Shown in pieces: positions 1 through 64,000 of a DNA stretch of 64,000 nucleotides. Position numbers and translations under genes: made by a program. A model generated the notes under the pieces. It had not been told where the DNA came from, ran no database searches, and saw nothing but the letters and a program-made list of their open reading frames with translations. The DNA is taken from NCBI RefSeq assembly GCF_028583425.1, contig NC_072790.1:159272397-159336396 (forward strand), read 5' to 3'. Source of the stretch: Eublepharis macularius. Lineage: Eukaryota; Chordata; Lepidosauria; Squamata; Eublepharidae. Numbering within the stretch: the first letter of the stretch is position 1; every line of letters starts with the position of its first letter.

Positions 1-234
1 TGCTCCATGCCTCACATTGGAGTGACTACATCCACCGATGGCCTTCTTAGTTGTTGGAGGGGGTGGAGGGGGGGGAGGAAGGAAACAACGCACTCCTGCC
101 CACTCTATCTGGGGCCTAGGTGACCAAATTGCTTGGCCTTGGCAAGGAGCCAGTGGTGGGGCAGCACTGGTTCTGGGGCCCCGTCCAGAACATTTGTCCA
201 GGGCCCCAAAATCACCTAGACTGTCTCTGGAAAA

Positions 235-350
235 CACAACACAATTGTTTACTTAGGCTGAGCCAAGAACATCCATCAAGCCTACAAGGCACAGAATCAG
301 AGTCTGCCAGATTCTAGACCAACTCTCTAGCCATTGCACTACAGTGGATG
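235..350 (-). repeat. tRNA-derived SINE fragment
   Basis: Read on the minus strand, this begins with a tRNA-like head (TAGTGCAATGGCTAGAG, an A-box-like sequence), followed by a degenerate B-box region. It resembles the better kept copy at 44130-44365. The tail is lost or too diverged to recognise. Confidence 0.5.
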
Positions 351-1118
351 TCTAAAAATTGTTCATACCCCCACCAGCAACTTGAACATTTTTCTCCAAA
401 AGGCACACAACTTGGCTGGGTCTCAAAAAGGACTATGATGCATGGGCCTGTCAATGCATACTGGTACTAAGGCTCTGGCTGGGGGGAGGGGGGCATTGTG
501 CCAATGCCACCCTGGCTTTGGAAGGGGACAGTAAAATAGAAGAAATAATCTAGGTTCAGTGCCTCCCCCCCTTCTCTGTCTCTCTCTCTCTATAATGTGT
601 GTGAAAACATTACTGACAGACTATACCATCACTGAAGCCTACAGGATACTTAGGGTCTGTTCACACACGCATGATCATTTCATGGCAATGCTCTGGCATG
701 ATGATGTCTGTTCTAGGAAGTGATGTGATCATCACACAAGGCTGGGGAGCACGCACAATTCACAGCAGGCAGATTTGGGCCACAAGTGATCCTGCTTTGG
801 CCTGTAGGGCCCAAATCAGCCCACTGCAAAGCACAGGAATACTCTCAGGGCAGCCAGATGACATCAGTGACATCACGGCAGCAGCCCCAGGAGCGTACCT
901 TGAAGGCTCATTCCCTGACTTTCCCCCTTCCAGCCAGGTAAGCAGTGACAGGGGGTGATAGGTGAGAGTGGGGGATCCCCCACCAAGGGGAAACGGATCC
1001 CTAATTGTGTCTGAGGTTGTGGAAATCAAATCATTACCTCCATATTGCTTCTGTCTTTGAGGGACTTACATGCACATTATATTTAACTCCAGATTTCTTG
1101 ATTGTCAAGGAATGCATG
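351..1118. other. No gene recognised
   Basis: Mixed-composition intronic DNA with short pyrimidine runs (about 560-592). Open frames here are short and overlap on both strands. No domain, splice pattern or repeat family was recognised. Confidence 0.5.
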
Positions 1119-1345
1119 TGGTGGGGGGTGGTAGGAAGGGTGGGAGAAGGGCCCCTGAGGGTAAGGGTGGCATTTGGCATGCAAAATGCCACCCCTGGCA
1201 AGACAAGCCTCCCCCAGCTGTCAGTGGTAGAGATGAGAGCAGAGCACCTACTTGGGGAGGCCATGAAATGCCCCCCCCAAGTGGGAGCAGGCTGAGCCTT
1301 GGTGGGGGGTGGGAGGAAGGGTGGGAGAAGGGCCCCAGAGGGTTG
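1119..1345. repeat. G-rich 175-bp repeat, distal copy
   Basis: About one and a third units of a complex repeat. Landmarks are a G-rich block (GGTGGGAGGAAGGGTGGGAG), a near-palindrome centred on GCATGC, a CTGTCAGTGGTAGAGAT stretch, and CTACTTGGGGAGGCCATGAAATG. The same order recurs at 2064-2400. Frames across it are low-complexity Pro/Gly/Trp and are not genes. Confidence 0.75.
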
Positions 1346-1379
1346 GGGGGGGATTTTGTTGCAGTGGTTCCCCCCCATT

Positions 1380-1690
1380 AAGTCATGTTATGGAGGGAGA
1401 GTTGTATTAGGCTGGTAGTTATTATGATCATCTTGTCTAGTGTGGGCTTCTGTTTCCATGCCCTGTTGTGCCCACTTACTATGTAACCTGTGGAAATGTT
1501 CAAAACTTTACAGTTTGTCCATTTCAAAAGAAAAATTGTTTTTAAGATTCTCTGATGTGTAGTTAATTGTGTTGTGTTGTGCTGTGAGGGACAATAAGTG
1601 TAATATGTTGTGATTTGTTGACCACTTGTAATTTGAAAATTATAAAATAAAGGTTTTTTAAACTTAATCATTGTGTGTGTGTTCCCTTCT
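1380..1690 (+). other. AT-rich segment, possibly the 3' UTR of a transposon
   Basis: This AT-rich stretch separates two G-rich repeat blocks. It contains ATAAAATAAAGG near 1643-1654, a plausible polyadenylation signal, followed by a short T run. It could be the 3' untranslated end of a DNA transposon gene captured in the array, but no coding remnant is attached, so this is a guess. Confidence 0.3.
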
Positions 1691-2063
1691 TTGATGGGAG
1701 GTTGGTTCCCAGCATAGGGAACAATGGGGCAGGCTGGCCAGCCTTCTCTGCAGGTGGTGGGGGGGGTCAGGGGGGTGGTTGTCTGTGTGCCAGGGCAGGT
1801 GCTCTTTCCCAGGGACGATTTGGCACTGCCACCATTGTGGCACCCCTTGTCTGTGCGGAATTGCCCTGGGAAAGAGAGTTTAGGGGTTCCCAAAAGGGGA
1901 GGGCAGGCCAGCCTGTTCGTGGGGTTATGGTGGGTGTGGGGCAGGTGGGGGTTGATTTGGGTCTGTGAGGGGCTACTGGGGGGATTTGGGTCTGTGTGTG
2001 GCAGCTGGGGGGGAATTGGGTTTGTGTGGGGCTGTGAGGGGTGGACTTTGGGGGCTGAGGGGA

Positions 2064-2400
2064 CCTACTTGGGGAGGCCATGAAATGGCCCCCCAAGTGG
2101 GAGCAGGCTGAGCCTTGGTGGGGGGTGGGAGGAGGGGTGGGAGAAGGGCCCCTGAGGGCTGGGGGGCATTTTGCATGCAAAATGCCACCCCTGGCAAGAC
2201 AAGCCTCCCCCAGCTGTCAGTGGTAGAGATTAGAGCACCTACTTGGGGAGGCCATGAAATGGCCCCCCCAAGTGGGAGCAGGCTGAGCCTTGGTGGGGGG
2301 TGGGAGGAAGGGTGGGAGAAGGGCCCCTGAGGGTAAGGGGGCATTTTGCATGCAAAATGCCACCCCTGGCAAAGGAAGCCTGCCTCTTCATTTTTTCCCC
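2064..2400. repeat. G-rich 175-bp tandem repeat, two units
   Basis: CTACTTGGGGAGGCCATGAAATG starts at about 2064 and again at about 2239, giving a unit of about 175 bp. Both units hold a 20-bp perfect palindrome (2165-2184 and 2341-2360) built on GCATTTTGCA and its complement, and strongly G-rich blocks that could form G-quadruplexes. Upstream (1690-2060) the G-rich sequence continues with loose GGGTCTGTG repeats. Confidence 0.8.
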
Positions 2401-2784
2401 ATAGGAAATAATGAAGAAAGATTAGCAGCAGCATGCTAACAATATGCTGCTCCTTCGCTTTCTTATGGGAGGATGGGGGGACCTGCTTTGGGGGGCCATA
2501 ACATGGCCCCCCAAAGTCCAATCTGTCTGAAACTTGGGTGGTTGTTAGAGAAGGGTTAGAGGAAGGTCCCCACCAATTTTGGGCTTATTCGGTGGGAAAA
2601 TGCCTCCTCCAGGCGTCCTGGAAGACGGAGGCATTTTCCCATAGAAAAAAGCTGAAAGAATGCCGAAAGAATGCCGAAAGCCGAAAGAGATTCTTGTTTC
2701 GGCTTTCGGCTTTAACGATAGAGAATCTTGTTTCGGCTAATGCTGAAACAAGAAAGCCGAAAGTTTTTTCCTTGCACACCCCTA
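2385..2784. mobile_element. Non-autonomous hAT-like element, right end
   Basis: The right end CTTGCACACCCCTA (2771-2784) is the complement of the TAGGGGTGTGCAAG terminus of a reptile hAT-like family. Inside are alternating GCCGAAAG/CTTTCGGC blocks (2650-2765) and a hairpin with 15-bp perfect arms, 2593-2607 and 2627-2641. The left terminus was not found; the G-rich array upstream may be part of the same element. Confidence 0.5.
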
Positions 2785-4219
2785 CTAATAACATATGGTT
2801 GCAGTGCTCATTTGCTGCACCTCTTAGCCAAAGACTTAAGTGTTCCAGAAATAAAGACTAATGTTGTTGAAATCGCTAAATACTTCCGTAACAATCATTT
2901 TGCTGCAGCAGCTCTGAAAAGGATGGGTGGAACCAAGCTAACGCTCCCACAAGATGTTAGATGGAACTCTGTGGTGGACTGTTTTGAGCAGTATATCAAG
3001 AACTGGCCTATTCTGATGACAGTTTGTGAACAAAATTGAGATAAAATAGATGGCACTGTTACGGCCAAAATCCTCAACATTGGGCTTAAGAGAAATGTTG
3101 AACATATGCTGAGCATCCTGAAACCCATCTCTGAAGCTTTAAACAAAATACAGAAAAATAGCTGTTTTATTGCTGATGCTGTTGAAATTTGGAAGGAACT
3201 GAGTGAACACTTAAAAACAGAACTACACATGGACAGAATTAAATTACAAGCATTAAAAAAACGAATGGAACAAGCACTGTCTCCAGCTCATTTTTTGGCA
3301 AATATTGTCAATATCCAGTACCAGGGTCAAAACTTAAGTGCTGAGGAAGAGGAGTTAGCTATGACATGGGTATCCAGCAATCATCCATCTGTAATGCCAA
3401 CTATAATAAACTTCAGAGCTAAGGGGGAACCATTCAAGAAATATATGTTTGCTGAAGATATTTTAAAGAAAGTCACACCAGTGAACTGGTGGAAGTCACT
3501 TAAGCACTTGGATTTAGAGACTGTTGAAGTAATGATTTCACTTTTAACAGCAGTAGCTTCTTCTGCAGGCATTGAAAGAATATTCTCTTCCTTTGGACTC
3601 ATTCATTCTAAATTGAGAAATCGTTTGGGACCCGATAAAGCAGGAAAGCTTGTTTTTCTTTTCCAGATTATGAACAAAGAAGAAGATTAAGATGACGAGT
3701 GAGCTACAGAGGACAGTATTTAAGTTTTTCATGTGTAGGCTGGGCTGACAGTCTGTTTCTTAAAATATATATATTTTGTTTAGCCAAATTAGTTAACAAA
3801 CATGGATATTTGTTTAAGCAAATAACATATGCTGTAATATTATTGTTTCAGTTGAATAAATAAAACTATTTAAATTGTTATTATTAAGGTAATGATTATT
3901 TTTCTCCTTCCAATAAAGTACAACAGAAAAGTTGTCCAAATATGAATGATTAACCTAAACTGGGGATAATTCATCTCACAATAAATTAACCATAATGTGT
4001 TTCTAATAGTATTAAAATCAATATTTTATACAGCTGTAAAACTAATATGAAAAGTTGTTATTCTAAAAATCTTCATCTACTTGCATATTAAAGTTATACC
4101 AGCAAGAATTAGTCTTTATGTAGAAAACTATGATTTAAATCAAGCCTTACTGACTAGTGATTTAAATCGTGATTTAAATCGTGATTTAAATCAGTTTGAT
4201 TTAAATCAAATCCACCCTG
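2785..4219 (+). mobile_element. hAT DNA transposon, 3' half
   Basis: This carries the C-terminal half of a hAT transposase followed by about 530 bp of AT-rich 3' sequence, ending in CAAATCCACCCTG (4207-4219), the terminal inverted repeat. Just inside the end are five copies of the 10-bp palindrome GATTTAAATC at 4132, 4159, 4171, 4183 and 4198. These look like subterminal transposase-binding repeats. The left half is missing: the sequence begins abruptly after the terminus of the preceding element, which may have inserted into it. Confidence 0.8.
2791..3690 (+). pseudogene. hAT transposase, C-terminal part
   Basis: Frame 1 reads from a CSAHLLHLLAKDL segment (the RNase-H-like core of hAT transposases), through RWNSVVDCFEQ, to the C-terminal dimerisation domain. 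That domain shows VASSAGIERIFSSFG followed by HSKLRNRLG, as in hATC. The protein ends with TAA at 3688-3690. There is one in-frame TGA at 3037-3039; after it the same frame runs about 650 bp without a stop. The N-terminal BED zinc finger and the first catalytic aspartates are absent. It cannot encode an active transposase, but the frame is well kept for a DNA transposon. Confidence 0.85.
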
Positions 4220-4224
4220 ATTTG

Positions 4225-4870
4225 TATGCTGACAAAACAGTCTAAGGCACATGATGAGCTTCCTCGATGGACTGCATCACGTTCGGTGAAGTGGGTTTCG
4301 TCGGCGACCGTCCTGCTCTTGTGAGCGCAAGGGCCTCTCTGAGGGTCAATCCCCAAACTCCAGTGAGAAGTAGGACAGTGGCCCAGGTCAGCTTGCTTGA
4401 TAGTAAGCAAGCTGACACACCACGTCACTAAGGTGGGACTCGTTGTCCACTGCCCAAAGAGGCTCCCTCTGAACAGGGTAGCATAAGTTTCCTTCCCTCA
4501 AGGTGTGGAAGACATCCTTTCCATCCCTCCCGTGCTTTCCATTCCAGCAATGGGCCTTTGAATTGCTACATGATCCTGTTGCGGAGTTGGCTTTCACTCA
4601 AGTACATCCATTCATTTCCCATCATGGAGAGTTAGTCTCCCCGCCCCCAGGGAGGGCATCTCTTGTTGATGCAGCCCCATGTAGGTGGGTTTTGTGGGCA
4701 GCCACCTCTCCTGGACAGGAGCACAAGTCTCTCTCCTTCCCCCAAGAGTGGGTAAGGGTCAGTCAGAATAGGGGAGGGGAAGTTGTTGTTTGTCTCTTTG
4801 GAAAAGTGATAATCGAGGAGCATTACATGAGAACCTTTGGTGGGGAAAGTCGACTGAAGTGAAAATCTGG
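4225..4870. other. No gene recognised; one short hairpin
   Basis: Unassigned intronic DNA. A perfect 12-bp inverted repeat with a 6-nt loop lies at 4387-4416 (arm GTCAGCTTGCTT). Open frames on both strands lack recognisable domains. Confidence 0.4.
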
Positions 4871-4874
4871 GGGG

Positions 4875-5024
4875 AAACCAAGGCCTTTTCTGACTCAAAC
4901 CGGTTCTCGAACCGGTTCCCGACCCAGGCCTGGTCCGTTAAAAGTTCGTGGACCGTGGTCCGTGGAAGCCCACGAACCCCGAACCAGCGGTCTGTAGGCA
5001 AATGCCGCTCCGTGCCCATCTCTA
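4875..5024. mobile_element. Truncated non-autonomous hAT element (TAGAGATGG family)
   Basis: The right end CGTGCCCATCTCTA (5011-5024) matches the right terminus of the complete copy at 10322-10761. The body shares its GAACCGGTTC / ACGAACC motifs. The left end is missing. Confidence 0.6.
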
Positions 5025-5198
5025 CTCCTCATCTATTGTAAGGAAGGAAAAGGGCACCAGCACTGATTTCTGCCATCACTGGTCTGATCTGTTTGACAGG
5101 GGAAGGAAAAGCTTCCTGGATACTGAAGTTAAGAACGCTATTTGACTGGAAAAAATGGATGGGAGATCATGATGCATTAAAATACCGAATCCCAACTT

Positions 5199-5848
5199 CA
5201 GGGCCGGATCGAGGGGGGAAGGGGGGGTAGTCTGCCCCTGGCACCACCAGGGAGGGGGTGCCGGGAGCAGCTGCCAGCTGCCGGAGTGCGCAGGCGGCAG
5301 CGCGGGCAGCCTCGCAGTCCCCCCGGGCTGCCTTTCACCTGCCCTACAGGACAGGGGGCAGCCAGCTTGCCGCACACCCCCTGTCCTGCAGGGCAGGAAA
5401 AAGGCAGTGCGGCCGCCTGCACCATTTGCCCCTATCCTGCAGGGCAGGCAAAAGGCAGCACGGCCACTCACGCCATTCGCCTGCCCCACAGGACAGGGGG
5501 CAACCGGCCGCCCCCTGTCCTGCGGGGCAGGCAAACGGCGCAGGCGGCCTCACAGCCCCCTGCGCTGCCTTTTGCCTGCCCTGCAGGACAGGGGGCGCAC
5601 TGCAAGCTGGCCGCCCCCTGTCCTGCGGGGCAGGCGAAAGGCAGCGCGGGGAGCTGCAAGGCCGCCTGTGCCATTTGCCTGTGGAGAGACGAATGGCGTG
5701 GGCGGCTTCCCAGCCCCACCCGCTGCTTCCACTGCTCTGCACCTGTGTGATGACATCACCAAAATGACATCATCATGCATCGCCGGGAGCACGAGAGGGG
5801 GTCGGGTTAGGGTTGCCCTGGGTGCCAGCAACCCTAGATCTGGCCCTG
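5199..5848. mobile_element. Non-autonomous hAT element with tandem hairpins
   Basis: The ends are CAGGGCCGGATC (5199-5210) and its near-complement GATCTGGCCCTG (5837-5848). It is flanked by an 8-bp target duplication with one mismatch: CCCAACTT (5191-5198) and CTCAACTT (5849-5856). An 8-bp duplication and CAG...CTG ends indicate hAT. The interior is about 70% G+C and holds three tandem hairpin units of about 95 bp (arms 5338-5358/5377-5397, 5480-5500/5511-5531 and 5575-5595/5614-5634). The several long frames on both strands are by-products of this repeat. Confidence 0.85.
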
Positions 5849-5856
5849 CTCAACTT

Positions 5857-8800
5857 TTGTACAGCACCAAGACCCCACAGTACAGAGAAGCACTTACGTG
5901 TAACTACTGAACTCTATTGTAAACATTTTAAATAATTTTCCTGCTTATATTTATTTCAAGATTTATACTCTAATTACAGCTCAAATGAGAATTCAAAGTT
6001 GAGAAAAATAATAAAAACCAAATTTTATACATATATACTTTATCACACACACTTAAAATCCAAGGTAAAAAAATACAACTGGCGGCATAATATTTATAGC
6101 AAGAATAATACCAACCCAACTAAAATGCTCTGGAGATCAAAAACCTATTTAAAAACCAAAGTTCTCACTGCCTATCATAGCCAAGTTCTCAAATCTGGTG
6201 AACCTCAGTAAGGAATGGCATAAACACTGAACATTCACAGAGAATCTTCTATTGTTAGATGAAAACAGTTAAGAATTCTAAGGAGGAAGCACCCACAGCA
6301 GAAACGTATTTCTGGTCTTCAGTAGATTTGGGGAGGTGGAGGGGGGGACAATGTTCCCTCAGAAATCCTGAACTCAGGCCATAAAGGACTTTAAAGATAA
6401 AAACCGTCACTTTGAAATTAACCCAGAAACAAAGTGCTGACATGAATTTTACAGGAATCTTCAAAAGAAGAAATAATTTCCCTTCCATATTTTTAAACTG
6501 AAAGTATTAAAGCAAACAGTATTTTCTTGAACAATTTCATTCATCCTCAAATGCTTGTTTAAAATAACTCCCCATATAGACAACATAGGCTGAAAAACTG
6601 CAAATTATTTATATCAAGTTTAATTGTAAAACATGCATTCAAAGTTGTAAGTGTAACAGAATTGTGAGCCAATTATTCAAAATGGGCCATTGTTTTTCAT
6701 GCAAAATAGTGTTTCTTTACAACAGAATGAAGATTTCCCCATAACAATGTCACATTTTATACAAAGGTTTATCCAAAAGCCAAAACTGTAAGCTGTATAG
6801 ACCTAGTAACATAAAATTTCAATATACTTTCTGTGGCAGCATTTTTGAACACCCCAACATATTACAGTTTAGTAATAATGTATATATCTAGCTTGTGGAA
6901 TATACATTGTACAGTTAATCTACATAAAAGATCACCGTGATAAAATGCAGTATAATAAGTATAGCTCTTATGGTATTGATATTGATGAACAAGGGAATAC
7001 ATACCCTACACAGGCACATACTGTGCCCGAAAACAACTGAACTTTATCTGGAGTATCTACTGGTGGACCTATGTACCTTGGATTTTATGAGTGTATGCAC
7101 ATATGTGGCTACACATCAGAGGCAGGAAAGACATGTTGGATGGATAAAGAAGAAAGGAGTCTTTTTGTTCCCCACCACTTATAAGAAAATGATCCAATAT
7201 GTATTGCCCAATTTGCTTCTAATATTGATTCTGGTAAAAGCATGAACCTCAGAGATTTCGACAGAAAATTTCCCTTCTGTGCAACTATTAAAATCTCTAT
7301 ATATAAACAGAACAACCGCTTGCTCCTGTCCTGATTTCTTTTCTGTACCTACATATGTGGCTTCTAGCCAAGGACTGATGGAGGATTTCTGTCCTGGTTA
7401 CTTAACAGCAATCATGGCAGGCTGTTGAGAGTTTCAGCCCTCCATTCCCAGGCTGCACTAGCTCCTGAGGCAAAGTCTGCATCTCAATTGTCCACAGAAA
7501 GTGCAACAAAAATAAATGACACAATTTCTGCCCCTTAAAAGGGGTAAAATATAGTAAGCAGAGCTGCAAAGGATATTACTAAACATATTAAATCAGACCA
7601 GACACTGTCTTAGAGGCAAAAATTCTGCATTAATTACAATTTGTGGCTAGAACAAATTGATATCCATTTATTGAAGTCTGAAAGAAATAGACAACTAGCA
7701 GGCTATTTCATGCCTCAAAGAATTTATAGCAAAAAGGGTGCTGGGATATACTCAGCACAAGTAACTCTGTATTTGGAAAATAAAATGAACATTTTTTCAA
7801 AGTCTGCTACACTTGAATCAGTGCCCGAAATATCCTGATTTAGAAGCTTATACCAAATTGCAGCTCACCTGTGGTGACTAAAGAAAATGCAGTCCTTACT
7901 GCAATTAAGGTCGGACAAATAAAGCTCTCTGTGGAAAACATACCATCAGTTAGTTCTGTAATTAAAAACTATGAATGCGTGACTGAGCATTATATAAACT
8001 CACTATTAGCAAACACATTTACATGAATAGAGAATATGTACTGGCAGTTATAATTTTGGAGGTGGAGAAAAGGTTTAAAAAAAAACCTAAATAATTAGGC
8101 TGCTGGAGAGTTGTTTCACATGGGAAAACCTTGAAGCCCTTATTCAGACAAAATTATTTCCCAAGGGGATACTAGTTAAGAACCTATATACTGAAAAAAA
8201 TTCTAAATTAGCCAACTTGGTCTAGAATCATAGAACAAATTATATACCATAGCAACCTCATGGCCTTTGTGTGTGGAGTCCAGTGCAACACTTTCCCCAA
8301 GTGCAACTCTTTACTATTCTCTAAGGGAATGAGTGACAGCCATTCAGTTGAGTAGAAGAAGTTAAGACCTGATCTACATGTGCCTCAAAAAGAGGTGGAG
8401 GAGAGCTGCGGTGATAAAACAGGGGACACCACTTCAGGACATCAGGAGATGAAGGCATCACATTTTTCCCTCCTTCATGTACTAATAAATAATATTACTA
8501 TTAATACTATTATGTACTAATAAATAATGATACTGTTCTAGGCTAGCCTTTCAGATGCCATACTAGTTTTCTACTTATAGGAAATTATTAATGTAGGGAA
8601 AATGTGAAAACAAAAAGAAACCTCTGAACTGCAGTCTGAAGTGGTACAGGCCATTCTATCCCCTCATTCAGCTCCATGTATAGACCAGGCCAGAAGATAT
8701 CAATGGGGTGGTGACAAAATTTGCAGCCTGCAATTGGTGATCTCAGGATCAGCTGTGAAAAATAGATTTTGTTCCTGTTTTGATTCCAGTTTACAGTCCG
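5857..8800. other. AT-rich intronic DNA without a recognised gene
   Basis: Nothing coding was recognised. A stretch near 6365-6440 resembles a dispersed squamate repeat. At 8477-8529 a 17-bp sequence containing GTACTAATAAATAAT occurs twice, 36 bp apart, probably a slippage duplication. Confidence 0.5.
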
Positions 8801-8803
8801 TAT

Positions 8804-8885
8804 AGAATCATAGCGTTGGATGGAACCTCTAGGGTCATCTAGTCCAACCCCCTCTACAATACAGGAAATTCACAAATCTCTCCCC
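8804..8885 (-). mobile_element. CR1-type LINE 3' end
   Basis: The sequence AGAATCATAG followed by GGTCATCTAGTCCAACCCCCT is, on the minus strand, the 3' end of amniote CR1 elements, which finish in ATTCTATGATTCT repeats. Only about 80 bp remain. Confidence 0.65.
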
Positions 8886-8899
8886 CCCACACACACACA

Positions 8900-9755
8900 C
8901 CCAGTGATCCTTACTCCATGCCCAGAAGATGGCAAAATGTTGTCCAAAGAGCAAAAAGGCACTCTTGAGAAACCAAGCAGTTGTTAATTGTAGAGCCCTG
9001 CGATCCATTGCTTGGTTACCTTGCGTGTGACAGAACGTTGGGAAATTATATTACGTATTAGCAGCTTTCTAACTCCAACAACCCTGTAATTAATATGAAG
9101 TGCTTCTTTCAAGTGTTTTACAACTAATAATAAATTCAACATCAGTTGAAGTTCCAGACTGATCAGCAATATTAAGCAAGAAGGTTTGGGATTTTTTTAA
9201 AGGAAAAAAAACGAGCTCATGTTATTATAAATCTTTCAAACCTAATTACAAATTGTCCAACATTTATCACCTGAAAGGGATCCAGTCTCTTCTCCAAGTC
9301 ACCTCAAGACACCTATCCTCAGATGAAAACTGTTAAATTTTATCATCCCACCTACCTGTTACTTCCCTGAGACATTCTTAATGTTAGAAATGTTTTTTTC
9401 TAATATTGCATTTATATCTATCTTCCTATAATTTACAATTGCTGTTTTGTGATCCTGGGCAATGACACTGATCAGGGATGTTAACCACCATTTTCCTTCT
9501 TTGTTTCAACAACTTTTTAAAAAATCTGAAAACTGTCAATATATCAGTATTTTCTCAAAAACTAACCTGGCTTGTTAACTACTGAAAGCAAAACCTGCAT
9601 TAATTATACCTTATATGCAAGAGAAAAAAAACTTGCTCAAAACTAGTTGTCAACTTAGTATGTCAAAGGAAGGAAAACTGCATACAAGTCTAAAAATATC
9701 AGCAGTCTGATTTAAGATGCATGGACTTAGCAAGACATAAACCATGACATAAAAT
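8900..9755. other. No gene recognised
   Basis: AT-rich intronic sequence with short homopolymer runs. No repeat family or coding signal was identified. Confidence 0.4.
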
Positions 9756-9759
9756 CAAG

Positions 9760-10118
9760 ACAAGTCATTCCTCCTTATGGAATGGCCTGCCTGATGAGAT
9801 TGGAAGAGCTCTCACTCTCCTGGCTTTCCACAAACTTTGCAAAACTGAATTATTCAGGACAGTTTTTTTAACTACCTGTTGCTGTAAGTATATTCCTTTT
9901 GGGTGATTTCTGCATTGTTTAATTATTCTTACTTTGTTTCAGCTTTATTTTTGCTTGTTTTCAAATTTTTGAAAATTTTGCTTTTGCATACCCTATTGCA
10001 TTGTTTATTGAATATTCCAGCTGTTGAGCATATTGACTTACACTGTGTAATCCACTTTGAGTGTCAGTAAGAAGGGCAGACTATAAATAAACTAAATAAA
10101 TAAACTAGGGAATCAACC
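9760..10118 (+). mobile_element. CR1/L3-like LINE 3' end
   Basis: It begins in the last coding part of the element (GGAATGGCCTGCCTGATGAG, the LWNxLPxE region typical of CR1 proteins). It ends in a conserved tail, TGTAATCCACTTTGAGTGTCAG, then ACTATAAATAAACTAAATAA. The same layout is seen split in two at 19030-19146 and 22155-22497. Confidence 0.6.
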
Positions 10119-10321
10119 ATAGCAAATCTTTACAGTGATTCAATCAAAATGACTGCCAAGCAAATCAAAATGACTGCCAAGGAAATAAGGGCTTTGATGG
10201 AAAACCACAAGTCTTCTATATGCAACATACATATTGTCTGAATCGATAATTAGCAAGCCAGATGGTAGTTGTATTATCAAACATTTCACAACCTGCCACC
10301 CACCTCAGCAAGAGTGTTTAC

Positions 10322-10761
10322 TAGAGATGGATACGGACCAAAATACAAACCAAAATTCATGACGAACCAGGCCGGTTCATGGTTCACAAACCAACAGTTC
10401 GTCAGATCCTATTACGAACCAGGCCGGTTCAAGGTTCACAAACCAGCAGTTCGTCAGATCCTATTACTGACAAACCACCACGAACCTTAGGCTGGTTCTT
10501 TTGGTTGTTTTTTTGGTTTGTCACTGCAGACAGCCTAGTGGTGATCAATCAATTTCCTAGGCAACATGTAATGGACTTCCTGCAGACCTTCTGCTGACCT
10601 GGAAGTGGCCTTCTGCTGGCCCGGAAGTGACAATTTTCTGACCTGGATGTGACATTTTCACGAACCAAATGAACCAGTTTGTGAACTGGGGGCAGGTTCG
10701 TGAAATTTGATGAACCACGAATTACATGGTTCATTTTTTTCCCCATTCGTGCCCATCTCTA
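10322..10761. mobile_element. Complete non-autonomous hAT element (TAGAGATGG family)
   Basis: Termini are TAGAGATGG (10322) and CCATCTCTA (ending 10761). They are flanked by an 8-bp target duplication with one difference, GTGTTTAC (10314-10321) and GTGTTCAC (10762-10769). Inside, a 54-bp segment containing GAACCAGGCCGGTTCA is tandemly duplicated (about 10362-10470). No transposase is present, so the element depends on an autonomous hAT. Confidence 0.88.
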
Positions 10762-11147
10762 GTGTTCACTATCAACTTATCTTGACTTCCACAAGAGCCA
10801 GGGTGGCAATTTCATATGAATTTGCAAGGGATGAGGCAAAATGTCAGCATTAGACCTGGCTGTGGTTCTGACTGGTGCTATGAAAAACTATTGAGGGAAA
10901 GCAACAAGACTAAGTATCCTCTTTTAACAGAGAACCCAGAACTAACATGCTTGATTGCGTTCTTTGGCAATCCTCCCAGTTCATCAACACTTGTTATAGT
11001 TGCAAGACAGTTATTTGTAGCCAGCCAGCCCCAGCAAATACTGCATCAATACAAAATCTGATTTGATCACTTTATAACAATATTCTGTAGTTAAACTTCC
11101 ATTTTTTCATATTAGAAAGTTTTCAGAACAAAATTGGTAGCCATATG

Positions 11148-11467
11148 CTTCTGCCTTGCTTAGCCCCCTTTCCTTCCCCAGGGGAGTGGGACTAGCTGGC
11201 CTCCCTCTGTCTCCCCCTGCCGCCTGGGGCCCTGGGCCTTTGCCCTATCTCCCTGGCACAGGCAGGTTCTGGCTCCGTTTGCCCGTGAGAGGGGTTGGTC
11301 TGCTGTCCCCCGGCTGCCCCCTCTGCTTACCAGTCAGACCGGTTGACCTACTGTCCGCGGTCTGACCGGTTGACCTGCTGTCTGCTGGCTGCCCCCTCTG
11401 TTTGCCCGTCAGCCCGGTTGACCTGCTGTTCCCTCTTGTCATGTCTGGGGGCTGGGGCTCAGACCCC
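11148..11467 (-). repeat. LTR (3' LTR) of Ty3/gypsy fossil
   Basis: This is a 320-bp direct repeat of 15771-16090. By eye the two differ at about 14 positions (4-5%), suggesting a moderately old insertion. Both carry an internal short tandem repeat built on GGTTGACCTGCTGTC. No clean flanking target duplication was found. Confidence 0.8.
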
Positions 11468-14400
11468 AGAAACACCCCCCCCCCCGCTTGGCTTTGAGTT
11501 GTGGGGGTCCGGTTCAGCCTCGAACATGCGGGACATGAAGTCCGCGTCCACATGCCGTGCCCCCTGGCGGTACTTGACGGTGAATTGGAAGGGTACGAGG
11601 GAGAGGTACCACCGTAGCACCCTGGGGTTGTGCGCCTTCATGCGATGGAGCCACTACAGGGTGCATGGTCCGTCAGCAGTACAAAGGGGTTGTTGGCCAG
11701 GTAGTACTGCAGGGCCCCCACCGCCCACTTGACCGCTAGGGCCTCCCGCTCCACTGTGGCGTAGCGCTTCTCGGCAGGCTGGAGCTTCCGGCTTAGGAAC
11801 AGAATCGGGACATCCACGCCATCCCGCTCCTGGGTCAGCACAGCCCCGAGGCCGGTGTCCGAGGCATCTGTGGCCAGTGTGAAGGGCCGGTCAAAGTCCG
11901 GGTTCCATAGGGTAGTGGCGCTGGAGAGGGCTGACCGCAGTCCTTAAAAGCTGCATCTAGTTCTGGGGTCCACTGGACTTGGTTGGGCAGCCCCTTCCTT
12001 AAGCGGTCTGTCAGGGGCGCCGCTCGGGAGGCAAAGTGGGGGATGAACCGTCCATAATACCCCAGCAGTCCTAGGAATCGCCGAACCTGCTTCTTGGTCT
12101 TGGGCTGTGGGGCGTCGGCTATGGAGGCCACCTTGTCCGGTGGTGGCCTGACTCGTCCTCCCCCAACCACGAAGCTCAGGTATTGGAGTTTCTGGAACCC
12201 CAGGTGGCTCTTCTTTGGGTTCTCCATTAGCCCAGCTCGTTGGAGGGCCCTTAAGACGGCTCCCAGGTGTTGGAGGTGGGTGGGCCAGTCGGGGCTGAAG
12301 ATGATAATATCATCAATGTACGCCATGGCATACGCCCGGCACTCTCCCAGCACCTGGTCCACCAGCCGCTGAAAGGTGGCCACCGCCCCATGCAGGCCAG
12401 ACGGAATCTTCTTGAATTGGAAGAGGCCTTGTGGGGTGGCAAAGGCCGTCTTCTCCCGGTCCTCCGGCCGTACGGGCACCTGCCAGTAGCCCTTTGTTAA
12501 GTCCAGGGCAGACAGGTAACGGGCGGACCCCAGGTGGTCCACCAGCACATCTGCTCAGGGCATGGGGTAGGCGTCGAACTGGGCCACCTTATTCAGTTCG
12601 CAATAGTCGATGAAAAACCAGGTGGTCCCATCTAGCTTGGGCACGAGGACTATTGGGCTTCTCCAGGCACTCCGGGAGGGTTCGATTACACCCAGCCAGA
12701 GCATCTCGTCTGTCTCCTTCTCCACTGCCTTCCACCGCTTCCTGGGGATGGGGCACCAGGTAGCCCGGGCTGTCTGCCCTGGGTCAGTCGGGATGGCATG
12801 TTGAATCAGGCTGGTGCTGCCCGGCCTGCGGGAGAAGACCCCGGGAACCCGTGCACAGAGTTCTCCTAGCTGGGCCCGTTGAGCTGAATCAAGCCGGGGG
12901 TCCACCTTGGGCTCCTCAAACTCCGGGGCTTCGGAGGTCCATGGCAGCTCACTGTCAGGAAGCTCCAACAGGTCCTCGGCCATGCCACACTCCTCCTCTG
13001 GGCGCTCATGCCACCGCTTCAGGAGATTCATGTGCAGGGTCCTCCACCGACGCCGGCCAACCCCGCACTGGACTTCGTAGGTAGTGGGGCCCAGCACCCT
13101 CCGGACCAGGTAGGGGCCCCTCCATGGGTCCCCTTCCTCTCTGGGAAATACCGAGTGGTGCACCAGGACTTTCTCTCCAGCCTGGAAAGCCCTCATCTGT
13201 GCACCCCGGTCGTAGGCAGCTTTCTGCTTCGCCCGTGTGCGAGTCAGTCTGCGGTTCGCCTCGGCTTGGGACTGTTGCACCCAGTTACGGAGTTGGCTTA
13301 TGTATTCCTGTGTGGTGGGCGCAGGGCTGCTGGCCTGGGGCCCCCAGCGTTCTGTCAGCCAGGAGAGCATCCCTCTTGGCTTGCGCCCATACAGCAGCTC
13401 GAACGGGCTGAAGCCAGTGGAGGCCTGCGGGGTTTCCCTGAGGGCAAACATGAGTGGGTCGATGTACAGGTCCCACTGGTGAGGCTTGTCCCGTGTCATC
13501 TTCTTCAGGGCCTCTTTGATGGTCTCATTCAGCCGCTCTACAAACCATCTGTCTGAGGGTGGTAAGCCGAGGGGAACACCTGTCGGATCCCCAAATTCCG
13601 GCAGAGTTGGCGCTTGGCTGTGGCACGGAACGGGCCCCCTCGATCCGTCAAGATTTCATCCGGCAGCCCCACCATCGCGAAGAGCTTGGACAGTGCCCAG
13701 ACCACCCCCGGGGTCTGCATGGTCCTCAGTGGGATGACTTTGGGGAACCGCGTGGCGTAGTCCACAATCACCAGGGCAAAGCGGTGGCCCTGGGGTGTGT
13801 GTGGCAGTGGTCTGATGAAGTCCATCACGATGCGTTGGAAGGGCGTCTCCATGACGGGTAGTGGGGAGAGGGGGGCCTTCGGTGGGCGGCAGGCTGCCAC
13901 CCGCTGGCAGGTGGGACACGAGCGGCAGTGGGCCTTCATGTCAGCATTCACGGAGGGCCAGAAGAACTGCTCGAGGATCTTCTTCAGGGTCTTGTGGTGC
14001 CCCAGATGCCCGGCCCACGCATGCTCATGGGCCGTGCGGAGGACTTCGGCCCGGTAGGCCACCATCACCAATAGCTGACGGACCTCTCCCTGGCCATTTG
14101 GGGCGCGAGCTATGCGAACCCAAACCCCTCCTTGCTTCTTGATGTGCGGGAGCCGTTGGGACCTCCACTCATCCCGCACTAGCTCCTCCTCACGAGCTGC
14201 TGTTTCTCACAAGCACTGCAAGGACTCATCTGCCCCTTGGGCATCACAGAATGGGCAATCGGCCGAAGGCCCAGATGGGTCTTCAGTCCGGGGTCCTGTC
14301 CCTATTCTGGTGGAGGGACCCTCGCCCAGGTTGTCGGCCTCCTCCACTTGCAGAGCGGTGGCAACTTGTGGGTCTGCCAATTCCCCTGCTGCCTCCGGCC

Positions 14401-15479
14401 GTAGCCCGGCGATCCCGGGGGCGTCTCTTCCCAATTTCTCCGCTGCCTGCTGGAGGAGCCTGAAGAACCCTGGGGCATCTCTTCCCAGCAGCACTGGCAC
14501 GGGTAGGTGGGCTACCCGGGCAACTTCCATTTGGTGGCGGACCCCTAGGTACTCTACCGTGATTAGGGCTGTAGGGTACGGCTGGGTGCGGCCCATCACA
14601 TCCGTCACCGGGATCCAGCGGTGCGCTGGGGTGGCAGCTGGGAGGAGTTGGGGTCGAATTGCTGAGACTGCACTCCCAGAGTCCAATAGGGCTTGTAGGA
14701 TCAGCCGGCCTATCCTCACGGTGGCGTATAGACTCTGTACCTGCTTGCCGGGCAGTGGGTTACTTTCCCACACGAAGGCACAAACCCTTGGCAAGGCCTC
14801 TATGAGCGCGCCAGCTTGCATCCGCGGCTCCACTGCCTGTGCTAGTTCCGCTGGAGCGGCTTGGTAGGCTGCCTCCAGCTTTCCCCACATCCTATCCGGG
14901 CGTTCCTCCCGCCCCAGTCTGAGCTCCGCTGGGGCAGCGGCCTGGGGAGGCCGGCCCTTGACTCGCGCCTGCGTCGGAATGTCTCTCCCTGTATGGGCCA
15001 CCAACTTGTCAGGGCTTGCCACAGCTGCCGCTGGGCGTGGCGCTGGGCGAGGCGCTGGGCGATCTGCTCCTGATGTCACAAGGGGGCCAGGGGTTCTGCA
15101 GGACCCTGCTCTGTGGAAGGAGGGGCAGTATACATCACCCTGACTCCCTCTCAATCCACTCGCTGGCCTGCTCAACCTGGCCTGCTTACCCCCTGCATCT
15201 TCCACCATCTCTTCTTCCCAGTACTCTCCTTCAAGCCTCCACTCTCCTTCTTGCCTTTTTCTTGGCTTCTCTCCACTCCAACTCCGCTCCATCACTCCTC
15301 CTCAAACCCACCACCTCAGGGCTCTTCCGAGCCAGCTTTTATAGGGCTTCCTTCTACTGTCCCACCCCTCTTCCAGCCTGGTCTTGGGTTGCACCAAGCA
15401 GTTGCAGCTGGGGTAGCTGATCTGGCTCCACTGACCAGCACCAGCTGTTCTCTGGCTGCCCAGCCTCCCTGCCTTGGCT

Positions 15480-15610
15480 GATTGCTGAAGGCATGTCCAG
15501 CTGCAGTCCCCTGGCTAGCAGCCCAGCCTCCCTGGTTGGGTTGATGGCTGAAGGTGGGTCCAGCTGCGGCTCCTTGGCTGATTGCCCAGGGCTTCCTGCA
15601 GAGTGCCTCC
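15480..15610. repeat. Short tandem repeat in LTR-element leader
   Basis: Two to three imperfect units of about 65-75 bp, each with TGGCTGATTGC / GCTGAAGG and TCCAGCTGC blocks, sit between the 5' LTR and the protease region of the gypsy fossil. The translated product is a low-complexity Gln/Gly/Ala repeat. Confidence 0.55.
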
Positions 15611-15770
15611 AATAGCCCCACCTAGAGTGGCTTGGCTTTTGGCAACTCCTGGGCCATACTATTTTCTAGCTGGGGCATGGCTTTGGGCTGTTGGGGCTGC
15701 TGCTTCTCCTCCTCAGGTAAGGGCTTTGGGTGGGTGACTGCTGGGCCCCCAATCCCTCTGCCCTTGCTCC

Positions 15771-16090
15771 CTTCTGCCTTGCTTAGCCCCCTTTCATTCC
15801 CCAGGGGAGTGGGACTAGCTGGCCTCCCTCTATCTCCCCCTGCCGCCTGGGGCCCTGGGCCTTTGCCCTTTCTCCCTGGCACAGGCAGGTTCTGGCTCCG
15901 TTTGCCCGTGAGAGGGGTTGGTCTGCTGTCCCCCGGCTGCACCCTCTGCTTGCCAGTCAGACTGGTTGACCTACTGTCTGCTGGCTGACCGGTTGACCTG
16001 CTGTCTGCTGGCTGCCCCCTCTGTTTACCTGTCAGCCCGACTGACCTGCTGTTCCCTCTTGTCAAGTCTGGGGGCTGGGGCTCAGACCCC
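15771..16090 (-). repeat. LTR (5' LTR) of Ty3/gypsy fossil
   Basis: Partner of the repeat at 11148-11467, with the same length and the same internal GGTTGACC tandem motif. It starts at CTTCTGCCTTGCTTAG and ends at GGGCTCAGACCCC on the plus strand. Confidence 0.8.
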
Positions 16091-16095
16091 GGACA

Positions 16096-17430
16096 AAGCA
16101 AATATTCTTCTTCATTCAAGCAACTCCCCAAGCACAAATTGTAATATCCTCCAGTTTTTTGAAAACTGATGTAAAGGATAGTATAAAGCATGAAGCTAAC
16201 CCATCTCAGATGTGAATAGACTGAGTAATATAGGGCTTTGAAGGCAAGGATAAGACTGGGTACATGACAAGAACAAAATAAAATTAATGGACAGTAGTAG
16301 GAGCATAGCTCAGAATGACAAGTGACAAGGGGATCTATTTTGGTTAAGGCATATAAGGATCACTATAGGAATGTGATTGGTCTATTAGGACCGAGATAAA
16401 AAATAAATACTACAAAATCGCTATGGAATATTCAAAAACCATGAGCAAAATGAGAGTAAATGGGATATGTTGGTTTTTCATGACAGACCTAATAAAAAAT
16501 TAGTTCATTTTACAATCTTGAAATTCCAGATACTCTACCCTTTTAGTAAACTCTATTTACGTATTAATATAATTCACATTTGTGTATATTAGTAATTATT
16601 TATTATAAATTTTTCTTCTGCTTATTGCTAATTTTACTACATTTTCTCATAGCTCTAAAATATCTAACACAAGAATTCCTTTAAGAGTACATCGTTCTCA
16701 ACAGAACATAGCAATGAAGTAGCTTTAGAAATAGGGTATTTTGCCAAATAAATGTTCAATTCTCTATGTAAACCAGGCATGGTTGATGTGAGGCTCGTCC
16801 TGCTCCTGGCTGGTCCTGTTGCTTTCGGCTACTGCCATAGAGGTCCTGGAGGGGCCAAACTGTGGGTCCCAAGCCTCAGAAAGAGAGGTGGGTTAATGTC
16901 ACCCGTGACTCCCCTATTTCTCTCTTGGATGAGCTCCTGGGCTACCTTGCCAGACATTCTCCACTCCTCTCTGGCTTGTTACAGGAGTCCCCTTCACCAC
17001 TCCCAGCCTCCAACCCCCCCCCCATCCCTGCCTCCAGTAATCTAGTCACTGCCCAGGCTGCCATAGGCAGCCTCACGTGCTGCTGCCCTGTTGTCGGCCC
17101 CACCTGTCACCTTCCACCCTCCTCCACCCTGTGTGCCTGCTCACTGTACTGCTGTCCTCCTTTGGCCTGCCCCAGGGCTGGGCACCCACTGCGTGCAGTG
17201 TTCCCTGCTGCCGCAAGGCCACTAGCCATAGCAGTGCCTCCCTGGTGGCCCTACTTCACAAGCCACCCTTCCCCTGCCTGGTTCTGTGCTGGGGCACTGC
17301 CCTGCCTCGCTCTCTCTGCCAATACCAAGCTGCTGCCCATGGCAGTGCTGGCTTGCCAGCTTCATCTCCCAAGCCACTTTCCTCTGATTCGGCTGCCAGG
17401 CTGCTGGGCCTCCCAAGGAAAATTTAACAG
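16096..17430. other. AT-rich flank, then a GC-rich unassigned block
   Basis: 16096-16740 is AT-rich and featureless. 16750-17425 turns GC-rich with Pro/Leu/Cys-rich frames in several phases. No domain or splice pattern supports a gene. The abrupt composition change suggests an unrecognised insert that ends next to the hammerhead-like repeat at 17430. Confidence 0.4.
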
Positions 17431-17490
17431 ATCAGGGAGATTTTTAGGGTATAAGCTTTTGAGAGTCAAATCTCCCTGCATCAGATACAA
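17430..17490 (-). other. Hammerhead-like motif repeat
   Basis: Minus strand: CTGATGC, an extra A, arm GGGAG, loop ATTTGA, arm CTCTC, then AAAAGCTTATACCC. The arms pair with one G-U wobble. The core is degenerate compared with the copy at 41014-41050. Confidence 0.5.
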
Positions 17491-17770
17491 GACAGAATAT
17501 GTAGAGACAAGAAGGGTGAGGCATTGTAGCTTTATGTTTCCCTCTATCTCCCTCAAATCTGAAACCTCTCCCACATAGATTTTAGATACTGAGCAGGATC
17601 CAAAGACCTACTTTAAGTGCACCCAGGACAATGGAATTGTTAACCTTCTTTATGCCACAACAACAACGGCTTTTTAAAACTCCCCTAATACAGTACTTGA
17701 AGAAATAGAAAACAACATGAACATCCGATCCCCTTTTTATTTCTTGAAAGTTGTCTTCAAAATGGAAATA

Positions 17771-17845
17771 TCCTTGAAAGAATTTTGAGGATCTGTATTA
17801 CAACAATAATGGTTGTAATACAGATCCTCAAATTTCTTCCAAGGA
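17771..17845. repeat. Long inverted repeat (hairpin)
   Basis: Arms 17771-17804 and 17812-17845 are 34 bp each with two mismatches, and the inner 20 bp are perfect (TTGAGGATCTGTATTACAAC and complement). The loop is 7 nt. Similarity weakens outside the arms. It may be a small foldback element or a replication-derived palindrome. Confidence 0.8.
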
Positions 17846-18261
17846 CAAATATTTAAAATGGATAGAAGAATATCCTTCAATGGCACAAAAACTAATACCA
17901 ATTCAAATATCTGTAGTTATAATGATGCAACTCCACGAGAACTTTCCAGAGTACTTTCATAAAACAAATCCCCTTTTACACTTTATGAAGACAGATAACT
18001 GAAACTAATTTTGTCATTGCAAATTAGACTAGCTATTATCCATGATTTAATTGCTTGTTTCTCACTTATTTTATCTTTGAATTTATGTAAAAAATAATTT
18101 ACCATAAAAGAAAAAAATGAACATCAAGTAATTTGTTATATTGTTTTGGCTTGCTGTTTTGGTTTCTTGTTTGTTTGTTTTTTGACATGCTGAGAATTTT
18201 CATTTGGCACACATTAATATTTATTAGTAAAAGATGTTGTTTTATTTTACTTGACAAAATA

Positions 18262-18800
18262 GCAAGCCTCTGTTGGTTGTTGGCCTACAAATCAGCACTC
18301 TGCTGGTTTGAATTCCACTACTGCCATGTGCTTAGCAGGTGGCCTTGGGTAAGCCTCTCAGCCTAGGGCTACTGGTCCCTCAGTGGGGGTGAGGGATTCC
18401 CTACTCCCAGCCTCTGCTCCCTGCTGCCGCTCACCTGACCAGCAGGGGGAAAGGCCCTGGAGAACTGTCCCAGAAACCTCCCAGGCCAGCACATAGTGGG
18501 CATGCTGCCCATAGGCGTCACTTCTAGAAGTGAAGTCATCATGTCTGGCAGAAGGCCCACTGCTGGGAACAATGATGTCACTTCCAGAAGACACCATCGC
18601 ACCTGGCGGGAGTGTACATGTGTGTTTCACTTGCACAAGAGGAGACCAGCAAGGTATGTTTCTGGTCCCTCCTTCCCACTGGGAGGGTAAGGGGCCTTGG
18701 CAACCCTGTCTCAGCCCCAGCTCCCCAGCTATATTGTGGGGATAATAATAACACTGACTGTGTCGCTTTGAGTGGACACTAATCTGTCTGTAAGAGAGGT
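18262..18800 (+). repeat. tRNA-derived SINE split by an insertion
   Basis: The left part (to 18363) has a tRNA B-box-like GGTTTGAATTCC (18305) and the GGCCTTGGGTAAG segment. The right part (from 18709) resumes with TCTCAGCCCCAGC, GTGGGGATAATAAT and a tail GAGGTATATAAGC. The middle is the hAT element at 18364-18708. Confidence 0.65.
18364..18708. mobile_element. Non-autonomous hAT element inserted in a SINE
   Basis: Termini are TAGGGCTACTGG and TTGGCAACCCTG, imperfect inverted repeats of the TAGGGTTGCCAA type. A perfect 8-bp target duplication TCTCAGCC flanks it (18356-18363 and 18709-18716) and lies inside the SINE. The interior has short palindromes such as CACTTCTAGAAGTGA. Confidence 0.85.
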
Positions 18801-19029
18801 ATATAAGCACACTGTTATTCTTATCTCTCTTAACTCTGGAAGCATTTTCCACGCAAATTGTAATACTTCTACTTTATCCTATATATCACAAGTAAGCTTT
18901 TAAAATTTTCGATATTTACAAGCCATCACCAGCAAAGTAAAATGGTGCTGCAATGGGAGAAGAAGACACTTTGCCCACCTGCTCAATATACTCTGCCAAT
19001 GGGCAAAAATCAACAGCTGTCCATACATG

Positions 19030-19146
19030 TACATTCTCTGTGGAGGCCCCCGCTTTATGAAATGGCAAGCCTGAAGAGGTCAGGAAAGTTCCCACTCTCC
19101 CAGCTTTCCACAAGCTATGCAAGCCAAATTATTCAGGAGGTCTTTT
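19030..19146 (+). mobile_element. CR1/L3-like LINE 3' end, left part
   Basis: Matches the 5' part of the copy at 9760-10118 (CTCTCCCAGCTTTCCACAAGC, then AAATTATTCAGGA). It stops where the BovB LINE begins; the rest of this copy follows the BovB at 22155-22497. Confidence 0.6.
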
Positions 19147-20040
19147 TCACACAGATAAGAAGCCGCGGACAAGTACAAATAGCGCTATTCTTAACGATGG
19201 GACTGGATTAAAGCCGAAAGGACGTCCAGTTGCGGACGTGAATAGATGCAAAAGGAATATCCAAAACTGTGCGACACACACAATAGGAACATAGAATGTG
19301 AGAAGTATGCAACCAGGTAAGCTGGAAATATTAAAACAAGAAATGGAACGTTTAAACATTGGAATACTGGGTGTGAGTGAACTAATGTGGACTGACTCAG
19401 GACATTTTCAGTCAGAAAACCACAAAGTGTTTTACTGCAGAAATGACAAACTCAAAAGAAATGGTGTTGCCCTAATACTGAGGTGAGACATAGCACAAGC
19501 AGTCGAGAGCTACAACACAAAGTCTGACCGAGTAATATCAATCAGACCTTAGGGAAGGCCTATTAACATAACCATCATCCAAGTTTATGCCCCAACTACA
19601 GATGCTGAGGAGGAAGAAATCGAAAACTTTTATGCAAGTGTTCAAGATTAAATTGATCACACACCTAAACAAGATATGCTGATAATCATAGGTGATTGGA
19701 ATGCAAAAGCAAGAGACAAAGCAGAATCAAACGTAGGAAAATTTGGACCAGGATCATGAATTGAAGCAGGAGAGCGATTCATAGATTTTGTGAAGCCAAC
19801 AACCTGTTCATTGCTAACACATGCTTCAGGCAACCGAAAAGACAATTGTACATGTGGAAATCACTGGGTAACCAATACATAAACCAAAGAGATTACATAA
19901 TTGGAAGCAAAAGATGGAAACATTCAATTCCATCTGCTAAAACAAAACCAGGAGCTGAATGTGGTACAGTTGCCAATATCAACAATTAGAATAAAGCTGA
20001 AGAGAAACAGTAAAAGAATTATAGTGCCAAAATACAATCT

Positions 20041-20098
20041 AAATAATATTCTATATGCCAATAAAGGCTAACTTGAACTTGAACTTGAAATAATATTC
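20041..20098 (+). mobile_element. Tiny retroposed insertion inside BovB
   Basis: An 11-bp direct repeat AAATAATATTC (20041-20051 and 20088-20098) flanks 36 bp that end in ACTTGAACTTGAACTTG. The BovB protein reads on normally if the insert is skipped. The layout is that of a severely 5'-truncated LINE tail with a target-site duplication. Confidence 0.7.
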
Positions 20099-22114
20099 CT
20101 GAAGAATTTAAAGACCAGGTAAGGAACACATTTATAATACTAAGTTTAATTGATCGTTAGCCAGAAGAACTATGGGCTGAAACCAGAGATATTATCAAGG
20201 AAGAATGTGCAAAGACTATTCCTGTAGCCAAAAGGAATAGTCTTTTGAAGGAGAAGCCTAAATGGATGACTGAGGAAACTCTTAAAATTGCTAAAGACAG
20301 ACGGGAAGCAAAAGCAAAAAGTGACAGAAATAGTCAGAATTCTAAATGCAGCTTTTCAACTATCTACACGCAGATACAAAGAAATCTATAATAATAACCA
20401 GAGCAAAGAAATAGAACAACAAAAAAGGAAGAACAAGAGATCTGTTCCACAAGATCTGGGAAATCAAAGGGAAATTCAAGCCACGGCTTGGGATGCTGAA
20501 AGATCAACATGGAAATACAGTATCTGATCAGGACAAAATAAAGGAAAGATGGAAACAATACACTGAAGAACTATACAGAAGAGATGGAAAGATGACAGAT
20601 ATTTTTGATGAAGCATTCTTTGATGAAGAACCAGAAATCTTAGAAAGTGAAGTAAAAGCTGCACTCAAAGCAATTGGGAGAAACAAAACACCTGGAGTAA
20701 ATGGAATACTAATAGAGCTACTTCAAGCTACAGAAATGGAGTCATCAGAATCTTAACAAGAATCTGTCAACAAATATGGAAAACAAAACAATGGCCCACA
20801 GACTGGAAACGCTCAGTCTACATTCCAATCCCCAAAAAAGTGCAACAACTATCGGACTATTGCATTAAGTTCCCAAGCAAGCGAAGTGATGCTCAAGATT
20901 CTACAGCAAAGACTCTTACCATTTATGGAACAAGAAATGACAGATGTTCAAGCTGGGTTCAGGAAAGGAAGAGGCACTAGAGATCACATTGCAAATTTAT
21001 GATGGCTAATGGAACGCACCATGGAATTTCAGAAGAAAATCAGCATGTGTTTTATTGATTACAGCAAAGCTTTTGATTGCGTGGATCACGAAAAGCTATG
21101 GATAGTGTTAAAAGAAGTGGGGATGCCACACCATCTGATTGTTTTAATGCACAATCTGTACTCTGGAAAGAGGCTATTATTAGGACAAAATATGGGGAAA
21201 CAGAATGGTTTCCAACTGGCAAAGGTGTCAGACAAGGATGCATATTATCTCCCTACCTGTTCAACCTCTATGCAGAGCATATCGTAAGAAAAGCTGGATT
21301 AGATCTAGAAGAAGCTGGAGTGAAAATTGGTGGAAGGAACATTTTACAATTTGAGATATGCAGATGACACCACGTTACTGGCAGAAAATAGTGAAGATTT
21401 GAAACAACTACTGATGAAGGTTAAAAGAGAAAGTGCCAAAGCAGGATTACATCTGAACATCAAGAAGACAAAAGTAATGACTACTGAAGAGTTACACAGT
21501 TTTAAAGTTGACAGTGAGGAAATTGAAATTGTCCAAGATTTCTATTCCTTGGCTCACTCATCAACCTACAGGGAGACTGCAGCGAGGAAATCAGGAGACT
21601 GAGACTTGGAAGAGCAGAGGTGAGGGAGCTAGATAAAATCCTTAAAGATAAAGATGTCTCTCCGGAAACCAAGATCAAGATAATCCAAACAATGGTATTC
21701 CCCATTACGACGTATGGATGTGAAAGTTGGACAGTGAAGAAAGCTGACAGGAAGAAAATTGATTCATTTGAAATGTGGTGCTGGAGGAGAGTTCTGCGGA
21801 TACCGCAAAAAGACAAATAAGTGGGTAGTAGATCAAATCAAGACTGAATTCCCCCTAGAAACTAAAATGACAAAACTGAGGCTATTGTACTTTGGTCACA
21901 TCATGAGAAGACAAGATTCTCTGGAAAAGTCAATAATGCGAGGAAAAGTAGAAGGCAATAGGAAAAGAGGAAGACCCAAAACAAGACGGCTTGACTCAAT
22001 AAAAGAAGCCACGTCCTCCAGTTTGCAGGATCTGAGCAAGTTTGTTAAGGATAGGACATTTTGGAGGTCTTTCATTCATAGGGTCGCCATAGGTCGGAGG
22101 CGACTTGACGGCAC

Positions 22115-22118
<4 letters not shown>

Positions 22119-22152
<34 letters not shown>
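22119..22152. repeat. CA microsatellite (BovB tail)
   Basis: About 17 uninterrupted CA units directly follow the BovB 3' end. It probably grew from the element's own short ACACAC tail. Confidence 0.9.
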
Positions 22153-22154
<2 letters not shown>

Positions 22155-22497
22155 GAAGGCTATGATTCAAGGAAACAGTTCAAAGAGATGCTTTGATAAA
22201 GGTCAACAGTGATTGTTGACCATACTGCTGTATACAGTCTGTTGCTGTTAGTATGCTCCTACTGGATAGAGCTGTGTTCATTTAATATGTCATGTCAATT
22301 TGCTTATGCTTTGTCTCAACATTGTTTTTAGTTCTGTATCGGATTCCTGCTTCTTTTCACATTTCTGCAATCCTTACCCTATTGTACTGTTTACTGAAGG
22401 TCACAGCCACTGATTGTATTGACTTACACTGTGTAATCTGCCTTGAGTCTCAGCAAAAAAGGCAGACAGTGATTTAAATTATTTAAATAAACACAGG
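22155..22497 (+). mobile_element. CR1/L3-like LINE 3' end, right part
   Basis: Resumes the element interrupted by BovB. It ends in GACTTACACTGTGTAATC, GAGTCTCAG, GGCAGACAGTGATTTAAA and ATAAAC, as does the copy at 9760-10118. Confidence 0.6.
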
Positions 22498-22645
22498 GAG
22501 AAGGGATGGCAAAAGAGACTCCTCTCTTCCAGGTACACCCCAGCCTGGCATTTCCCCCCCAAGCTAAGCATACAACGAAGCATACCAGGGAGAGCAAGTT
22601 ATTGTCTCTTGTGTGGGCCAGTCTCTCTCTCTGGTTATCAACTCT

Positions 22646-23076
22646 GAGTCTCTCTACACGAGACATCTGACAAGTGAAGAACATGTGTCGGGAGATACAA
22701 TGATAGCCAGGAAGGGTAGTTTAAAAAGACAACCATGGGCAGGGCAAAGGCTTTGCTATACACTGAAGCTGTGTGAAGGGGCTGTGAAATGCCAGAAGGA
22801 AAACTTCAGCTTATTATAACCTCTCCAGGTACAAGCCCAACTCTGGAAGGCAGTTCCAGCCCATTTCCATTTCTCACTGCCCTCTGGTTGTGATCCCACA
22901 GTTTTAAACTGGAGAGGTGAAACTGATAGAGCCTTTGGGAGGCAAAGATGAAATTAACAAACCCTCTGAAGAGTGATCTCCGCCAGCTCTGTCTTTTTAA
23001 ACTACACTTCCTGGCTAACATTGCATCTCCCTACACTTGCCGAACATGCGCCAAGGCATCTCGTGTAGACAGACTC
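22646..23076. mobile_element. DNA element with 86-bp inverted repeats
   Basis: The left arm (22646-22731) and right arm (22990-23076) are inverted copies about 80% alike. Both start with GAGTCT and CTACACGAGA and end in GTAGTTTAAAAAGACA. The 260-bp interior shows weaker inverted similarity. There is no ORF of note, so it is a non-autonomous element of unknown superfamily. No target duplication was recognised. Confidence 0.65.
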
Positions 23077-23084
23077 TCGGTCTT

Positions 23085-23760
23085 GGGAAATTATAATGAT
23101 TACATAAAGATCCCTACAAGCAAGTGGTGGTGTTTCTCATTTAATAGTTTAGGCTGGTTCTATATAAATCATCATCACCTTCATCAATATTTCTAATTCT
23201 CAACATGACTCCATCTGCAGATACTTAAATTGGTGGATAAGTGCCATGGAGACAGAAAGCAGGTTTTTCTGCAAACTTGAGGGAACCCCCAGGTTTGTAG
23301 AAAAATCTGAAAACTTAAAAAAAAATTGAGGGGGGATTAAATCTCCCCAAGGCCCCAATACTCCTCTACCACCCACCTGCAGTTTCACTGCCTGAACAGC
23401 AAAGTGGAGGATGAGTCATGGCTTGCTTCACTGTGCTGCCACTAAGGTGGTGAAGTGGCGGGCAAACAGGCCCAGGAGGTGTTGCTGCTCCCTCTCTCCA
23501 CTGGGCAGGGGACGAGCAGAGTTACAGCTCACCCCCGTGGGGGAGGAGGGTGGTGAGGTGGCTGCAGCAGAAGCGACCATGATCTGGCTGGGGGATGGGC
23601 AGCTGGGTGAGGGAGGAGTCACAGCTGGCTGCCTAGCACAGGGGCAACTATGTGGGTGGGCAGGGGAGGAAAGCTGCTATCCAGCAATACTGTCCTCCTT
23701 TCCACCTTCCAGATATGATGTCATAAATCTGCCCTCCAAAACTGCCATTTCCTCCAGGGG
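23085..23760. other. No gene recognised
   Basis: Contains a GC-rich patch (23410-23680) with frames on both strands that look like composition artefacts. Near 23730-23765 a short piece of the TAGGGTTGCC hAT family (TTTCCTCCAGGGGAACAGAT) is visible. Confidence 0.4.
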
Positions 23761-23764
23761 AACA

Positions 23765-23930
23765 GATCTCAAGAGTCAAAGCTCCCTCCTTCAGATACAG
23801 TTATCTTCAAGTATCTGAAGAAGCAAGCTTTGACTCTCAAAAGCTTATACTCTGAAAATCTTGTTGGTCTCAAAGGTGCCACTGGACTCAAATCCTGCTG
23901 TTCTACTGCAGACCAACACAGCTACCTAAC
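23765..23930 (+). other. Inverted pair of hammerhead-like motif repeats
   Basis: A minus-strand copy (about 23768-23797) and a plus-strand copy (about 23814-23850) face each other across 12 nt. They form an inverted repeat with outer ends GAGTCAAAGCT / AAGCTTTGACTC and inner ends CTTCAGATAC / GTATCTGAAG. The plus copy continues into the common tail (AATCTTGTTGGTCTC, then GCAGACCAACACAGCTACCT, ending about 23930). The arms of the core hairpin are partly decayed. Confidence 0.6.
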
Positions 23931-24133
23931 TGGAGATTAACTGTAATTTTGGGAGAACTACAGGTCCCAATTAGAGAGTGGCAACCATATATGTCTTCTC
24001 CTTCTCCTCCTCCCTTCCCCCTCAAATGCTGTTTCAAAAAGTTGGAAAAATATTGAACATTTAAAGGTTGACCATGAGGTGCCAGCTTCTACTTTATATT
24101 TATGAATCAGTTGTCCCTTTAGTGGTATTTTAA

Positions 24134-24386
24134 GAGAGCCAGTTTGGTGCAGCGGTTAAGAGCACAGGACTCTAATCTGGAGAACCAGGTTTAATTCCTC
24201 ACTCCTCCACTTGAAGCCAGCTGGGTGACCTTGGGTTAGTCACAGCTTCTAGCTCTCTCAGCCCCACCCACCTCACAGGGTGTTTTGTTGTGGGGATAAT
24301 AATGACATACTTTGTAAACTGCTCTAAGTAGGTGTTAAGTCATCCTGAAGGGCAGTATATAAATTGAATGTTATTGTTATTATTTG
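24134..24386 (+). repeat. MIR-like tRNA-derived SINE
   Basis: The tRNA head has an A box (TTGGTGCAGCGGTTAAGAG) and a B box (GGTTTAATTCC), followed by the GGGTGACCTTGGG core shared with MIR. The tail is TAAACTGCTCTAAG then GGCAGTATATAAAT with a TTATTATT end. Two further copies lie at 47310 and 49556. Confidence 0.85.
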
Positions 24387-24640
24387 TTTCTACAAATATC
24401 TAAAGAAACCATTAGCTCCAGCCCTGATCACACATAAAAATAAGGATGCAAGCAGGCTTGGCGAAAAATGTCTTCTCCCTCTAATAATGTGTGGAAAAGG
24501 CAGTTGAAGATTTTCATGGCATGGAAATAAATAACATTACCTGGTAAATAACATACCATTAAATCTCTAATAAAAAAGGACATATTTTTCCTCTAGGGAG
24601 TTGGAATCCCTACCTAAAAAACAGCCCAGTACAATGATAG

Positions 24641-24893
24641 ATGATGTATTGTCGAAGGCTTTCACGGCCGGAGAACGATGGTTGTTGTGGGTTTTCCGGG
24701 CTGTATTGCCGTCGTCTTGGCATTGTAGTTCCTGACGTTGGGACTGTGTCACAGCACTGTGACACTGAGAGATCTCTGTCTTTTGGTGCTACACCTCTGA
24801 AGATGGCAGCCACAGCTGCTGGTGAAACGTCAGGAACTACAATGCCAAGACCACCGCAATACAGCCCGGAAAACCCACAACCACCATGTTCTT
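24641..24893. mobile_element. Penelope-like repeat arranged as an inverted pair
   Basis: The block GTTGTGGGTTTTCCGGGCTG, then TTGGCATTGTAGTTCCTGACG, occurs forward (24678-24737) and reversed (about 24826-24890), about 90 bp apart. Between them lies CTCTGAAGATGGCAGCCACAG and GTGAAACGTC. The same sequence returns at 63748-64000. I associate this repeat with Penelope-like elements from its resemblance to their terminal repeats; no protein part is present here. Confidence 0.55.
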
Positions 24894-24999
24894 TTTATGT
24901 TTGTGAGCAAGGAGCTTTTTCGATAAGCCATAAAAAGCTAAAACTGTATTGCATTCATGTACTGCCATCTACTGGCTATTGTAAGAAATAAACTATAAC

Positions 25000-25240
25000 A
25001 AAAGCACCCCCTAATTTCTGCACGATTTTCTTACTTGAACAGCACCACCCTTGTAAGGACCAAGCTAGATGAGGCCTTTTTTTACGCATTCGGGTGCAGA
25101 CCCAGCCCAATTCATTTCCCTGCAGCTACATAGTTGCTGTGGGGAATGTCGTTTTAAAAAATCAGCAGGAGCCCAGTTCAGCTTGGAACTCCACTTGAAG
25201 GGAAGCACTCCTATCTCTATCTTGCCTCACCCATGCTGTA
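25000..25240. other. No feature recognised before the CpG island
   Basis: Ordinary sequence leading into the SMYD3 CpG island. It forms the 3' side of SMYD3 intron 1 sequence close to exon 1. Confidence 0.4.
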
Positions 25241-25299
25241 TTCCCAAACTGAAACATCCTCGGGGAGGAGTTGAGCGGGGTGGCGTTCAACTATCCTGC

Positions 25300-26050
25300 C
25301 CTTCACAGCATGCTTAGGAGCACCAGACGCGGACCACCCGGGGGAGGCAGCTGCGCTTAAGCCCCCCCCCCTCCCCCGCTTTGGAGTGGACAGAACCACA
25401 AAAGCGGCTGCGAGTTTACAAAACTCAACCGCTGTGCTGCCCTGCCACGCTTTCCAGGAGAAAGGCGATCCGGGCGGCTGCTTCACTTGCACAGCTAAGG
25501 GCCCGGAAGCGGCAAGCGAGAGGAAAGGAGGGAGGCTCGGCCGGTACCTGCGCAGGCAGCGCTCGCACACGCCTCCCAGGCGCTTCTTGGTGACGGTATA
25601 GGCGAAAGGCTCCGCGCGGTACAGCAACTCGCCGGGCTTCGCGTGCTTGGTGAGGCGCAGGCCATTCCCTTTGCCCGGGCTGGCAAACTTCTCCATGGCC
25701 GCTTTGACGGAGCTCAAGGACGAGCCACCCGGCCGCTGCCACCGACCTCCTTCCCGCCTTGAGCCCCACGTGACAGCGCTTTCGTTGCCGCAGGAACCAT
25801 TTTTAGTAAGGGCTAAAAGCGCAGGGTGTGTGGTCAGGAGATTCTCCTGCTCCGATCCCGTCTAAAATTGTTTCCACTCCCAGGGGCATCACAACGACCT
25901 CTAAGTGTTCTCCCAGTCCCAGGCCTGTCAATAGAGTAAAAATTCCCTTTTCGCATGTTAGGCTGAAACAGGGAAATGAGCCCCTCGACTGGGCTCTTTG
26001 CGTCTTTGGCGGCTCCTTTGCACAGGGAAATTAGCGGGGCTTACATCTGA
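25300..26050. promoter_or_regulatory. SMYD3: SMYD3 CpG island and promoter region
   Basis: Dense CpG surrounds exon 1 of SMYD3, a usual mark of a broadly active promoter. Upstream of the start codon, at 25767-25772, is CACGTG followed by AC, an E-box of the USF/MYC type. There is no clear TATA box. The transcription start cannot be placed from sequence alone. Confidence 0.65.
25548..25696 (-). CDS. SMYD3: SMYD3 coding exon 1 (partial gene)
   Basis: SMYD3 is a SET/MYND lysine methyltransferase acting in nucleus and cytoplasm. Its reported substrates include histone lysines and MAP3K2. This exon encodes the first 49 residues plus two bases of codon 50. It reads MEKFASPGKGNGLR, then PGELLYRAEPFAYTV, then GGVCERCLR. 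The GKGNGL stretch is the start of the SET fold that helps bind S-adenosylmethionine. C44 and C47 are the first two zinc ligands of the MYND finger (C49 and C52 in human). The ATG at 25696-25694 has a strong context, GCGGCCATGG. The open frame continues upstream only through a TTG, so this ATG is the likely start. The N-terminus is five residues shorter than in human. The donor is CTGCGCAG followed by GTACCG. Residues such as PGELLYR and AYTV favour SMYD3 over SMYD1 or SMYD2. Confidence 0.9.
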
Positions 26051-26268
26051 ATTCTTGGCAATAAGGTAATGCCTTAGCGGAGAGCGATTCAGTGCATTTT
26101 AAAACATGGCCACAGGAAATGTTTTGACTGGCATTCCTATCCTCAGGATCGGACTTGAGCACGCTTCAAACTGAACTAGAGGAAATCTTACAAGGTCAGT
26201 CTTGGCTAGTCTGACTGGCCGAGGCTTTCCCACCATCTTTGAACCTTTTAAATGGACTTATCAGGGAT

Positions 26269-26480
26269 AAAATTGCCAGCCTCCAGGTGGTAGCTGGAGA
26301 TGTCCCAGAATTACGACTGATCTCCAGGCCAAAGAGATCAGTTCCCCTGGAGAAAATGGCTGCTTTGAAGGGTGAATTCCATGGCATTATATCCCACTGA
26401 GGCCCCTTCCCTCCCCAAACCCCATCCTCTCTAGATTCCACCCCTCAAGTCTCCAGGAATTTCCCAACCTGGACCGGGCA
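26269..26480. mobile_element. Non-autonomous hAT element (TAGGGTTGCC family)
   Basis: Typical squamate copy: TTGCCAGCCTCCAGGTGG at the left, CTCCAGGGGAACTGATCT-type sequence in the middle (reading TCAGTTCCCCTGGAGAA here), and CCAGGAATTTCCCAACCTGG at the right. The ends are eroded and no target duplication was seen. Related copies are at 43705 and 55173. Confidence 0.7.
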
Positions 26481-26489
26481 AGCCATTGA

Positions 26490-27265
26490 ATTTGGGATCT
26501 TCTGCAGACACCTGAGATAAGCTCTGCTGCTGCACTAAGACAGCACATCTGAAACATCTCCAGTCCTAACACCTTCTGTATTGCATTGAACTTCTGTCCC
26601 CTCTAAGGTGTTATTACCCACAGTTTTCATTATCGTGGGCATAGTTAAGCAATTCAATCTTTAATTCTAGCCACTAATCATAATTTGTCCTTTTAGAGTA
26701 CGCTTCTGCTGAAGATCAATATGCACTTTAGAAATGTTAATGAACTGGATTAATCAATTTGGACCTTTCTCTAGCAATAGACTCTGGTTATGGAAGACAG
26801 TTCTGAAGGGTGGCTTTTAAACTGCATCATCAGAAAGACAATGATTTGAACTGTCTTGACATATAGAGCATGTAATTCAGCTCAATTTACTCCTTAACAT
26901 ACTCTGATGTCCATTTTGCACATACCACCATTCCTTTATTTTCTCGTTTCTTCTTGTATGCTGCTATAATAGATTGTGAACTAATGTACTTTAATTCAAC
27001 CGGAAAAGTTAACGTGGTAAGAGCATGGGGTTTTTCTCATCTGCCAATTCTCAGACAATACATATTTTATGTGACACAGATTCTCATAAACCTGAGATAT
27101 TATACAGAAGAGGTCCAAATTAACATCTTTAGAAAGTAACAGAAAGTATGATAAAACTATTAATCAGCATTAATCTCATCCAATGGGATCTAGTCAGTGT
27201 TTAAGGTTTCAACCAAAGGTTATGGTTAACTTTGATGGCTGATAATGCCTGTCTAGCAGGATTGA
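26490..27265. other. Intergenic, no feature recognised
   Basis: AT-rich spacer between SMYD3 exon 1 and TFB2M. Short frames only. Confidence 0.4.
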
Positions 27266-27269
27266 TCTT

Positions 27270-27390
27270 TCACAACTCTGCAGCTGCTTCACTGAATGTG
27301 AGGATAAAATAGAGAAGAAAATTATGTAAGCTGCTTTGGATCTCCATTGTGGAGAAAGGCAGGGTTTAAATGAACTAAGTAAATAAATAA
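27270..27390 (+). repeat. tRNA-derived SINE, 3' tail only
   Basis: Matches the end of the SINE at 44130-44365: GTAAGCTGCTTTGGATC, then GGAGAAAGGCAGGGTTTAAA and an AAATAAATAA end. The tRNA head is absent. Confidence 0.6.
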
Positions 27391-27799
27391 TACATATAGC
27401 TGAAGGGGGGTGGGCAGATAAAAGGTTGGTGTGTGGGTGGGAAGGAGAAGGAAGCAAGGAAAGGTGAGGATATGGGGGTTGTCAAGAGGATGGAAAGAGG
27501 GGGAAATAGGGTGTCCCTTACAATTCCTTGCAGGTTCCCCACTGAATAAATGAGCCTGGCCCAGCCATCAGTACTGTACAACTGGACCATCAATTTGCCA
27601 GATAGAGGCTGCCAAGAGGAAGGAAAGCTGAAGACAGGGGCAGATAAAGGTATGTTGGGTGGAAAGGAAAGGCAGAGGCAGGAAAAGCAGAAAGTTGGGG
27701 GGGGGCTTTCAGGGAAGGGAAAAATAGTGGGGGAGGGGAGAAATGAGACCCCCCCCCCACACACACACACAACTTCTTACCGGTTCTAATCTAAAACCT

Positions 27800-27895
27800 G
27801 CAGTTAGATCTCAACTCTCAAAAGCTTATATCCTGGAAAATCTCATTGGTCTACTGAACTCAAATCTTGCTCTTCTATTGCTGACCAGCATGACC
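27800..27895 (+). other. Hammerhead-like repeat, 3' part
   Basis: Contains ACTCTCAAAAGCTTATATCC and the common tail (GGAAAATCTCATTGGTCT, then CTGACCAGCATGACCTGAA). The CTGANGA half of the core has been lost. Confidence 0.5.
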
Positions 27896-27899
27896 TGAA

Positions 27900-30800
27900 A
27901 CTGTTCCCAAACACAGGATCAAGGGCAATATATGTTAGGCTTCCCATCCATTTTCTTTCTAAGACTTGAAGTTCAACCCAATTTAGGGTACTTGAACTGC
28001 CTGCCAAAGTTCCTTTACCAAACACCCCACCACCACTTTTTTTTTAACTTATACCAGTAATTTGGATCAGCTCCTTCTACCTCATGCCCACTCTGATTAA
28101 ATACCAAGGCTCCCATATTCCTCCCTATGTTCTTTTCAAAGTTTGAAAGAAAATGATCTTGTGTTTTGATGTTCTTGTCACTTGCCATTAGTGAATCCTT
28201 CCCTAGTATTTTTCTCTCTGGTCCCTCAGCTTGTCTCTCAAGGGGAGTACTTTTCAGAACAGCTGGATGCCTTGAGTGTAATTTGGTCAGTTTTATCATA
28301 ACCAAACAAGCTGTTACAAGCCTTCTACTGAGTATGTGGAATTATCTGTACTAGTCTCAAGCTTCTGCAGTCAGCCATGTTTTTAAGAAAAATATTTTGT
28401 AGAAATCTGAGTTTTGGCCACATTTTCAGTTAGATGCTGAATGAGGCTTAATTATGTGGGAGACTTTTTTCACCTATGACTTCATTCATCAAAACCAACT
28501 CAAACACCCTTTACTGTTGGTAGTTCTCAGAGGAAAACATGTAAGATGCCTGCCTTCTCCCAACTTTTGAGCTAATAGCAGTCCGGGGATCAATTTCAAC
28601 TGTGGCATTAAATTCTGTCCCCCTAAACCAAATTGGTCCCCATATGATTTCTATAATTTTTAGAACTTGGATGATCAGATCACAGATCTCCCAGCATCTC
28701 ATTTATTTTGACCCAGCATCTCATTTATCTGTAGTGTTACAGATGCTTGAAGAGCTTGTTTCAGCCTCTCTTAATTTCACTATCCACATGTCTTCATTAA
28801 TAAGGACGTCTGGCTGATCATCTCTCTCTTCTAGATTTCTATCTGGTCTCCACTGATAATTGAGTAGACTGGCTTCTGTACCATATTCTTCAATTTACTA
28901 GCATGACATTATCTAGTAGGCCAACATGATCATGTTGCTAGAACAGTTTGCTACGGGTAATTGATTCTACTTTGTCATGCAATATGATTCCGTTTTCAAA
29001 ATGAGACTGTTTTTGCATTAAATAATGAACCAGTCAAACACTAAAGTTTTAAAAGCAATTTATCCTTGTTATAAAATTAAGAATGCCCTTTTCCTAGGAT
29101 GGGGAATTTTGTACCAAAACCCAGAGCACCACTTACAATTTTAGAAACATGCATCTCACTGTATCACAATGCAACACAGAAGAGGCACAAGCAGCTAGTT
29201 GATCTACAAGATTCATCTAAACCTCCTTTTCCTAAGCATACATCAAACCTTCCAGAAGAGTTTCAGATGCTCTCAACAGCTGTGAGGATTAGCAACAACC
29301 TTTTCTACACCCTCTGTTCAAGTTATCAAATTCCAGCTTTTTTTAAGGCCATCAGACCATTTTCTGCATAGCATAGTTTATATTACTGTTCTATGAATAC
29401 TGTTAAAACATGACACATTCCTTCAGCAGTTATGTTTCCAAATTTGCATGAGACGTGTAGATTCTATGAAGACATAAAGGTAACCAGACCTCTCATTTAA
29501 GGAAAAAACATTATTCTAGACCACAACTAAGTAAACTATAGTTTGAGATCACATTTCAAAGACTGTATCTCAACCATATAATTATTTTACTATACAAGTT
29601 TAAGGTGGATACCACCTTCCGAATGCTATCAAAAGGCATAATACAAGTTTAATTTTTTAAATAATGACGTAGTAATTATTAGTAAATACCAAGGACTGTT
29701 TTGCCTCCAGTGATTATTTTTGTCACTTTCCCAGGTCCTTTAGATAACCTTATTAAGGAACATATGCACACAGACAACCAGAATATCCTATTTTACCTAA
29801 AATACTAAATACCTACAATTCAGCAGCTAAACAGTATCCCTATAGAGACAAAGGGTAGGATCCTACTACTACCGTCAGCTAAGCATAGAGCCTTCCTTCA
29901 GGGAAAAACTCATGTTAACACAGAAACAAAAATAGCTATCAATTTTAGCCACTGGTGGTAGCATTTAACTGCAAAATTTGACACAATGTTTTTATTGCTA
30001 CACTGGATGAAGGTTGAGCACTTTATTGAATGAAATGATAGGATCAAACCCATTTTTGCCTATGGCAACCAGAACCACTCAAGTGATTCTGAGTAGGTAG
30101 GAAGATACTAGAAAAAAATCCTGCTGGTTTGCTGTAGGTAAGTTGGCAGCAACCAATGCTCATCTAAGTTCTTCTTGGCAGGCATTTAGTCAAAGCAGGT
30201 CCAGAGGAGCAAACCTTTGTGAGCTGAAGGACAAAATCCAAAAGGGCTCTTGGCTCAGGGTTCACATGCAGCTTGGTGGATCCAGATCAGCCCAGATTTG
30301 TTTTTGTAAGCAAGTTTGGCTCCCTCATGGGAAAAAGTGACCTAAAATGCTTAAATACCATATCCTCTTTGTAGATGTAATCTTATATTGACACAGAATT
30401 CTACTGAACTTTTATGTTTAATTTAAAAATTAACACAAATATTTACATAAAAGGTAACAAAAATTAGGAAGAGGTTTAGAGACAAAGCTCTTACAATTTA
30501 CACAGTAGTTCAAGCCCTGCTCAGAGAACACAATCACCACCATATGTTCAATATATATACCTGGTATTCAATCCTACAGAACAATGAGTTTGTGGAAGGG
30601 CCTGTCAGTGCGCCTTCTGAAAAATCACAAGTGCTGAAGGATCCTCAGGAATGAGGGATATGGAACAGGGAGAAGCAGCAAGGGAGAAAGAGAATCAGCA
30701 CAAGTCACTCTCTCCCAAATCTTGCATGAACTCAGTGCTGCCTCCCCCACTGTTCCCTATGGACCCAACAAACTACAGGAATGGCATTTCAAGGGGATTC

Positions 30801-31417
30801 AGGGTAGCAAGAAGTGGGAAGCCAGAAAAACTGGAATCTTTTAACTCATACCATTTCTATAAATTGCAATCTATTTTTGTTAAGATGGGATTTTCACAAA
30901 GCTGCTGCCATGTTTAGTACAACATAGTGGGAGGGGGAAATCTTTAAACTGGAAATGCAGTTGGTGCCTGCTGTGCTTTGCTCCTTTTGCTCACTGCTAT
31001 TTTGGCAACATCTTGCTTTTTCAATCTGAAAAATGGGGGTTGCATACCATGAGCCCATACTGTATTCAACATTCTTACTATCTCTGAAAGCAACTATAGG
31101 CTTGGCGTATTTGACCTGTTTTCCAAATGCAAATCACATGCAATACAAAGACTAAAGACAAGTTCCCTCAGTAACAGGTTGGGGTTTTTTTACAACAAAG
31201 GGTTTTTTTCATTGTACCCCAGAAAATGCCAACTTCAAACTACTCAGAATCAAACATATTCTCATTGCTTGCACCTGAACAGTCTGTCTTTTTCAAGAGG
31301 CATCATTGTCATCTGCACAAAAATCATCTTTATCACTAAAGATTTCAAGTTATTTTTTTTTCTTTTGCATCATGCTGCAAGTCAAAAAGAGGCTTTCTGA
31401 AATAAGCAGGCTTCAGT
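27900..31417. other. Intergenic spacer and TFB2M 3' UTR region
   Basis: No coding sequence or repeat family was recognised. The part next to 31417 should hold the TFB2M 3' UTR on the minus strand. I found no AATAAA or ATTAAA on that strand between 31417 and 30961, so the poly(A) site is either further left or uses a variant such as GATAAA near 31329. Confidence 0.4.
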
Positions 31418-31601
31418 TCAAAAAATTATGCCCCTATTATCTTCCAAGGAATGATAAAGCCAGCTTTGGTCAAATTCATTAGAGTGTTCCATAGCCTCAA
31501 AAAGGCGTTTGTACTCTTCTGGGTATAAATTGCCTGTTGTGATATTTTCTGGTATCTCTAGCTGTCTCAACAGCTTCTTCCCACTCTCAGAACTCCATAA
31601 A
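31418..31601 (-). CDS. TFB2M: TFB2M exon 8 with stop codon
   Basis: Encodes [20 protein letters not shown], then [19 protein letters not shown] and [15 protein letters not shown], with TGA at 31420-31418. The acceptor is ATCTTTCAG. The C-terminus matches human FKTLFETIER and WLYDETLEDR, with about four extra residues. Confidence 0.94.
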
Positions 31602-34600
31602 CTGAAAGATATTAGAAAAAAATAGTTAACACTTGACTAGTTAAGGATAATACAACTTCAGCTGCTGTTAAAAACAATCACCATATATAATCTTACTGTA
31701 AGCAATGAAAACAGCTGTCAAAAACAATCAGAAAAAACCAAAATATCTTGGCCCTTTTATCCTTCTTTTTCTGTATTCCCCTTTTGTTATAAAAAATAAA
31801 ATATTAAAAAGAAGAAAAACCAAAGTATCTATGGTGGGTTTTTTTAATGTTTGTTATTGGAACATAGTAGGTTAGGCCAGATGATAGTGCCCCTTTCCCT
31901 ATGTGGAGTGATGTGCAAGCAAGTCTGTCTGACCCTCTCATCCAACATGCCCATTCTACCTCCAAATATCCAAATGAAGACAGCATAAAACCTGGGAAAT
32001 CAACTGCGTGATTTATACTTCCATATACCCTATTCAGAGGTCAGGCTCCACTACAGATGTTCCGAGTTAGGGCAGATGAGCAAGGTGGGAAAGCACACCC
32101 TCCATACCATGCTAAGTAAGCTGAGTTGCTTTCTATTGTCCAAGCTGGCCTTTGATAAACGTCACATGCCACGCCCAAACCAAAAAGAAATAAAACATCA
32201 GATTCCTGTAAAATAATTATCCTCCAATCATGGCTATACTGAACATAATCCTTACTGTTAATAAATTCTACAATATAGCATTACTTAATATTGTCTGAAA
32301 AATTACTATGAAATTTTGACTACACCACTGATTTCAATGCACAATTTAATGTGCTACAGCAATTTTATAGGATGCTTTTGAAGAAACATGCTTCTGACGC
32401 AGCAGCTGGCTGAAAATGAAGGGAGTTTCAAAAGCTGTTTTTGATAAGTCATGGTTATTGCTGATCAAAGTGGAAAAAAAATTCTACTGGTCATGCCCCT
32501 GGCATGGAACCAAAGAACTGCACCATTAGTTATGTATGTCTAAAATGGGCTATAGATGTATGTTTCTCAGGCAGCTGTTCCCCAAATCACACAGCAACCT
32601 ATTTTTGAAACAGATTAAAAATTGATTTTTATATGGTATGCTGTTCAAAGAAAACAAAATCAAAACTACTACTGGGCATGCCTGTCCCTTTGTGACTACA
32701 CAAGTTCTTGAATCACAGCCACTGTATTCAGTTACTCAGCCACAGTGCTGACTGATCTAACCAACTGCAGCCACACAATGCCAACACTACATAGGAAAGT
32801 GTATTTTAGCTTCAAAACACTTTACATTATTCAGATGTACACAACTGCCATATTCTGTTAAATTCTTTTCTACATTTATTGTCAATTGATAGATCTGACT
32901 TTTACTTACTTTAATTTGTCTACCAGTTTTGTTTTGCATTTAGCAAGACATTGTTTTACCATAAGAATAAATATACTTGAATTAGTGGTTGTCAAGCTGT
33001 CTGTAAATAAATTCTTCCGAGGTGTCATTCGTACTAAGCATAAGTGGTCATTCTGCAGCAGCTGTATGTAAAACAAAAAGCGTACTTCATTAAAATTGCA
33101 TTTTGTACATATGTCAGCTAATATTCCTGTCCAGAAGTAACCTGCAGGGGGGCATAAGTCACTTGAAAAGTTCATGAGGAACTTGAAGTCAGTATACAAA
33201 ATTGCTGGCAAAAAAAATTATCTGAAGTATATTGCTCTCTAGCATCTTTAGATTCTTTTGGACTGTGAAGATTACACATTGTCATGAGGTATGCATGTAA
33301 CCATAGCAATAGGAAGTTCTGCAACTTGGATTTAGCACACACAAAAATAATTTTATGGATCAAGGTATCAGTAGCTATAGTAGGCATTTTGTCTAATGAG
33401 ACTCCATTCCACTTATTAAGTCGGCATTTTGAAGTTTTAAGTTCATGCTTTGGCTCACTACCTCCTACTAGGTTCTTAAGCCAAATAAGATGTGGCAGAT
33501 CTGTCTCTAAATCCTGGTATTCGTCAAATAAATCATTTTAACAGTCCAGGTGATCTTCACAAAGTAAGACACCAAAAAAAAAAAAAGTAAGACACTGGTG
33601 TATTTTCAGCGGTGCTGGTGAAGTGTTTCATGAATCAGCATACTTTCCTCAACCATAATAATCCTACCCCTATCCTACCACTCCACTGCGCAAAGCTGGA
33701 CACCTTTCATCAAGCTAAAGAGCATTGCTGCAACTTAAGTGGTTCTCCCAAAGGAAAAGGAGCCTCTTAAGTTGGAGGAAGGCTCTTTAGGCTGGATACA
33801 AGCCTCTGTTTTATGAGCATTTTTGTACATATTGTACATATTCAATCTAGGTACTACCATTGCATTTGCATCAGAATTCAGGAGTGTTAAGCTTACCACA
33901 CTCTTTGGTATGGAAAGTCCACCATTTCTTGAATTAGTTAAAAATGAAGACCAAGGCTCCTAGAAGGGACAAAAATATATAATCTTTTTAAAATTCAGAC
34001 TCGCAACATGACTGAACCCTTTCTAAAATTCAGACCATCAACATGGAACTGGTGCAGGGGTGGGACGGAGTAAAGACAACTGAAATGGTCTCAGTCACTG
34101 AATTCAGCCAGCACTCTACATGAATTACTCTATTTTCTATACAAGTAGGATATCCATTATTTACACTTACATCCCTTTCCTAGAACTTCAGATAGCATTC
34201 ATATGGTTTTCAAATAGCCTCCCAACTAGGCAATGGCCAGTACAGACCTTCTGCTGTATCATGTCCTTTCATAACATACCTTGAATTAAAACACTTTAGG
34301 TCCAAGCCAACTATGAAATGAATCTTCACAAAATCCTCTGAAACCATTGTCTATATTAATTTAGTACACAGATGCTATTTAAGACCTAAAAACCAGCCAC
34401 AGATTCTGACTACATAGATTACAGTTGAAGTTTTAAAATATGATGGCCCCAACCACTTAGCCTGATGTTTACTTGGATATAAGGCTGCAGTGTGATGCAT
34501 GATTATTTGGAACTGTCTCCTGAATTCAGTAGGACTGACACTGGAATCAATGTGTTAAATATCAGGCTGCAAATGGACAATATCCTCTGACTTTTTGGTG

Positions 34601-37600
34601 ATCCAGAACACTCCTACCCCTTCAGGCTTCTGTCCAGGAGCAATACCACCACCTATTCCCCTCCAAGGGCTTCTAGCCATGCAGGGACCCCTGGCTGCCA
34701 CTCTTGCCTCTCCTATCACTGCAAAGGGGGTCAGGGGTGAGTGAATGGCAGGTGGGCAGCCGGAGTTAATTACCCACAAAATCTGTCTGGTGGGACAGCT
34801 ACACTGCCTGAGCATGGGGGCAACCATCTGACTGCAGCATGCACCTCCCACGTGGCTGGCTGATGGCCCCAGCAACAGCCCAGTTGCTGGCTTGCAACCC
34901 TGCCAGGCTCAGAACGTGGAACACGGTCACATCCCGCTTCCTCAGGCAGGGCACAAAGACACTGCAGCCAGAGAAGGCAGACTCTCAGTTCCACCCAGCC
35001 TAGAGTCGCAATTGCCCCACAAGACTCAGAAAGCAGGGATGGCTTACCCCATATAAAGTTATGTCCTCAGGCCTGAAATTGGCTAGTGACTTGGGGGCAG
35101 GGAATGGGAATCAAAGGGAGGCTCTACATTCAGGCTAGGGAGGAGACAAGAGGTGCTGCAGCTCAAGGCAAAGAGTGTGAGCGGGGGGAGGTGGCAGAGA
35201 TCTTGAGTGATGCAACCCTACCCTGTCTCTCCTTACCTGAGGCCTGGCAGAGCCCCAGGTACCAGACACTGAGACCTCTGCCTCGGGACAGTTTTACAAC
35301 CAAAGTTTGCACATGTAGTGGACTGCACTTAACAGCAGGTTTCCGAAGTGCAACAAAATCAGAGAGCTGGGAGGGGAAGGGATAACTATTTCCTAGAATG
35401 GAGAAGTTGAGTGACAGGCTGCTTCCCTCTTCTCTGATTGGTCAGTTAGAACCAGTCTGAAGGCTGTCAGTCAATTTCTAACAGGATTTGGAGTCAGGGA
35501 GTCTGATAAGAAAAGTCAGACAGGTTCACCTTTAGAGTGAAGAAAGAAGACTCCTTTACCTTAACTGTAGTATTATTGTCCTGAGGAAGAATTCTGAGAA
35601 TTCAAAGTCCTAAGTGCTAGCATAAGCTGAAGTATGCTTCACACAGACACCAGAGAACTGGGAGTGTATTTTGGCAAGAGTGATTAGGTAGTGGGTTGAG
35701 ACTCCCTTTCAAGCCAAAAAGAAAAAGTGTTATATCTTCTGAGGAGAAGATTAATTCCAGCCCAGTTTCGAAGGGAGTTTGGCTCTAAGGAGGACCCCAG
35801 GTCTGTTGTGAAGGGAACACAGTTTGTTAGACTACTCAGGAGACAGAAATACCCTCTAGTTTCAAGAAAGGAGCGAGTTAGGTACACAAAGAAAGTGACT
35901 AACTCCAGAAAATCTGAACGGTCATAGACAACTTCCTGAAGAATTATTAAGTAAAACACCTCTCACTATTAAGAACCAAAAATATATGAAAATAAGTTTC
36001 AATGGTACTATTTTGCCTGTTACACAAGGTATATTCTGTAATACCAACAAAATTTTACTCCCGTATTTCCATCCCCTGACTAAACTTGCTCAATCTCTGC
36101 CTGTTAAAAAAGCTGTTATTTCTTTTTGCATGCTATACAGTCTATAGTGTGATTTCCAATACAAAGGAAGAAGGCTCCTGCTTTTCCCCATCAAGTTCCT
36201 AAGCTAGGCTAAAAAAAACAAAATTATATCTGTGTGTCAGGATGGTATGAACAAACTTTCAAAGCCACACCACTTGTGGCTGCTCAGTCAAACTGAATTT
36301 TGAAGGGGAAATCTGCCTCACAGTGGGGAGAGTGAAGGGGGAGTCTGTCATAGAACTAAATGCTGAAATAGAAGATTCCAAAAATTTCATCTAGGGCTTT
36401 TCAAGAAAACCACAAAATCCTAGATTGAACAAAAATAGCATATTCAGCAATCTGGATCCCAGTCTAAGTATTTAAGCACTCAGTTCACTGTTAATTCCCA
36501 GAGAAGGAATGCACAGCTGACCAATTCATTATGGTGAAACGCTTGATAAACTGAAATGGAGGGGATCTAAAATGCTCAAGCCAACCCTACCCACACAAGA
36601 GCTTTTAAGACTCCTCCAGTGGCACCTCCTACACACCTCTGAAAAGCAACCCCCAAGGAAAGAGACCCCTCCAAAACAACACCTCATACAGCACAAGACA
36701 CTAAAGGGAGAATTCCTTCTGGCAGCACTTTCCTGTGCCTTATGGGGTGCACTGGAGGGGCACTTTGGTGACTAAAGGTAACATCCACATTCAGAGGCAG
36801 TAAAACCTCCAAATGCCCTGACCTGGATAGCTCAAGTGAGCTGATGGCATCAAATCTTAGAGGCTAAGCAGGGTCAGCCTTGGTTAGTAATTGGATGGGA
36901 GACTTCCAATGAAGATCATGGTCGCAGAGGCAGGCACTCTCTACCACCATTAAGCCTCCAAATACCAGGGCTAGAAGGCAACTTCAGGAAAAAAGACTTG
37001 GCCTCTATGCCTTTTTGGTTGGCCCTCAATGGCAACTGGTTGGCTGCTGCATAACAGATGTTGGACTAGATGGACAACTGATCTGATCCAGCAGAGCTCT
37101 TCTGAAGTTTTTAACACCCTTGGTAGCACTTTCTGCTTCCATACCACAATGTGGAGGGGGGTGTTAGATTCACCAATACCTTGTGCTCTCCCACAAGACC
37201 ATGGCCCAGAAGATATATTGCCTGATTTTATGTATTTTGCTTTTGGTCAGCAAGGTGGGGGTTTGGGGACAGTAACATGTTTGACAGCAAGTCAGCAAAT
37301 CATTTAATGCTGCAGGACCAATATATTTGTATAAAAATTCATATTGAAAATGAATAGGTATTTACCATGTGCAGAAGCTGAACATCACAGGCTGTTTGCC
37401 AAAGTACACTTAGGGCTTGATAAATTCTTGGATCTTCAGGCTTTGCAACAAGAGTCTGGCAATTTACACAACATGAACATATTTGTTTGAACAAGCAAAC
37501 AGATTTTTTCATGAAAAGACACAAAAGCTTGATTAAGGCAGAAAGTTGCAAAATCACACCACAGTACAATTATAGTTTAGATAGCTTTTCATATGGCTTC

Positions 37601-40600
37601 TGATAAGGAAATTATATGCTACTACAGAAATACCCACCCTACTGGCATGGACTTACACATGCCATTTTACTTTTATTTACTGTACATTACTTCACTCCCA
37701 AAGGGGGAATAATAACTGTTACAAAACTGTAATTTTTATTCATTTGTTAATCTACTCAATAAAAGTAAAACCATCAAATGAAAAAACCTATACTCCACAA
37801 CTTCTGTACAGTAGTGAAAATATTATTTTAGATTTGCGACAAATCTCTCTATACCTTAAAGTATGAGGTGGACTGCAGTAAAAAACAAACAGTTAAATAC
37901 ATAGATCAGGATAACATTTAAGAAAACTGGCTAAAGAGATTACAAACTATTGAAGACCAATTATAATCTCTCCTCACCTCACATGTATACCCCCACACCC
38001 ATCCACCCCATCTAGAATAAATCTCCCAAATAGATTCAGTAACTTTCCTTAAAATTGACCTCTGACAGGCAAAAATATAGATTGTAAAAATCTTTAAATG
38101 ATTTGCTTCCTCTGTTTAAATAATATATCAAAGAGATTGCTATTGATAGTGATTGATATAATAATTTGCAGAAATAAGCGCAGATCTGCCTTCCAAATTA
38201 AAGCTAAACCTAACAAATAAGTATAATCTCAACATACCTTATTAAAAATAATTCTTACTTAAGGAAACTATTTCAAGGTTCCTCTACATAAGTTACCTTG
38301 TACTCTTTTTCACTGACAAATACGTTCAATTCTACTCTTCCATATTTATATATAGAACTGCATTCATATAAAGCATAAACAAGCTTCCAAAGTAGATTCC
38401 TTTCTCTTTTTTGTGGGACAATTCCAACCACTTTTACAGGAATATCTGTTTTGAAAAGGCACAAAAATATGTAATAATTACAATTTGTTCTGCATGATCT
38501 CAACAACCCTAATATTGTAAACAATATGGATATGTCATTTGTTTTTAAAGGAAGAGGCAATTGAATCTGTATCTTTTGTAAGAATCTTTCTATTCCATTA
38601 ATGACTCCAGAATATGCCTCTACCAAGAATCCATTCTGTACGCTGTTACTATCAGAAGATAGGTTGGCAGCAACAAAGGTCAAGTCTTTCTCCACAGTTA
38701 TGGAACTTTCTCCCTTGGGAGGCAAGTTTCATCCCATTAGTAGATTTTTTGAGACATCCATGAAGATATTCTTCTTCCAAAGAGTTTTTGGTGAACTGAA
38801 AGATGCTTTAACTTGTGGCATTTTATGGTTGTTATTTCACTATTTTATTTTTATTTGTTTAAAACATTTGTAAGCCATCTTTCTACCCAAATAGAGCCCC
38901 CAAGGTGGTAAACATTTAAAATTACAACATTTTAAACAATTTAAACTGAAAACAATATTTTAAATAGTATAAAAATAATTTAATAAAAACAAATACAAGC
39001 ACACAGCACCAAGAATAGGAAGGAGGGCCAATAACAGTTATTGAGGATATGCCAAACGAAACAAAAGTCTTCACCCACTGCCAGAAGACAGCAACAGTGG
39101 AAAACAGTGAATCTCCCCGAAGAGGAAGCTCCAAAGTTTTGGTGCCACAACTGAGAAGGCCCTTTCTTGGGTTGTCACCTGTCTAGCCTCAAGTCGCAGG
39201 AATACCTGAAGCATTAAGATTTACCTGCTGTCCAAGGAACAGGCAGAATGCCCAAATTCTCAAGAAGTCTCTCAGAATACATAACAGGAGGCCTCACTGA
39301 TCCAAAACCAATAGGGTCCAATCTGAAGAAGTCACAGTGCACCACTTCCAGTTGTCCATCTAACTTCTTCTTTAGAGACTAAAAGTGAACCATTAGAAGG
39401 TTATATGAACATCTGAAGTTACATTATACTGTCAGTCAATTAGTCAATCTAATATTGTCTATTCAGACCAAAAGCGCCTCTCCAGAGCAGTCTTTCCACC
39501 CTTTCTATGAAGATCCTTTAAGAAGAGATGTTGGAAATTATATTTAACTACAAATGCTCATGAGTGCCATTGTTCTTTTAAATAACTAAGAAGTACCTCC
39601 AGATCAGGAAGAAAGGCATTATTGCTCTCTAGTGCTATCACTCGGGAACCAGTATTGAGCAGTGTTCGGGTCAAGATCCCAGGACCTAAAAATAAATAAA
39701 TAAGTTCAATACTTTACATTGAAATTAGCTTACTAACAGCAGCGCTTCATACCATTCGACTTTAAATGAAATTAAACAACACCTAACATAACAAAAGTAA
39801 AATATAAACATGTAAAAACATGTAAAAACTGTTCCTTTCAAACCCAGTTATGTTTATTCCCAGATTGAGGGACCTATATGGACTAATCGCAATGCACGTC
39901 AGAAGGCCACACTGGAAAAGAGAAGGAAGCAAAATCTCCCTTCTGTCTCCTAATGGAAGAGTACATTTGCTCCCTTTCTGCTGCACCTTCCCAATCCAAA
40001 TGGATGTTAGTTTGTGTAGGTTCCACAACCATGGGAATCAAATTTCCTGGGGTCAGATGGGGCTAGTGGGAACAGGAGGACAAGAAAAAGATCTGAAATC
40101 ATCACCAGAAGGCACTAATGGATCACAAGATCCAACCCAATGAGAGTCTGTGTAAACAAGCACGGAATCAGGTTACAACTGTAACTCTACATCTAAAGCA
40201 TAATTTTCCTTAGTTGAACTCCACAAAAGTCTAATTTTGTTAATGAGGGAGTTCTTTTACAATATCACGTTTCCATAGGTAGCTTCTCCATTGAAAAAAG
40301 GGCTATTTTAATCACTGCTGTTCCGCAACAGCACTCAACTTGCTAGTGGCAAGCAAGTTTTTCATCTTGGCTTGAGGCCAGGGTACTGAAGAACCATATA
40401 TCCAATACTGCCCAGCCTGCCAATTACTATCTGCTCGATGTGTCCTGGCCTTCAGAGGTGAAATGAATGGCAACCAGCAACAGGGCTTTAAAAAAAATTT
40501 TTTGCTTGTAATTCAGTTTATGTATAAAAATAGAGGTGTCTGTGCATGCACACGTGCAAGTCGCCTGTGAATAAATAGCGCTTTTTAGGGCTTTTTCAGT

Positions 40601-43179
40601 AGTGTCATCTCACTTATGGAATGCCCTTTTCCTTGAGGCTTGCCTGATATCTATATCATTTTTTTAGGCCCCAGGCCAAAACATTTCTGTTCACCCAGGC
40701 TTTTAATTAAGGGGTTTATTTTTTAACTATGTTTTAGTCTGGAAACTTATTTTAAACTCTCAGTAATCTTTTTAAGTCAGAGTTCCGTAATCTTTTAAAA
40801 TATATGGGATCCTTTCAAAATCTAACAGAGGGTGAGGGGCACAACCACAAATGGCTGCCAAAGGAGTAAGAGAGATTAAATGTTAGCGAGATTAAGCACA
40901 GCTCTTCAACATTTCAGATTTAAACTCTGATTAACAGAATGCCTTTTAAAATTAACATATTTTTAAAATCAAAAAGAGTCCAGTAGCACCTTTAAGACTA
41001 ACCAATTTTATTGCAGCATAAGCTTTCGAGAATCAAGTTCTCTTCGTCAGATGCCTGATACAAACTGGTCAAATACAGAAGAGGAGGGGGGAGAGGGGAG
41101 AGAAGGAGAGGAGGGACAAGATGCAATTAGGGGGGAGGCAACCAAAACAACAAATATCTTCTTACATATATACAAAATAAGGATACATATTGAGCAACCT
41201 AAGAAGCCCTCATTTGGTAGTATCTGTCTTCATACTGTAAGATCCATTTGTAAGATCCAGGTCCAACCCAGGACCAACACAACTACCCACCTGAAACTAC
41301 CTCCATTTTGTACACTCTAACATATTTACACAAAAGGGAAAAGAAAATATGCTGCTTCTCCTGGCTATATCTCCTTTACTTGAGACAAGCCATTTTTAAC
41401 CAGCAATTCAAACCTACAGCCTGACACAACAATAGATAGTGCTGGTGAGAATTCCTGCGCATGTGTATACTAAGAGAGAGATTCTGATAGGAACACAGAT
41501 GATTTTTGAAAAGTGACCAAAATTTAATGTAGTGATCTTAGTGAACTTCTACACAAATAAAAAACATACATTCCAATTGGGACGATCTGATGACTTCAAT
41601 AGAGGTTGCAGCTAGCTGCATTAAGCATTTTAGCTGTGCAACCCAATTGGGTTTAGTCTGAAGTCCCTCTAGATTTTTAGAAAATCAATCTGTTATTTAC
41701 ACAGGTAAAATCCTTTACATAAGGCCACTGTCAGTATTACTCCATAAACAAAGAAACAACTCAAAAAGCTCCACTAGGTCTCACCCACTTCTAAAAACAT
41801 CTGGTACAAGAAAAGGTGTTGGTAGGCACCATGGGCACAACATTGGGAGCCATACTATAAACAAAAGGGGCCCTAATACAAACAAACCTCCAAATGTGAA
41901 CAAATTATGGATTGATCCAAATTTCTTCAGTTTGTGAAAGAAACTTTATCAGAAAATGTGTATGTTGTTCAGAATAGTCCAAGACCTGCAACTATAACCA
42001 GTACCATTATCTTCCACCAGCATATGAAGACGTTAAAATTTATTTTTATTTACATTATTTATAGCATTTTGTATCATTTACCAACTCTTCTTCTCACTCC
42101 AGAAGGGCATTTACTTTAGCTAGAAGTTCAACTCTACCCTCTGCCGTTCTGGAAGGAAAGTTTAAAGCTGTCCCTTACTCTCTTAGGCTTTGTTCCTGTC
42201 CCCTAAGAGAAATTGACTCAATGGAGCACATCTTCTTTAACTGCCCAAGTCATAGTAAAATTAGAGCGGAAACCATCAGTCCATTAGTAGAAAGATTCCC
42301 TGGAAGTTCAAATAAAATCAAACTTGATTATCTTTTGTCTGATCGGAATTACCAGACAACACGTCAAGTAGCAAGATTCTGTGCCCAGGTCTACAAGCAA
42401 CGTAAATCACATAAGGCAGCTTAAACAACTAATTTATGATGATCTTATTTTTTTACTCTTATATTTATTCATTGTTCTTCCCCTGTATCCAGTCTCAACT
42501 GTTTTTAAACTGATTTGCAAATGGTTTTATATGTACTGGTCACATACTGTAATAATAAACTTGATTTGACTATTCTTCTGTTTATGTTTTTAAATGCATA
42601 TATATGGGCTTTCCATTGTTGTTCACCGCCTTGGGGGCCCTGACTAGATGGAAAAGCAGAATAAAAATATTTTAAATAAACAATAATAAATTTGTGGTCG
42701 GATATGAGCTTTCGTGAGTCACAGCTCACTTCTTCAGATGCCAATAATACATTGTTATTATTTAACCCTCCCCTGAACAACACCCTTGTCCTCCCCTCAG
42801 AAAGTCAACCGCATCAAGGGGTAGCAGCACAGCGATTAAGACCGAGGGGGAGAACCTCACCTGGCTCGCACTCCAGTATAAGTGGCGGGCGCCTGCCGGT
42901 GAGCTGCAGGCCTTGGTAGTCACCTAGCCGGGAGCCCACAACACGCGCCAGGTCGGGGCAGGCGATAAACCTTCGCAGCGGCGGAGGGGCCCGGCTGTTC
43001 TCCATGACCGCCCGGGTGGCCTCAGCTGCCTCTGGGATCCGCAGAGGAAAGTGAGCTTTTGCCAAGCAATGACGACTCTCGCTTTGTCCTGCTAGGCCTC
43101 GCACTGCGTGCCACAAACCGGCCAAGGCCGGCGCCAGCACCAAAGGCCTCCCTGACAGCGCAGGCGGAGACATCGCCAT
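31418..43179 (-). CDS. TFB2M: TFB2M, mitochondrial transcription factor B2 (8 exons)
   Basis: TFB2M is the mitochondrial transcription initiation factor that joins POLRMT and TFAM and melts the promoter. It descends from the KsgA/Dim1 rRNA adenine dimethyltransferases. Eight exons give 1200 bp, 399 residues plus stop (human has 396), in one frame with GT-AG introns throughout. The N-terminus is basic and poor in acidic residues, as expected for a mitochondrial presequence. The SAM-binding motif I reads LECEPGPGILT (about residues 102-112), followed by VIALES (122-127) and VVHCDFF (148-154). Further matches to human are [43 protein letters not shown] and, near the C-terminus, WLYHSLED. Introns are 3175, 218, 779, 841, 3406, 835 and 1308 bp. 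The start is the first of two close ATGs (43179, 43173); the frame upstream has no ATG. Confidence 0.96.
32910..33061 (-). CDS. TFB2M: TFB2M exon 7
   Basis: The 152-bp exon encodes [20 protein letters not shown], then [20 protein letters not shown] and KLVDKL. The acceptor is ACATACAG and the donor TTAAA followed by GTAAGT. The exon 6-7 junction is about three residues shorter than in human. A CAG three bases further in could act as an alternative acceptor. Confidence 0.94.
33561..33595 (+). repeat. Poly(A) run with flanking direct repeats
   Basis: AAAGTAAGACAC occurs at 33561-33572 and 33584-33595, separated only by C and ten A residues. This is the layout of a retroposed insertion reduced to its poly(A) tail, with a 12-bp target duplication. 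It lies in TFB2M intron 6. Confidence 0.65.
33897..33959 (-). CDS. TFB2M: TFB2M exon 6
   Basis: The 63-bp exon encodes [20 protein letters not shown] and V. It is too short for ordinary ORF listing and was found by its conserved EPWSSF motif. The acceptor is CTTCTAG and the donor GTGTG followed by GTAAGC. Confidence 0.93.
34000..36810. other. TFB2M intron 5, mostly unassigned
   Basis: 34555-35560 is richer in G+C and has frames on both strands, but nothing was recognised. 35560-35960 contains a run of purine-rich sequence with a 66-residue Lys/Arg-rich frame on the plus strand that I regard as chance. No splice-flanked coding segment beyond the TFB2M exons was found. Confidence 0.45.
36815..37110 (+). 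repeat. 5S-rRNA-derived SINE
   Basis: The head is clearly 5S rRNA: GAGGCTAAGCAGGGTCAGCC (box A), TTGGTTAGTAATTGGATGGG (intermediate element and box C) and AGACTTCC. These are the internal promoter parts of a type 1 RNA polymerase III gene. The tail TGTTGGACTAGATGGACAAC, then GATCTGATCCAGCAG, is shared by other squamate SINEs. It lies in TFB2M intron 5 and is too diverged to be a working 5S gene. Confidence 0.85.
37366..37455 (-). CDS. TFB2M: TFB2M exon 5
   Basis: The 90-bp exon encodes [20 protein letters not shown], then [10 protein letters not shown]. The acceptor is TTGCCAG and the donor CACATG followed by GTAAAT. Human reads PDLYHVLSVIWQLACEIKV here. Confidence 0.95.
38297..38445 (-). 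CDS. TFB2M: TFB2M exon 4
   Basis: The 149-bp exon encodes [20 protein letters not shown], then [20 protein letters not shown] and FVSEKEYK. The acceptor is AAAACAG and the donor ACAAG followed by GTAACT. The open frame extends into the introns on both sides but is not coding there. Confidence 0.95.
38700..39180. repeat. Dispersed LINE-like repeat in TFB2M intron 3
   Basis: Segments such as TTGTAAGCCATCTTTCTACC, AGAGCCCCCAAGGTGG and GAGAAGGCCCTTTCTTGGG match phrases I know from squamate LINE 3' ends. The order suggests two overlapping degenerate LINE fragments. The family is not assigned. Confidence 0.45.
39225..39378 (-). CDS. TFB2M: TFB2M exon 3
   Basis: The 154-bp exon encodes [20 protein letters not shown], then [15 protein letters not shown] and VPWTA. 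The acceptor is TTTTAG and the donor GCAG followed by GTAAAT. The last base begins Asp188, completed by exon 4. Confidence 0.95.
39597..39685 (-). CDS. TFB2M: TFB2M exon 2
   Basis: The 89-bp exon encodes [10 protein letters not shown], then [15 protein letters not shown]. The acceptor is TTTTTAG and the donor CTGGAG followed by GTACTT. It completes methyltransferase motif I and supplies the acidic residue of motif II. Confidence 0.95.
40580..40770 (+). mobile_element. CR1-type LINE 3' fragment
   Basis: Holds GGGCTTTTTCAGTAGTG, TTATGGAATGCCCTTTTCC and CAGGCCAAAACATTTCTG, then TCACCCAGGCTTTTAA. These encode and follow the AFSxxxxLWNxLP end of a CR1 protein. It lies in TFB2M intron 1. Confidence 0.7.
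40970..41060 (-). other. Hammerhead-like motif repeat, best copy
   Basis: Minus strand: CTGACGA, one extra A, arm GAGAA, loop CTTGA, arm TTCTC, then GAAA, GCTTATGCTG, followed by AATAAAATTGGTTAGTCTTA and AGGTGCTACTGGACTC. CTGANGA plus GAAA around a hairpin is the hammerhead ribozyme core. An AGC/GCT stem with a TTAT loop could be helix III. The extra A before helix II, and a G where the cleavage base should be, argue against activity of this copy. Confidence 0.6.
42130..42560 (+). mobile_element. Non-LTR retrotransposon 3' remnant
   Basis: A frame reads [20 protein letters not shown], then [14 protein letters not shown] and ends AARQ-like at about 42424. The C-x-H-x-C pattern with MEHIFFNCP is the zinc-knuckle-like C-terminus of several LINE proteins. 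The tail ends AATAATAAACTTGATTTGAC (about 42550), resembling the tiny insert in BovB at 20052-20087. The clade is not assigned. Confidence 0.55.
42690..42742 (-). other. Hammerhead-like motif repeat
   Basis: Minus strand: CTGAAGA, an extra A, arm GTGAG, loop CTGTGA, arm CTCAC, then GAAA and GCTCATATCC. The five-bp stem is perfect and differs from the 41014-41050 copy at paired positions. It lies in TFB2M intron 1, near the donor of exon 1. Confidence 0.6.
42861..43179 (-). CDS. TFB2M: TFB2M exon 1
   Basis: Encodes residues 1-106 and the first base of Gly107: presequence ([20 protein letters not shown]), then [13 protein letters not shown] and [10 protein letters not shown]. The donor is GCCAG followed by GTGAGG. 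It ends at the same protein position as the human exon, inside the SAM-binding motif. Confidence 0.95.
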
Positions 43180-43340
43180 CCCTGCTGTTGAATTCAGCAC
43201 CTTCGCGCGGCACACGCCAAACCCCGCCACCTACACGTGTGCGCAGGGGGAACGACCTTGATGGGAACACGCGTCCGGACTGCTTTAGCGAGCGGACCGT
43301 CTCATCAACTTCCGTTTCCGTTGAGGCCAGTCTTCTCTAG
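43180..43340. promoter_or_regulatory. Divergent TFB2M/CNST promoter
   Basis: A CpG-rich gap of under 200 bp separates the TFB2M start codon from the presumed first exon of the plus-strand gene. ACTTCCG (43308-43314) followed by TTTCCG (43315-43320) is an ETS/GABP (NRF-2) type site. Mammalian TFB2M promoters are known to use NRF-2 and NRF-1. A GTGCGCAG stretch near 43239 is only a partial NRF-1 match. No TATA box was seen. Confidence 0.7.
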
Positions 43341-43481
43341 GCGTTTGTGCTCACTTTTAGCCACCGCCGCTCTCTGGAGCCCGCAGTCGGGCCACAGGTA
43401 GCTCTGTGTATGGTTTGGCTTCGGTTGTTGTGTTGCGGCGTAAGAGGCTGGCGCATCTTCAAGCAGCGGCTGTGCGCTGAG
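43330..43481 (+). other. CNST: Probable non-coding exon 1 of CNST
   Basis: CpG-island sequence ends in a strong donor, CGCTGAG followed by GTAAGGA (GT at 43482). In human, CNST (consortin, a trans-Golgi connexin-sorting receptor) starts divergently next to TFB2M. The assignment rests on synteny; the exon's left limit is a guess. The ATG-started frame through it (43347-43655) is not CNST protein. Confidence 0.55.
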
Positions 43482-43704
43482 GTAAGGAACGGAAGGCTGT
43501 CCAAGCCGGGCTCCTTGGAGCTGTCGCTACCTGTGGGGTCCTTCTTCGAGTCCGGAGACGCTGGTTGGGCTTGTGTGTGGAGCTGCTTGCTGCCTCTGGA
43601 GCCTCTAAGGGGTAGACAGAAGCGCGCTTGCTGCGGAAGAGTCTGTGTTGTGTGAGACTAGGGCTGAAAAGCGGAAGGTCTCCCCTCTGCCATAGCTTCG
43701 TATA

Positions 43705-43815
43705 GGTTAACCATAGGGTTGCCAGCCTCCAGGTGGGGCGTGGAGATCTCCCGGAATTGCAACAGATCCCCAGAGGCTGCTTTGAAGGGTGGACTCTGGT
43801 ATTATACTCTGTTTA
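43705..43815. mobile_element. Truncated hAT element (TAGGGTTGCC family)
   Basis: Starts with the intact terminus TAGGGTTGCCAGCCTCCAGG and continues through GGAGATCTCCCGGAATTG to GCTGCTTTGAAGGGTGG. The right half is missing. Confidence 0.7.
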
Positions 43816-44129
43816 GCCGTTTTTGGCTAGGGCAGCTTTCAGACTGTCGGCCCTGAACAACCCTTAGCACTGTGTAACTTACCACGCTTGTGTTTCATCC
43901 TTCCTCTAAGAAGATCGGGGTGAAACTGGTAGGGTCATCACGTCTTAGTCTCAAGAGAACACTGTGTGACAAGTTAAGGCCATAAGCAGGTCCTTGATTT
44001 TATCTCCAGCTTGGAACAACTTCACATACCATACACAACACTTGGACATCTGTCCTCTTGAATGTTTGTCTGTAGAAACAGGCACGTGTACAATAATCAT
44101 ACGTGATTATCTACCTTGGGATAGTTGTT

Positions 44130-44365
44130 CTCAGACAGTGTGGGATAGTAGTTAAAACACCTGACTAGGATCTGAGAGACCCAGGTTCAAATCCTCACAC
44201 TGCCATTGAAGCTCACTGACTGGCTGTGTGCCAGTCACATGTTTTCAGCCTAACCTACCTAATAAGATTGTTGCTTTAAGAATAAAATGGAGGAGAGGAG
44301 AATATTGTAAGCTGCTTTGGGTCCCCATGGGAGAGAAAGGCAATGTATAAATAGCAAAACAATAT
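44130..44365 (+). repeat. tRNA-derived SINE (second squamate type)
   Basis: The head has B box GGTTCAAATCC (44184-44194). The tail is TAAGCTGCTTTGGGTCCCC, then GAGAAAGGCAATGTATAAAT. It differs from the MIR-like SINE in both head and tail. Confidence 0.8.
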
Positions 44366-44879
44366 AAATGCATTTTTCATATTCTTCACTAGGTGGAAAT
44401 TAACTATGTGAGGCACAGTAATAAAGCTTTCTGCTTATTATTTTGTTTTTAATTACTTTCAGCTCTATTCAGGATCTTATACTTGTGTTGAGGTTTAGTT
44501 CAAGTGATATTTCCACCTTTACTCAGTCAGTTTTGTTGTAAGGGTGTTAAACAGAACTGGAAAGGTCAGTGAGGTGTGGTAACTCAGTACTTAGAGCACT
44601 TGAGTACATTCCTAAATGTTGTATCATTCTTCATAGTTGCCTGCAAACTGCCCAGATTGCTATGCCTTATCACTCTGCTCTGAAGCATGATTTTTTAAAA
44701 CCAAAAAGACACATTTAAAGTTCAGGTTAAGCAAGGAGACCTGTGACCCTGGGCTGAGCAGAACTGCCAGAAAAATATAAAAATAAGATTTGTAGTTCTA
44801 GTATGTGTCTTGCCAATCTGCACAAATAGTCTCTTTTAGCTATCTACCTTTTTAAAAAATCTTGTCCTGCCACCAAGGA

Positions 44880-45150
44880 ATTCAGAGAACTGGTTGGTCT
44901 CCCCCCCCTCACTTTTGTCCTCACAACAACCCTGTGAGGTAAGTTAGGCTGTGCAAGAGTGACTCATCCAAGGTCATGCAATTAGTTTCATGCCTGAGTG
45001 GAAATTTGAATCATTCCCTCAGATCTTTGTCTAAAAGTTCAATCCAAAGCAGAGTTATACCCTTCTAAGTCAATTGGAAATCAATCAGCTTAGATGGCTG
45101 TAACTGTTTAGGATTGTACTGCAACACTCTGTCCACTAACATACATAGAA
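44880..45150 (-). repeat. tRNA-derived SINE interrupted by a palindromic element
   Basis: On the minus strand this is the same SINE type as 44130-44365: TCCTCACAACAACCCTGTGA, then CCAAGGTCATGCA (core), AGATCTTTGTCTAA and, after the interruption, CACTCTGTCCACTAACATAC (head). The insert occupies 45036-45124. Confidence 0.65.
45036..45124. mobile_element. Small palindromic MITE
   Basis: About 89 bp with inverted ends (TTCAATCC left, GGATTGTACTGCA right) and an inverted body (CAGAGTTA / TAACTG; CTTCTAAGTCAATTGG / AATCAGCTTAGATGG). It matches the common squamate GCAATCCTAAAC...GGATTGCACTG foldback repeat and sits inside a SINE. Confidence 0.65.
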
Positions 45151-46078
45151 TAATGTTTTGCATGAGCAAGAGGATTCATAGTGGTTGACTTCTTGTTCTT
45201 TTTTCTTTTGCTTGTGATTTTAATATAAACTTTTGCTTGTTTTTAATGTATTATGAATAATATATTTATGTATGTTGTAGAATATAGTCTTCATTTTAAA
45301 GGTGCTCCTCTAAGTAATTAAAGAAGTTGTTCAGCTTCATAAGTGTAGTAGTCAGAATTTGCTTGTGTTTTACATAGATGATCTGGCAAGTTTCATAGTT
45401 CTTTAGAGCTGGTGTTTAGTTCATATTAAGAGCCTGCAAAAGGACACTGAATAGTTTTTCCTATTCTGCCTCTGCCCCATGTATTTGATACTATTCCTAA
45501 ATTCCTACTACCATCAAAGTTTCCAAAAGATCACTTTTCCTTTGCCTAAATAAAGTAGTCCTGTTGGGAGTAGGTTGAGGTTCAGAGATAATGTGTAACT
45601 AAGTATGCATGGCCAAGGAGATTTTGAACTTATATTTCTTGAACAGCAATGCCTTATTCTTCCCACAAGATTTCACATGGCGAACAACTGGCAAAACATA
45701 GGAGACTTCCCCCAAAGCAGTTTGTCATTGTGTGGTGCTGCTCTGTTCAAATTTTAAAAGTCAAAACAATCGCTGGATGTGTCTGAAGTTAATCTGAGTC
45801 CAAGCCACAGAATTTGTCTTGCTTCCTCAAACTTTGCTAGACTTGCACATTGACATATTTAGAATATATGTTAGTGATTGCGCTGGTTGTGCTGATAGAA
45901 GCATTTAATTTGGAAGCTTGTTTTTTGGGGGAAATGGGATCAGTTAATTTGCCATACTTGTCTTGTGCCCTGAAATTTAAGTCTTAATAGTACTTGCACA
46001 TTAATTCTCATTTTCCCTCTCTATAGAGAGAAGAGAGGCAACTGGCTAGAAATTTATATATGTTGTTTGTTTATTTAG

Positions 46079-46190
46079 TGCAGAATGAGCAGATACCAGG
46101 CAACTGTGCATAAGTTCTTTGGTGCTTAAAAGACTTCATCTCCTTGCATCTGTAACATTCTTGAGAAGCAGTTTAAGAATTAAGAAAATG
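46079..46190 (+). other. CNST: Candidate CNST exon 2 with start codon at its end
   Basis: A pyrimidine-rich tract and acceptor (TTTGTTTATTTAG, AG at 46077-46078) precede about 112 bp. These end in AAGAAAATG followed by the perfect donor GTAAGTG (46191). Both splice sites are good and the terminal ATG has an A at -3. If this is consortin exon 2, the start codon abuts the junction and the protein begins in the next exon, beyond this window. An upstream ATG at 46085 opens only a 14-codon frame. There is no protein homology to test this. Confidence 0.35.
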
Positions 46191-47305
46191 GTAAGTGAAT
46201 TTTCTAGTTTCAGAGGGATAAGGCACAAGAATATGGTAAGAATTCCAAGTGTTGCTGAACTTTCAATGTTCTGAGTATTGTGGAAATATTGGGTGGTATC
46301 CAAAACAACACAAGTGGAATTCTACTCATGTGATGGGATTTTTCTGCCAATGGGACCCTTCCTGCTGAAGCTTCTTGTTGTTATTGAAAAGTGTATGGAA
46401 GCTGTCATGAAGTATTGAATCTGGGAGCTGAGCCTCTGCTTTATTCTCTGAACTCTCTTCCTCAAAACTCATGGGCATGATGAACACCAAGCAGCTTCAT
46501 CAGCCTCTAGCTTCTCTGCCAAATTGGTCACTGCCCATCGCTGATTCCAGTACATTTTTCCTTTTTATCAGGGGACTTTCCTCATGCCACAAACCTGCCC
46601 CTGTGTGAAGTACATGGGTTCTGTGCCTTGTATTGCTCCCACTTTATTTGTAGACCCTGCTAATCTCTCCCTGTTTCTCAACGTTACTAGCTCTGAAGCC
46701 TGTGCTCACACTGACCTCACTTAGCTTTTCATCTTCAAGTACGTACATTAAGATGCTTAGCATGTCTTTATTTCTTGGGAAGAGCATCCAGAATCATGGA
46801 GTCTGCTTTACTGCCTGATCCTTTAGGGGTTAACTACCCATTTAGGGGGTCATTGAGCCCCCACCCAAGGCAAAGCAAAGCCAAATACATAAACCTATGT
46901 TGCTTAAGACCAGTTTGTCTTGTAAACTGCTATCTTTAAAAAAATGCTAAACCCTATAGTTTTAATTCATGGTGTTATAATTGCCTAGCAGAGAGACTTT
47001 AGAATCACAATAGTTAAAACATGCTATTTATATTTTAAATTGACTTCTTACAGTAAAAGGTAATTCTCTTAGTTCTGTTTTAAGCATTCCCAATACCATT
47101 TATTTAATTGTTTAATGCATCTCTACTGTAGTATATTATTTTGAAAACAAGCTGGAGTTTTACATGTGTTTAAATTTTCCTCATCAAAATCAGTGGGACT
47201 GAAAATAATTAATTTTGTCTGGATCATGTCCTGTGTATATTTTTACACTGCATATTATAGTATATCCACGTTCTTTTTGCCTGACTGTACTGAAGATATA
47301 ATAGA
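46191..47305 (+). other. CNST intron, no feature recognised
   Basis: Ordinary intronic DNA with no repeat family or exon recognised. Confidence 0.4.
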
Positions 47306-47309
47306 AACA

Positions 47310-47566
47310 AGAGCCAGTTTGGTGTAGTGGTTAAGAGTGCGGAACTCTAATCTAGAGAACCAGGTTTGATTCCCCACTCTTCCACTTGAAGGTCAGCTGG
47401 GTGACCTTGGGTCAGTCCCAGCTCTCTTGGAGCTCTCTCACCCACCCACCTCACAGGGTGTTTTGTTGTGGGGATGATAACAAAATACTTTGTAAACCGC
47501 TCTGAGTGAGCATTAAGTTGTCCTGAAGGGTGGTATATAAATCAAATGTTATTATTATTAATGTTA
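47310..47566 (+). repeat. MIR-like tRNA-derived SINE
   Basis: Best-kept copy in the window. A box TTGGTGTAGTGGTTAAGAG, B box GGTTTGATTCC, core GGGTGACCTTGGGTCAG, and tail TAAACCGCTCTGAG, then GGTGGTATATAAATC and TTATTATTATT. Confidence 0.88.
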
Positions 47567-47999
47567 GCAACTGTTCAAAACAGGAAATGCTGCCTTGTAC
47601 TACTTTTAAGTTAAATATTGGATGCAAAGAATATCAGTGTTAGACTCATTTGTATATTCATAGCTAACAGTTTAAACCTGAATTGTGTGTTTGAAAGAGT
47701 ATTTTTTATAGCTAGAAGGGCAGGATCATCACTGTACATTAAGCATTAGATTGAAATCTACATGTGTTCAGAGAAGCGGATAAACATTTTTTTTAAAGAA
47801 AATCTTATCCAGAAGAAAAGTATTTTGGTGTTTGTTGCTGAAAGAAGTAATTTGTTTACTGAACCTTTGTCACAGCTTTCAAGAACATTTTTTTAGCCTT
47901 CAGTTTAATCATTAGGAAATCAGCAAGGATTCCAGCAGTCCATCTTTAAAAATATAATTTTAAAAATGTAACAGGAATTTAAGAGGTAATAGTCAACAA

Positions 48000-48100
48000 G
48001 ATGAAACTGAAGAAAGGAGCTCTGACTGTCAATAACTTACACCCTGAAAATCTTGTTGGTCTCTAAAGTGCCACTGGACTCAAATCGTGCAACTGAAACT
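48000..48100 (+). other. Hammerhead-like repeat, degenerate copy
   Basis: CTGAAGA at 48007, a decayed arm pair (GGAG / CTGTC), then AATAACTTACACCC and the family tail GAAAATCTTGTTGGTCTCTA and GTGCCACTGGACTCAAATC. Confidence 0.45.
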
Positions 48101-48899
48101 CAAGTATTTGCAAGTTAAATATTAAATGCCAACAGAAAACCATGGCATCTTTGGGGGAAAATGAACATGGTTGGTATAAGAGTATGTAAGCACCTGAGCT
48201 ATTACTATGTTTTCATCATAAAGAAATAAAAAATATTCTCAGTGCTATAGAGAGCAAATATACTTACCAAACCAAATATTTTGTCATGTAAGATAATAGC
48301 AGGATTGCCATCTGTTACCCAGACAACTAGATATTCCCCCTTTAAATCTATGGTTGAGACAAGACAAAAGGTAGCCTCCATTGATCTTCCACATCTCCTC
48401 CTGCCCATTCCCTCCACGGTACATGAAGACCTCATCACTGCAACAGCAGGTGAGGGGAGCAGCGTGCTACAGGACTACAGCAAAAATAGGCAGAAAGAGT
48501 CAGCTGCCTTTTCTCCTGCTTTAAAGGGCAGACACCAAAGTAGGAGTTGACAGTTTCCAAAAATAGTGGCCTAATTTTAAAAATAAATTTATAATGTTGA
48601 TCTACATAGCATGTTATATGACTGAAAGTATAACCTACAGCTCTCGGTAGTTTTAAATTAGTTTCTCCTACAGATTATGAAATAGCCAGCTATTCTCTCT
48701 GTGTGTTTTAATTTTTTTCCCCTTGATCCTACATGGGAATTCACATGCGCTCAGTGCTGGCAACCACTGGAAATGGAAATGGCTAGCAGGCTCAAATATA
48801 CCTTCCCTACTCCTCCTGCACGAATTCTCTGCTTCTTTGCATTGTCAGATTTGACCATGGATTATCAGTACATATGCACTAATACTAATTTAAGTTAGC

Positions 48900-50640
48900 T
48901 TTTGACCAAAGTTTGACCCTGGACCCATTCCAATCCAGCTTCCGGCCCGGTCATGGTACAGAGACAGTTCTGGTCGTCCTAACAGATGATTTGCGGTGAC
49001 TCTTGGATCAGGGCGAGTCAACCATGATCTTTTGGCTCACTGCCTCTCCACTGTAGGGATCCGTGGGACAGCCCTGCAATGGCTGAGCTCCTTTTTCCAT
49101 GGTTGGGGACAGAGGGTGGCACTAGGCGAACAGTTGTCTGCCCACTATTCTTTGGTGTGCAGCATTCCTCAGGGGGCAATTCTTTCCCAAAGTTATTTAA
49201 CATCTATATGTGTCCCCTTGCCCAGGTGTTTCGTAGCTTTGGGCTGGTCTGTCACCAGTATGCTGATGACACCCAGCTCTGTCTGTTGATAGGCGGCCAG
49301 TGAGATGTTGCCCTGGACTCTTTGGCCTCGTACCTGGAAGCTGTGGCAGAATGGTTGTGTCAGAGTCACCTGAAGTTGGATCCCCAGAAGACAGGTTCTG
49401 TATGTGGGTTGTGGGGTGATGGAATTGGGAATCTGGCTCCCAGCCCTCAATGGAGTGCAGCTGCACTCAGTGAAAAGCCTGGGTGTGCTCCAGGCTGCCA
49501 CACTTTCGTCCATGATGAAGAACCTGGGTGTGCTCCTGGATGCCACACTTCCTGGATGCCAGTTTTGTGTAGTGGTTAAGAGCACGGGACTCTAATCTGG
49601 AGAACTGGGTTTGATTCCTCACTTCTCCACTTGAAGGCAGCTGGGTGACCTTGGGTCAGTCACAGCTTCTAGCTCTCTCAGCCTCACCCACCTCACAGGG
49701 TGTTTTGTTATGGGGATAATAATCACATACTTTGTAAATCACTCTGAGTGGGTGTTAAGTCATCCTGAAGGGTGGTATATAAATCAAACATTATTATTCT
49801 ATGGAGGCCCAGATTTGCATTTGCCAGCTGTTGCCAGATCTGCATTTTTTCATCTTCGGCAGGTCAGGCAATTGGTGCCCTATCTTTTGCCCGAGGACCT
49901 AGCTTCAGTAATCCATGCAACAGTCACTTCTAGACTGGACTACTGCAACTCATTCTACTCTGGGCCACCTTTGGGCTTCACCCAGAAGTTACGGCTAGTT
50001 CAGAATGCAGCAGCATGCATCCTTACAGGGACTCCGTTTAGGGTGCACATCTGTCCTATGTTGTGCCAGCTGCACTGGCTCACAGATCCAGTTCAAGGTA
50101 CTGGTTTTAGTATTTAAAGCCCTCCACAGACTGGGACCTACATACCTATGGGACTGCCTCTCCCATTATGTTCTCCACAGGGACTTGCACTCTGCGGACA
50201 AGCAACTTCTGGTCGTCCCTAGCGCGAGGGACATTTGGCTGGCTTTAACTAGGGTCAGGGCTTTTTCTGCCCTGGCCACAGCCTGGTGGAATGCCCTCCT
50301 AGTGGAGATCTGGGCCATATGGGACCTTTTACAGTTCCACAGGATCTACAAGACGGAGATGTTCCACTGGGCCTTTGACTAGGGGCCAGCTTTTGTCTCC
50401 CCCTTCTGACCGCTTTTGCAGCCGCCCTGGAGTTACATCATGGTGGTGCCCGTGGTTTATGGTGATTTTGCAGTAGCCTGATTTGTCTAGTGGCACCTGA
50501 ATTTTATGCTATTTGGATTAATGTGTTAGTAATGTTTTTATTGTATTTCAAGGGTATATTTTGTTGGAAGCCGCCCTGACCTGTTTGTGGGAAGGGCAGG
50601 GTATAAGTTGAATAAAATGAAATAAATAAATAAATATGTT
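48900..50640 (+). mobile_element. CR1-type LINE, 3' part, interrupted by a SINE
   Basis: Frames encode the end of the reverse transcriptase (PQGAILSQ, then YADDTQLCL with the catalytic YADD at about 49259) and the C-terminal domain (TSRLDYCNSFYSGP, LRLVQNAAACILTG, AFSALATAWWNALL). The stop is at about 50380. The 3' UTR ends AAGCCGCCCTGACC, GGGCAGGGTATAAG and ATAAATAAATAAAT. The SINE at 49556-49798 interrupts it. Several frameshifts and stops make it inactive, and the endonuclease half is missing. Confidence 0.85.
49556..49798 (+). repeat. MIR-like SINE inserted in the CR1 LINE
   Basis: Full SINE from TGCCAGTTTTGTGTAGTGG (A box) through GGTTTGATTCC (B box) to GGTGGTATATAAATC and ATTATTATTC. 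LINE coding sequence lies on both sides (KTGSVCGLW before, FHLRQVRQLVPYLLPEDLAS after), so the SINE is the younger insertion. Confidence 0.85.
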
Positions 50641-50644
50641 TGAA

Positions 50645-51636
50645 ACCAGGATTTGAATATTACTCTGTGTTAGCGGATACACAATTTACACATTGAACAG
50701 AATTGATAACTTATTTTCTGCACTGAAGGATGGTTAGGATCAGGTGTTTTTCAAGGGGGGTGGAGAGAGAAAGGAGGAGTGTAATAAAGTAGGGATTTTC
50801 AGCATGTTCTACTGTGGAGAGAGAGCAGGCAGATGATATGTAGAGAGGCTATATTAAAGAGATTGAAAGTATGCTCACTATCAGACAATGAGATTGTACA
50901 TAATGCAATAATCTCATGATGAGAGAAACCACTAACAGAGCTGCACTGTGAGGCAGCTGCGCTAAGTAGCAATTCTCTCTATTGAAAAGTGGAGATGGAA
51001 AGAGCATTAGTATCCCAAAATAATCTTCTTCCTCAACCTCTTTCACCCCATGTGTAAAAAAACCCAGAGAAACCGTTCTTAACTTTTTTTCATAAAGATG
51101 TTCTTGCTGCTTTTATAAATGCACGTACAACGGGAAAATGGCCATCATTTGAGTATTTGTTGTTGTAGATTGCACTGGGTGCAGACCTTTGGGGTTTGGG
51201 AGTGTACTAGATATTTTCTCCGCTCTTGAAAAAGTGGATGTTATGAAATGGGTAGAGTGAGCTGGCTTTCTGTTGGTTGGGGGTGGGTGGGTTGTGCCCT
51301 CAGTTTGTAATATCTGACCTGTAGAAAGAAATACAAAAAGGACATTAGAAAATCATTACAGAGACTGTTACACTTACCTGCAAATAATGATGTCTGTCAC
51401 TTTAAGACTTCACTCCAGCCACTGCAAGAGAAGGAGAGAAAGAAGATACGAGATAATGAATTGTTTTTGTATTGGACTTTTGGAATAATGGCCACCTTTT
51501 TATGCCTATAAATATGTATCTGTGGTTCTGATATTTATGGCAGTGTTTGCATTGATGTAATTTTGTAATCATTGGATGAATTGGAGGGAGTTGAATATAT
51601 GTTGTGATGATTGTAATTTATGTATAGGACTTTGTA
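50645..51636. other. CNST intron, no feature recognised
   Basis: Unassigned intronic sequence; nothing coding or repetitive was identified. Confidence 0.4.
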
Positions 51637-51641
51637 GATAT

Positions 51642-52067
51642 TGTCAGACTATGGAATCCCAGTTATCTAGACTTAGTCTCCCCCCTTCTGCAAGAAGCAC
51701 AAAGTTTCTTGATTCCAAAAGGTTTATTGAAAGACAATGCTCAGGATACAGGTAGCCATATTCCAAGGGCTAGAAAAGCCTTGGCTGAATGAAAGCTTTG
51801 TTGAGAATGACACACAAAATGAAAGTAACAATACTTCAGACACCCATTCCCAGCCTCCCCCCTTAGTCCTGTCTAGAGAGCCTGGGAAGGCGAGGATGTC
51901 AAGGTCGGCCGGAACGGGTTGATAAGAGAATTCTTCATTCCCATGGATATAGGCGGCCTGGACAGCACCTGGGCCTGGAGGGAGAGAACTAAACAGCTAC
52001 AGATTATAATATGAGAACATGGCGTAGCTATGGCTCGAGAACTGAACAGCAAACTGGCACTCTGACA
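51642..52067 (-). mobile_element. Solo LTR (426 bp)
   Basis: The ends are TGTCAG and CTGACA, and a perfect 5-bp duplication GATAT flanks it (51637-51641 and 52068-52072). These are the marks of an LTR left after recombination between two LTRs. AATAAA on the minus strand near 51726 and a TATTATAA-like box near 52006 suggest minus-strand orientation. The family is not known to me; it differs from the gypsy fossil at 11-16 kb. No internal genes remain. Confidence 0.75.
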
Positions 52068-52079
52068 GATATGTTTGTA

Positions 52080-53030
52080 TGAGATTTTGTATGAGATATT
52101 AATTCACTATCAGCACTTGTCACTTTATAAAAACATACAAGTGATTCTATATACATTTTTGCATATTTTCCTCCTGTGCTGATTGCTGTGCTTTTATAAA
52201 TGCAGCATTGAATTTCAAGTCTTGAAAGCAACACAATTACTGTAATTCACCTGTTTCTCTGCACAATTATTGTGCAGTCTAGAATAAATGTATACTTTAT
52301 TGGCCTAATCCTACTTAGAAACCTGAAAAATACTGTTTTAATTTTGACATTTTTGGAAGCGTTTATCTATTTTTACCATAAGACATCTCTTCTAGGTGAT
52401 ATAAATCCTACTTCATGGACTTGCAAATGATATATTTTACAAGTGGGGACCTGCAAGACTTGCTTGCTGTTCCTCAACTGTGCTGCTCCTGCAGGCCTAG
52501 CTGATGAAGCAGAAGTACTCAGGCTACAACTCTTCCCCTCCCACAGCAAACTTGCAGGAAAAGGGAATCTCGCTTCCCCCAATGCTTCTCTGCCCTTCCC
52601 TTGCTACCCTGCTGCTCCATCTGTCCCCCCACCACCACCATTTTGCAGAGAGTGGTGGGAGGGGGGGCAGTGGTTGCTTCTGCCTTTTCCCTTGTATTCG
52701 GGCTTAAGCAGTGTCATCCTTCTCCAGCACTTCATAGTGAGAGGATGGATGCTGTACTTGCATAGATAATGTTCGGCAGGGGTGGGGTTATCACCTCTTT
52801 AATTTTTTAAAGATTTCATATTGTTCTGTAAACTCTCCAAGTTTGTAGAAAATTTTTCCCTTTCTGCATGGCCCTGCCTCACAGTTATAATTATCCACAG
52901 ATGGCACCATATTGAGAATTAAAGGTAATGCTAATGTAAAAGTTCCCATTATTGAACAAAAGAACTTCAGAGAGAGTCTCCAGAATGAAACTGATGAATT
53001 AAAAGAGCATGGTTTCCATCCAATAGCACC
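52080..53030. other. CNST intron, no feature recognised
   Basis: A C-rich patch at 52500-52700 gives open frames in two phases. No domain or splice signals support coding. Confidence 0.4.
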
Positions 53031-53031
53031 T

Positions 53032-53130
53032 TATCTGGTGAAGGGAGTTTACCTCTTGAAAGTTTATACCCTGGACATCTTGTTGGTCTGAAATCTGCAG
53101 CAGACCAACACAGCTGTCCACCTGAAACAA
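53032..53130 (+). other. Hammerhead-like motif repeat
   Basis: CTGGTGA, an extra A, arm GGGAG, loop TTTAC, arm CTCTT, then GAAAGTTTATACCC and the family tail ATCTTGTTGGTCTG and GCAGACCAACACAGCTGTCC. The arms still pair through two G-U wobbles. Confidence 0.5.
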
Positions 53131-53134
53131 TCTT

Positions 53135-55165
53135 GGTGAATTAAGAGTTTATCAAGTGGTTTGACATAATCTCTTCCTGCTGCCTGTGTCCTTCCCTGCC
53201 TCCCCTTTTCATTAGCCTAATCTGAATTCAGTGAATGAGAATATAAATTTAGTTTTGGTACATTCAGATCCATAATCAGATTATCATCTTGTGTTTTGCA
53301 TGAATAGAATAGAAATCTTTCAGTGAGAAATGGCAGATCTCTGAGAGCAAGGTACTCCTAGGATCAGCTGCTTTGCTGCAATTGTATATGCCATTTCAGT
53401 TCTGCTGATAACCACAACAAATTTATCAGGCAACACCCATGTAGGTATTTGTGACAGGGTAGGGTGAACAGTGCATTCAGCAAGATGCTGCTCACCTGGC
53501 TGGAAGTATTACTTTTTCTTCACTAATTGCAAGGTTAAGATGGAACTCTGCAAACATATTTGAGAAGGTAATATGGAAGGAGGAAGATAAGTCGTATAGC
53601 TTCAGTAAAGTGGGTGGTACAAGAACTAACAAGTATATATTGGATGTTAACTTCAGTTAGAAGTTCTGGTATAACATTCTGCAATAATTTAGTTGTGTAA
53701 ATTATGTAAGACATATTTTTATTTGTATTGTGTCTTTTCAATGGAACGATAAAAGCTAGTAAACACAAGTGGAACAGATCAATGTAAAATGATTACAGTA
53801 AACTTTGGAATCATAGCCAACTGATAGAAACACCAGTACCTGATATATTATCTTCTTCTTTGGTTGTCAGTTGGTAGAAATGTGATTTTCTTTTTGAAGT
53901 TGATTGCTTGCCAGTCTTATAGCAGTCTTGTCCATCATTTTTGTTCTTCTGCAGCAATTTTATTTTAATTGTATACAAATCTCAAATATATTGCTTCATT
54001 CATAAAATGAACCCTAATACATGTCTCTTAAATAAAATTATTTTTCTTGAAAATTGATTCATGTTATACTGATAGATCAGTTTGTTCAAAAAAATTATCT
54101 GCTTTTCCATAACTCAGATATAATTTGTCAATTTAACTATTGTTGCCAGATCCCATTCTTGAAATAGCCACAGTATTAGAAATCCTGTTGAGCTGCCAGT
54201 AAGCTGCTCACACCTACCTTGCAGCTACTGCCATATGAAATAACTCTTCCTGGCAGACCACAATTCTGTAATTTGTCTTCTGTGATGGAGTAATGTTGTA
54301 TTCTATGCACAGCACTGAACAAAATGGGCAGTTTGCCGCATTCTTCACTCTGAAGTAACAGGTTCAGTCAGTAAATTAATAGAAGTCTTTTTGCTTCAGT
54401 ATCGGAGGGTGCACCTTCAGGAAAATTAAACTCCTGTTTCTTGACAGAAAGAGAGGTGTTCCATCATCTTAGCCACAGATGTTCACTTGTTTAAGTGCAG
54501 TCCTACATGATTATCTTTTTTCAAGGCAGTCATTTAAGTATTTCTGCTTCATTTTCCTCCATTGTGGAAAAGGATTGGAAAGCTTTTGCTTGCTTCTCAT
54601 GGATGTTGTGATGCTTAATGTTTTCAAAGTACATCTCAGATGGGTAATTTATGTAAGTGCTAAATGTTGGGGCTTGTGGGACAATTTTCCTAATTATATG
54701 AAGGCCTTTTCTTTGGCTTGGCATTTTGTTAAATACCAGGTTTTCAGTTTGTGGGAGGAGAAGGGTACTCTGGATAATCTGTACCTTTTACAAAATGTGC
54801 ATCTGCATATTTCTGAGTCTTTGAGAAGAGCTTTTACTTGAATTAACTGCTTTACTTTTCAAGAGAGGAATCTTCTCATGCTTTCAAAAGATGGTGATTA
54901 TATTTCACAACTGTGAAATGCTATCTCTTTGGAATTAGAGTGCCAGAACTAGAAAAACAGTTCAGTTTACTCTGACCTCCTTTGACTCCAGAAGAGCAGC
55001 TAATTGACTTTTTGAATTCTCCCTGTTGGCTCTTCATTTTGGGTCAGCTTCATTTTGGGAATGGAAGGCACTTCAACTTATACATGGGGGAGGGGCTACA
55101 ATTGTCACCAATTTCCCTTCCCCACCTGCAGCAGCCCCCATGTCAATCTCAAGGGAACTACTTTT
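53135..55165. other. CNST intron, no feature recognised
   Basis: AT-rich intron. The 120-codon frame at 54479-54841 has no domain, lies in no conserved context and is most likely chance. Confidence 0.4.
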
Positions 55166-55172
55166 CAGGAGG

Positions 55173-55388
55173 CTGTAAGTTGCCAAGCTCCAGGTGGGGC
55201 CAGGACATCTCCCAGAATTACAGCAGATTTCCAGACTACAAAGAACCCCTAGATAAGAATGCCTGCTTTGGAGGGTTGACTCCATGGCATTACACTTTGC
55301 TGAGGTCTCTCCTGTCCCCATACACCACAGTCCCCAGGCTCCATCCCAAAATCTCCAGGGATTTTCCAAGCTGAAGTTGACAACACTA
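55173..55388. mobile_element. Non-autonomous hAT element (TAGGGTTGCC family)
   Basis: Left end TAAGTTGCCAAGCTCCAGG, right end AAGTTGACAACACTA, with the usual CATCTCCCAGAATTACAGC and ATCTCCAGGGATTTTCC segments. Both ends are present but no matching 8-bp target duplication was found. Confidence 0.7.
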
Positions 55389-55744
55389 CACAGGGGCAGC
55401 AGTTGGGGGGAAGACAAATTCTACTTGTAGTTCTAAGGGTTCTCTTTCCAGTTAGCTGAAATAATTATCTTAAATGATTACAAGAAGCATCGAATACCGA
55501 TTTGAAGCAGGTAATGAGTGACCTGAATTACAGAATTTTGAATTTGAGACAGTAATTCACTTAATATAGAAAGTAAAATTATAAAATGTTATTATGTGTG
55601 ATCAAGTTGCTTTCAACGTATGGCAACCTTATGAACTAATGACCTTCAAAACAGCCTATCATTAACTGCCTTGCTCAGGTCTTTGCAAACTAGAAGCCAT
55701 AGTTTCCTTTGTTGATTCCAGCCATCTCATTTTGGGTTCTTCGT

Positions 55745-55887
55745 TGGTAAGTGTCTTCATTGTAAAATTTTGAGCATCATGTTGCTTGCATGGTAAATTA
55801 ATGTGATGGCCCAGTACTTGCTGTAATCTTTGACATCTTGTTTTTTGGAACTGGAATATACATTTAGCATTTCCCATCTGTGGGCCA
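55745..55887 (-). repeat. Duplicated BovB segment, displaced copy
   Basis: A 143-bp near-identical copy (about two differences) of 56542-56684. On the minus strand both read SSSKKQDVKDYSKYW, then TLIYHASNMMLKILQ, corresponding to the BovB IPKKGDxKDCSNYRxIALIS region. This copy sits out of place inside the C-terminal domain. Confidence 0.85.
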
Positions 55888-56541
55888 GCAGGAAAAGGTT
55901 CCTGCTGCCTTCCACTTTTCCTAGCATTATTGTCTTTTCCAGTGAGTCTTGACTTCTCATGATGTGTCATGTACAATAGCCTCTGTTTTGTCATTTTAGC
56001 TTCTAGGGAAAATTCAAACTTGATTGGATCTAGAACCCACTCATTTGTCTTTTTGGCCATCTGTGGTATCCATAAAACTTCTCCAACACCACATTTCAAA
56101 TGAATTGATTTTCTGCCTGTCGGCTTCCTTCACTGTCTAACTTTTCCATCCATACATAGTAATGGAGAGTACATAGTGTGGGTTATCTTGATCCACAAAA
56201 AGACACCTCTCTCCTTAAGGATCCTATCTAGTTCCTTCATGGTTGCTCTTCCAAGTCTAAGTCTCCTGATTTCTTGATTGTAGCTTCCCCTTTGGTTGAC
56301 GACTGAACCGAGGAATAGAAAATCTTTAAAAATGTCTTCATTGTTAACCTTAAAATGGCATGATTCTTCAGTAGTCATTATTTCTGTCTTCTTGATGTTC
56401 AACTGTAATCCTCCTTTGGCACTTTCCCCTTTAACATTCATCAGTAGTCATTTCAAGTCTTCAGTATTTTCTGCCAGTAATGATCTCTAGCGCCTCTTCC
56501 TTTTCTGAATCCAGCTTTCACACCTTTTTTTGTTTCATATA

Positions 56542-56684
56542 TGGTAAGTGTCTTCGTTGTAAAATTTTGAGCATCATGTTGCTTGCATGGTAAATTAATG
56601 TGATGACCCAGTACTTGCTGTAATCTTTGACATCTTGTTTTTTGGAACTGGAATATACATTTAGCATTTCCCATCTGTGGGCCA
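56542..56684 (-). repeat. Duplicated BovB segment, copy in native position
   Basis: Followed on the minus strand by KAGFRKGRGARD, as in intact BovB, so this is the original location. Its partner is 55745-55887. Confidence 0.85.
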
Positions 56685-56829
56685 TTATTTTTACAAATAG
56701 ACAAATTGCAGTTGTCACTTTTTTCTCTTCTTGCATTACATATTCCCATTTGAATCTGCAATATTGTGGGCATAGTTTTTTTAACTGAGATTCTCAGATT
56801 TTGAAGAGAAATCGCAGGAACCAAACATT

Positions 56830-57405
56830 TTTCTGTTTAGACATTTTCTGTTTTATCAAATATCTGCTATCTCACTTTGAATCTTACATTTTAAAAGAAA
56901 TAAAGTACTTGGACAAGATGTGTTTTATATCTTGGCTATCCTCTTGAGAGAGAAAGAGGCTTTCTGAGCCCTTAGTACGGCTGTTTGAGTTCAGTGTATA
57001 TGTTAAACTTCATAGACAACCTAATGGCTTGGCATGCCTTCTAGAGTTATATGCTTTCCCCAGCTCACTGATCTAAAATGTAGTCCTGATCCTGTTGGGG
57101 TGATCACATTCCAGTGAATGTTACCTCCCTGGACAGAGTATATAATTATCCTATTACACTTCAAAGTGCCATCTTCATTAACTACATTGCTCACTTCTCA
57201 AGAATACTTCCTGCAAGGCGTGGACCTTCATGACAGTTGATGACCACTAGTATTCTATGAAATAATACTATTTGATTAGATGACTCAGCTGGGTGACTAA
57301 ATTGTTTCAGTTTATTGTGTGTTCCCAAGAACTTTAGTAAATAGGAGGATAATGGATTTTGAGATGATCGTTTGGGAGAACTGAAATGTTGATAGAGAAA
57401 CATAC
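56830..57405. other. CNST intron, no feature recognised
   Basis: AT-rich spacer between the BovB remnant and the GC-rich block. Confidence 0.4.
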
Positions 57406-57410
57406 ACAGG

Positions 57411-60316
57411 CAGCCCAATCCTAAGGTCTGGCCTGGTGCCTGTACCCGCATGTTAATGTGAAAGTAGCACTGCTCTGCCACTCCCTGTGGATTTTTGTTG
57501 GAGATCCACGCTGGCTCATGAGCTCAGCAAGGGGAGACGCAGCCGCTGCGAAGAGCACTCACCCACTGTTCCCCTGACAACCCCGCCAGCAGCAGCCGGC
57601 GGTCACACCACTCACCTGACAGGTGCGCAAGAGGCGAGCAGCAGCACAGCCAGTGGACAGGCTGTGATTTCCACTGCCCAGTGACGCTCCCCCCATCAAG
57701 GAGCAGGGATCCCTGTCCAGGTGGGGGGGAGCAGAAGTAACATTGAAGGTGCAGGAACCCACCCTCTTGCCCATCCAACCTCCATTTCTGCTCCATTTCT
57801 GATGAGGGCCAGGCTGGTGACTGCAGCTCCACTCGCTTGCAAATCCCCCCCCCGCTGCCACGAGAAACAGGTTCCCCCTCCCTGAAAAATGGGACCCAGC
57901 ACACAGGATCAGCCTCCCATGGTCAAGGAGAGGCAGCTATGTAGAGGTGAGCAGGAACGGGTGCCGCAGCAACTGACAGTGCTACCCAATGGAGACTGTC
58001 GGGGAGACTGGAAGGACCATTGGATGTGATGGGAGCAGCCAATGCCCATCAACTTGCTGCAGCTCCATTACACATCACCTCATCGAAAAGGTGTCAGCAG
58101 AATGCAGGGTGGACCTCACAAGCCATGCTCCAGTCCCGGGATGATGTTCCCCAGAATAGAATGATGGCCTGTGGGACCAAAGAACCTGCCCTGGGGGCCA
58201 CCATCCCACTGTTCAGCACAAGATCCCCGGAGTCCATTTCTGGCTCTACAAAGCGCAAATGAGAGAGATGTATGGCCTCACAGGGGAAGAGCCCCCGAGA
58301 TCTCAGGACATCACTCCATCTCCCCCTCCCAGCAACAACCTTGCTCCCCACATGCAGAAGCCCCCTTCCTGGCTTATTAAATGCCAAGAGAGCTGTTGGA
58401 GAATGGGAGTCCTCCGTGGCACCACCACCACCCCCACCAGACACACACAGGCTACACTCCAAGTCCCACCCTCCTGCACGCTGTGAGTCTAAGGGGAGGA
58501 AAGCTGGCCAGGGTCGGAGTCTCCAAGGTGCAACTGGACACCTGCTCTTTTGGCCTGCAGAGCCATGCAAAGGCACGGAGCCACGTAGAGCCTCGTTGGA
58601 GATATCCTACCGGTCCCAGCACAGAGTCGGAGACCATTCGCTTCAAAGTGTAGAATGGTAGCCCTTCAGGTAAGTGGAGGGGGCCCACTGACATCCAAAG
58701 GCAAGCAAACAGACCAGAGGGGGGTTGATGTTCAAAACAACTATGAAAAGGGAAGAGGGTGTCTGGACACGCATCTTTCCAATGCTGACAAGCCAGGCGG
58801 GAAGCAAAGCCAGTCTGCACAACAGTCAGAGCCAGGGAATCTATTCCTCATTCTGCCTTCACAGGAGTGAGGCTGAGCTGCAGGCTACCTGGAGAACCAC
58901 TCCCTGGACTGGACTTGAATGGCAGTTAAGAAGGATCATGGGGGGCTGGAACAGCCATGCTCCTTGGCCTTCCTGACAGGCCATGACCTGCCTGAAAGGG
59001 AAACAGACGCATGTGTGGCAAGGGACCCGGTGCTGTGCAAGTCCCAGCCCAGTCTGCTACATTCTGGAGGGGTGTCCATGGGGAGGAGTGGCGGTGGCAG
59101 CTCCATTGTCACAGGTGCAGCCAGCAGACAGATGATGCATGCCCCTCCAGCCAGAAATCACTCCTCATCTGCATCAAGATGGTCTAGCCCTGTGAGGGAA
59201 ACAGTCAAGGGTCTGAGCACCCCCACCAACAGGGAGTTACAAAAACCCAGTCACCCTGACCTGTGGCGGCACTTCCTCCTCTGCTGGGGGGGGGGGGTGC
59301 CCAGCTGAGAAGGTCTGAACAGAGCCCCCAAATGGAAAGCTGGAGGCCCCCCACAAATGGCTGTGTTGAGGGCGGTTCCCAGGGCAACTGCCTTCATGAC
59401 TGGCAGGGGCAGCCACTGCCCCTCCCACCGGTGAGCCTCCCCTGCAGAGGCTGGTGTTCAGGAGGGTGTGAGGGGGCAGCCAGTGCTAACAAGAGAGCCA
59501 GGCACCACTGTCCCAGCTCCTCCTTACCTGTCAGAGCACCCTCTCCCCTTCACAAGCCTGGATTCAGGTGTCAGATAACCTGCAAGGAAACTTGGGTGGA
59601 GTTTGTTAGTATGACATTCTGGACTAGGCGCTTCTTCCCTTGAGTGAGTGCAAAGTACTCGTTTAGTCCTCAAAGTCCCTCAAGTGCACTCGTTCCCCAC
59701 CACCGTGAGCAACCTCTCCTGCCTTGCGCTCTAAGTCCATGCAGCTATAAGTCTCTGTGACAGGCAGCTGCCGGGCAGACCCTCCAGCCAGCCCCCAACT
59801 TACCTGGGTTCCTGGACACCCCGCCTGGAAATTATATAGAGTGCCTGGTGAGTTGATTGGGCATGTGGGGGGGCTCCACCACCACAAGGATGCACGCAGA
59901 TAGGTCCTGGTGGTAGTCGTCATCCTGTGTTCTGCCAAGCTGCTTGGGCGGGGCCAGGTGTTGGGATGGTGAGCGCGTTTTCCCCGTACAATGGGTGCCA
60001 ATGAGCTATGTCACTGTTTTTCGCGACATAACTTCCTGTCACTGCAATGGGCATGCCCAGGCCTGGAGCAGCTTTGGGAGCTGATTAAGTTGCTGCCTGC
60101 CCCCACCCCACTCCCTGCTGCCAGCATCGGCACGGGGAAGTATACCTTACTCGCGCCTCCATCCAACCACCTGTACTGACCACCACCAGGCTGCAGCAGG
60201 GGTGCACCTCACCTGGCCACTGTGAGGGGGGGTTACGCCCATGTAACTCCGCGTTACGGTGGTGTACCCCTTAGTCTGCTTCCTAAGCACTTCCCCCACC
60301 CCCCAGGATTGCACTG
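57411..60316. mobile_element. Large GC-rich insert with inverted ends (unclassified)
   Basis: A 2.9-kb block much richer in G+C than its flanks is bounded by CAGCCCAATCCTAAGG (57411) and CCCCAGGATTGCACTG (ending 60316). These are near-complementary ends of the CAGTGCAATCCTA type seen in small squamate foldback elements such as 45036-45124. Frames on both strands are Pro/Gly/Ser-rich and unrecognised. One minus-strand frame (59663-60001) contains a consensus donor, ACCCAG followed by GTAAGTTGG (near 59809). No target duplication was recognised. It may be a large non-autonomous transposon or carry unknown genes. Confidence 0.5.
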
Positions 60317-60319
60317 TAA

Positions 60320-61845
60320 TTGTAGTATATGTTCCTGAGCCCCTTTTAGTGCACTGAGATCCTTCAGCCATTTGCACTATTTTTGGGCTCATTGCTGTTG
60401 AAGTTGTAAAAGAATTAAGCACCTAGCTTTACTTCTTCACATGAGTGGTGGTGGTACAGCAATGGCTTTTTTGCCATCAATTCTTCCCCACTTCCATCAA
60501 GATAAGGAGAGAAAAATAGTGTGTATTGCATCAAAATGAGATCAAAAGTTTATATTTATACGTTCCAGCCTTTTTGCTGCTGTCTTTCTTTCCGTTAGCT
60601 CTTTGAGCTCTGTACAGGCATATTTGATTCTTATTTTACAAGATATTTTTTGCATCTGTTTGCATAATGAATATTTTTATTGTTGTGATGACTGTTTACC
60701 ACAAAATCAAAAAACTGAAAATGAGACTAATCTCTTACCACACAAGAACATGTTTAAATCAAATAGTTTGCATATATGGTGTGGTGAAATCACCGTGTGG
60801 CAACTATATCAAAAGTAATGCAGGATTTGAGCCTGCAGTAAGAGAAGGCAACAGCATTAGTATGTGTGAAAGGTATGAATGTATTTGTGAAAGGCATTGT
60901 GTATTTGCACATGCCTCCATGTGAGAGTAGCTTGTGATATTTGCTATATTATTGCTAAAGCCAAAGACCATTGCAGAACAGGTTAAAATCATTGATAAAA
61001 ATCAAGAATTTCCTATACAAACAAGTTCAGTTTTTTAATAAAATATAAGAATCATGCACATTTATCCTTATTGGTCAAACACTTTGCTTATATTAAAATA
61101 AAAACTGCTTTTTAAACTTCTATTTCTCTGCATACCTTGCTTGCGTTTTTGATGCAATTGCAAACAGTGCAACCTGACATGATATAATCTTTATCAGATA
61201 GCACATAAACAGTTAGATCCTGTCATGACCAGTCAGTACATTAAGAGATACAAAAAAACAAAAATGTCCCTCTTGGGAAATCATAGAGGGGCATTACAGG
61301 TGGTTTCTACATAGGAGCAGTTCCCCTGTCTTTTCCCTGTTAGGGGTGCAACTGCCAGCACAGCGGAATTGGACTTCCATATGACCAATACAGCAGAATT
61401 GGCTTCCACATGCTCAATCCCCCAGCAGCAGTCATCCCCCTTCTCTCAGGTCACTGGGGCTTTTACATTTGCAGATTTTTTAAAATCTGCAAATGAATAT
61501 TGTTATATCAATATAATGTTAAAACTGTGTGTTATAAAATAATCTACGTTATCTGGATTCTCAGCTTCGATTTTTTTTTTTAAGTCAGTCCCTCGCACAT
61601 TTGGTGGTGGAGATATGCCTTCTTCCTTATATCTGTGCACTAAAAGGAACTAAGCACTGACTTTATTTCAATGAAAGCTGGTAATTCAGATAACTGGTAT
61701 GCACATAATATATTGATATGATGTTCAGTTGCTAATTAAAACAAAGACAGACCTTGATGATGGGGGAGGAAATGGCCACTGTAGAAAAATGGCTGCCATG
61801 AGTGTGGTAAAATCTGAATTTTTTTCCATCCATATGACAGCCATC
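60320..61845. other. CNST intron, no feature recognised
   Basis: AT-rich intron. A short duplicated phrase, CAGCAGAATTGGCTTCCA / CAGCGGAATTGGACTTCCA, occurs near 61360-61410. Confidence 0.4.
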
Positions 61846-61849
61846 CAGG

Positions 61850-62625
61850 CTTTACATTTTTAATTGTTTTTTATTTTATTAGTGCAAAATAGAAAAAAAA
61901 ATAAAAAGCAAACAGGAAAAAAGAAAACAGTATTGGCTACAAAAACACTATTAGCAAATCTGTACATAGGTATCTATAAAAGATTTCCAAATCCATATGC
62001 AGTTACATTCTATATGTGATACATTCAAATGTTGAAGTATAAGTCTTTTAGCAACTGTAAGGGCACAGAGGGGCCACTTCCGTTGACCATCGGTTAGATT
62101 CCAAGACACAGGCAAGTACTTTAACTGTAAATTAACATCCTCAGTAATAAGGGAGCTTTCTAACACAATTAATATGACTAATAACTTCCTCCCAAAAGGG
62201 TTGAATAACTAAACATGTCCAGAGTATATGCTTCAGAGATGCATCTTTTGAATTACACCACCAACAGACACTATTCGTAAGCCTTTTTTAAAAAGACGTT
62301 ATGGTGTCCAATATAACTTAAACATAATTTTTTGCTGAATAAGTCGCAATTTAAGATCCATGGTAGCAACAAGTATGATGTTGCTTTAGCAAAATTGAAT
62401 GCTCCAGATCTTTATTTGTTATTCCATTCATCTCTAAGGCTCTGTGTATCATATTTATTAACTGACCTCAAATAATTATGTACAAGTATTGTAGGTTTAG
62501 TTTTCTGTATTGATTCTGTAAGAGTCACCAAAAGTGGGAGAGATTCTAAAGCACTCAAGTATGCTGGACTATACCATACTTTGACACCAACAAATGTTGC
62601 AACTGTAAATATTGCCATTCAGCAG
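61850..62625 (-). mobile_element. L1-like LINE 3' remnant
   Basis: Minus-strand frames resemble the C-terminus of L1 ORF2: SPAYLSALESLPLLVTLTES, then SLRDEWNNKLEHSI, a shifted HILWTCLVIQPFWEEV, and SWNLTDGQRKWPLCALTVAK. The 3' end is A-rich (AATAAAATAAAAAACAATTA on the minus strand, near 61870). Frameshifts separate the frames. L1 machinery would also explain poly(A)-tailed insertions such as 33561-33595. Confidence 0.6.
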
Positions 62626-62629
62626 AAGC

Positions 62630-63745
62630 TGGCAAATCATATTTAGATCTCAGTTGGAGAAATGTCAAGAACTCATCCACATTAACTATCAATTAATCTA
62701 AAGTAAAAATTAGCTTATCTGTACAAGCCTTCTATAATGTGATCTTTTGCAAAACTTCACAGCTGTGAAAACCCTAGGGGGTACATGAATTCACCATGTG
62801 GTTGGAAAACGGGAAAAATATGCTTCTCAACAGGGAACTCGGGGCAAGGTAACCCTTGTGGAAATGGCCATAATAAGTAATGGACTATGTCTTCAACACA
62901 ACCACCGCACCTAGACATATACAGTCTCTCTTTAATAGGGATATACTAACCTGCCCTCCAAACTTATTATAGGTATCTGTTGAGATCTCAATGTTTCACA
63001 TCAATTTGCATGTTGATCTAGTGAAATAGTTATTATAAACTGTGTGTTGAGTTTACACTTTTACATTGTGCATCCCTATGTATAGAATGTTAGTTTGAAA
63101 AAGCAAGTAATGCCAAGCAAAAAGAAAACTGTGTTTTTAAATGATGTGATCCACCCTGAGCGCACCTGCGGGGATGGTGGAATAGAAATCCAATAAAAAC
63201 ATTTTTTAAAGTTAAAAAGCAAACATAATTAGTAGTCATGATGCAGCATGGTCCTATTGAACTGTTTGCTCAATTTTTGTATTGAAATGGTAGTTTTATA
63301 TAGGAGGAATTTCTTCTCAATTGTGGTTCATTCTTCTTAAACTGAAGCTAACTGAAGGGGAGGAGAAGGTAGATTCCCCACCCCCAGTTTTCCGGGGTGA
63401 GGGAATCAAGAGTTTTATGAAATTTTAATAGGTGGTGAACATGTTTCTTCTACAACCCACATTCTTCTTATGCCATCATTCTGTTCAAGCTTCCGTTATT
63501 AAGGCCCTTATATTTCTCAACTTGATATTTTGATAGTTCATTTTTTCCAACTTCTGAAGGGGAATTTCAGTGATTAAGGTTTGTACATATGCATTTGTGC
63601 TTGCCTGTGATAATAGGGATTGTGACATAACTGATGCTTAGGGTTTGCTTATAGAGATCTCAGTATTATATCAGGCATGTATACACAGTTCTTGTAGCCT
63701 TTATACCTCCAAATGAATGAGGATATTCCTCAGGATAGAGATGGC
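62630..63745. other. CNST intron, no feature recognised
   Basis: A short tail-like phrase GATCCACCCTGAGCGCACCTG, then GGGATGGTGGAATAGAAATC and AATAAAAAC (63140-63200) looks like a LINE 3' end of the GTAATCCGCCCTGAGCC type. Nothing else was recognised. Confidence 0.4.
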
Positions 63746-63747
63746 TA

Positions 63748-64000
63748 GTTGGTTGTTGTGGGTTTTCCGGGCTGTATTGCCGTGGTCTTGGCATTGTAGT
63801 TCCTGACGTTTCGCCAGCAGCTGTGGCTGGCATCTTCAGAGGTGTAGCACCAAAAGACAGAGATCTCTCAGTGTCACAGTGTGGAAAAGGTGTTGGCAGG
63901 TCATTTATATCTACTCAGGAGGGGTGGGGTTGAGCTGAGTCATCCTGTAAGAGTTTCCCAGGGTGTGGAATGCTAATGGCGGGAGGCTTCACTGTATCCT
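63748..64000. mobile_element. Penelope-like repeat, cut by the window edge
   Basis: GTTGTGGGTTTTCCGGGCTG, then TTGGCATTGTAGTTCCTGACG and TTTCGCCAGCAGCTGTGGC, repeats the sequence at 24678-24893 and continues further. On the minus strand CTGAAGA, T, arm GCCAGC, loop CACAGCT, arm GCTGGC and GAAAC form a hammerhead-like core with a perfect 6-bp stem (63804-63841). Confidence 0.6.

Follow-up and report, generated by a model that had tools for sequence, protein, structure and literature searches.

The motif dispersed over the window (the whole stretch of 64,000 nt of Eublepharis macularius DNA analysed here) is very probably a minimal hammerhead, of what we take to be type I and number as such, situated near the downstream pLTR end of an endonuclease-positive Penelope-like element (PLE), with activity predicted from its sequence. 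An earlier note on this DNA had listed seven dispersed copies; all of them are present and, by their sequence and by a profile search of the window, make up one repeat family (family A). The profile, built from the copies at 23814, 48000, 41014 and 53032, recovers 17489-17428 (-) at E 2.5e-11, 42742-42700 (-) at E 1.2e-6 and 23798-23753 (-) at E 3.5e-5. The family A features of the window are:

41016..41054 (-), best-preserved family A hammerhead (sequence, descriptor match and MFE fold)
40963..41061 (-), family A copy forming the untailed 3' terminus of a Penelope-like insertion truncated at its 5' side; compared with genome copies, similarity stops near ...GGACTCTTTTTGATTTT
23804..23926 (+), tailed family A copy of the older subfamily, with stem I GTAT/ATAC, AAAA replacing GAAA, and the tail GACCAACACAGCTACC at 23911-23926
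23753..23798 (-), truncated family A arm that forms a head-to-head pair with the 23804 copy (profile match)
17428..17489 (-), family A copy of the older subfamily, stem II GGGAG/CTCTC; similarity stops shortly past the cut
42700..42742 (-), family A copy with a broken stem I, stem II GTGAG/CTCAC; similarity stops by eye ~6 nt past the predicted cut
47997..48098 (+), untailed family A copy with a decayed core, AATA (profile match)
53023..53119 (+), tailed family A copy with an internal deletion (profile match)
27807..27874 (+), family A fragment without most of the hammerhead (profile match, E 9.6e-7)

Among the seven noted copies, only that at 41014 has an intact core and all three stems. Here (41016..41054) stem I is GCAT 41054-41051 with ATGC 41019-41016, the core consists of CTGACGA 41050-41044, an extra A 41043 and GAAA 41027-41024, stem II is GAGAA 41042-41038 with TTCTC 41032-41028, and stem III is a loopless A-G/C-U; the cut is predicted between 41020 and 41019, and stems I and II form in the MFE fold. 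The 42690 copy keeps the core while its stem I is broken, and the remaining five have altered cores. The (G/A)AAA described as common to all copies is found as GAAA at 41014, 42690 and 53032, the others having AAAA, AATA or GAGA; the shared tail is real in the copies at 23814 (to 23926) and 53032 (to 53119), with its first half only at 48000.

Family A follows the minimal PLE-type hammerhead plan, with stem I GYAU/AURC (GCAT/ATGC and GTAT/ATAC occur), a covarying stem II and, in intact copies, a stem III that is a loopless, palindromic 2-bp helix. The cut is predicted between GAAAGCUU and AURC, and the NUH triplet read from the sequence is CUU. Since stem III has 2 bp and no loop, the hammerhead presumably works as a dimer. 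Cervera & De la Pena in 2014 and Lunse et al. in 2017 reportedly described minimal PLE hammerheads without helix III, presumed to cleave in dimeric form. A version of stem III capped with a UUAU loop (AGC-UUAU-GCU) was dropped by reasoning, because it puts G at H17 and leaves no stem I in the 41014 copy, and it fails in the ATAC subfamily as well.

The core pattern CTGANGA-N4..20-RAAA occurs 19 times in the window (8.2 expected; 0 of 100 shuffles reach 19) and by itself is weak evidence. A descriptor that combines stems I and II, the loopless stem III, an NUH cut and 0 or 1 extra nucleotide, written after both matching sites were known, matches in the window only at 41050 (-) and 63839 (-), each with the extra nucleotide, and in none of 60 first-order Markov copies. 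At least 40,150 exact cores of the pattern CTGANGAN{14,22}GAAAGCTTAT occur in the genome, against three for the reversed control, along with 535 matches to the GTAT..ATAC stem I pattern (one of four stem I combinations counted). The descriptor matches, the exact cores and the stem pairing described below bear out the hammerhead core that had been read into the motif.

The site at 63839 (-) belongs to a second hammerhead family (family B), with 73-77% identity to PAc, the Poseidon_Ac element of Anolis carolinensis, whose hammerhead is published (in the part of the report available, PMC11167929). Its features in the window are:

63746..63859 (-), family B (Poseidon-like PLE) copy, untailed end; 77% identity to PAc, E 2e-14; descriptor match
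24777..24895 (+), family B copy, untailed end; hammerhead with one stem II mismatch
24625..24755 (-), tailed family B arm in head-to-head orientation to the 24777 copy; extends to ~+119 (blastn) or +136 (nhmmer) of the PAc ORF

Positions 63842-63802 (-) hold an intact family B hammerhead with stem I CCT/AGG, CTGAAGA, an extra T, stem II GCCAGC/GCTGGC and GAAACGTC; the cut is predicted between GAAACGUC and AGG (triplet GUC), and an ATG in the 63746..63859 copy overlaps A9, as it does in PAc. The earlier note mentioned neither this second family, 24797 (+) and 63839 (-), nor stem I.

A scan with the Rfam hammerhead models had been set beforehand as a possible refutation, and none of these models matched at gathering or relaxed thresholds, even at E 10 on small regions; an absent Rfam match is a detection outcome and not a defining chemical feature. 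Two loci (L139 and L144) gave sub-threshold miRNA hairpin matches in Rfam that resemble head-to-head palindromes. A covariance model made from PAc and the two family B copies produced 19 matches in the window, with no family A copy among them. No relatives were found in viral contigs searched with two family A patterns or in a genome-contig collection searched with one; a family B 15-mer matches in 59 viral contigs, presumably by chance. BLASTP of the family A N-terminus against the published N-terminal 78 aa of PAc revealed no similarity.

One extra nucleotide before helix II had been counted as a misfit to the hammerhead, a view that did not hold. Skipping one nucleotide after A9 lets helix II form its first pair in 49 of 53 family A cores, as compared with seven of 53 if none is skipped; that nucleotide is A in 49 of these cores and G in four, and in the older subfamily it is A in 82 and G in two of 84. 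In some copies (L121-L123) it is missing owing to a deletion. Family B has it too. The PAc hammerhead, in the sequence printed in the available part of its report, also carries one extra nucleotide (PMC11167929), and the CChMVd plus-strand hammerhead, whose extra A stands between A9 and G10.1, is active, an A-to-U change increasing trans-cleavage, in the portion of that study at hand (PMC3705267). The extra nucleotide is therefore not a defect, and these cases suggest a regular trait of such PLE hammerheads; it may be one possible reason why standard covariance models overlook them.

Compensatory changes in the arms, an earlier claim, are confirmed by counts of pairing and of two-sided change. 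In a hand-picked set of 13 representatives (10 from family A, two from family B, and PAc), pairs form in 92 of 104 cells, and 18 cells are changed on both sides (slid versions, at most 5; 0 of 5000 shuffles). Within family A there are 17 two-sided cells, with a shuffle mean of 8.5 (reached by one of 2000 shuffles) and slid versions giving at most 12. For 84 of the 88 distinct cores of the older subfamily, pairing holds in 355 of 420 cells (222 or fewer in slid versions), and 11 are two-sided, the shuffle mean being 5.1 (31 of 5000 as high; slid versions up to 7). Covariation of stems I and II is thus modest in family A alone and strong across families in the hand-picked set.

The host of family A is a known kind of retrotransposon, an endonuclease-positive PLE. 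One locus (L068) has an RVT_1 domain (PF00078, E 1.1e-11) with a hammerhead copy on either side, both on one strand and 3.1 kb apart; its first likely ATG is in or beyond the tail. A separate locus (L070) has a GIY-YIG domain (PF01541, E 2e-5) upstream of a hammerhead copy. These domains at related loci identify the host as a Penelope-like retrotransposon, as the earlier note had supposed; the direct and inverted pLTRs, the optional 30-40-bp tail and the target-site duplications are likewise those of PLEs.

Most of the dispersed family A copies that were examined represent the 3' end of an insertion truncated at its 5' side. The proposal that a unit starts or ends at the cleavage site found no backing: in a sample of downstream halves, 144 distinct and 165 raw, mostly from loci picked because a hammerhead was present, 134 of the distinct ones also include the upstream half, and not one of the remaining 10 starts at the cut. 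In 57 copies selected to include the cut, 52 of the 3' ends fall into two clusters ~55 and ~92 nt beyond it (from C11.1, 28 at +53..67 and 24 at +94..109). The clusters lie ~86 and ~123 nt from C3, and the farther one agrees with the reverse-transcription start given for PAc in the available part of its report, 117-124 nt from C3 (PMC11167929). Both sites would be reverse-transcription starts, and the RNA copied at the examined ends would have been uncut at the family A hammerhead. It is very improbable that family A is a non-autonomous retrozyme or SINE propagated as a self-cleaved circular RNA, an idea suggested by the tens of thousands of cores and by a tandem array of 10 hammerhead units of 52 nt. 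Retrozymes are non-autonomous, with units bounded by cuts, whereas here an RT ORF is flanked by the same repeat, none of the sampled copies starts at the cut, and 3' ends concentrate at two downstream sites, as in PAc.

Many family A insertions are head-to-head pairs. All 29 classifiable pairs (three were unclassifiable) combine a near, untailed end with a far, tailed one, which suggests priming from both target strands. Duplications of at least 8 nt enclose 21 of 23 pairs as a whole and measure 12-14 nt in 18 of these 21; oriented by the tailed end, they show no motif by eye (GC 0.34). In 10 of 23 pairs both arms have the same hammerhead core, in the other 13 the cores differ mostly by one base, and in three of 23 (gap 6: L069, L124 and L139) the arms join precisely at the ATGCAT of stem I.

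We hold with moderate confidence that a large share of insertions is two-ended. The endonuclease would make a staggered break of ~12-14 nt, each target strand would prime reverse transcription on its own RNA, one from the near and one from the far start, and the two cDNAs would be joined head-to-head by microhomology, in the three pairs exactly at the ATGCAT palindrome that makes up the 5' arm of stem I. Self-priming (fold-back) of a single cDNA, proposed for rotifer Penelope elements and favoured in the available part of that report (PMC3846280), could also give palindromic junctions and identical arm cores, with the single-base differences as later mutations. It appears unlikely here: fold-back should, by our reasoning, yield equal 3' ends on both arms, and all 29 pairs are tailed plus untailed; the arms of one pair (L075) carry distinct loop II variants, CTGTGA and CTTGA; and the duplications enclose the whole pair.

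The hammerhead itself would cut PLE transcripts that run in tandem, probably in dimeric form or else aided by a PLE protein, as reported for PAc. A doubtful alternative is that the sequence has lost ribozyme activity and is kept for RT priming, protein binding or cDNA joining at ATGCAT. The three ATGCAT junctions, the loopless 2-bp stem III and the unmatched Rfam models agree with such a loss, and the PAc hammerhead, by the available part of its report, shows no activity unless protein is present and is not needed for insertion in vitro, where its mutants still insert (PMC11167929). Against it, core, NUH triplet and stems I and II are conserved across families A and B and PAc with two-sided changes, and PAc, having the same extra nucleotide, cleaves when given its protein (same part of PMC11167929).

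Family A bears on the insertion mode of PLEs and on the role of their hammerheads with tens of thousands of footprints within one vertebrate genome. Its scattered copies record how the element inserts into DNA, placing the hammerhead, two 3'-end sites and the head-to-head structure on a single ruler, and their counts could discriminate directly between two-strand priming and self-priming. If two-strand priming is true, the mechanism would be coupled and asymmetric, and a ribozyme stem could double as a joining site.

PLE hammerheads in general, in the available parts of two reviews (PMC6155905, PMC7761336), are located in pLTRs, dispersed and without helix III, and family A shares all three properties. 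By our own parse of the PAc sequence as printed in the available part of its report (PMC11167929), family A resembles PAc in its CUGANGA and GAAA, in having one extra nucleotide, a stem II and a 2-bp stem III without a loop, and in a far reverse-transcription start (inferred) at about the same distance from C3; unlike PAc, it has other stems and loops, an extra A in place of U, stem III AG/CU in place of AC/GU, and a hammerhead that contains no start codon. In Adineta vaga, as far as the text at hand goes (PMC3846280), Penelope elements have inverted head-to-head pLTRs with palindromic junctions, 8-10-bp duplications and a 31-bp tail on one inverted pLTR. Family A is similar in pairs, junctions and one-armed tail, and differs in its counted tailed/untailed rule (29 of 29) and in the 12-14 nt length of most duplications. 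The tail on one inverted pLTR is thus already described; the strict one-near/one-far rule we did not find in print. The extra A between A9 and G10.1 is shared with the CChMVd plus-strand hammerhead, which, unlike family A, is viroid-borne and has loop-loop contacts.

The seven sites of the hammerhead-like motif, at 17430 (-), 23765 (-), 23814 (+), 41014 (-), 42690 (-), 48000 (+) and 53032 (+), are copies of one dispersed repeat (family A), as the earlier note had proposed: a profile built from four of them recovers the remaining three and one extra fragment. The bare core pattern occurs 19 times in the window against 8.2 expected, about twice chance. A full three-stem descriptor, composed after the sites were already known, has two matches in the window, at 41050 (-), the core start of the best copy, and at 63839 (-), and none in 60 random windows. 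The latter site and 24797 (+) have the same hammerhead plan as family A in a different sequence (family B); they are 73-77% identical (best E 2e-14) to the published template of Poseidon_Ac (PAc; PMC11167929), a Penelope-like element (PLE) of the green anole, Anolis carolinensis. The window also contains other repeats:

11835-15301 (-), Gypsy-like polyprotein pieces, by eye
11148 and 15771, 300-nt direct repeat flanking the Gypsy-like pieces, 95% identical by eye
20415-22118 (+) and 55662-56836 (-), non-LTR reverse-transcriptase repeat in two inverted copies, presumably BovB/RTE-like
24135-24382, 47310-47560 and 49555-49802, three copies of a repeat (families D2, D3 and D9) that we take to be tRNA-derived SINE-like

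The layout is GCAT-CTGACGA-A-GAGAA cttga TTCTC-GAAAGCTT|ATGC at 41050 and CCT-CTGAAGA-T-GCCAGC...GCTGGC-GAAACGTC|AGG at 63839. In reading a hammerhead here the earlier note recognised helix II and missed the other two helices. Stem I reads GCAT/ATGC, with GTAT/ATAC in older copies and GTGT/ACAC in one. Stem III consists of A15.1-U16.1 and G15.2-C16.2, a loopless, palindromic AGCU, so that it could form only as a contact from one molecule to another or from one tandem copy to the next. PLE hammerheads without helix III, which may cleave as dimers, are reported in the available portions of two reviews (PMC6155905, PMC7761336). Stems I and II are present as drawn in the minimum-energy monomer fold. 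Among single loci, L115 and L116 have GAAAG/CTTTC in stem II, where both sides of the third pair have changed, and in L121, L122 and L123 a deletion takes out the extra nucleotide before helix II and shortens the helix. L138:131-652 (G000:C1:10495400-10497400) holds ten 52-nt tandem units with one core each, a small hammerhead satellite within a head-to-head element.

For covariation in family A, 122 nhmmer hits (120 parsed) gave 77 distinct cores; the 53 kept after filtering represent 90 of 120 copies. With one nucleotide skipped after A9, helix II can form its first pair in 49 of these 53; with none skipped, in seven. Overall, 87% of cells pair and 17 are two-sided, against a shuffle mean of 8.5 (1/2000 as high); sliding gives no more than 12. 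The older subfamily has 88 distinct cores among the matches listed (535 in all); in the 84 with 5-6 nt loops, 355 of 420 cells are paired (no more than 222 when slid) and 11 are two-sided (slid, at most 7; 31/5000 shuffles as high). A set of 13 representatives drawn from family A, family B and PAc has 92 of 104 cells paired and 18 two-sided (slid, at most 5; 0/5000 shuffles); we place most weight on this set, its rows picked by hand, because relatedness inflates shuffle tests.

The exact string CGAAAGCTTATGCTGCAATAAA occurs at least 904 times in the 2.24-Gb genome (reversed control, 0), and the pattern CTGANGAN{14,22}GAAAGCTTAT at least 40,150 times (control, 3). At L068 an RVT_1 ORF (E 1.1e-11) lies between two same-strand copies 3.1 kb apart; at L070 a copy has upstream of it a GIY-YIG domain (E 2e-5), in an ORF that stops 342 nt short of the GAAA motif. 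From these domain matches, found on different loci, the host is judged to be an endonuclease-positive PLE. Its N-terminus had no BLASTP match to that of PAc. The match to the anole element, together with the kinds of repeats present, suggests a squamate as the source of the DNA. Within about 150 nt past the stop codon of L070 (positions ~1700-1810), two decayed hammerheads stand head to head in the terminal repeat (pLTR), as if an old insertion had become fixed in the element; similar decayed pairs occur in other long copies, e.g. L064 and L068.

In 57 copies (58 minus one duplicate) selected to contain the predicted cleavage site, 28 of the 3′ ends lie at +53..67 from C11.1, 24 at +94..109 and five elsewhere, with peaks at 64 and 101; on a scale starting at C3, the clusters come to about 86 and 123 nt. 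The window's family B copies have their ends about 89-95 nt past C3, except for the inverted arm, which reaches 125 or more. The main RT start of PAc is given as 117-124 nt from C3 in the available text of PMC11167929. Given these positions, the copies look like products of RT that started at internal sites, on RNA not cut at this hammerhead, and the family A 3′ ends would be RT starts. A unit starting or ending at the cleavage site, as suggested earlier, finds no counterpart among the downstream halves of all fetched loci (mostly chosen for having a hammerhead) and the window: of 165 (four within the window), 144 are distinct by 240-nt context and none begins at the cut, 134 keeping the upstream half and the other 10 beginning elsewhere. 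In the decayed copies 23765 and 42690 similarity breaks off, by eye, a few nt from the cut, with no exact boundary common to both.

In head-to-head pairs, 3′ ends lie at the far (tailed) or near (untailed) site. Around the first 14 whole pairs, common stretches of ≥8 nt are found in 12 (3/200 mismatched controls), and, the tandem-array locus L138 aside, a tailed end always stands opposite a shorter one. This rule was recorded before the analysis of eight further, already fetched pairs, and all eight follow it, tailed opposite untailed. Altogether, 21 of 23 pairs have duplications of ≥8 nt (control 9/506), and 21 were classified, each with one tailed and one untailed end (L087 and L138 were unclassified), under limits fixed after the first 14 pairs and with two later pairs borderline (L144 at 66, L145 at 78). 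Nine extra partners located via duplications, without a control, add eight classified pairs, all opposite, and one unclassified. The combined 29/29 has a chance of ~2e-9 if ends are independent and equally frequent; unpaired copies (n=66, duplicates included) comprise 28 tailed, 30 untailed and 8 other. Among 50 deduplicated unpaired copies, 36 have no duplication in the stretch examined. Single-ended insertions probably exist too, because five of the 50 have a duplication without an inverted partner (clearest in L083 and L101). The window's own family B pair follows the pattern, tailed at one end and untailed at the other, with no duplication evident by eye. An earlier study already describes a pair of inverted pLTRs with a tail on one member (available part of PMC3846280); a search of open-licence papers turned up none that states a strict rule. 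The L139 and L144 pairs score as sub-threshold miRNA hairpins and could be dsRNA sources if transcribed.

Fold-back of a single cDNA, with which the identical arm cores in 10/23 pairs agree, predicts equal ends and is an unlikely origin of the pairs; given the unequal ends and the different loop II variants in the two arms of L075, we favour priming from both target strands. The arms would then be joined by microhomology, at ATGCAT in 3/23 pairs. In the available account, PAc primes from both target strands in vitro; its start sites show no difference between strands in bulk, which, like the identical arm cores, counts against this reading of the pairs.

In the same source (PMC11167929, available text), C3G or G8C abolishes PAc hammerhead cleavage, both together partly restore it, and cleavage was observed only with PLE protein present. 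The RNA of our element may likewise be cleaved by its hammerhead, as a dimer or with protein assistance, which would serve to process tandem transcripts. The earlier note regarded the fit as not strict owing to the extra nucleotide before helix II. The printed PAc sequence, as parsed here, has an extra nucleotide at the same place, between A9 and helix II, and a viroid hammerhead that has an extra A at this point is a somewhat slower ribozyme, A-to-U making cleavage 3-4-fold faster (available text of PMC3705267). By analogy with these two systems, the extra nucleotide is a known natural variant rather than a defect.
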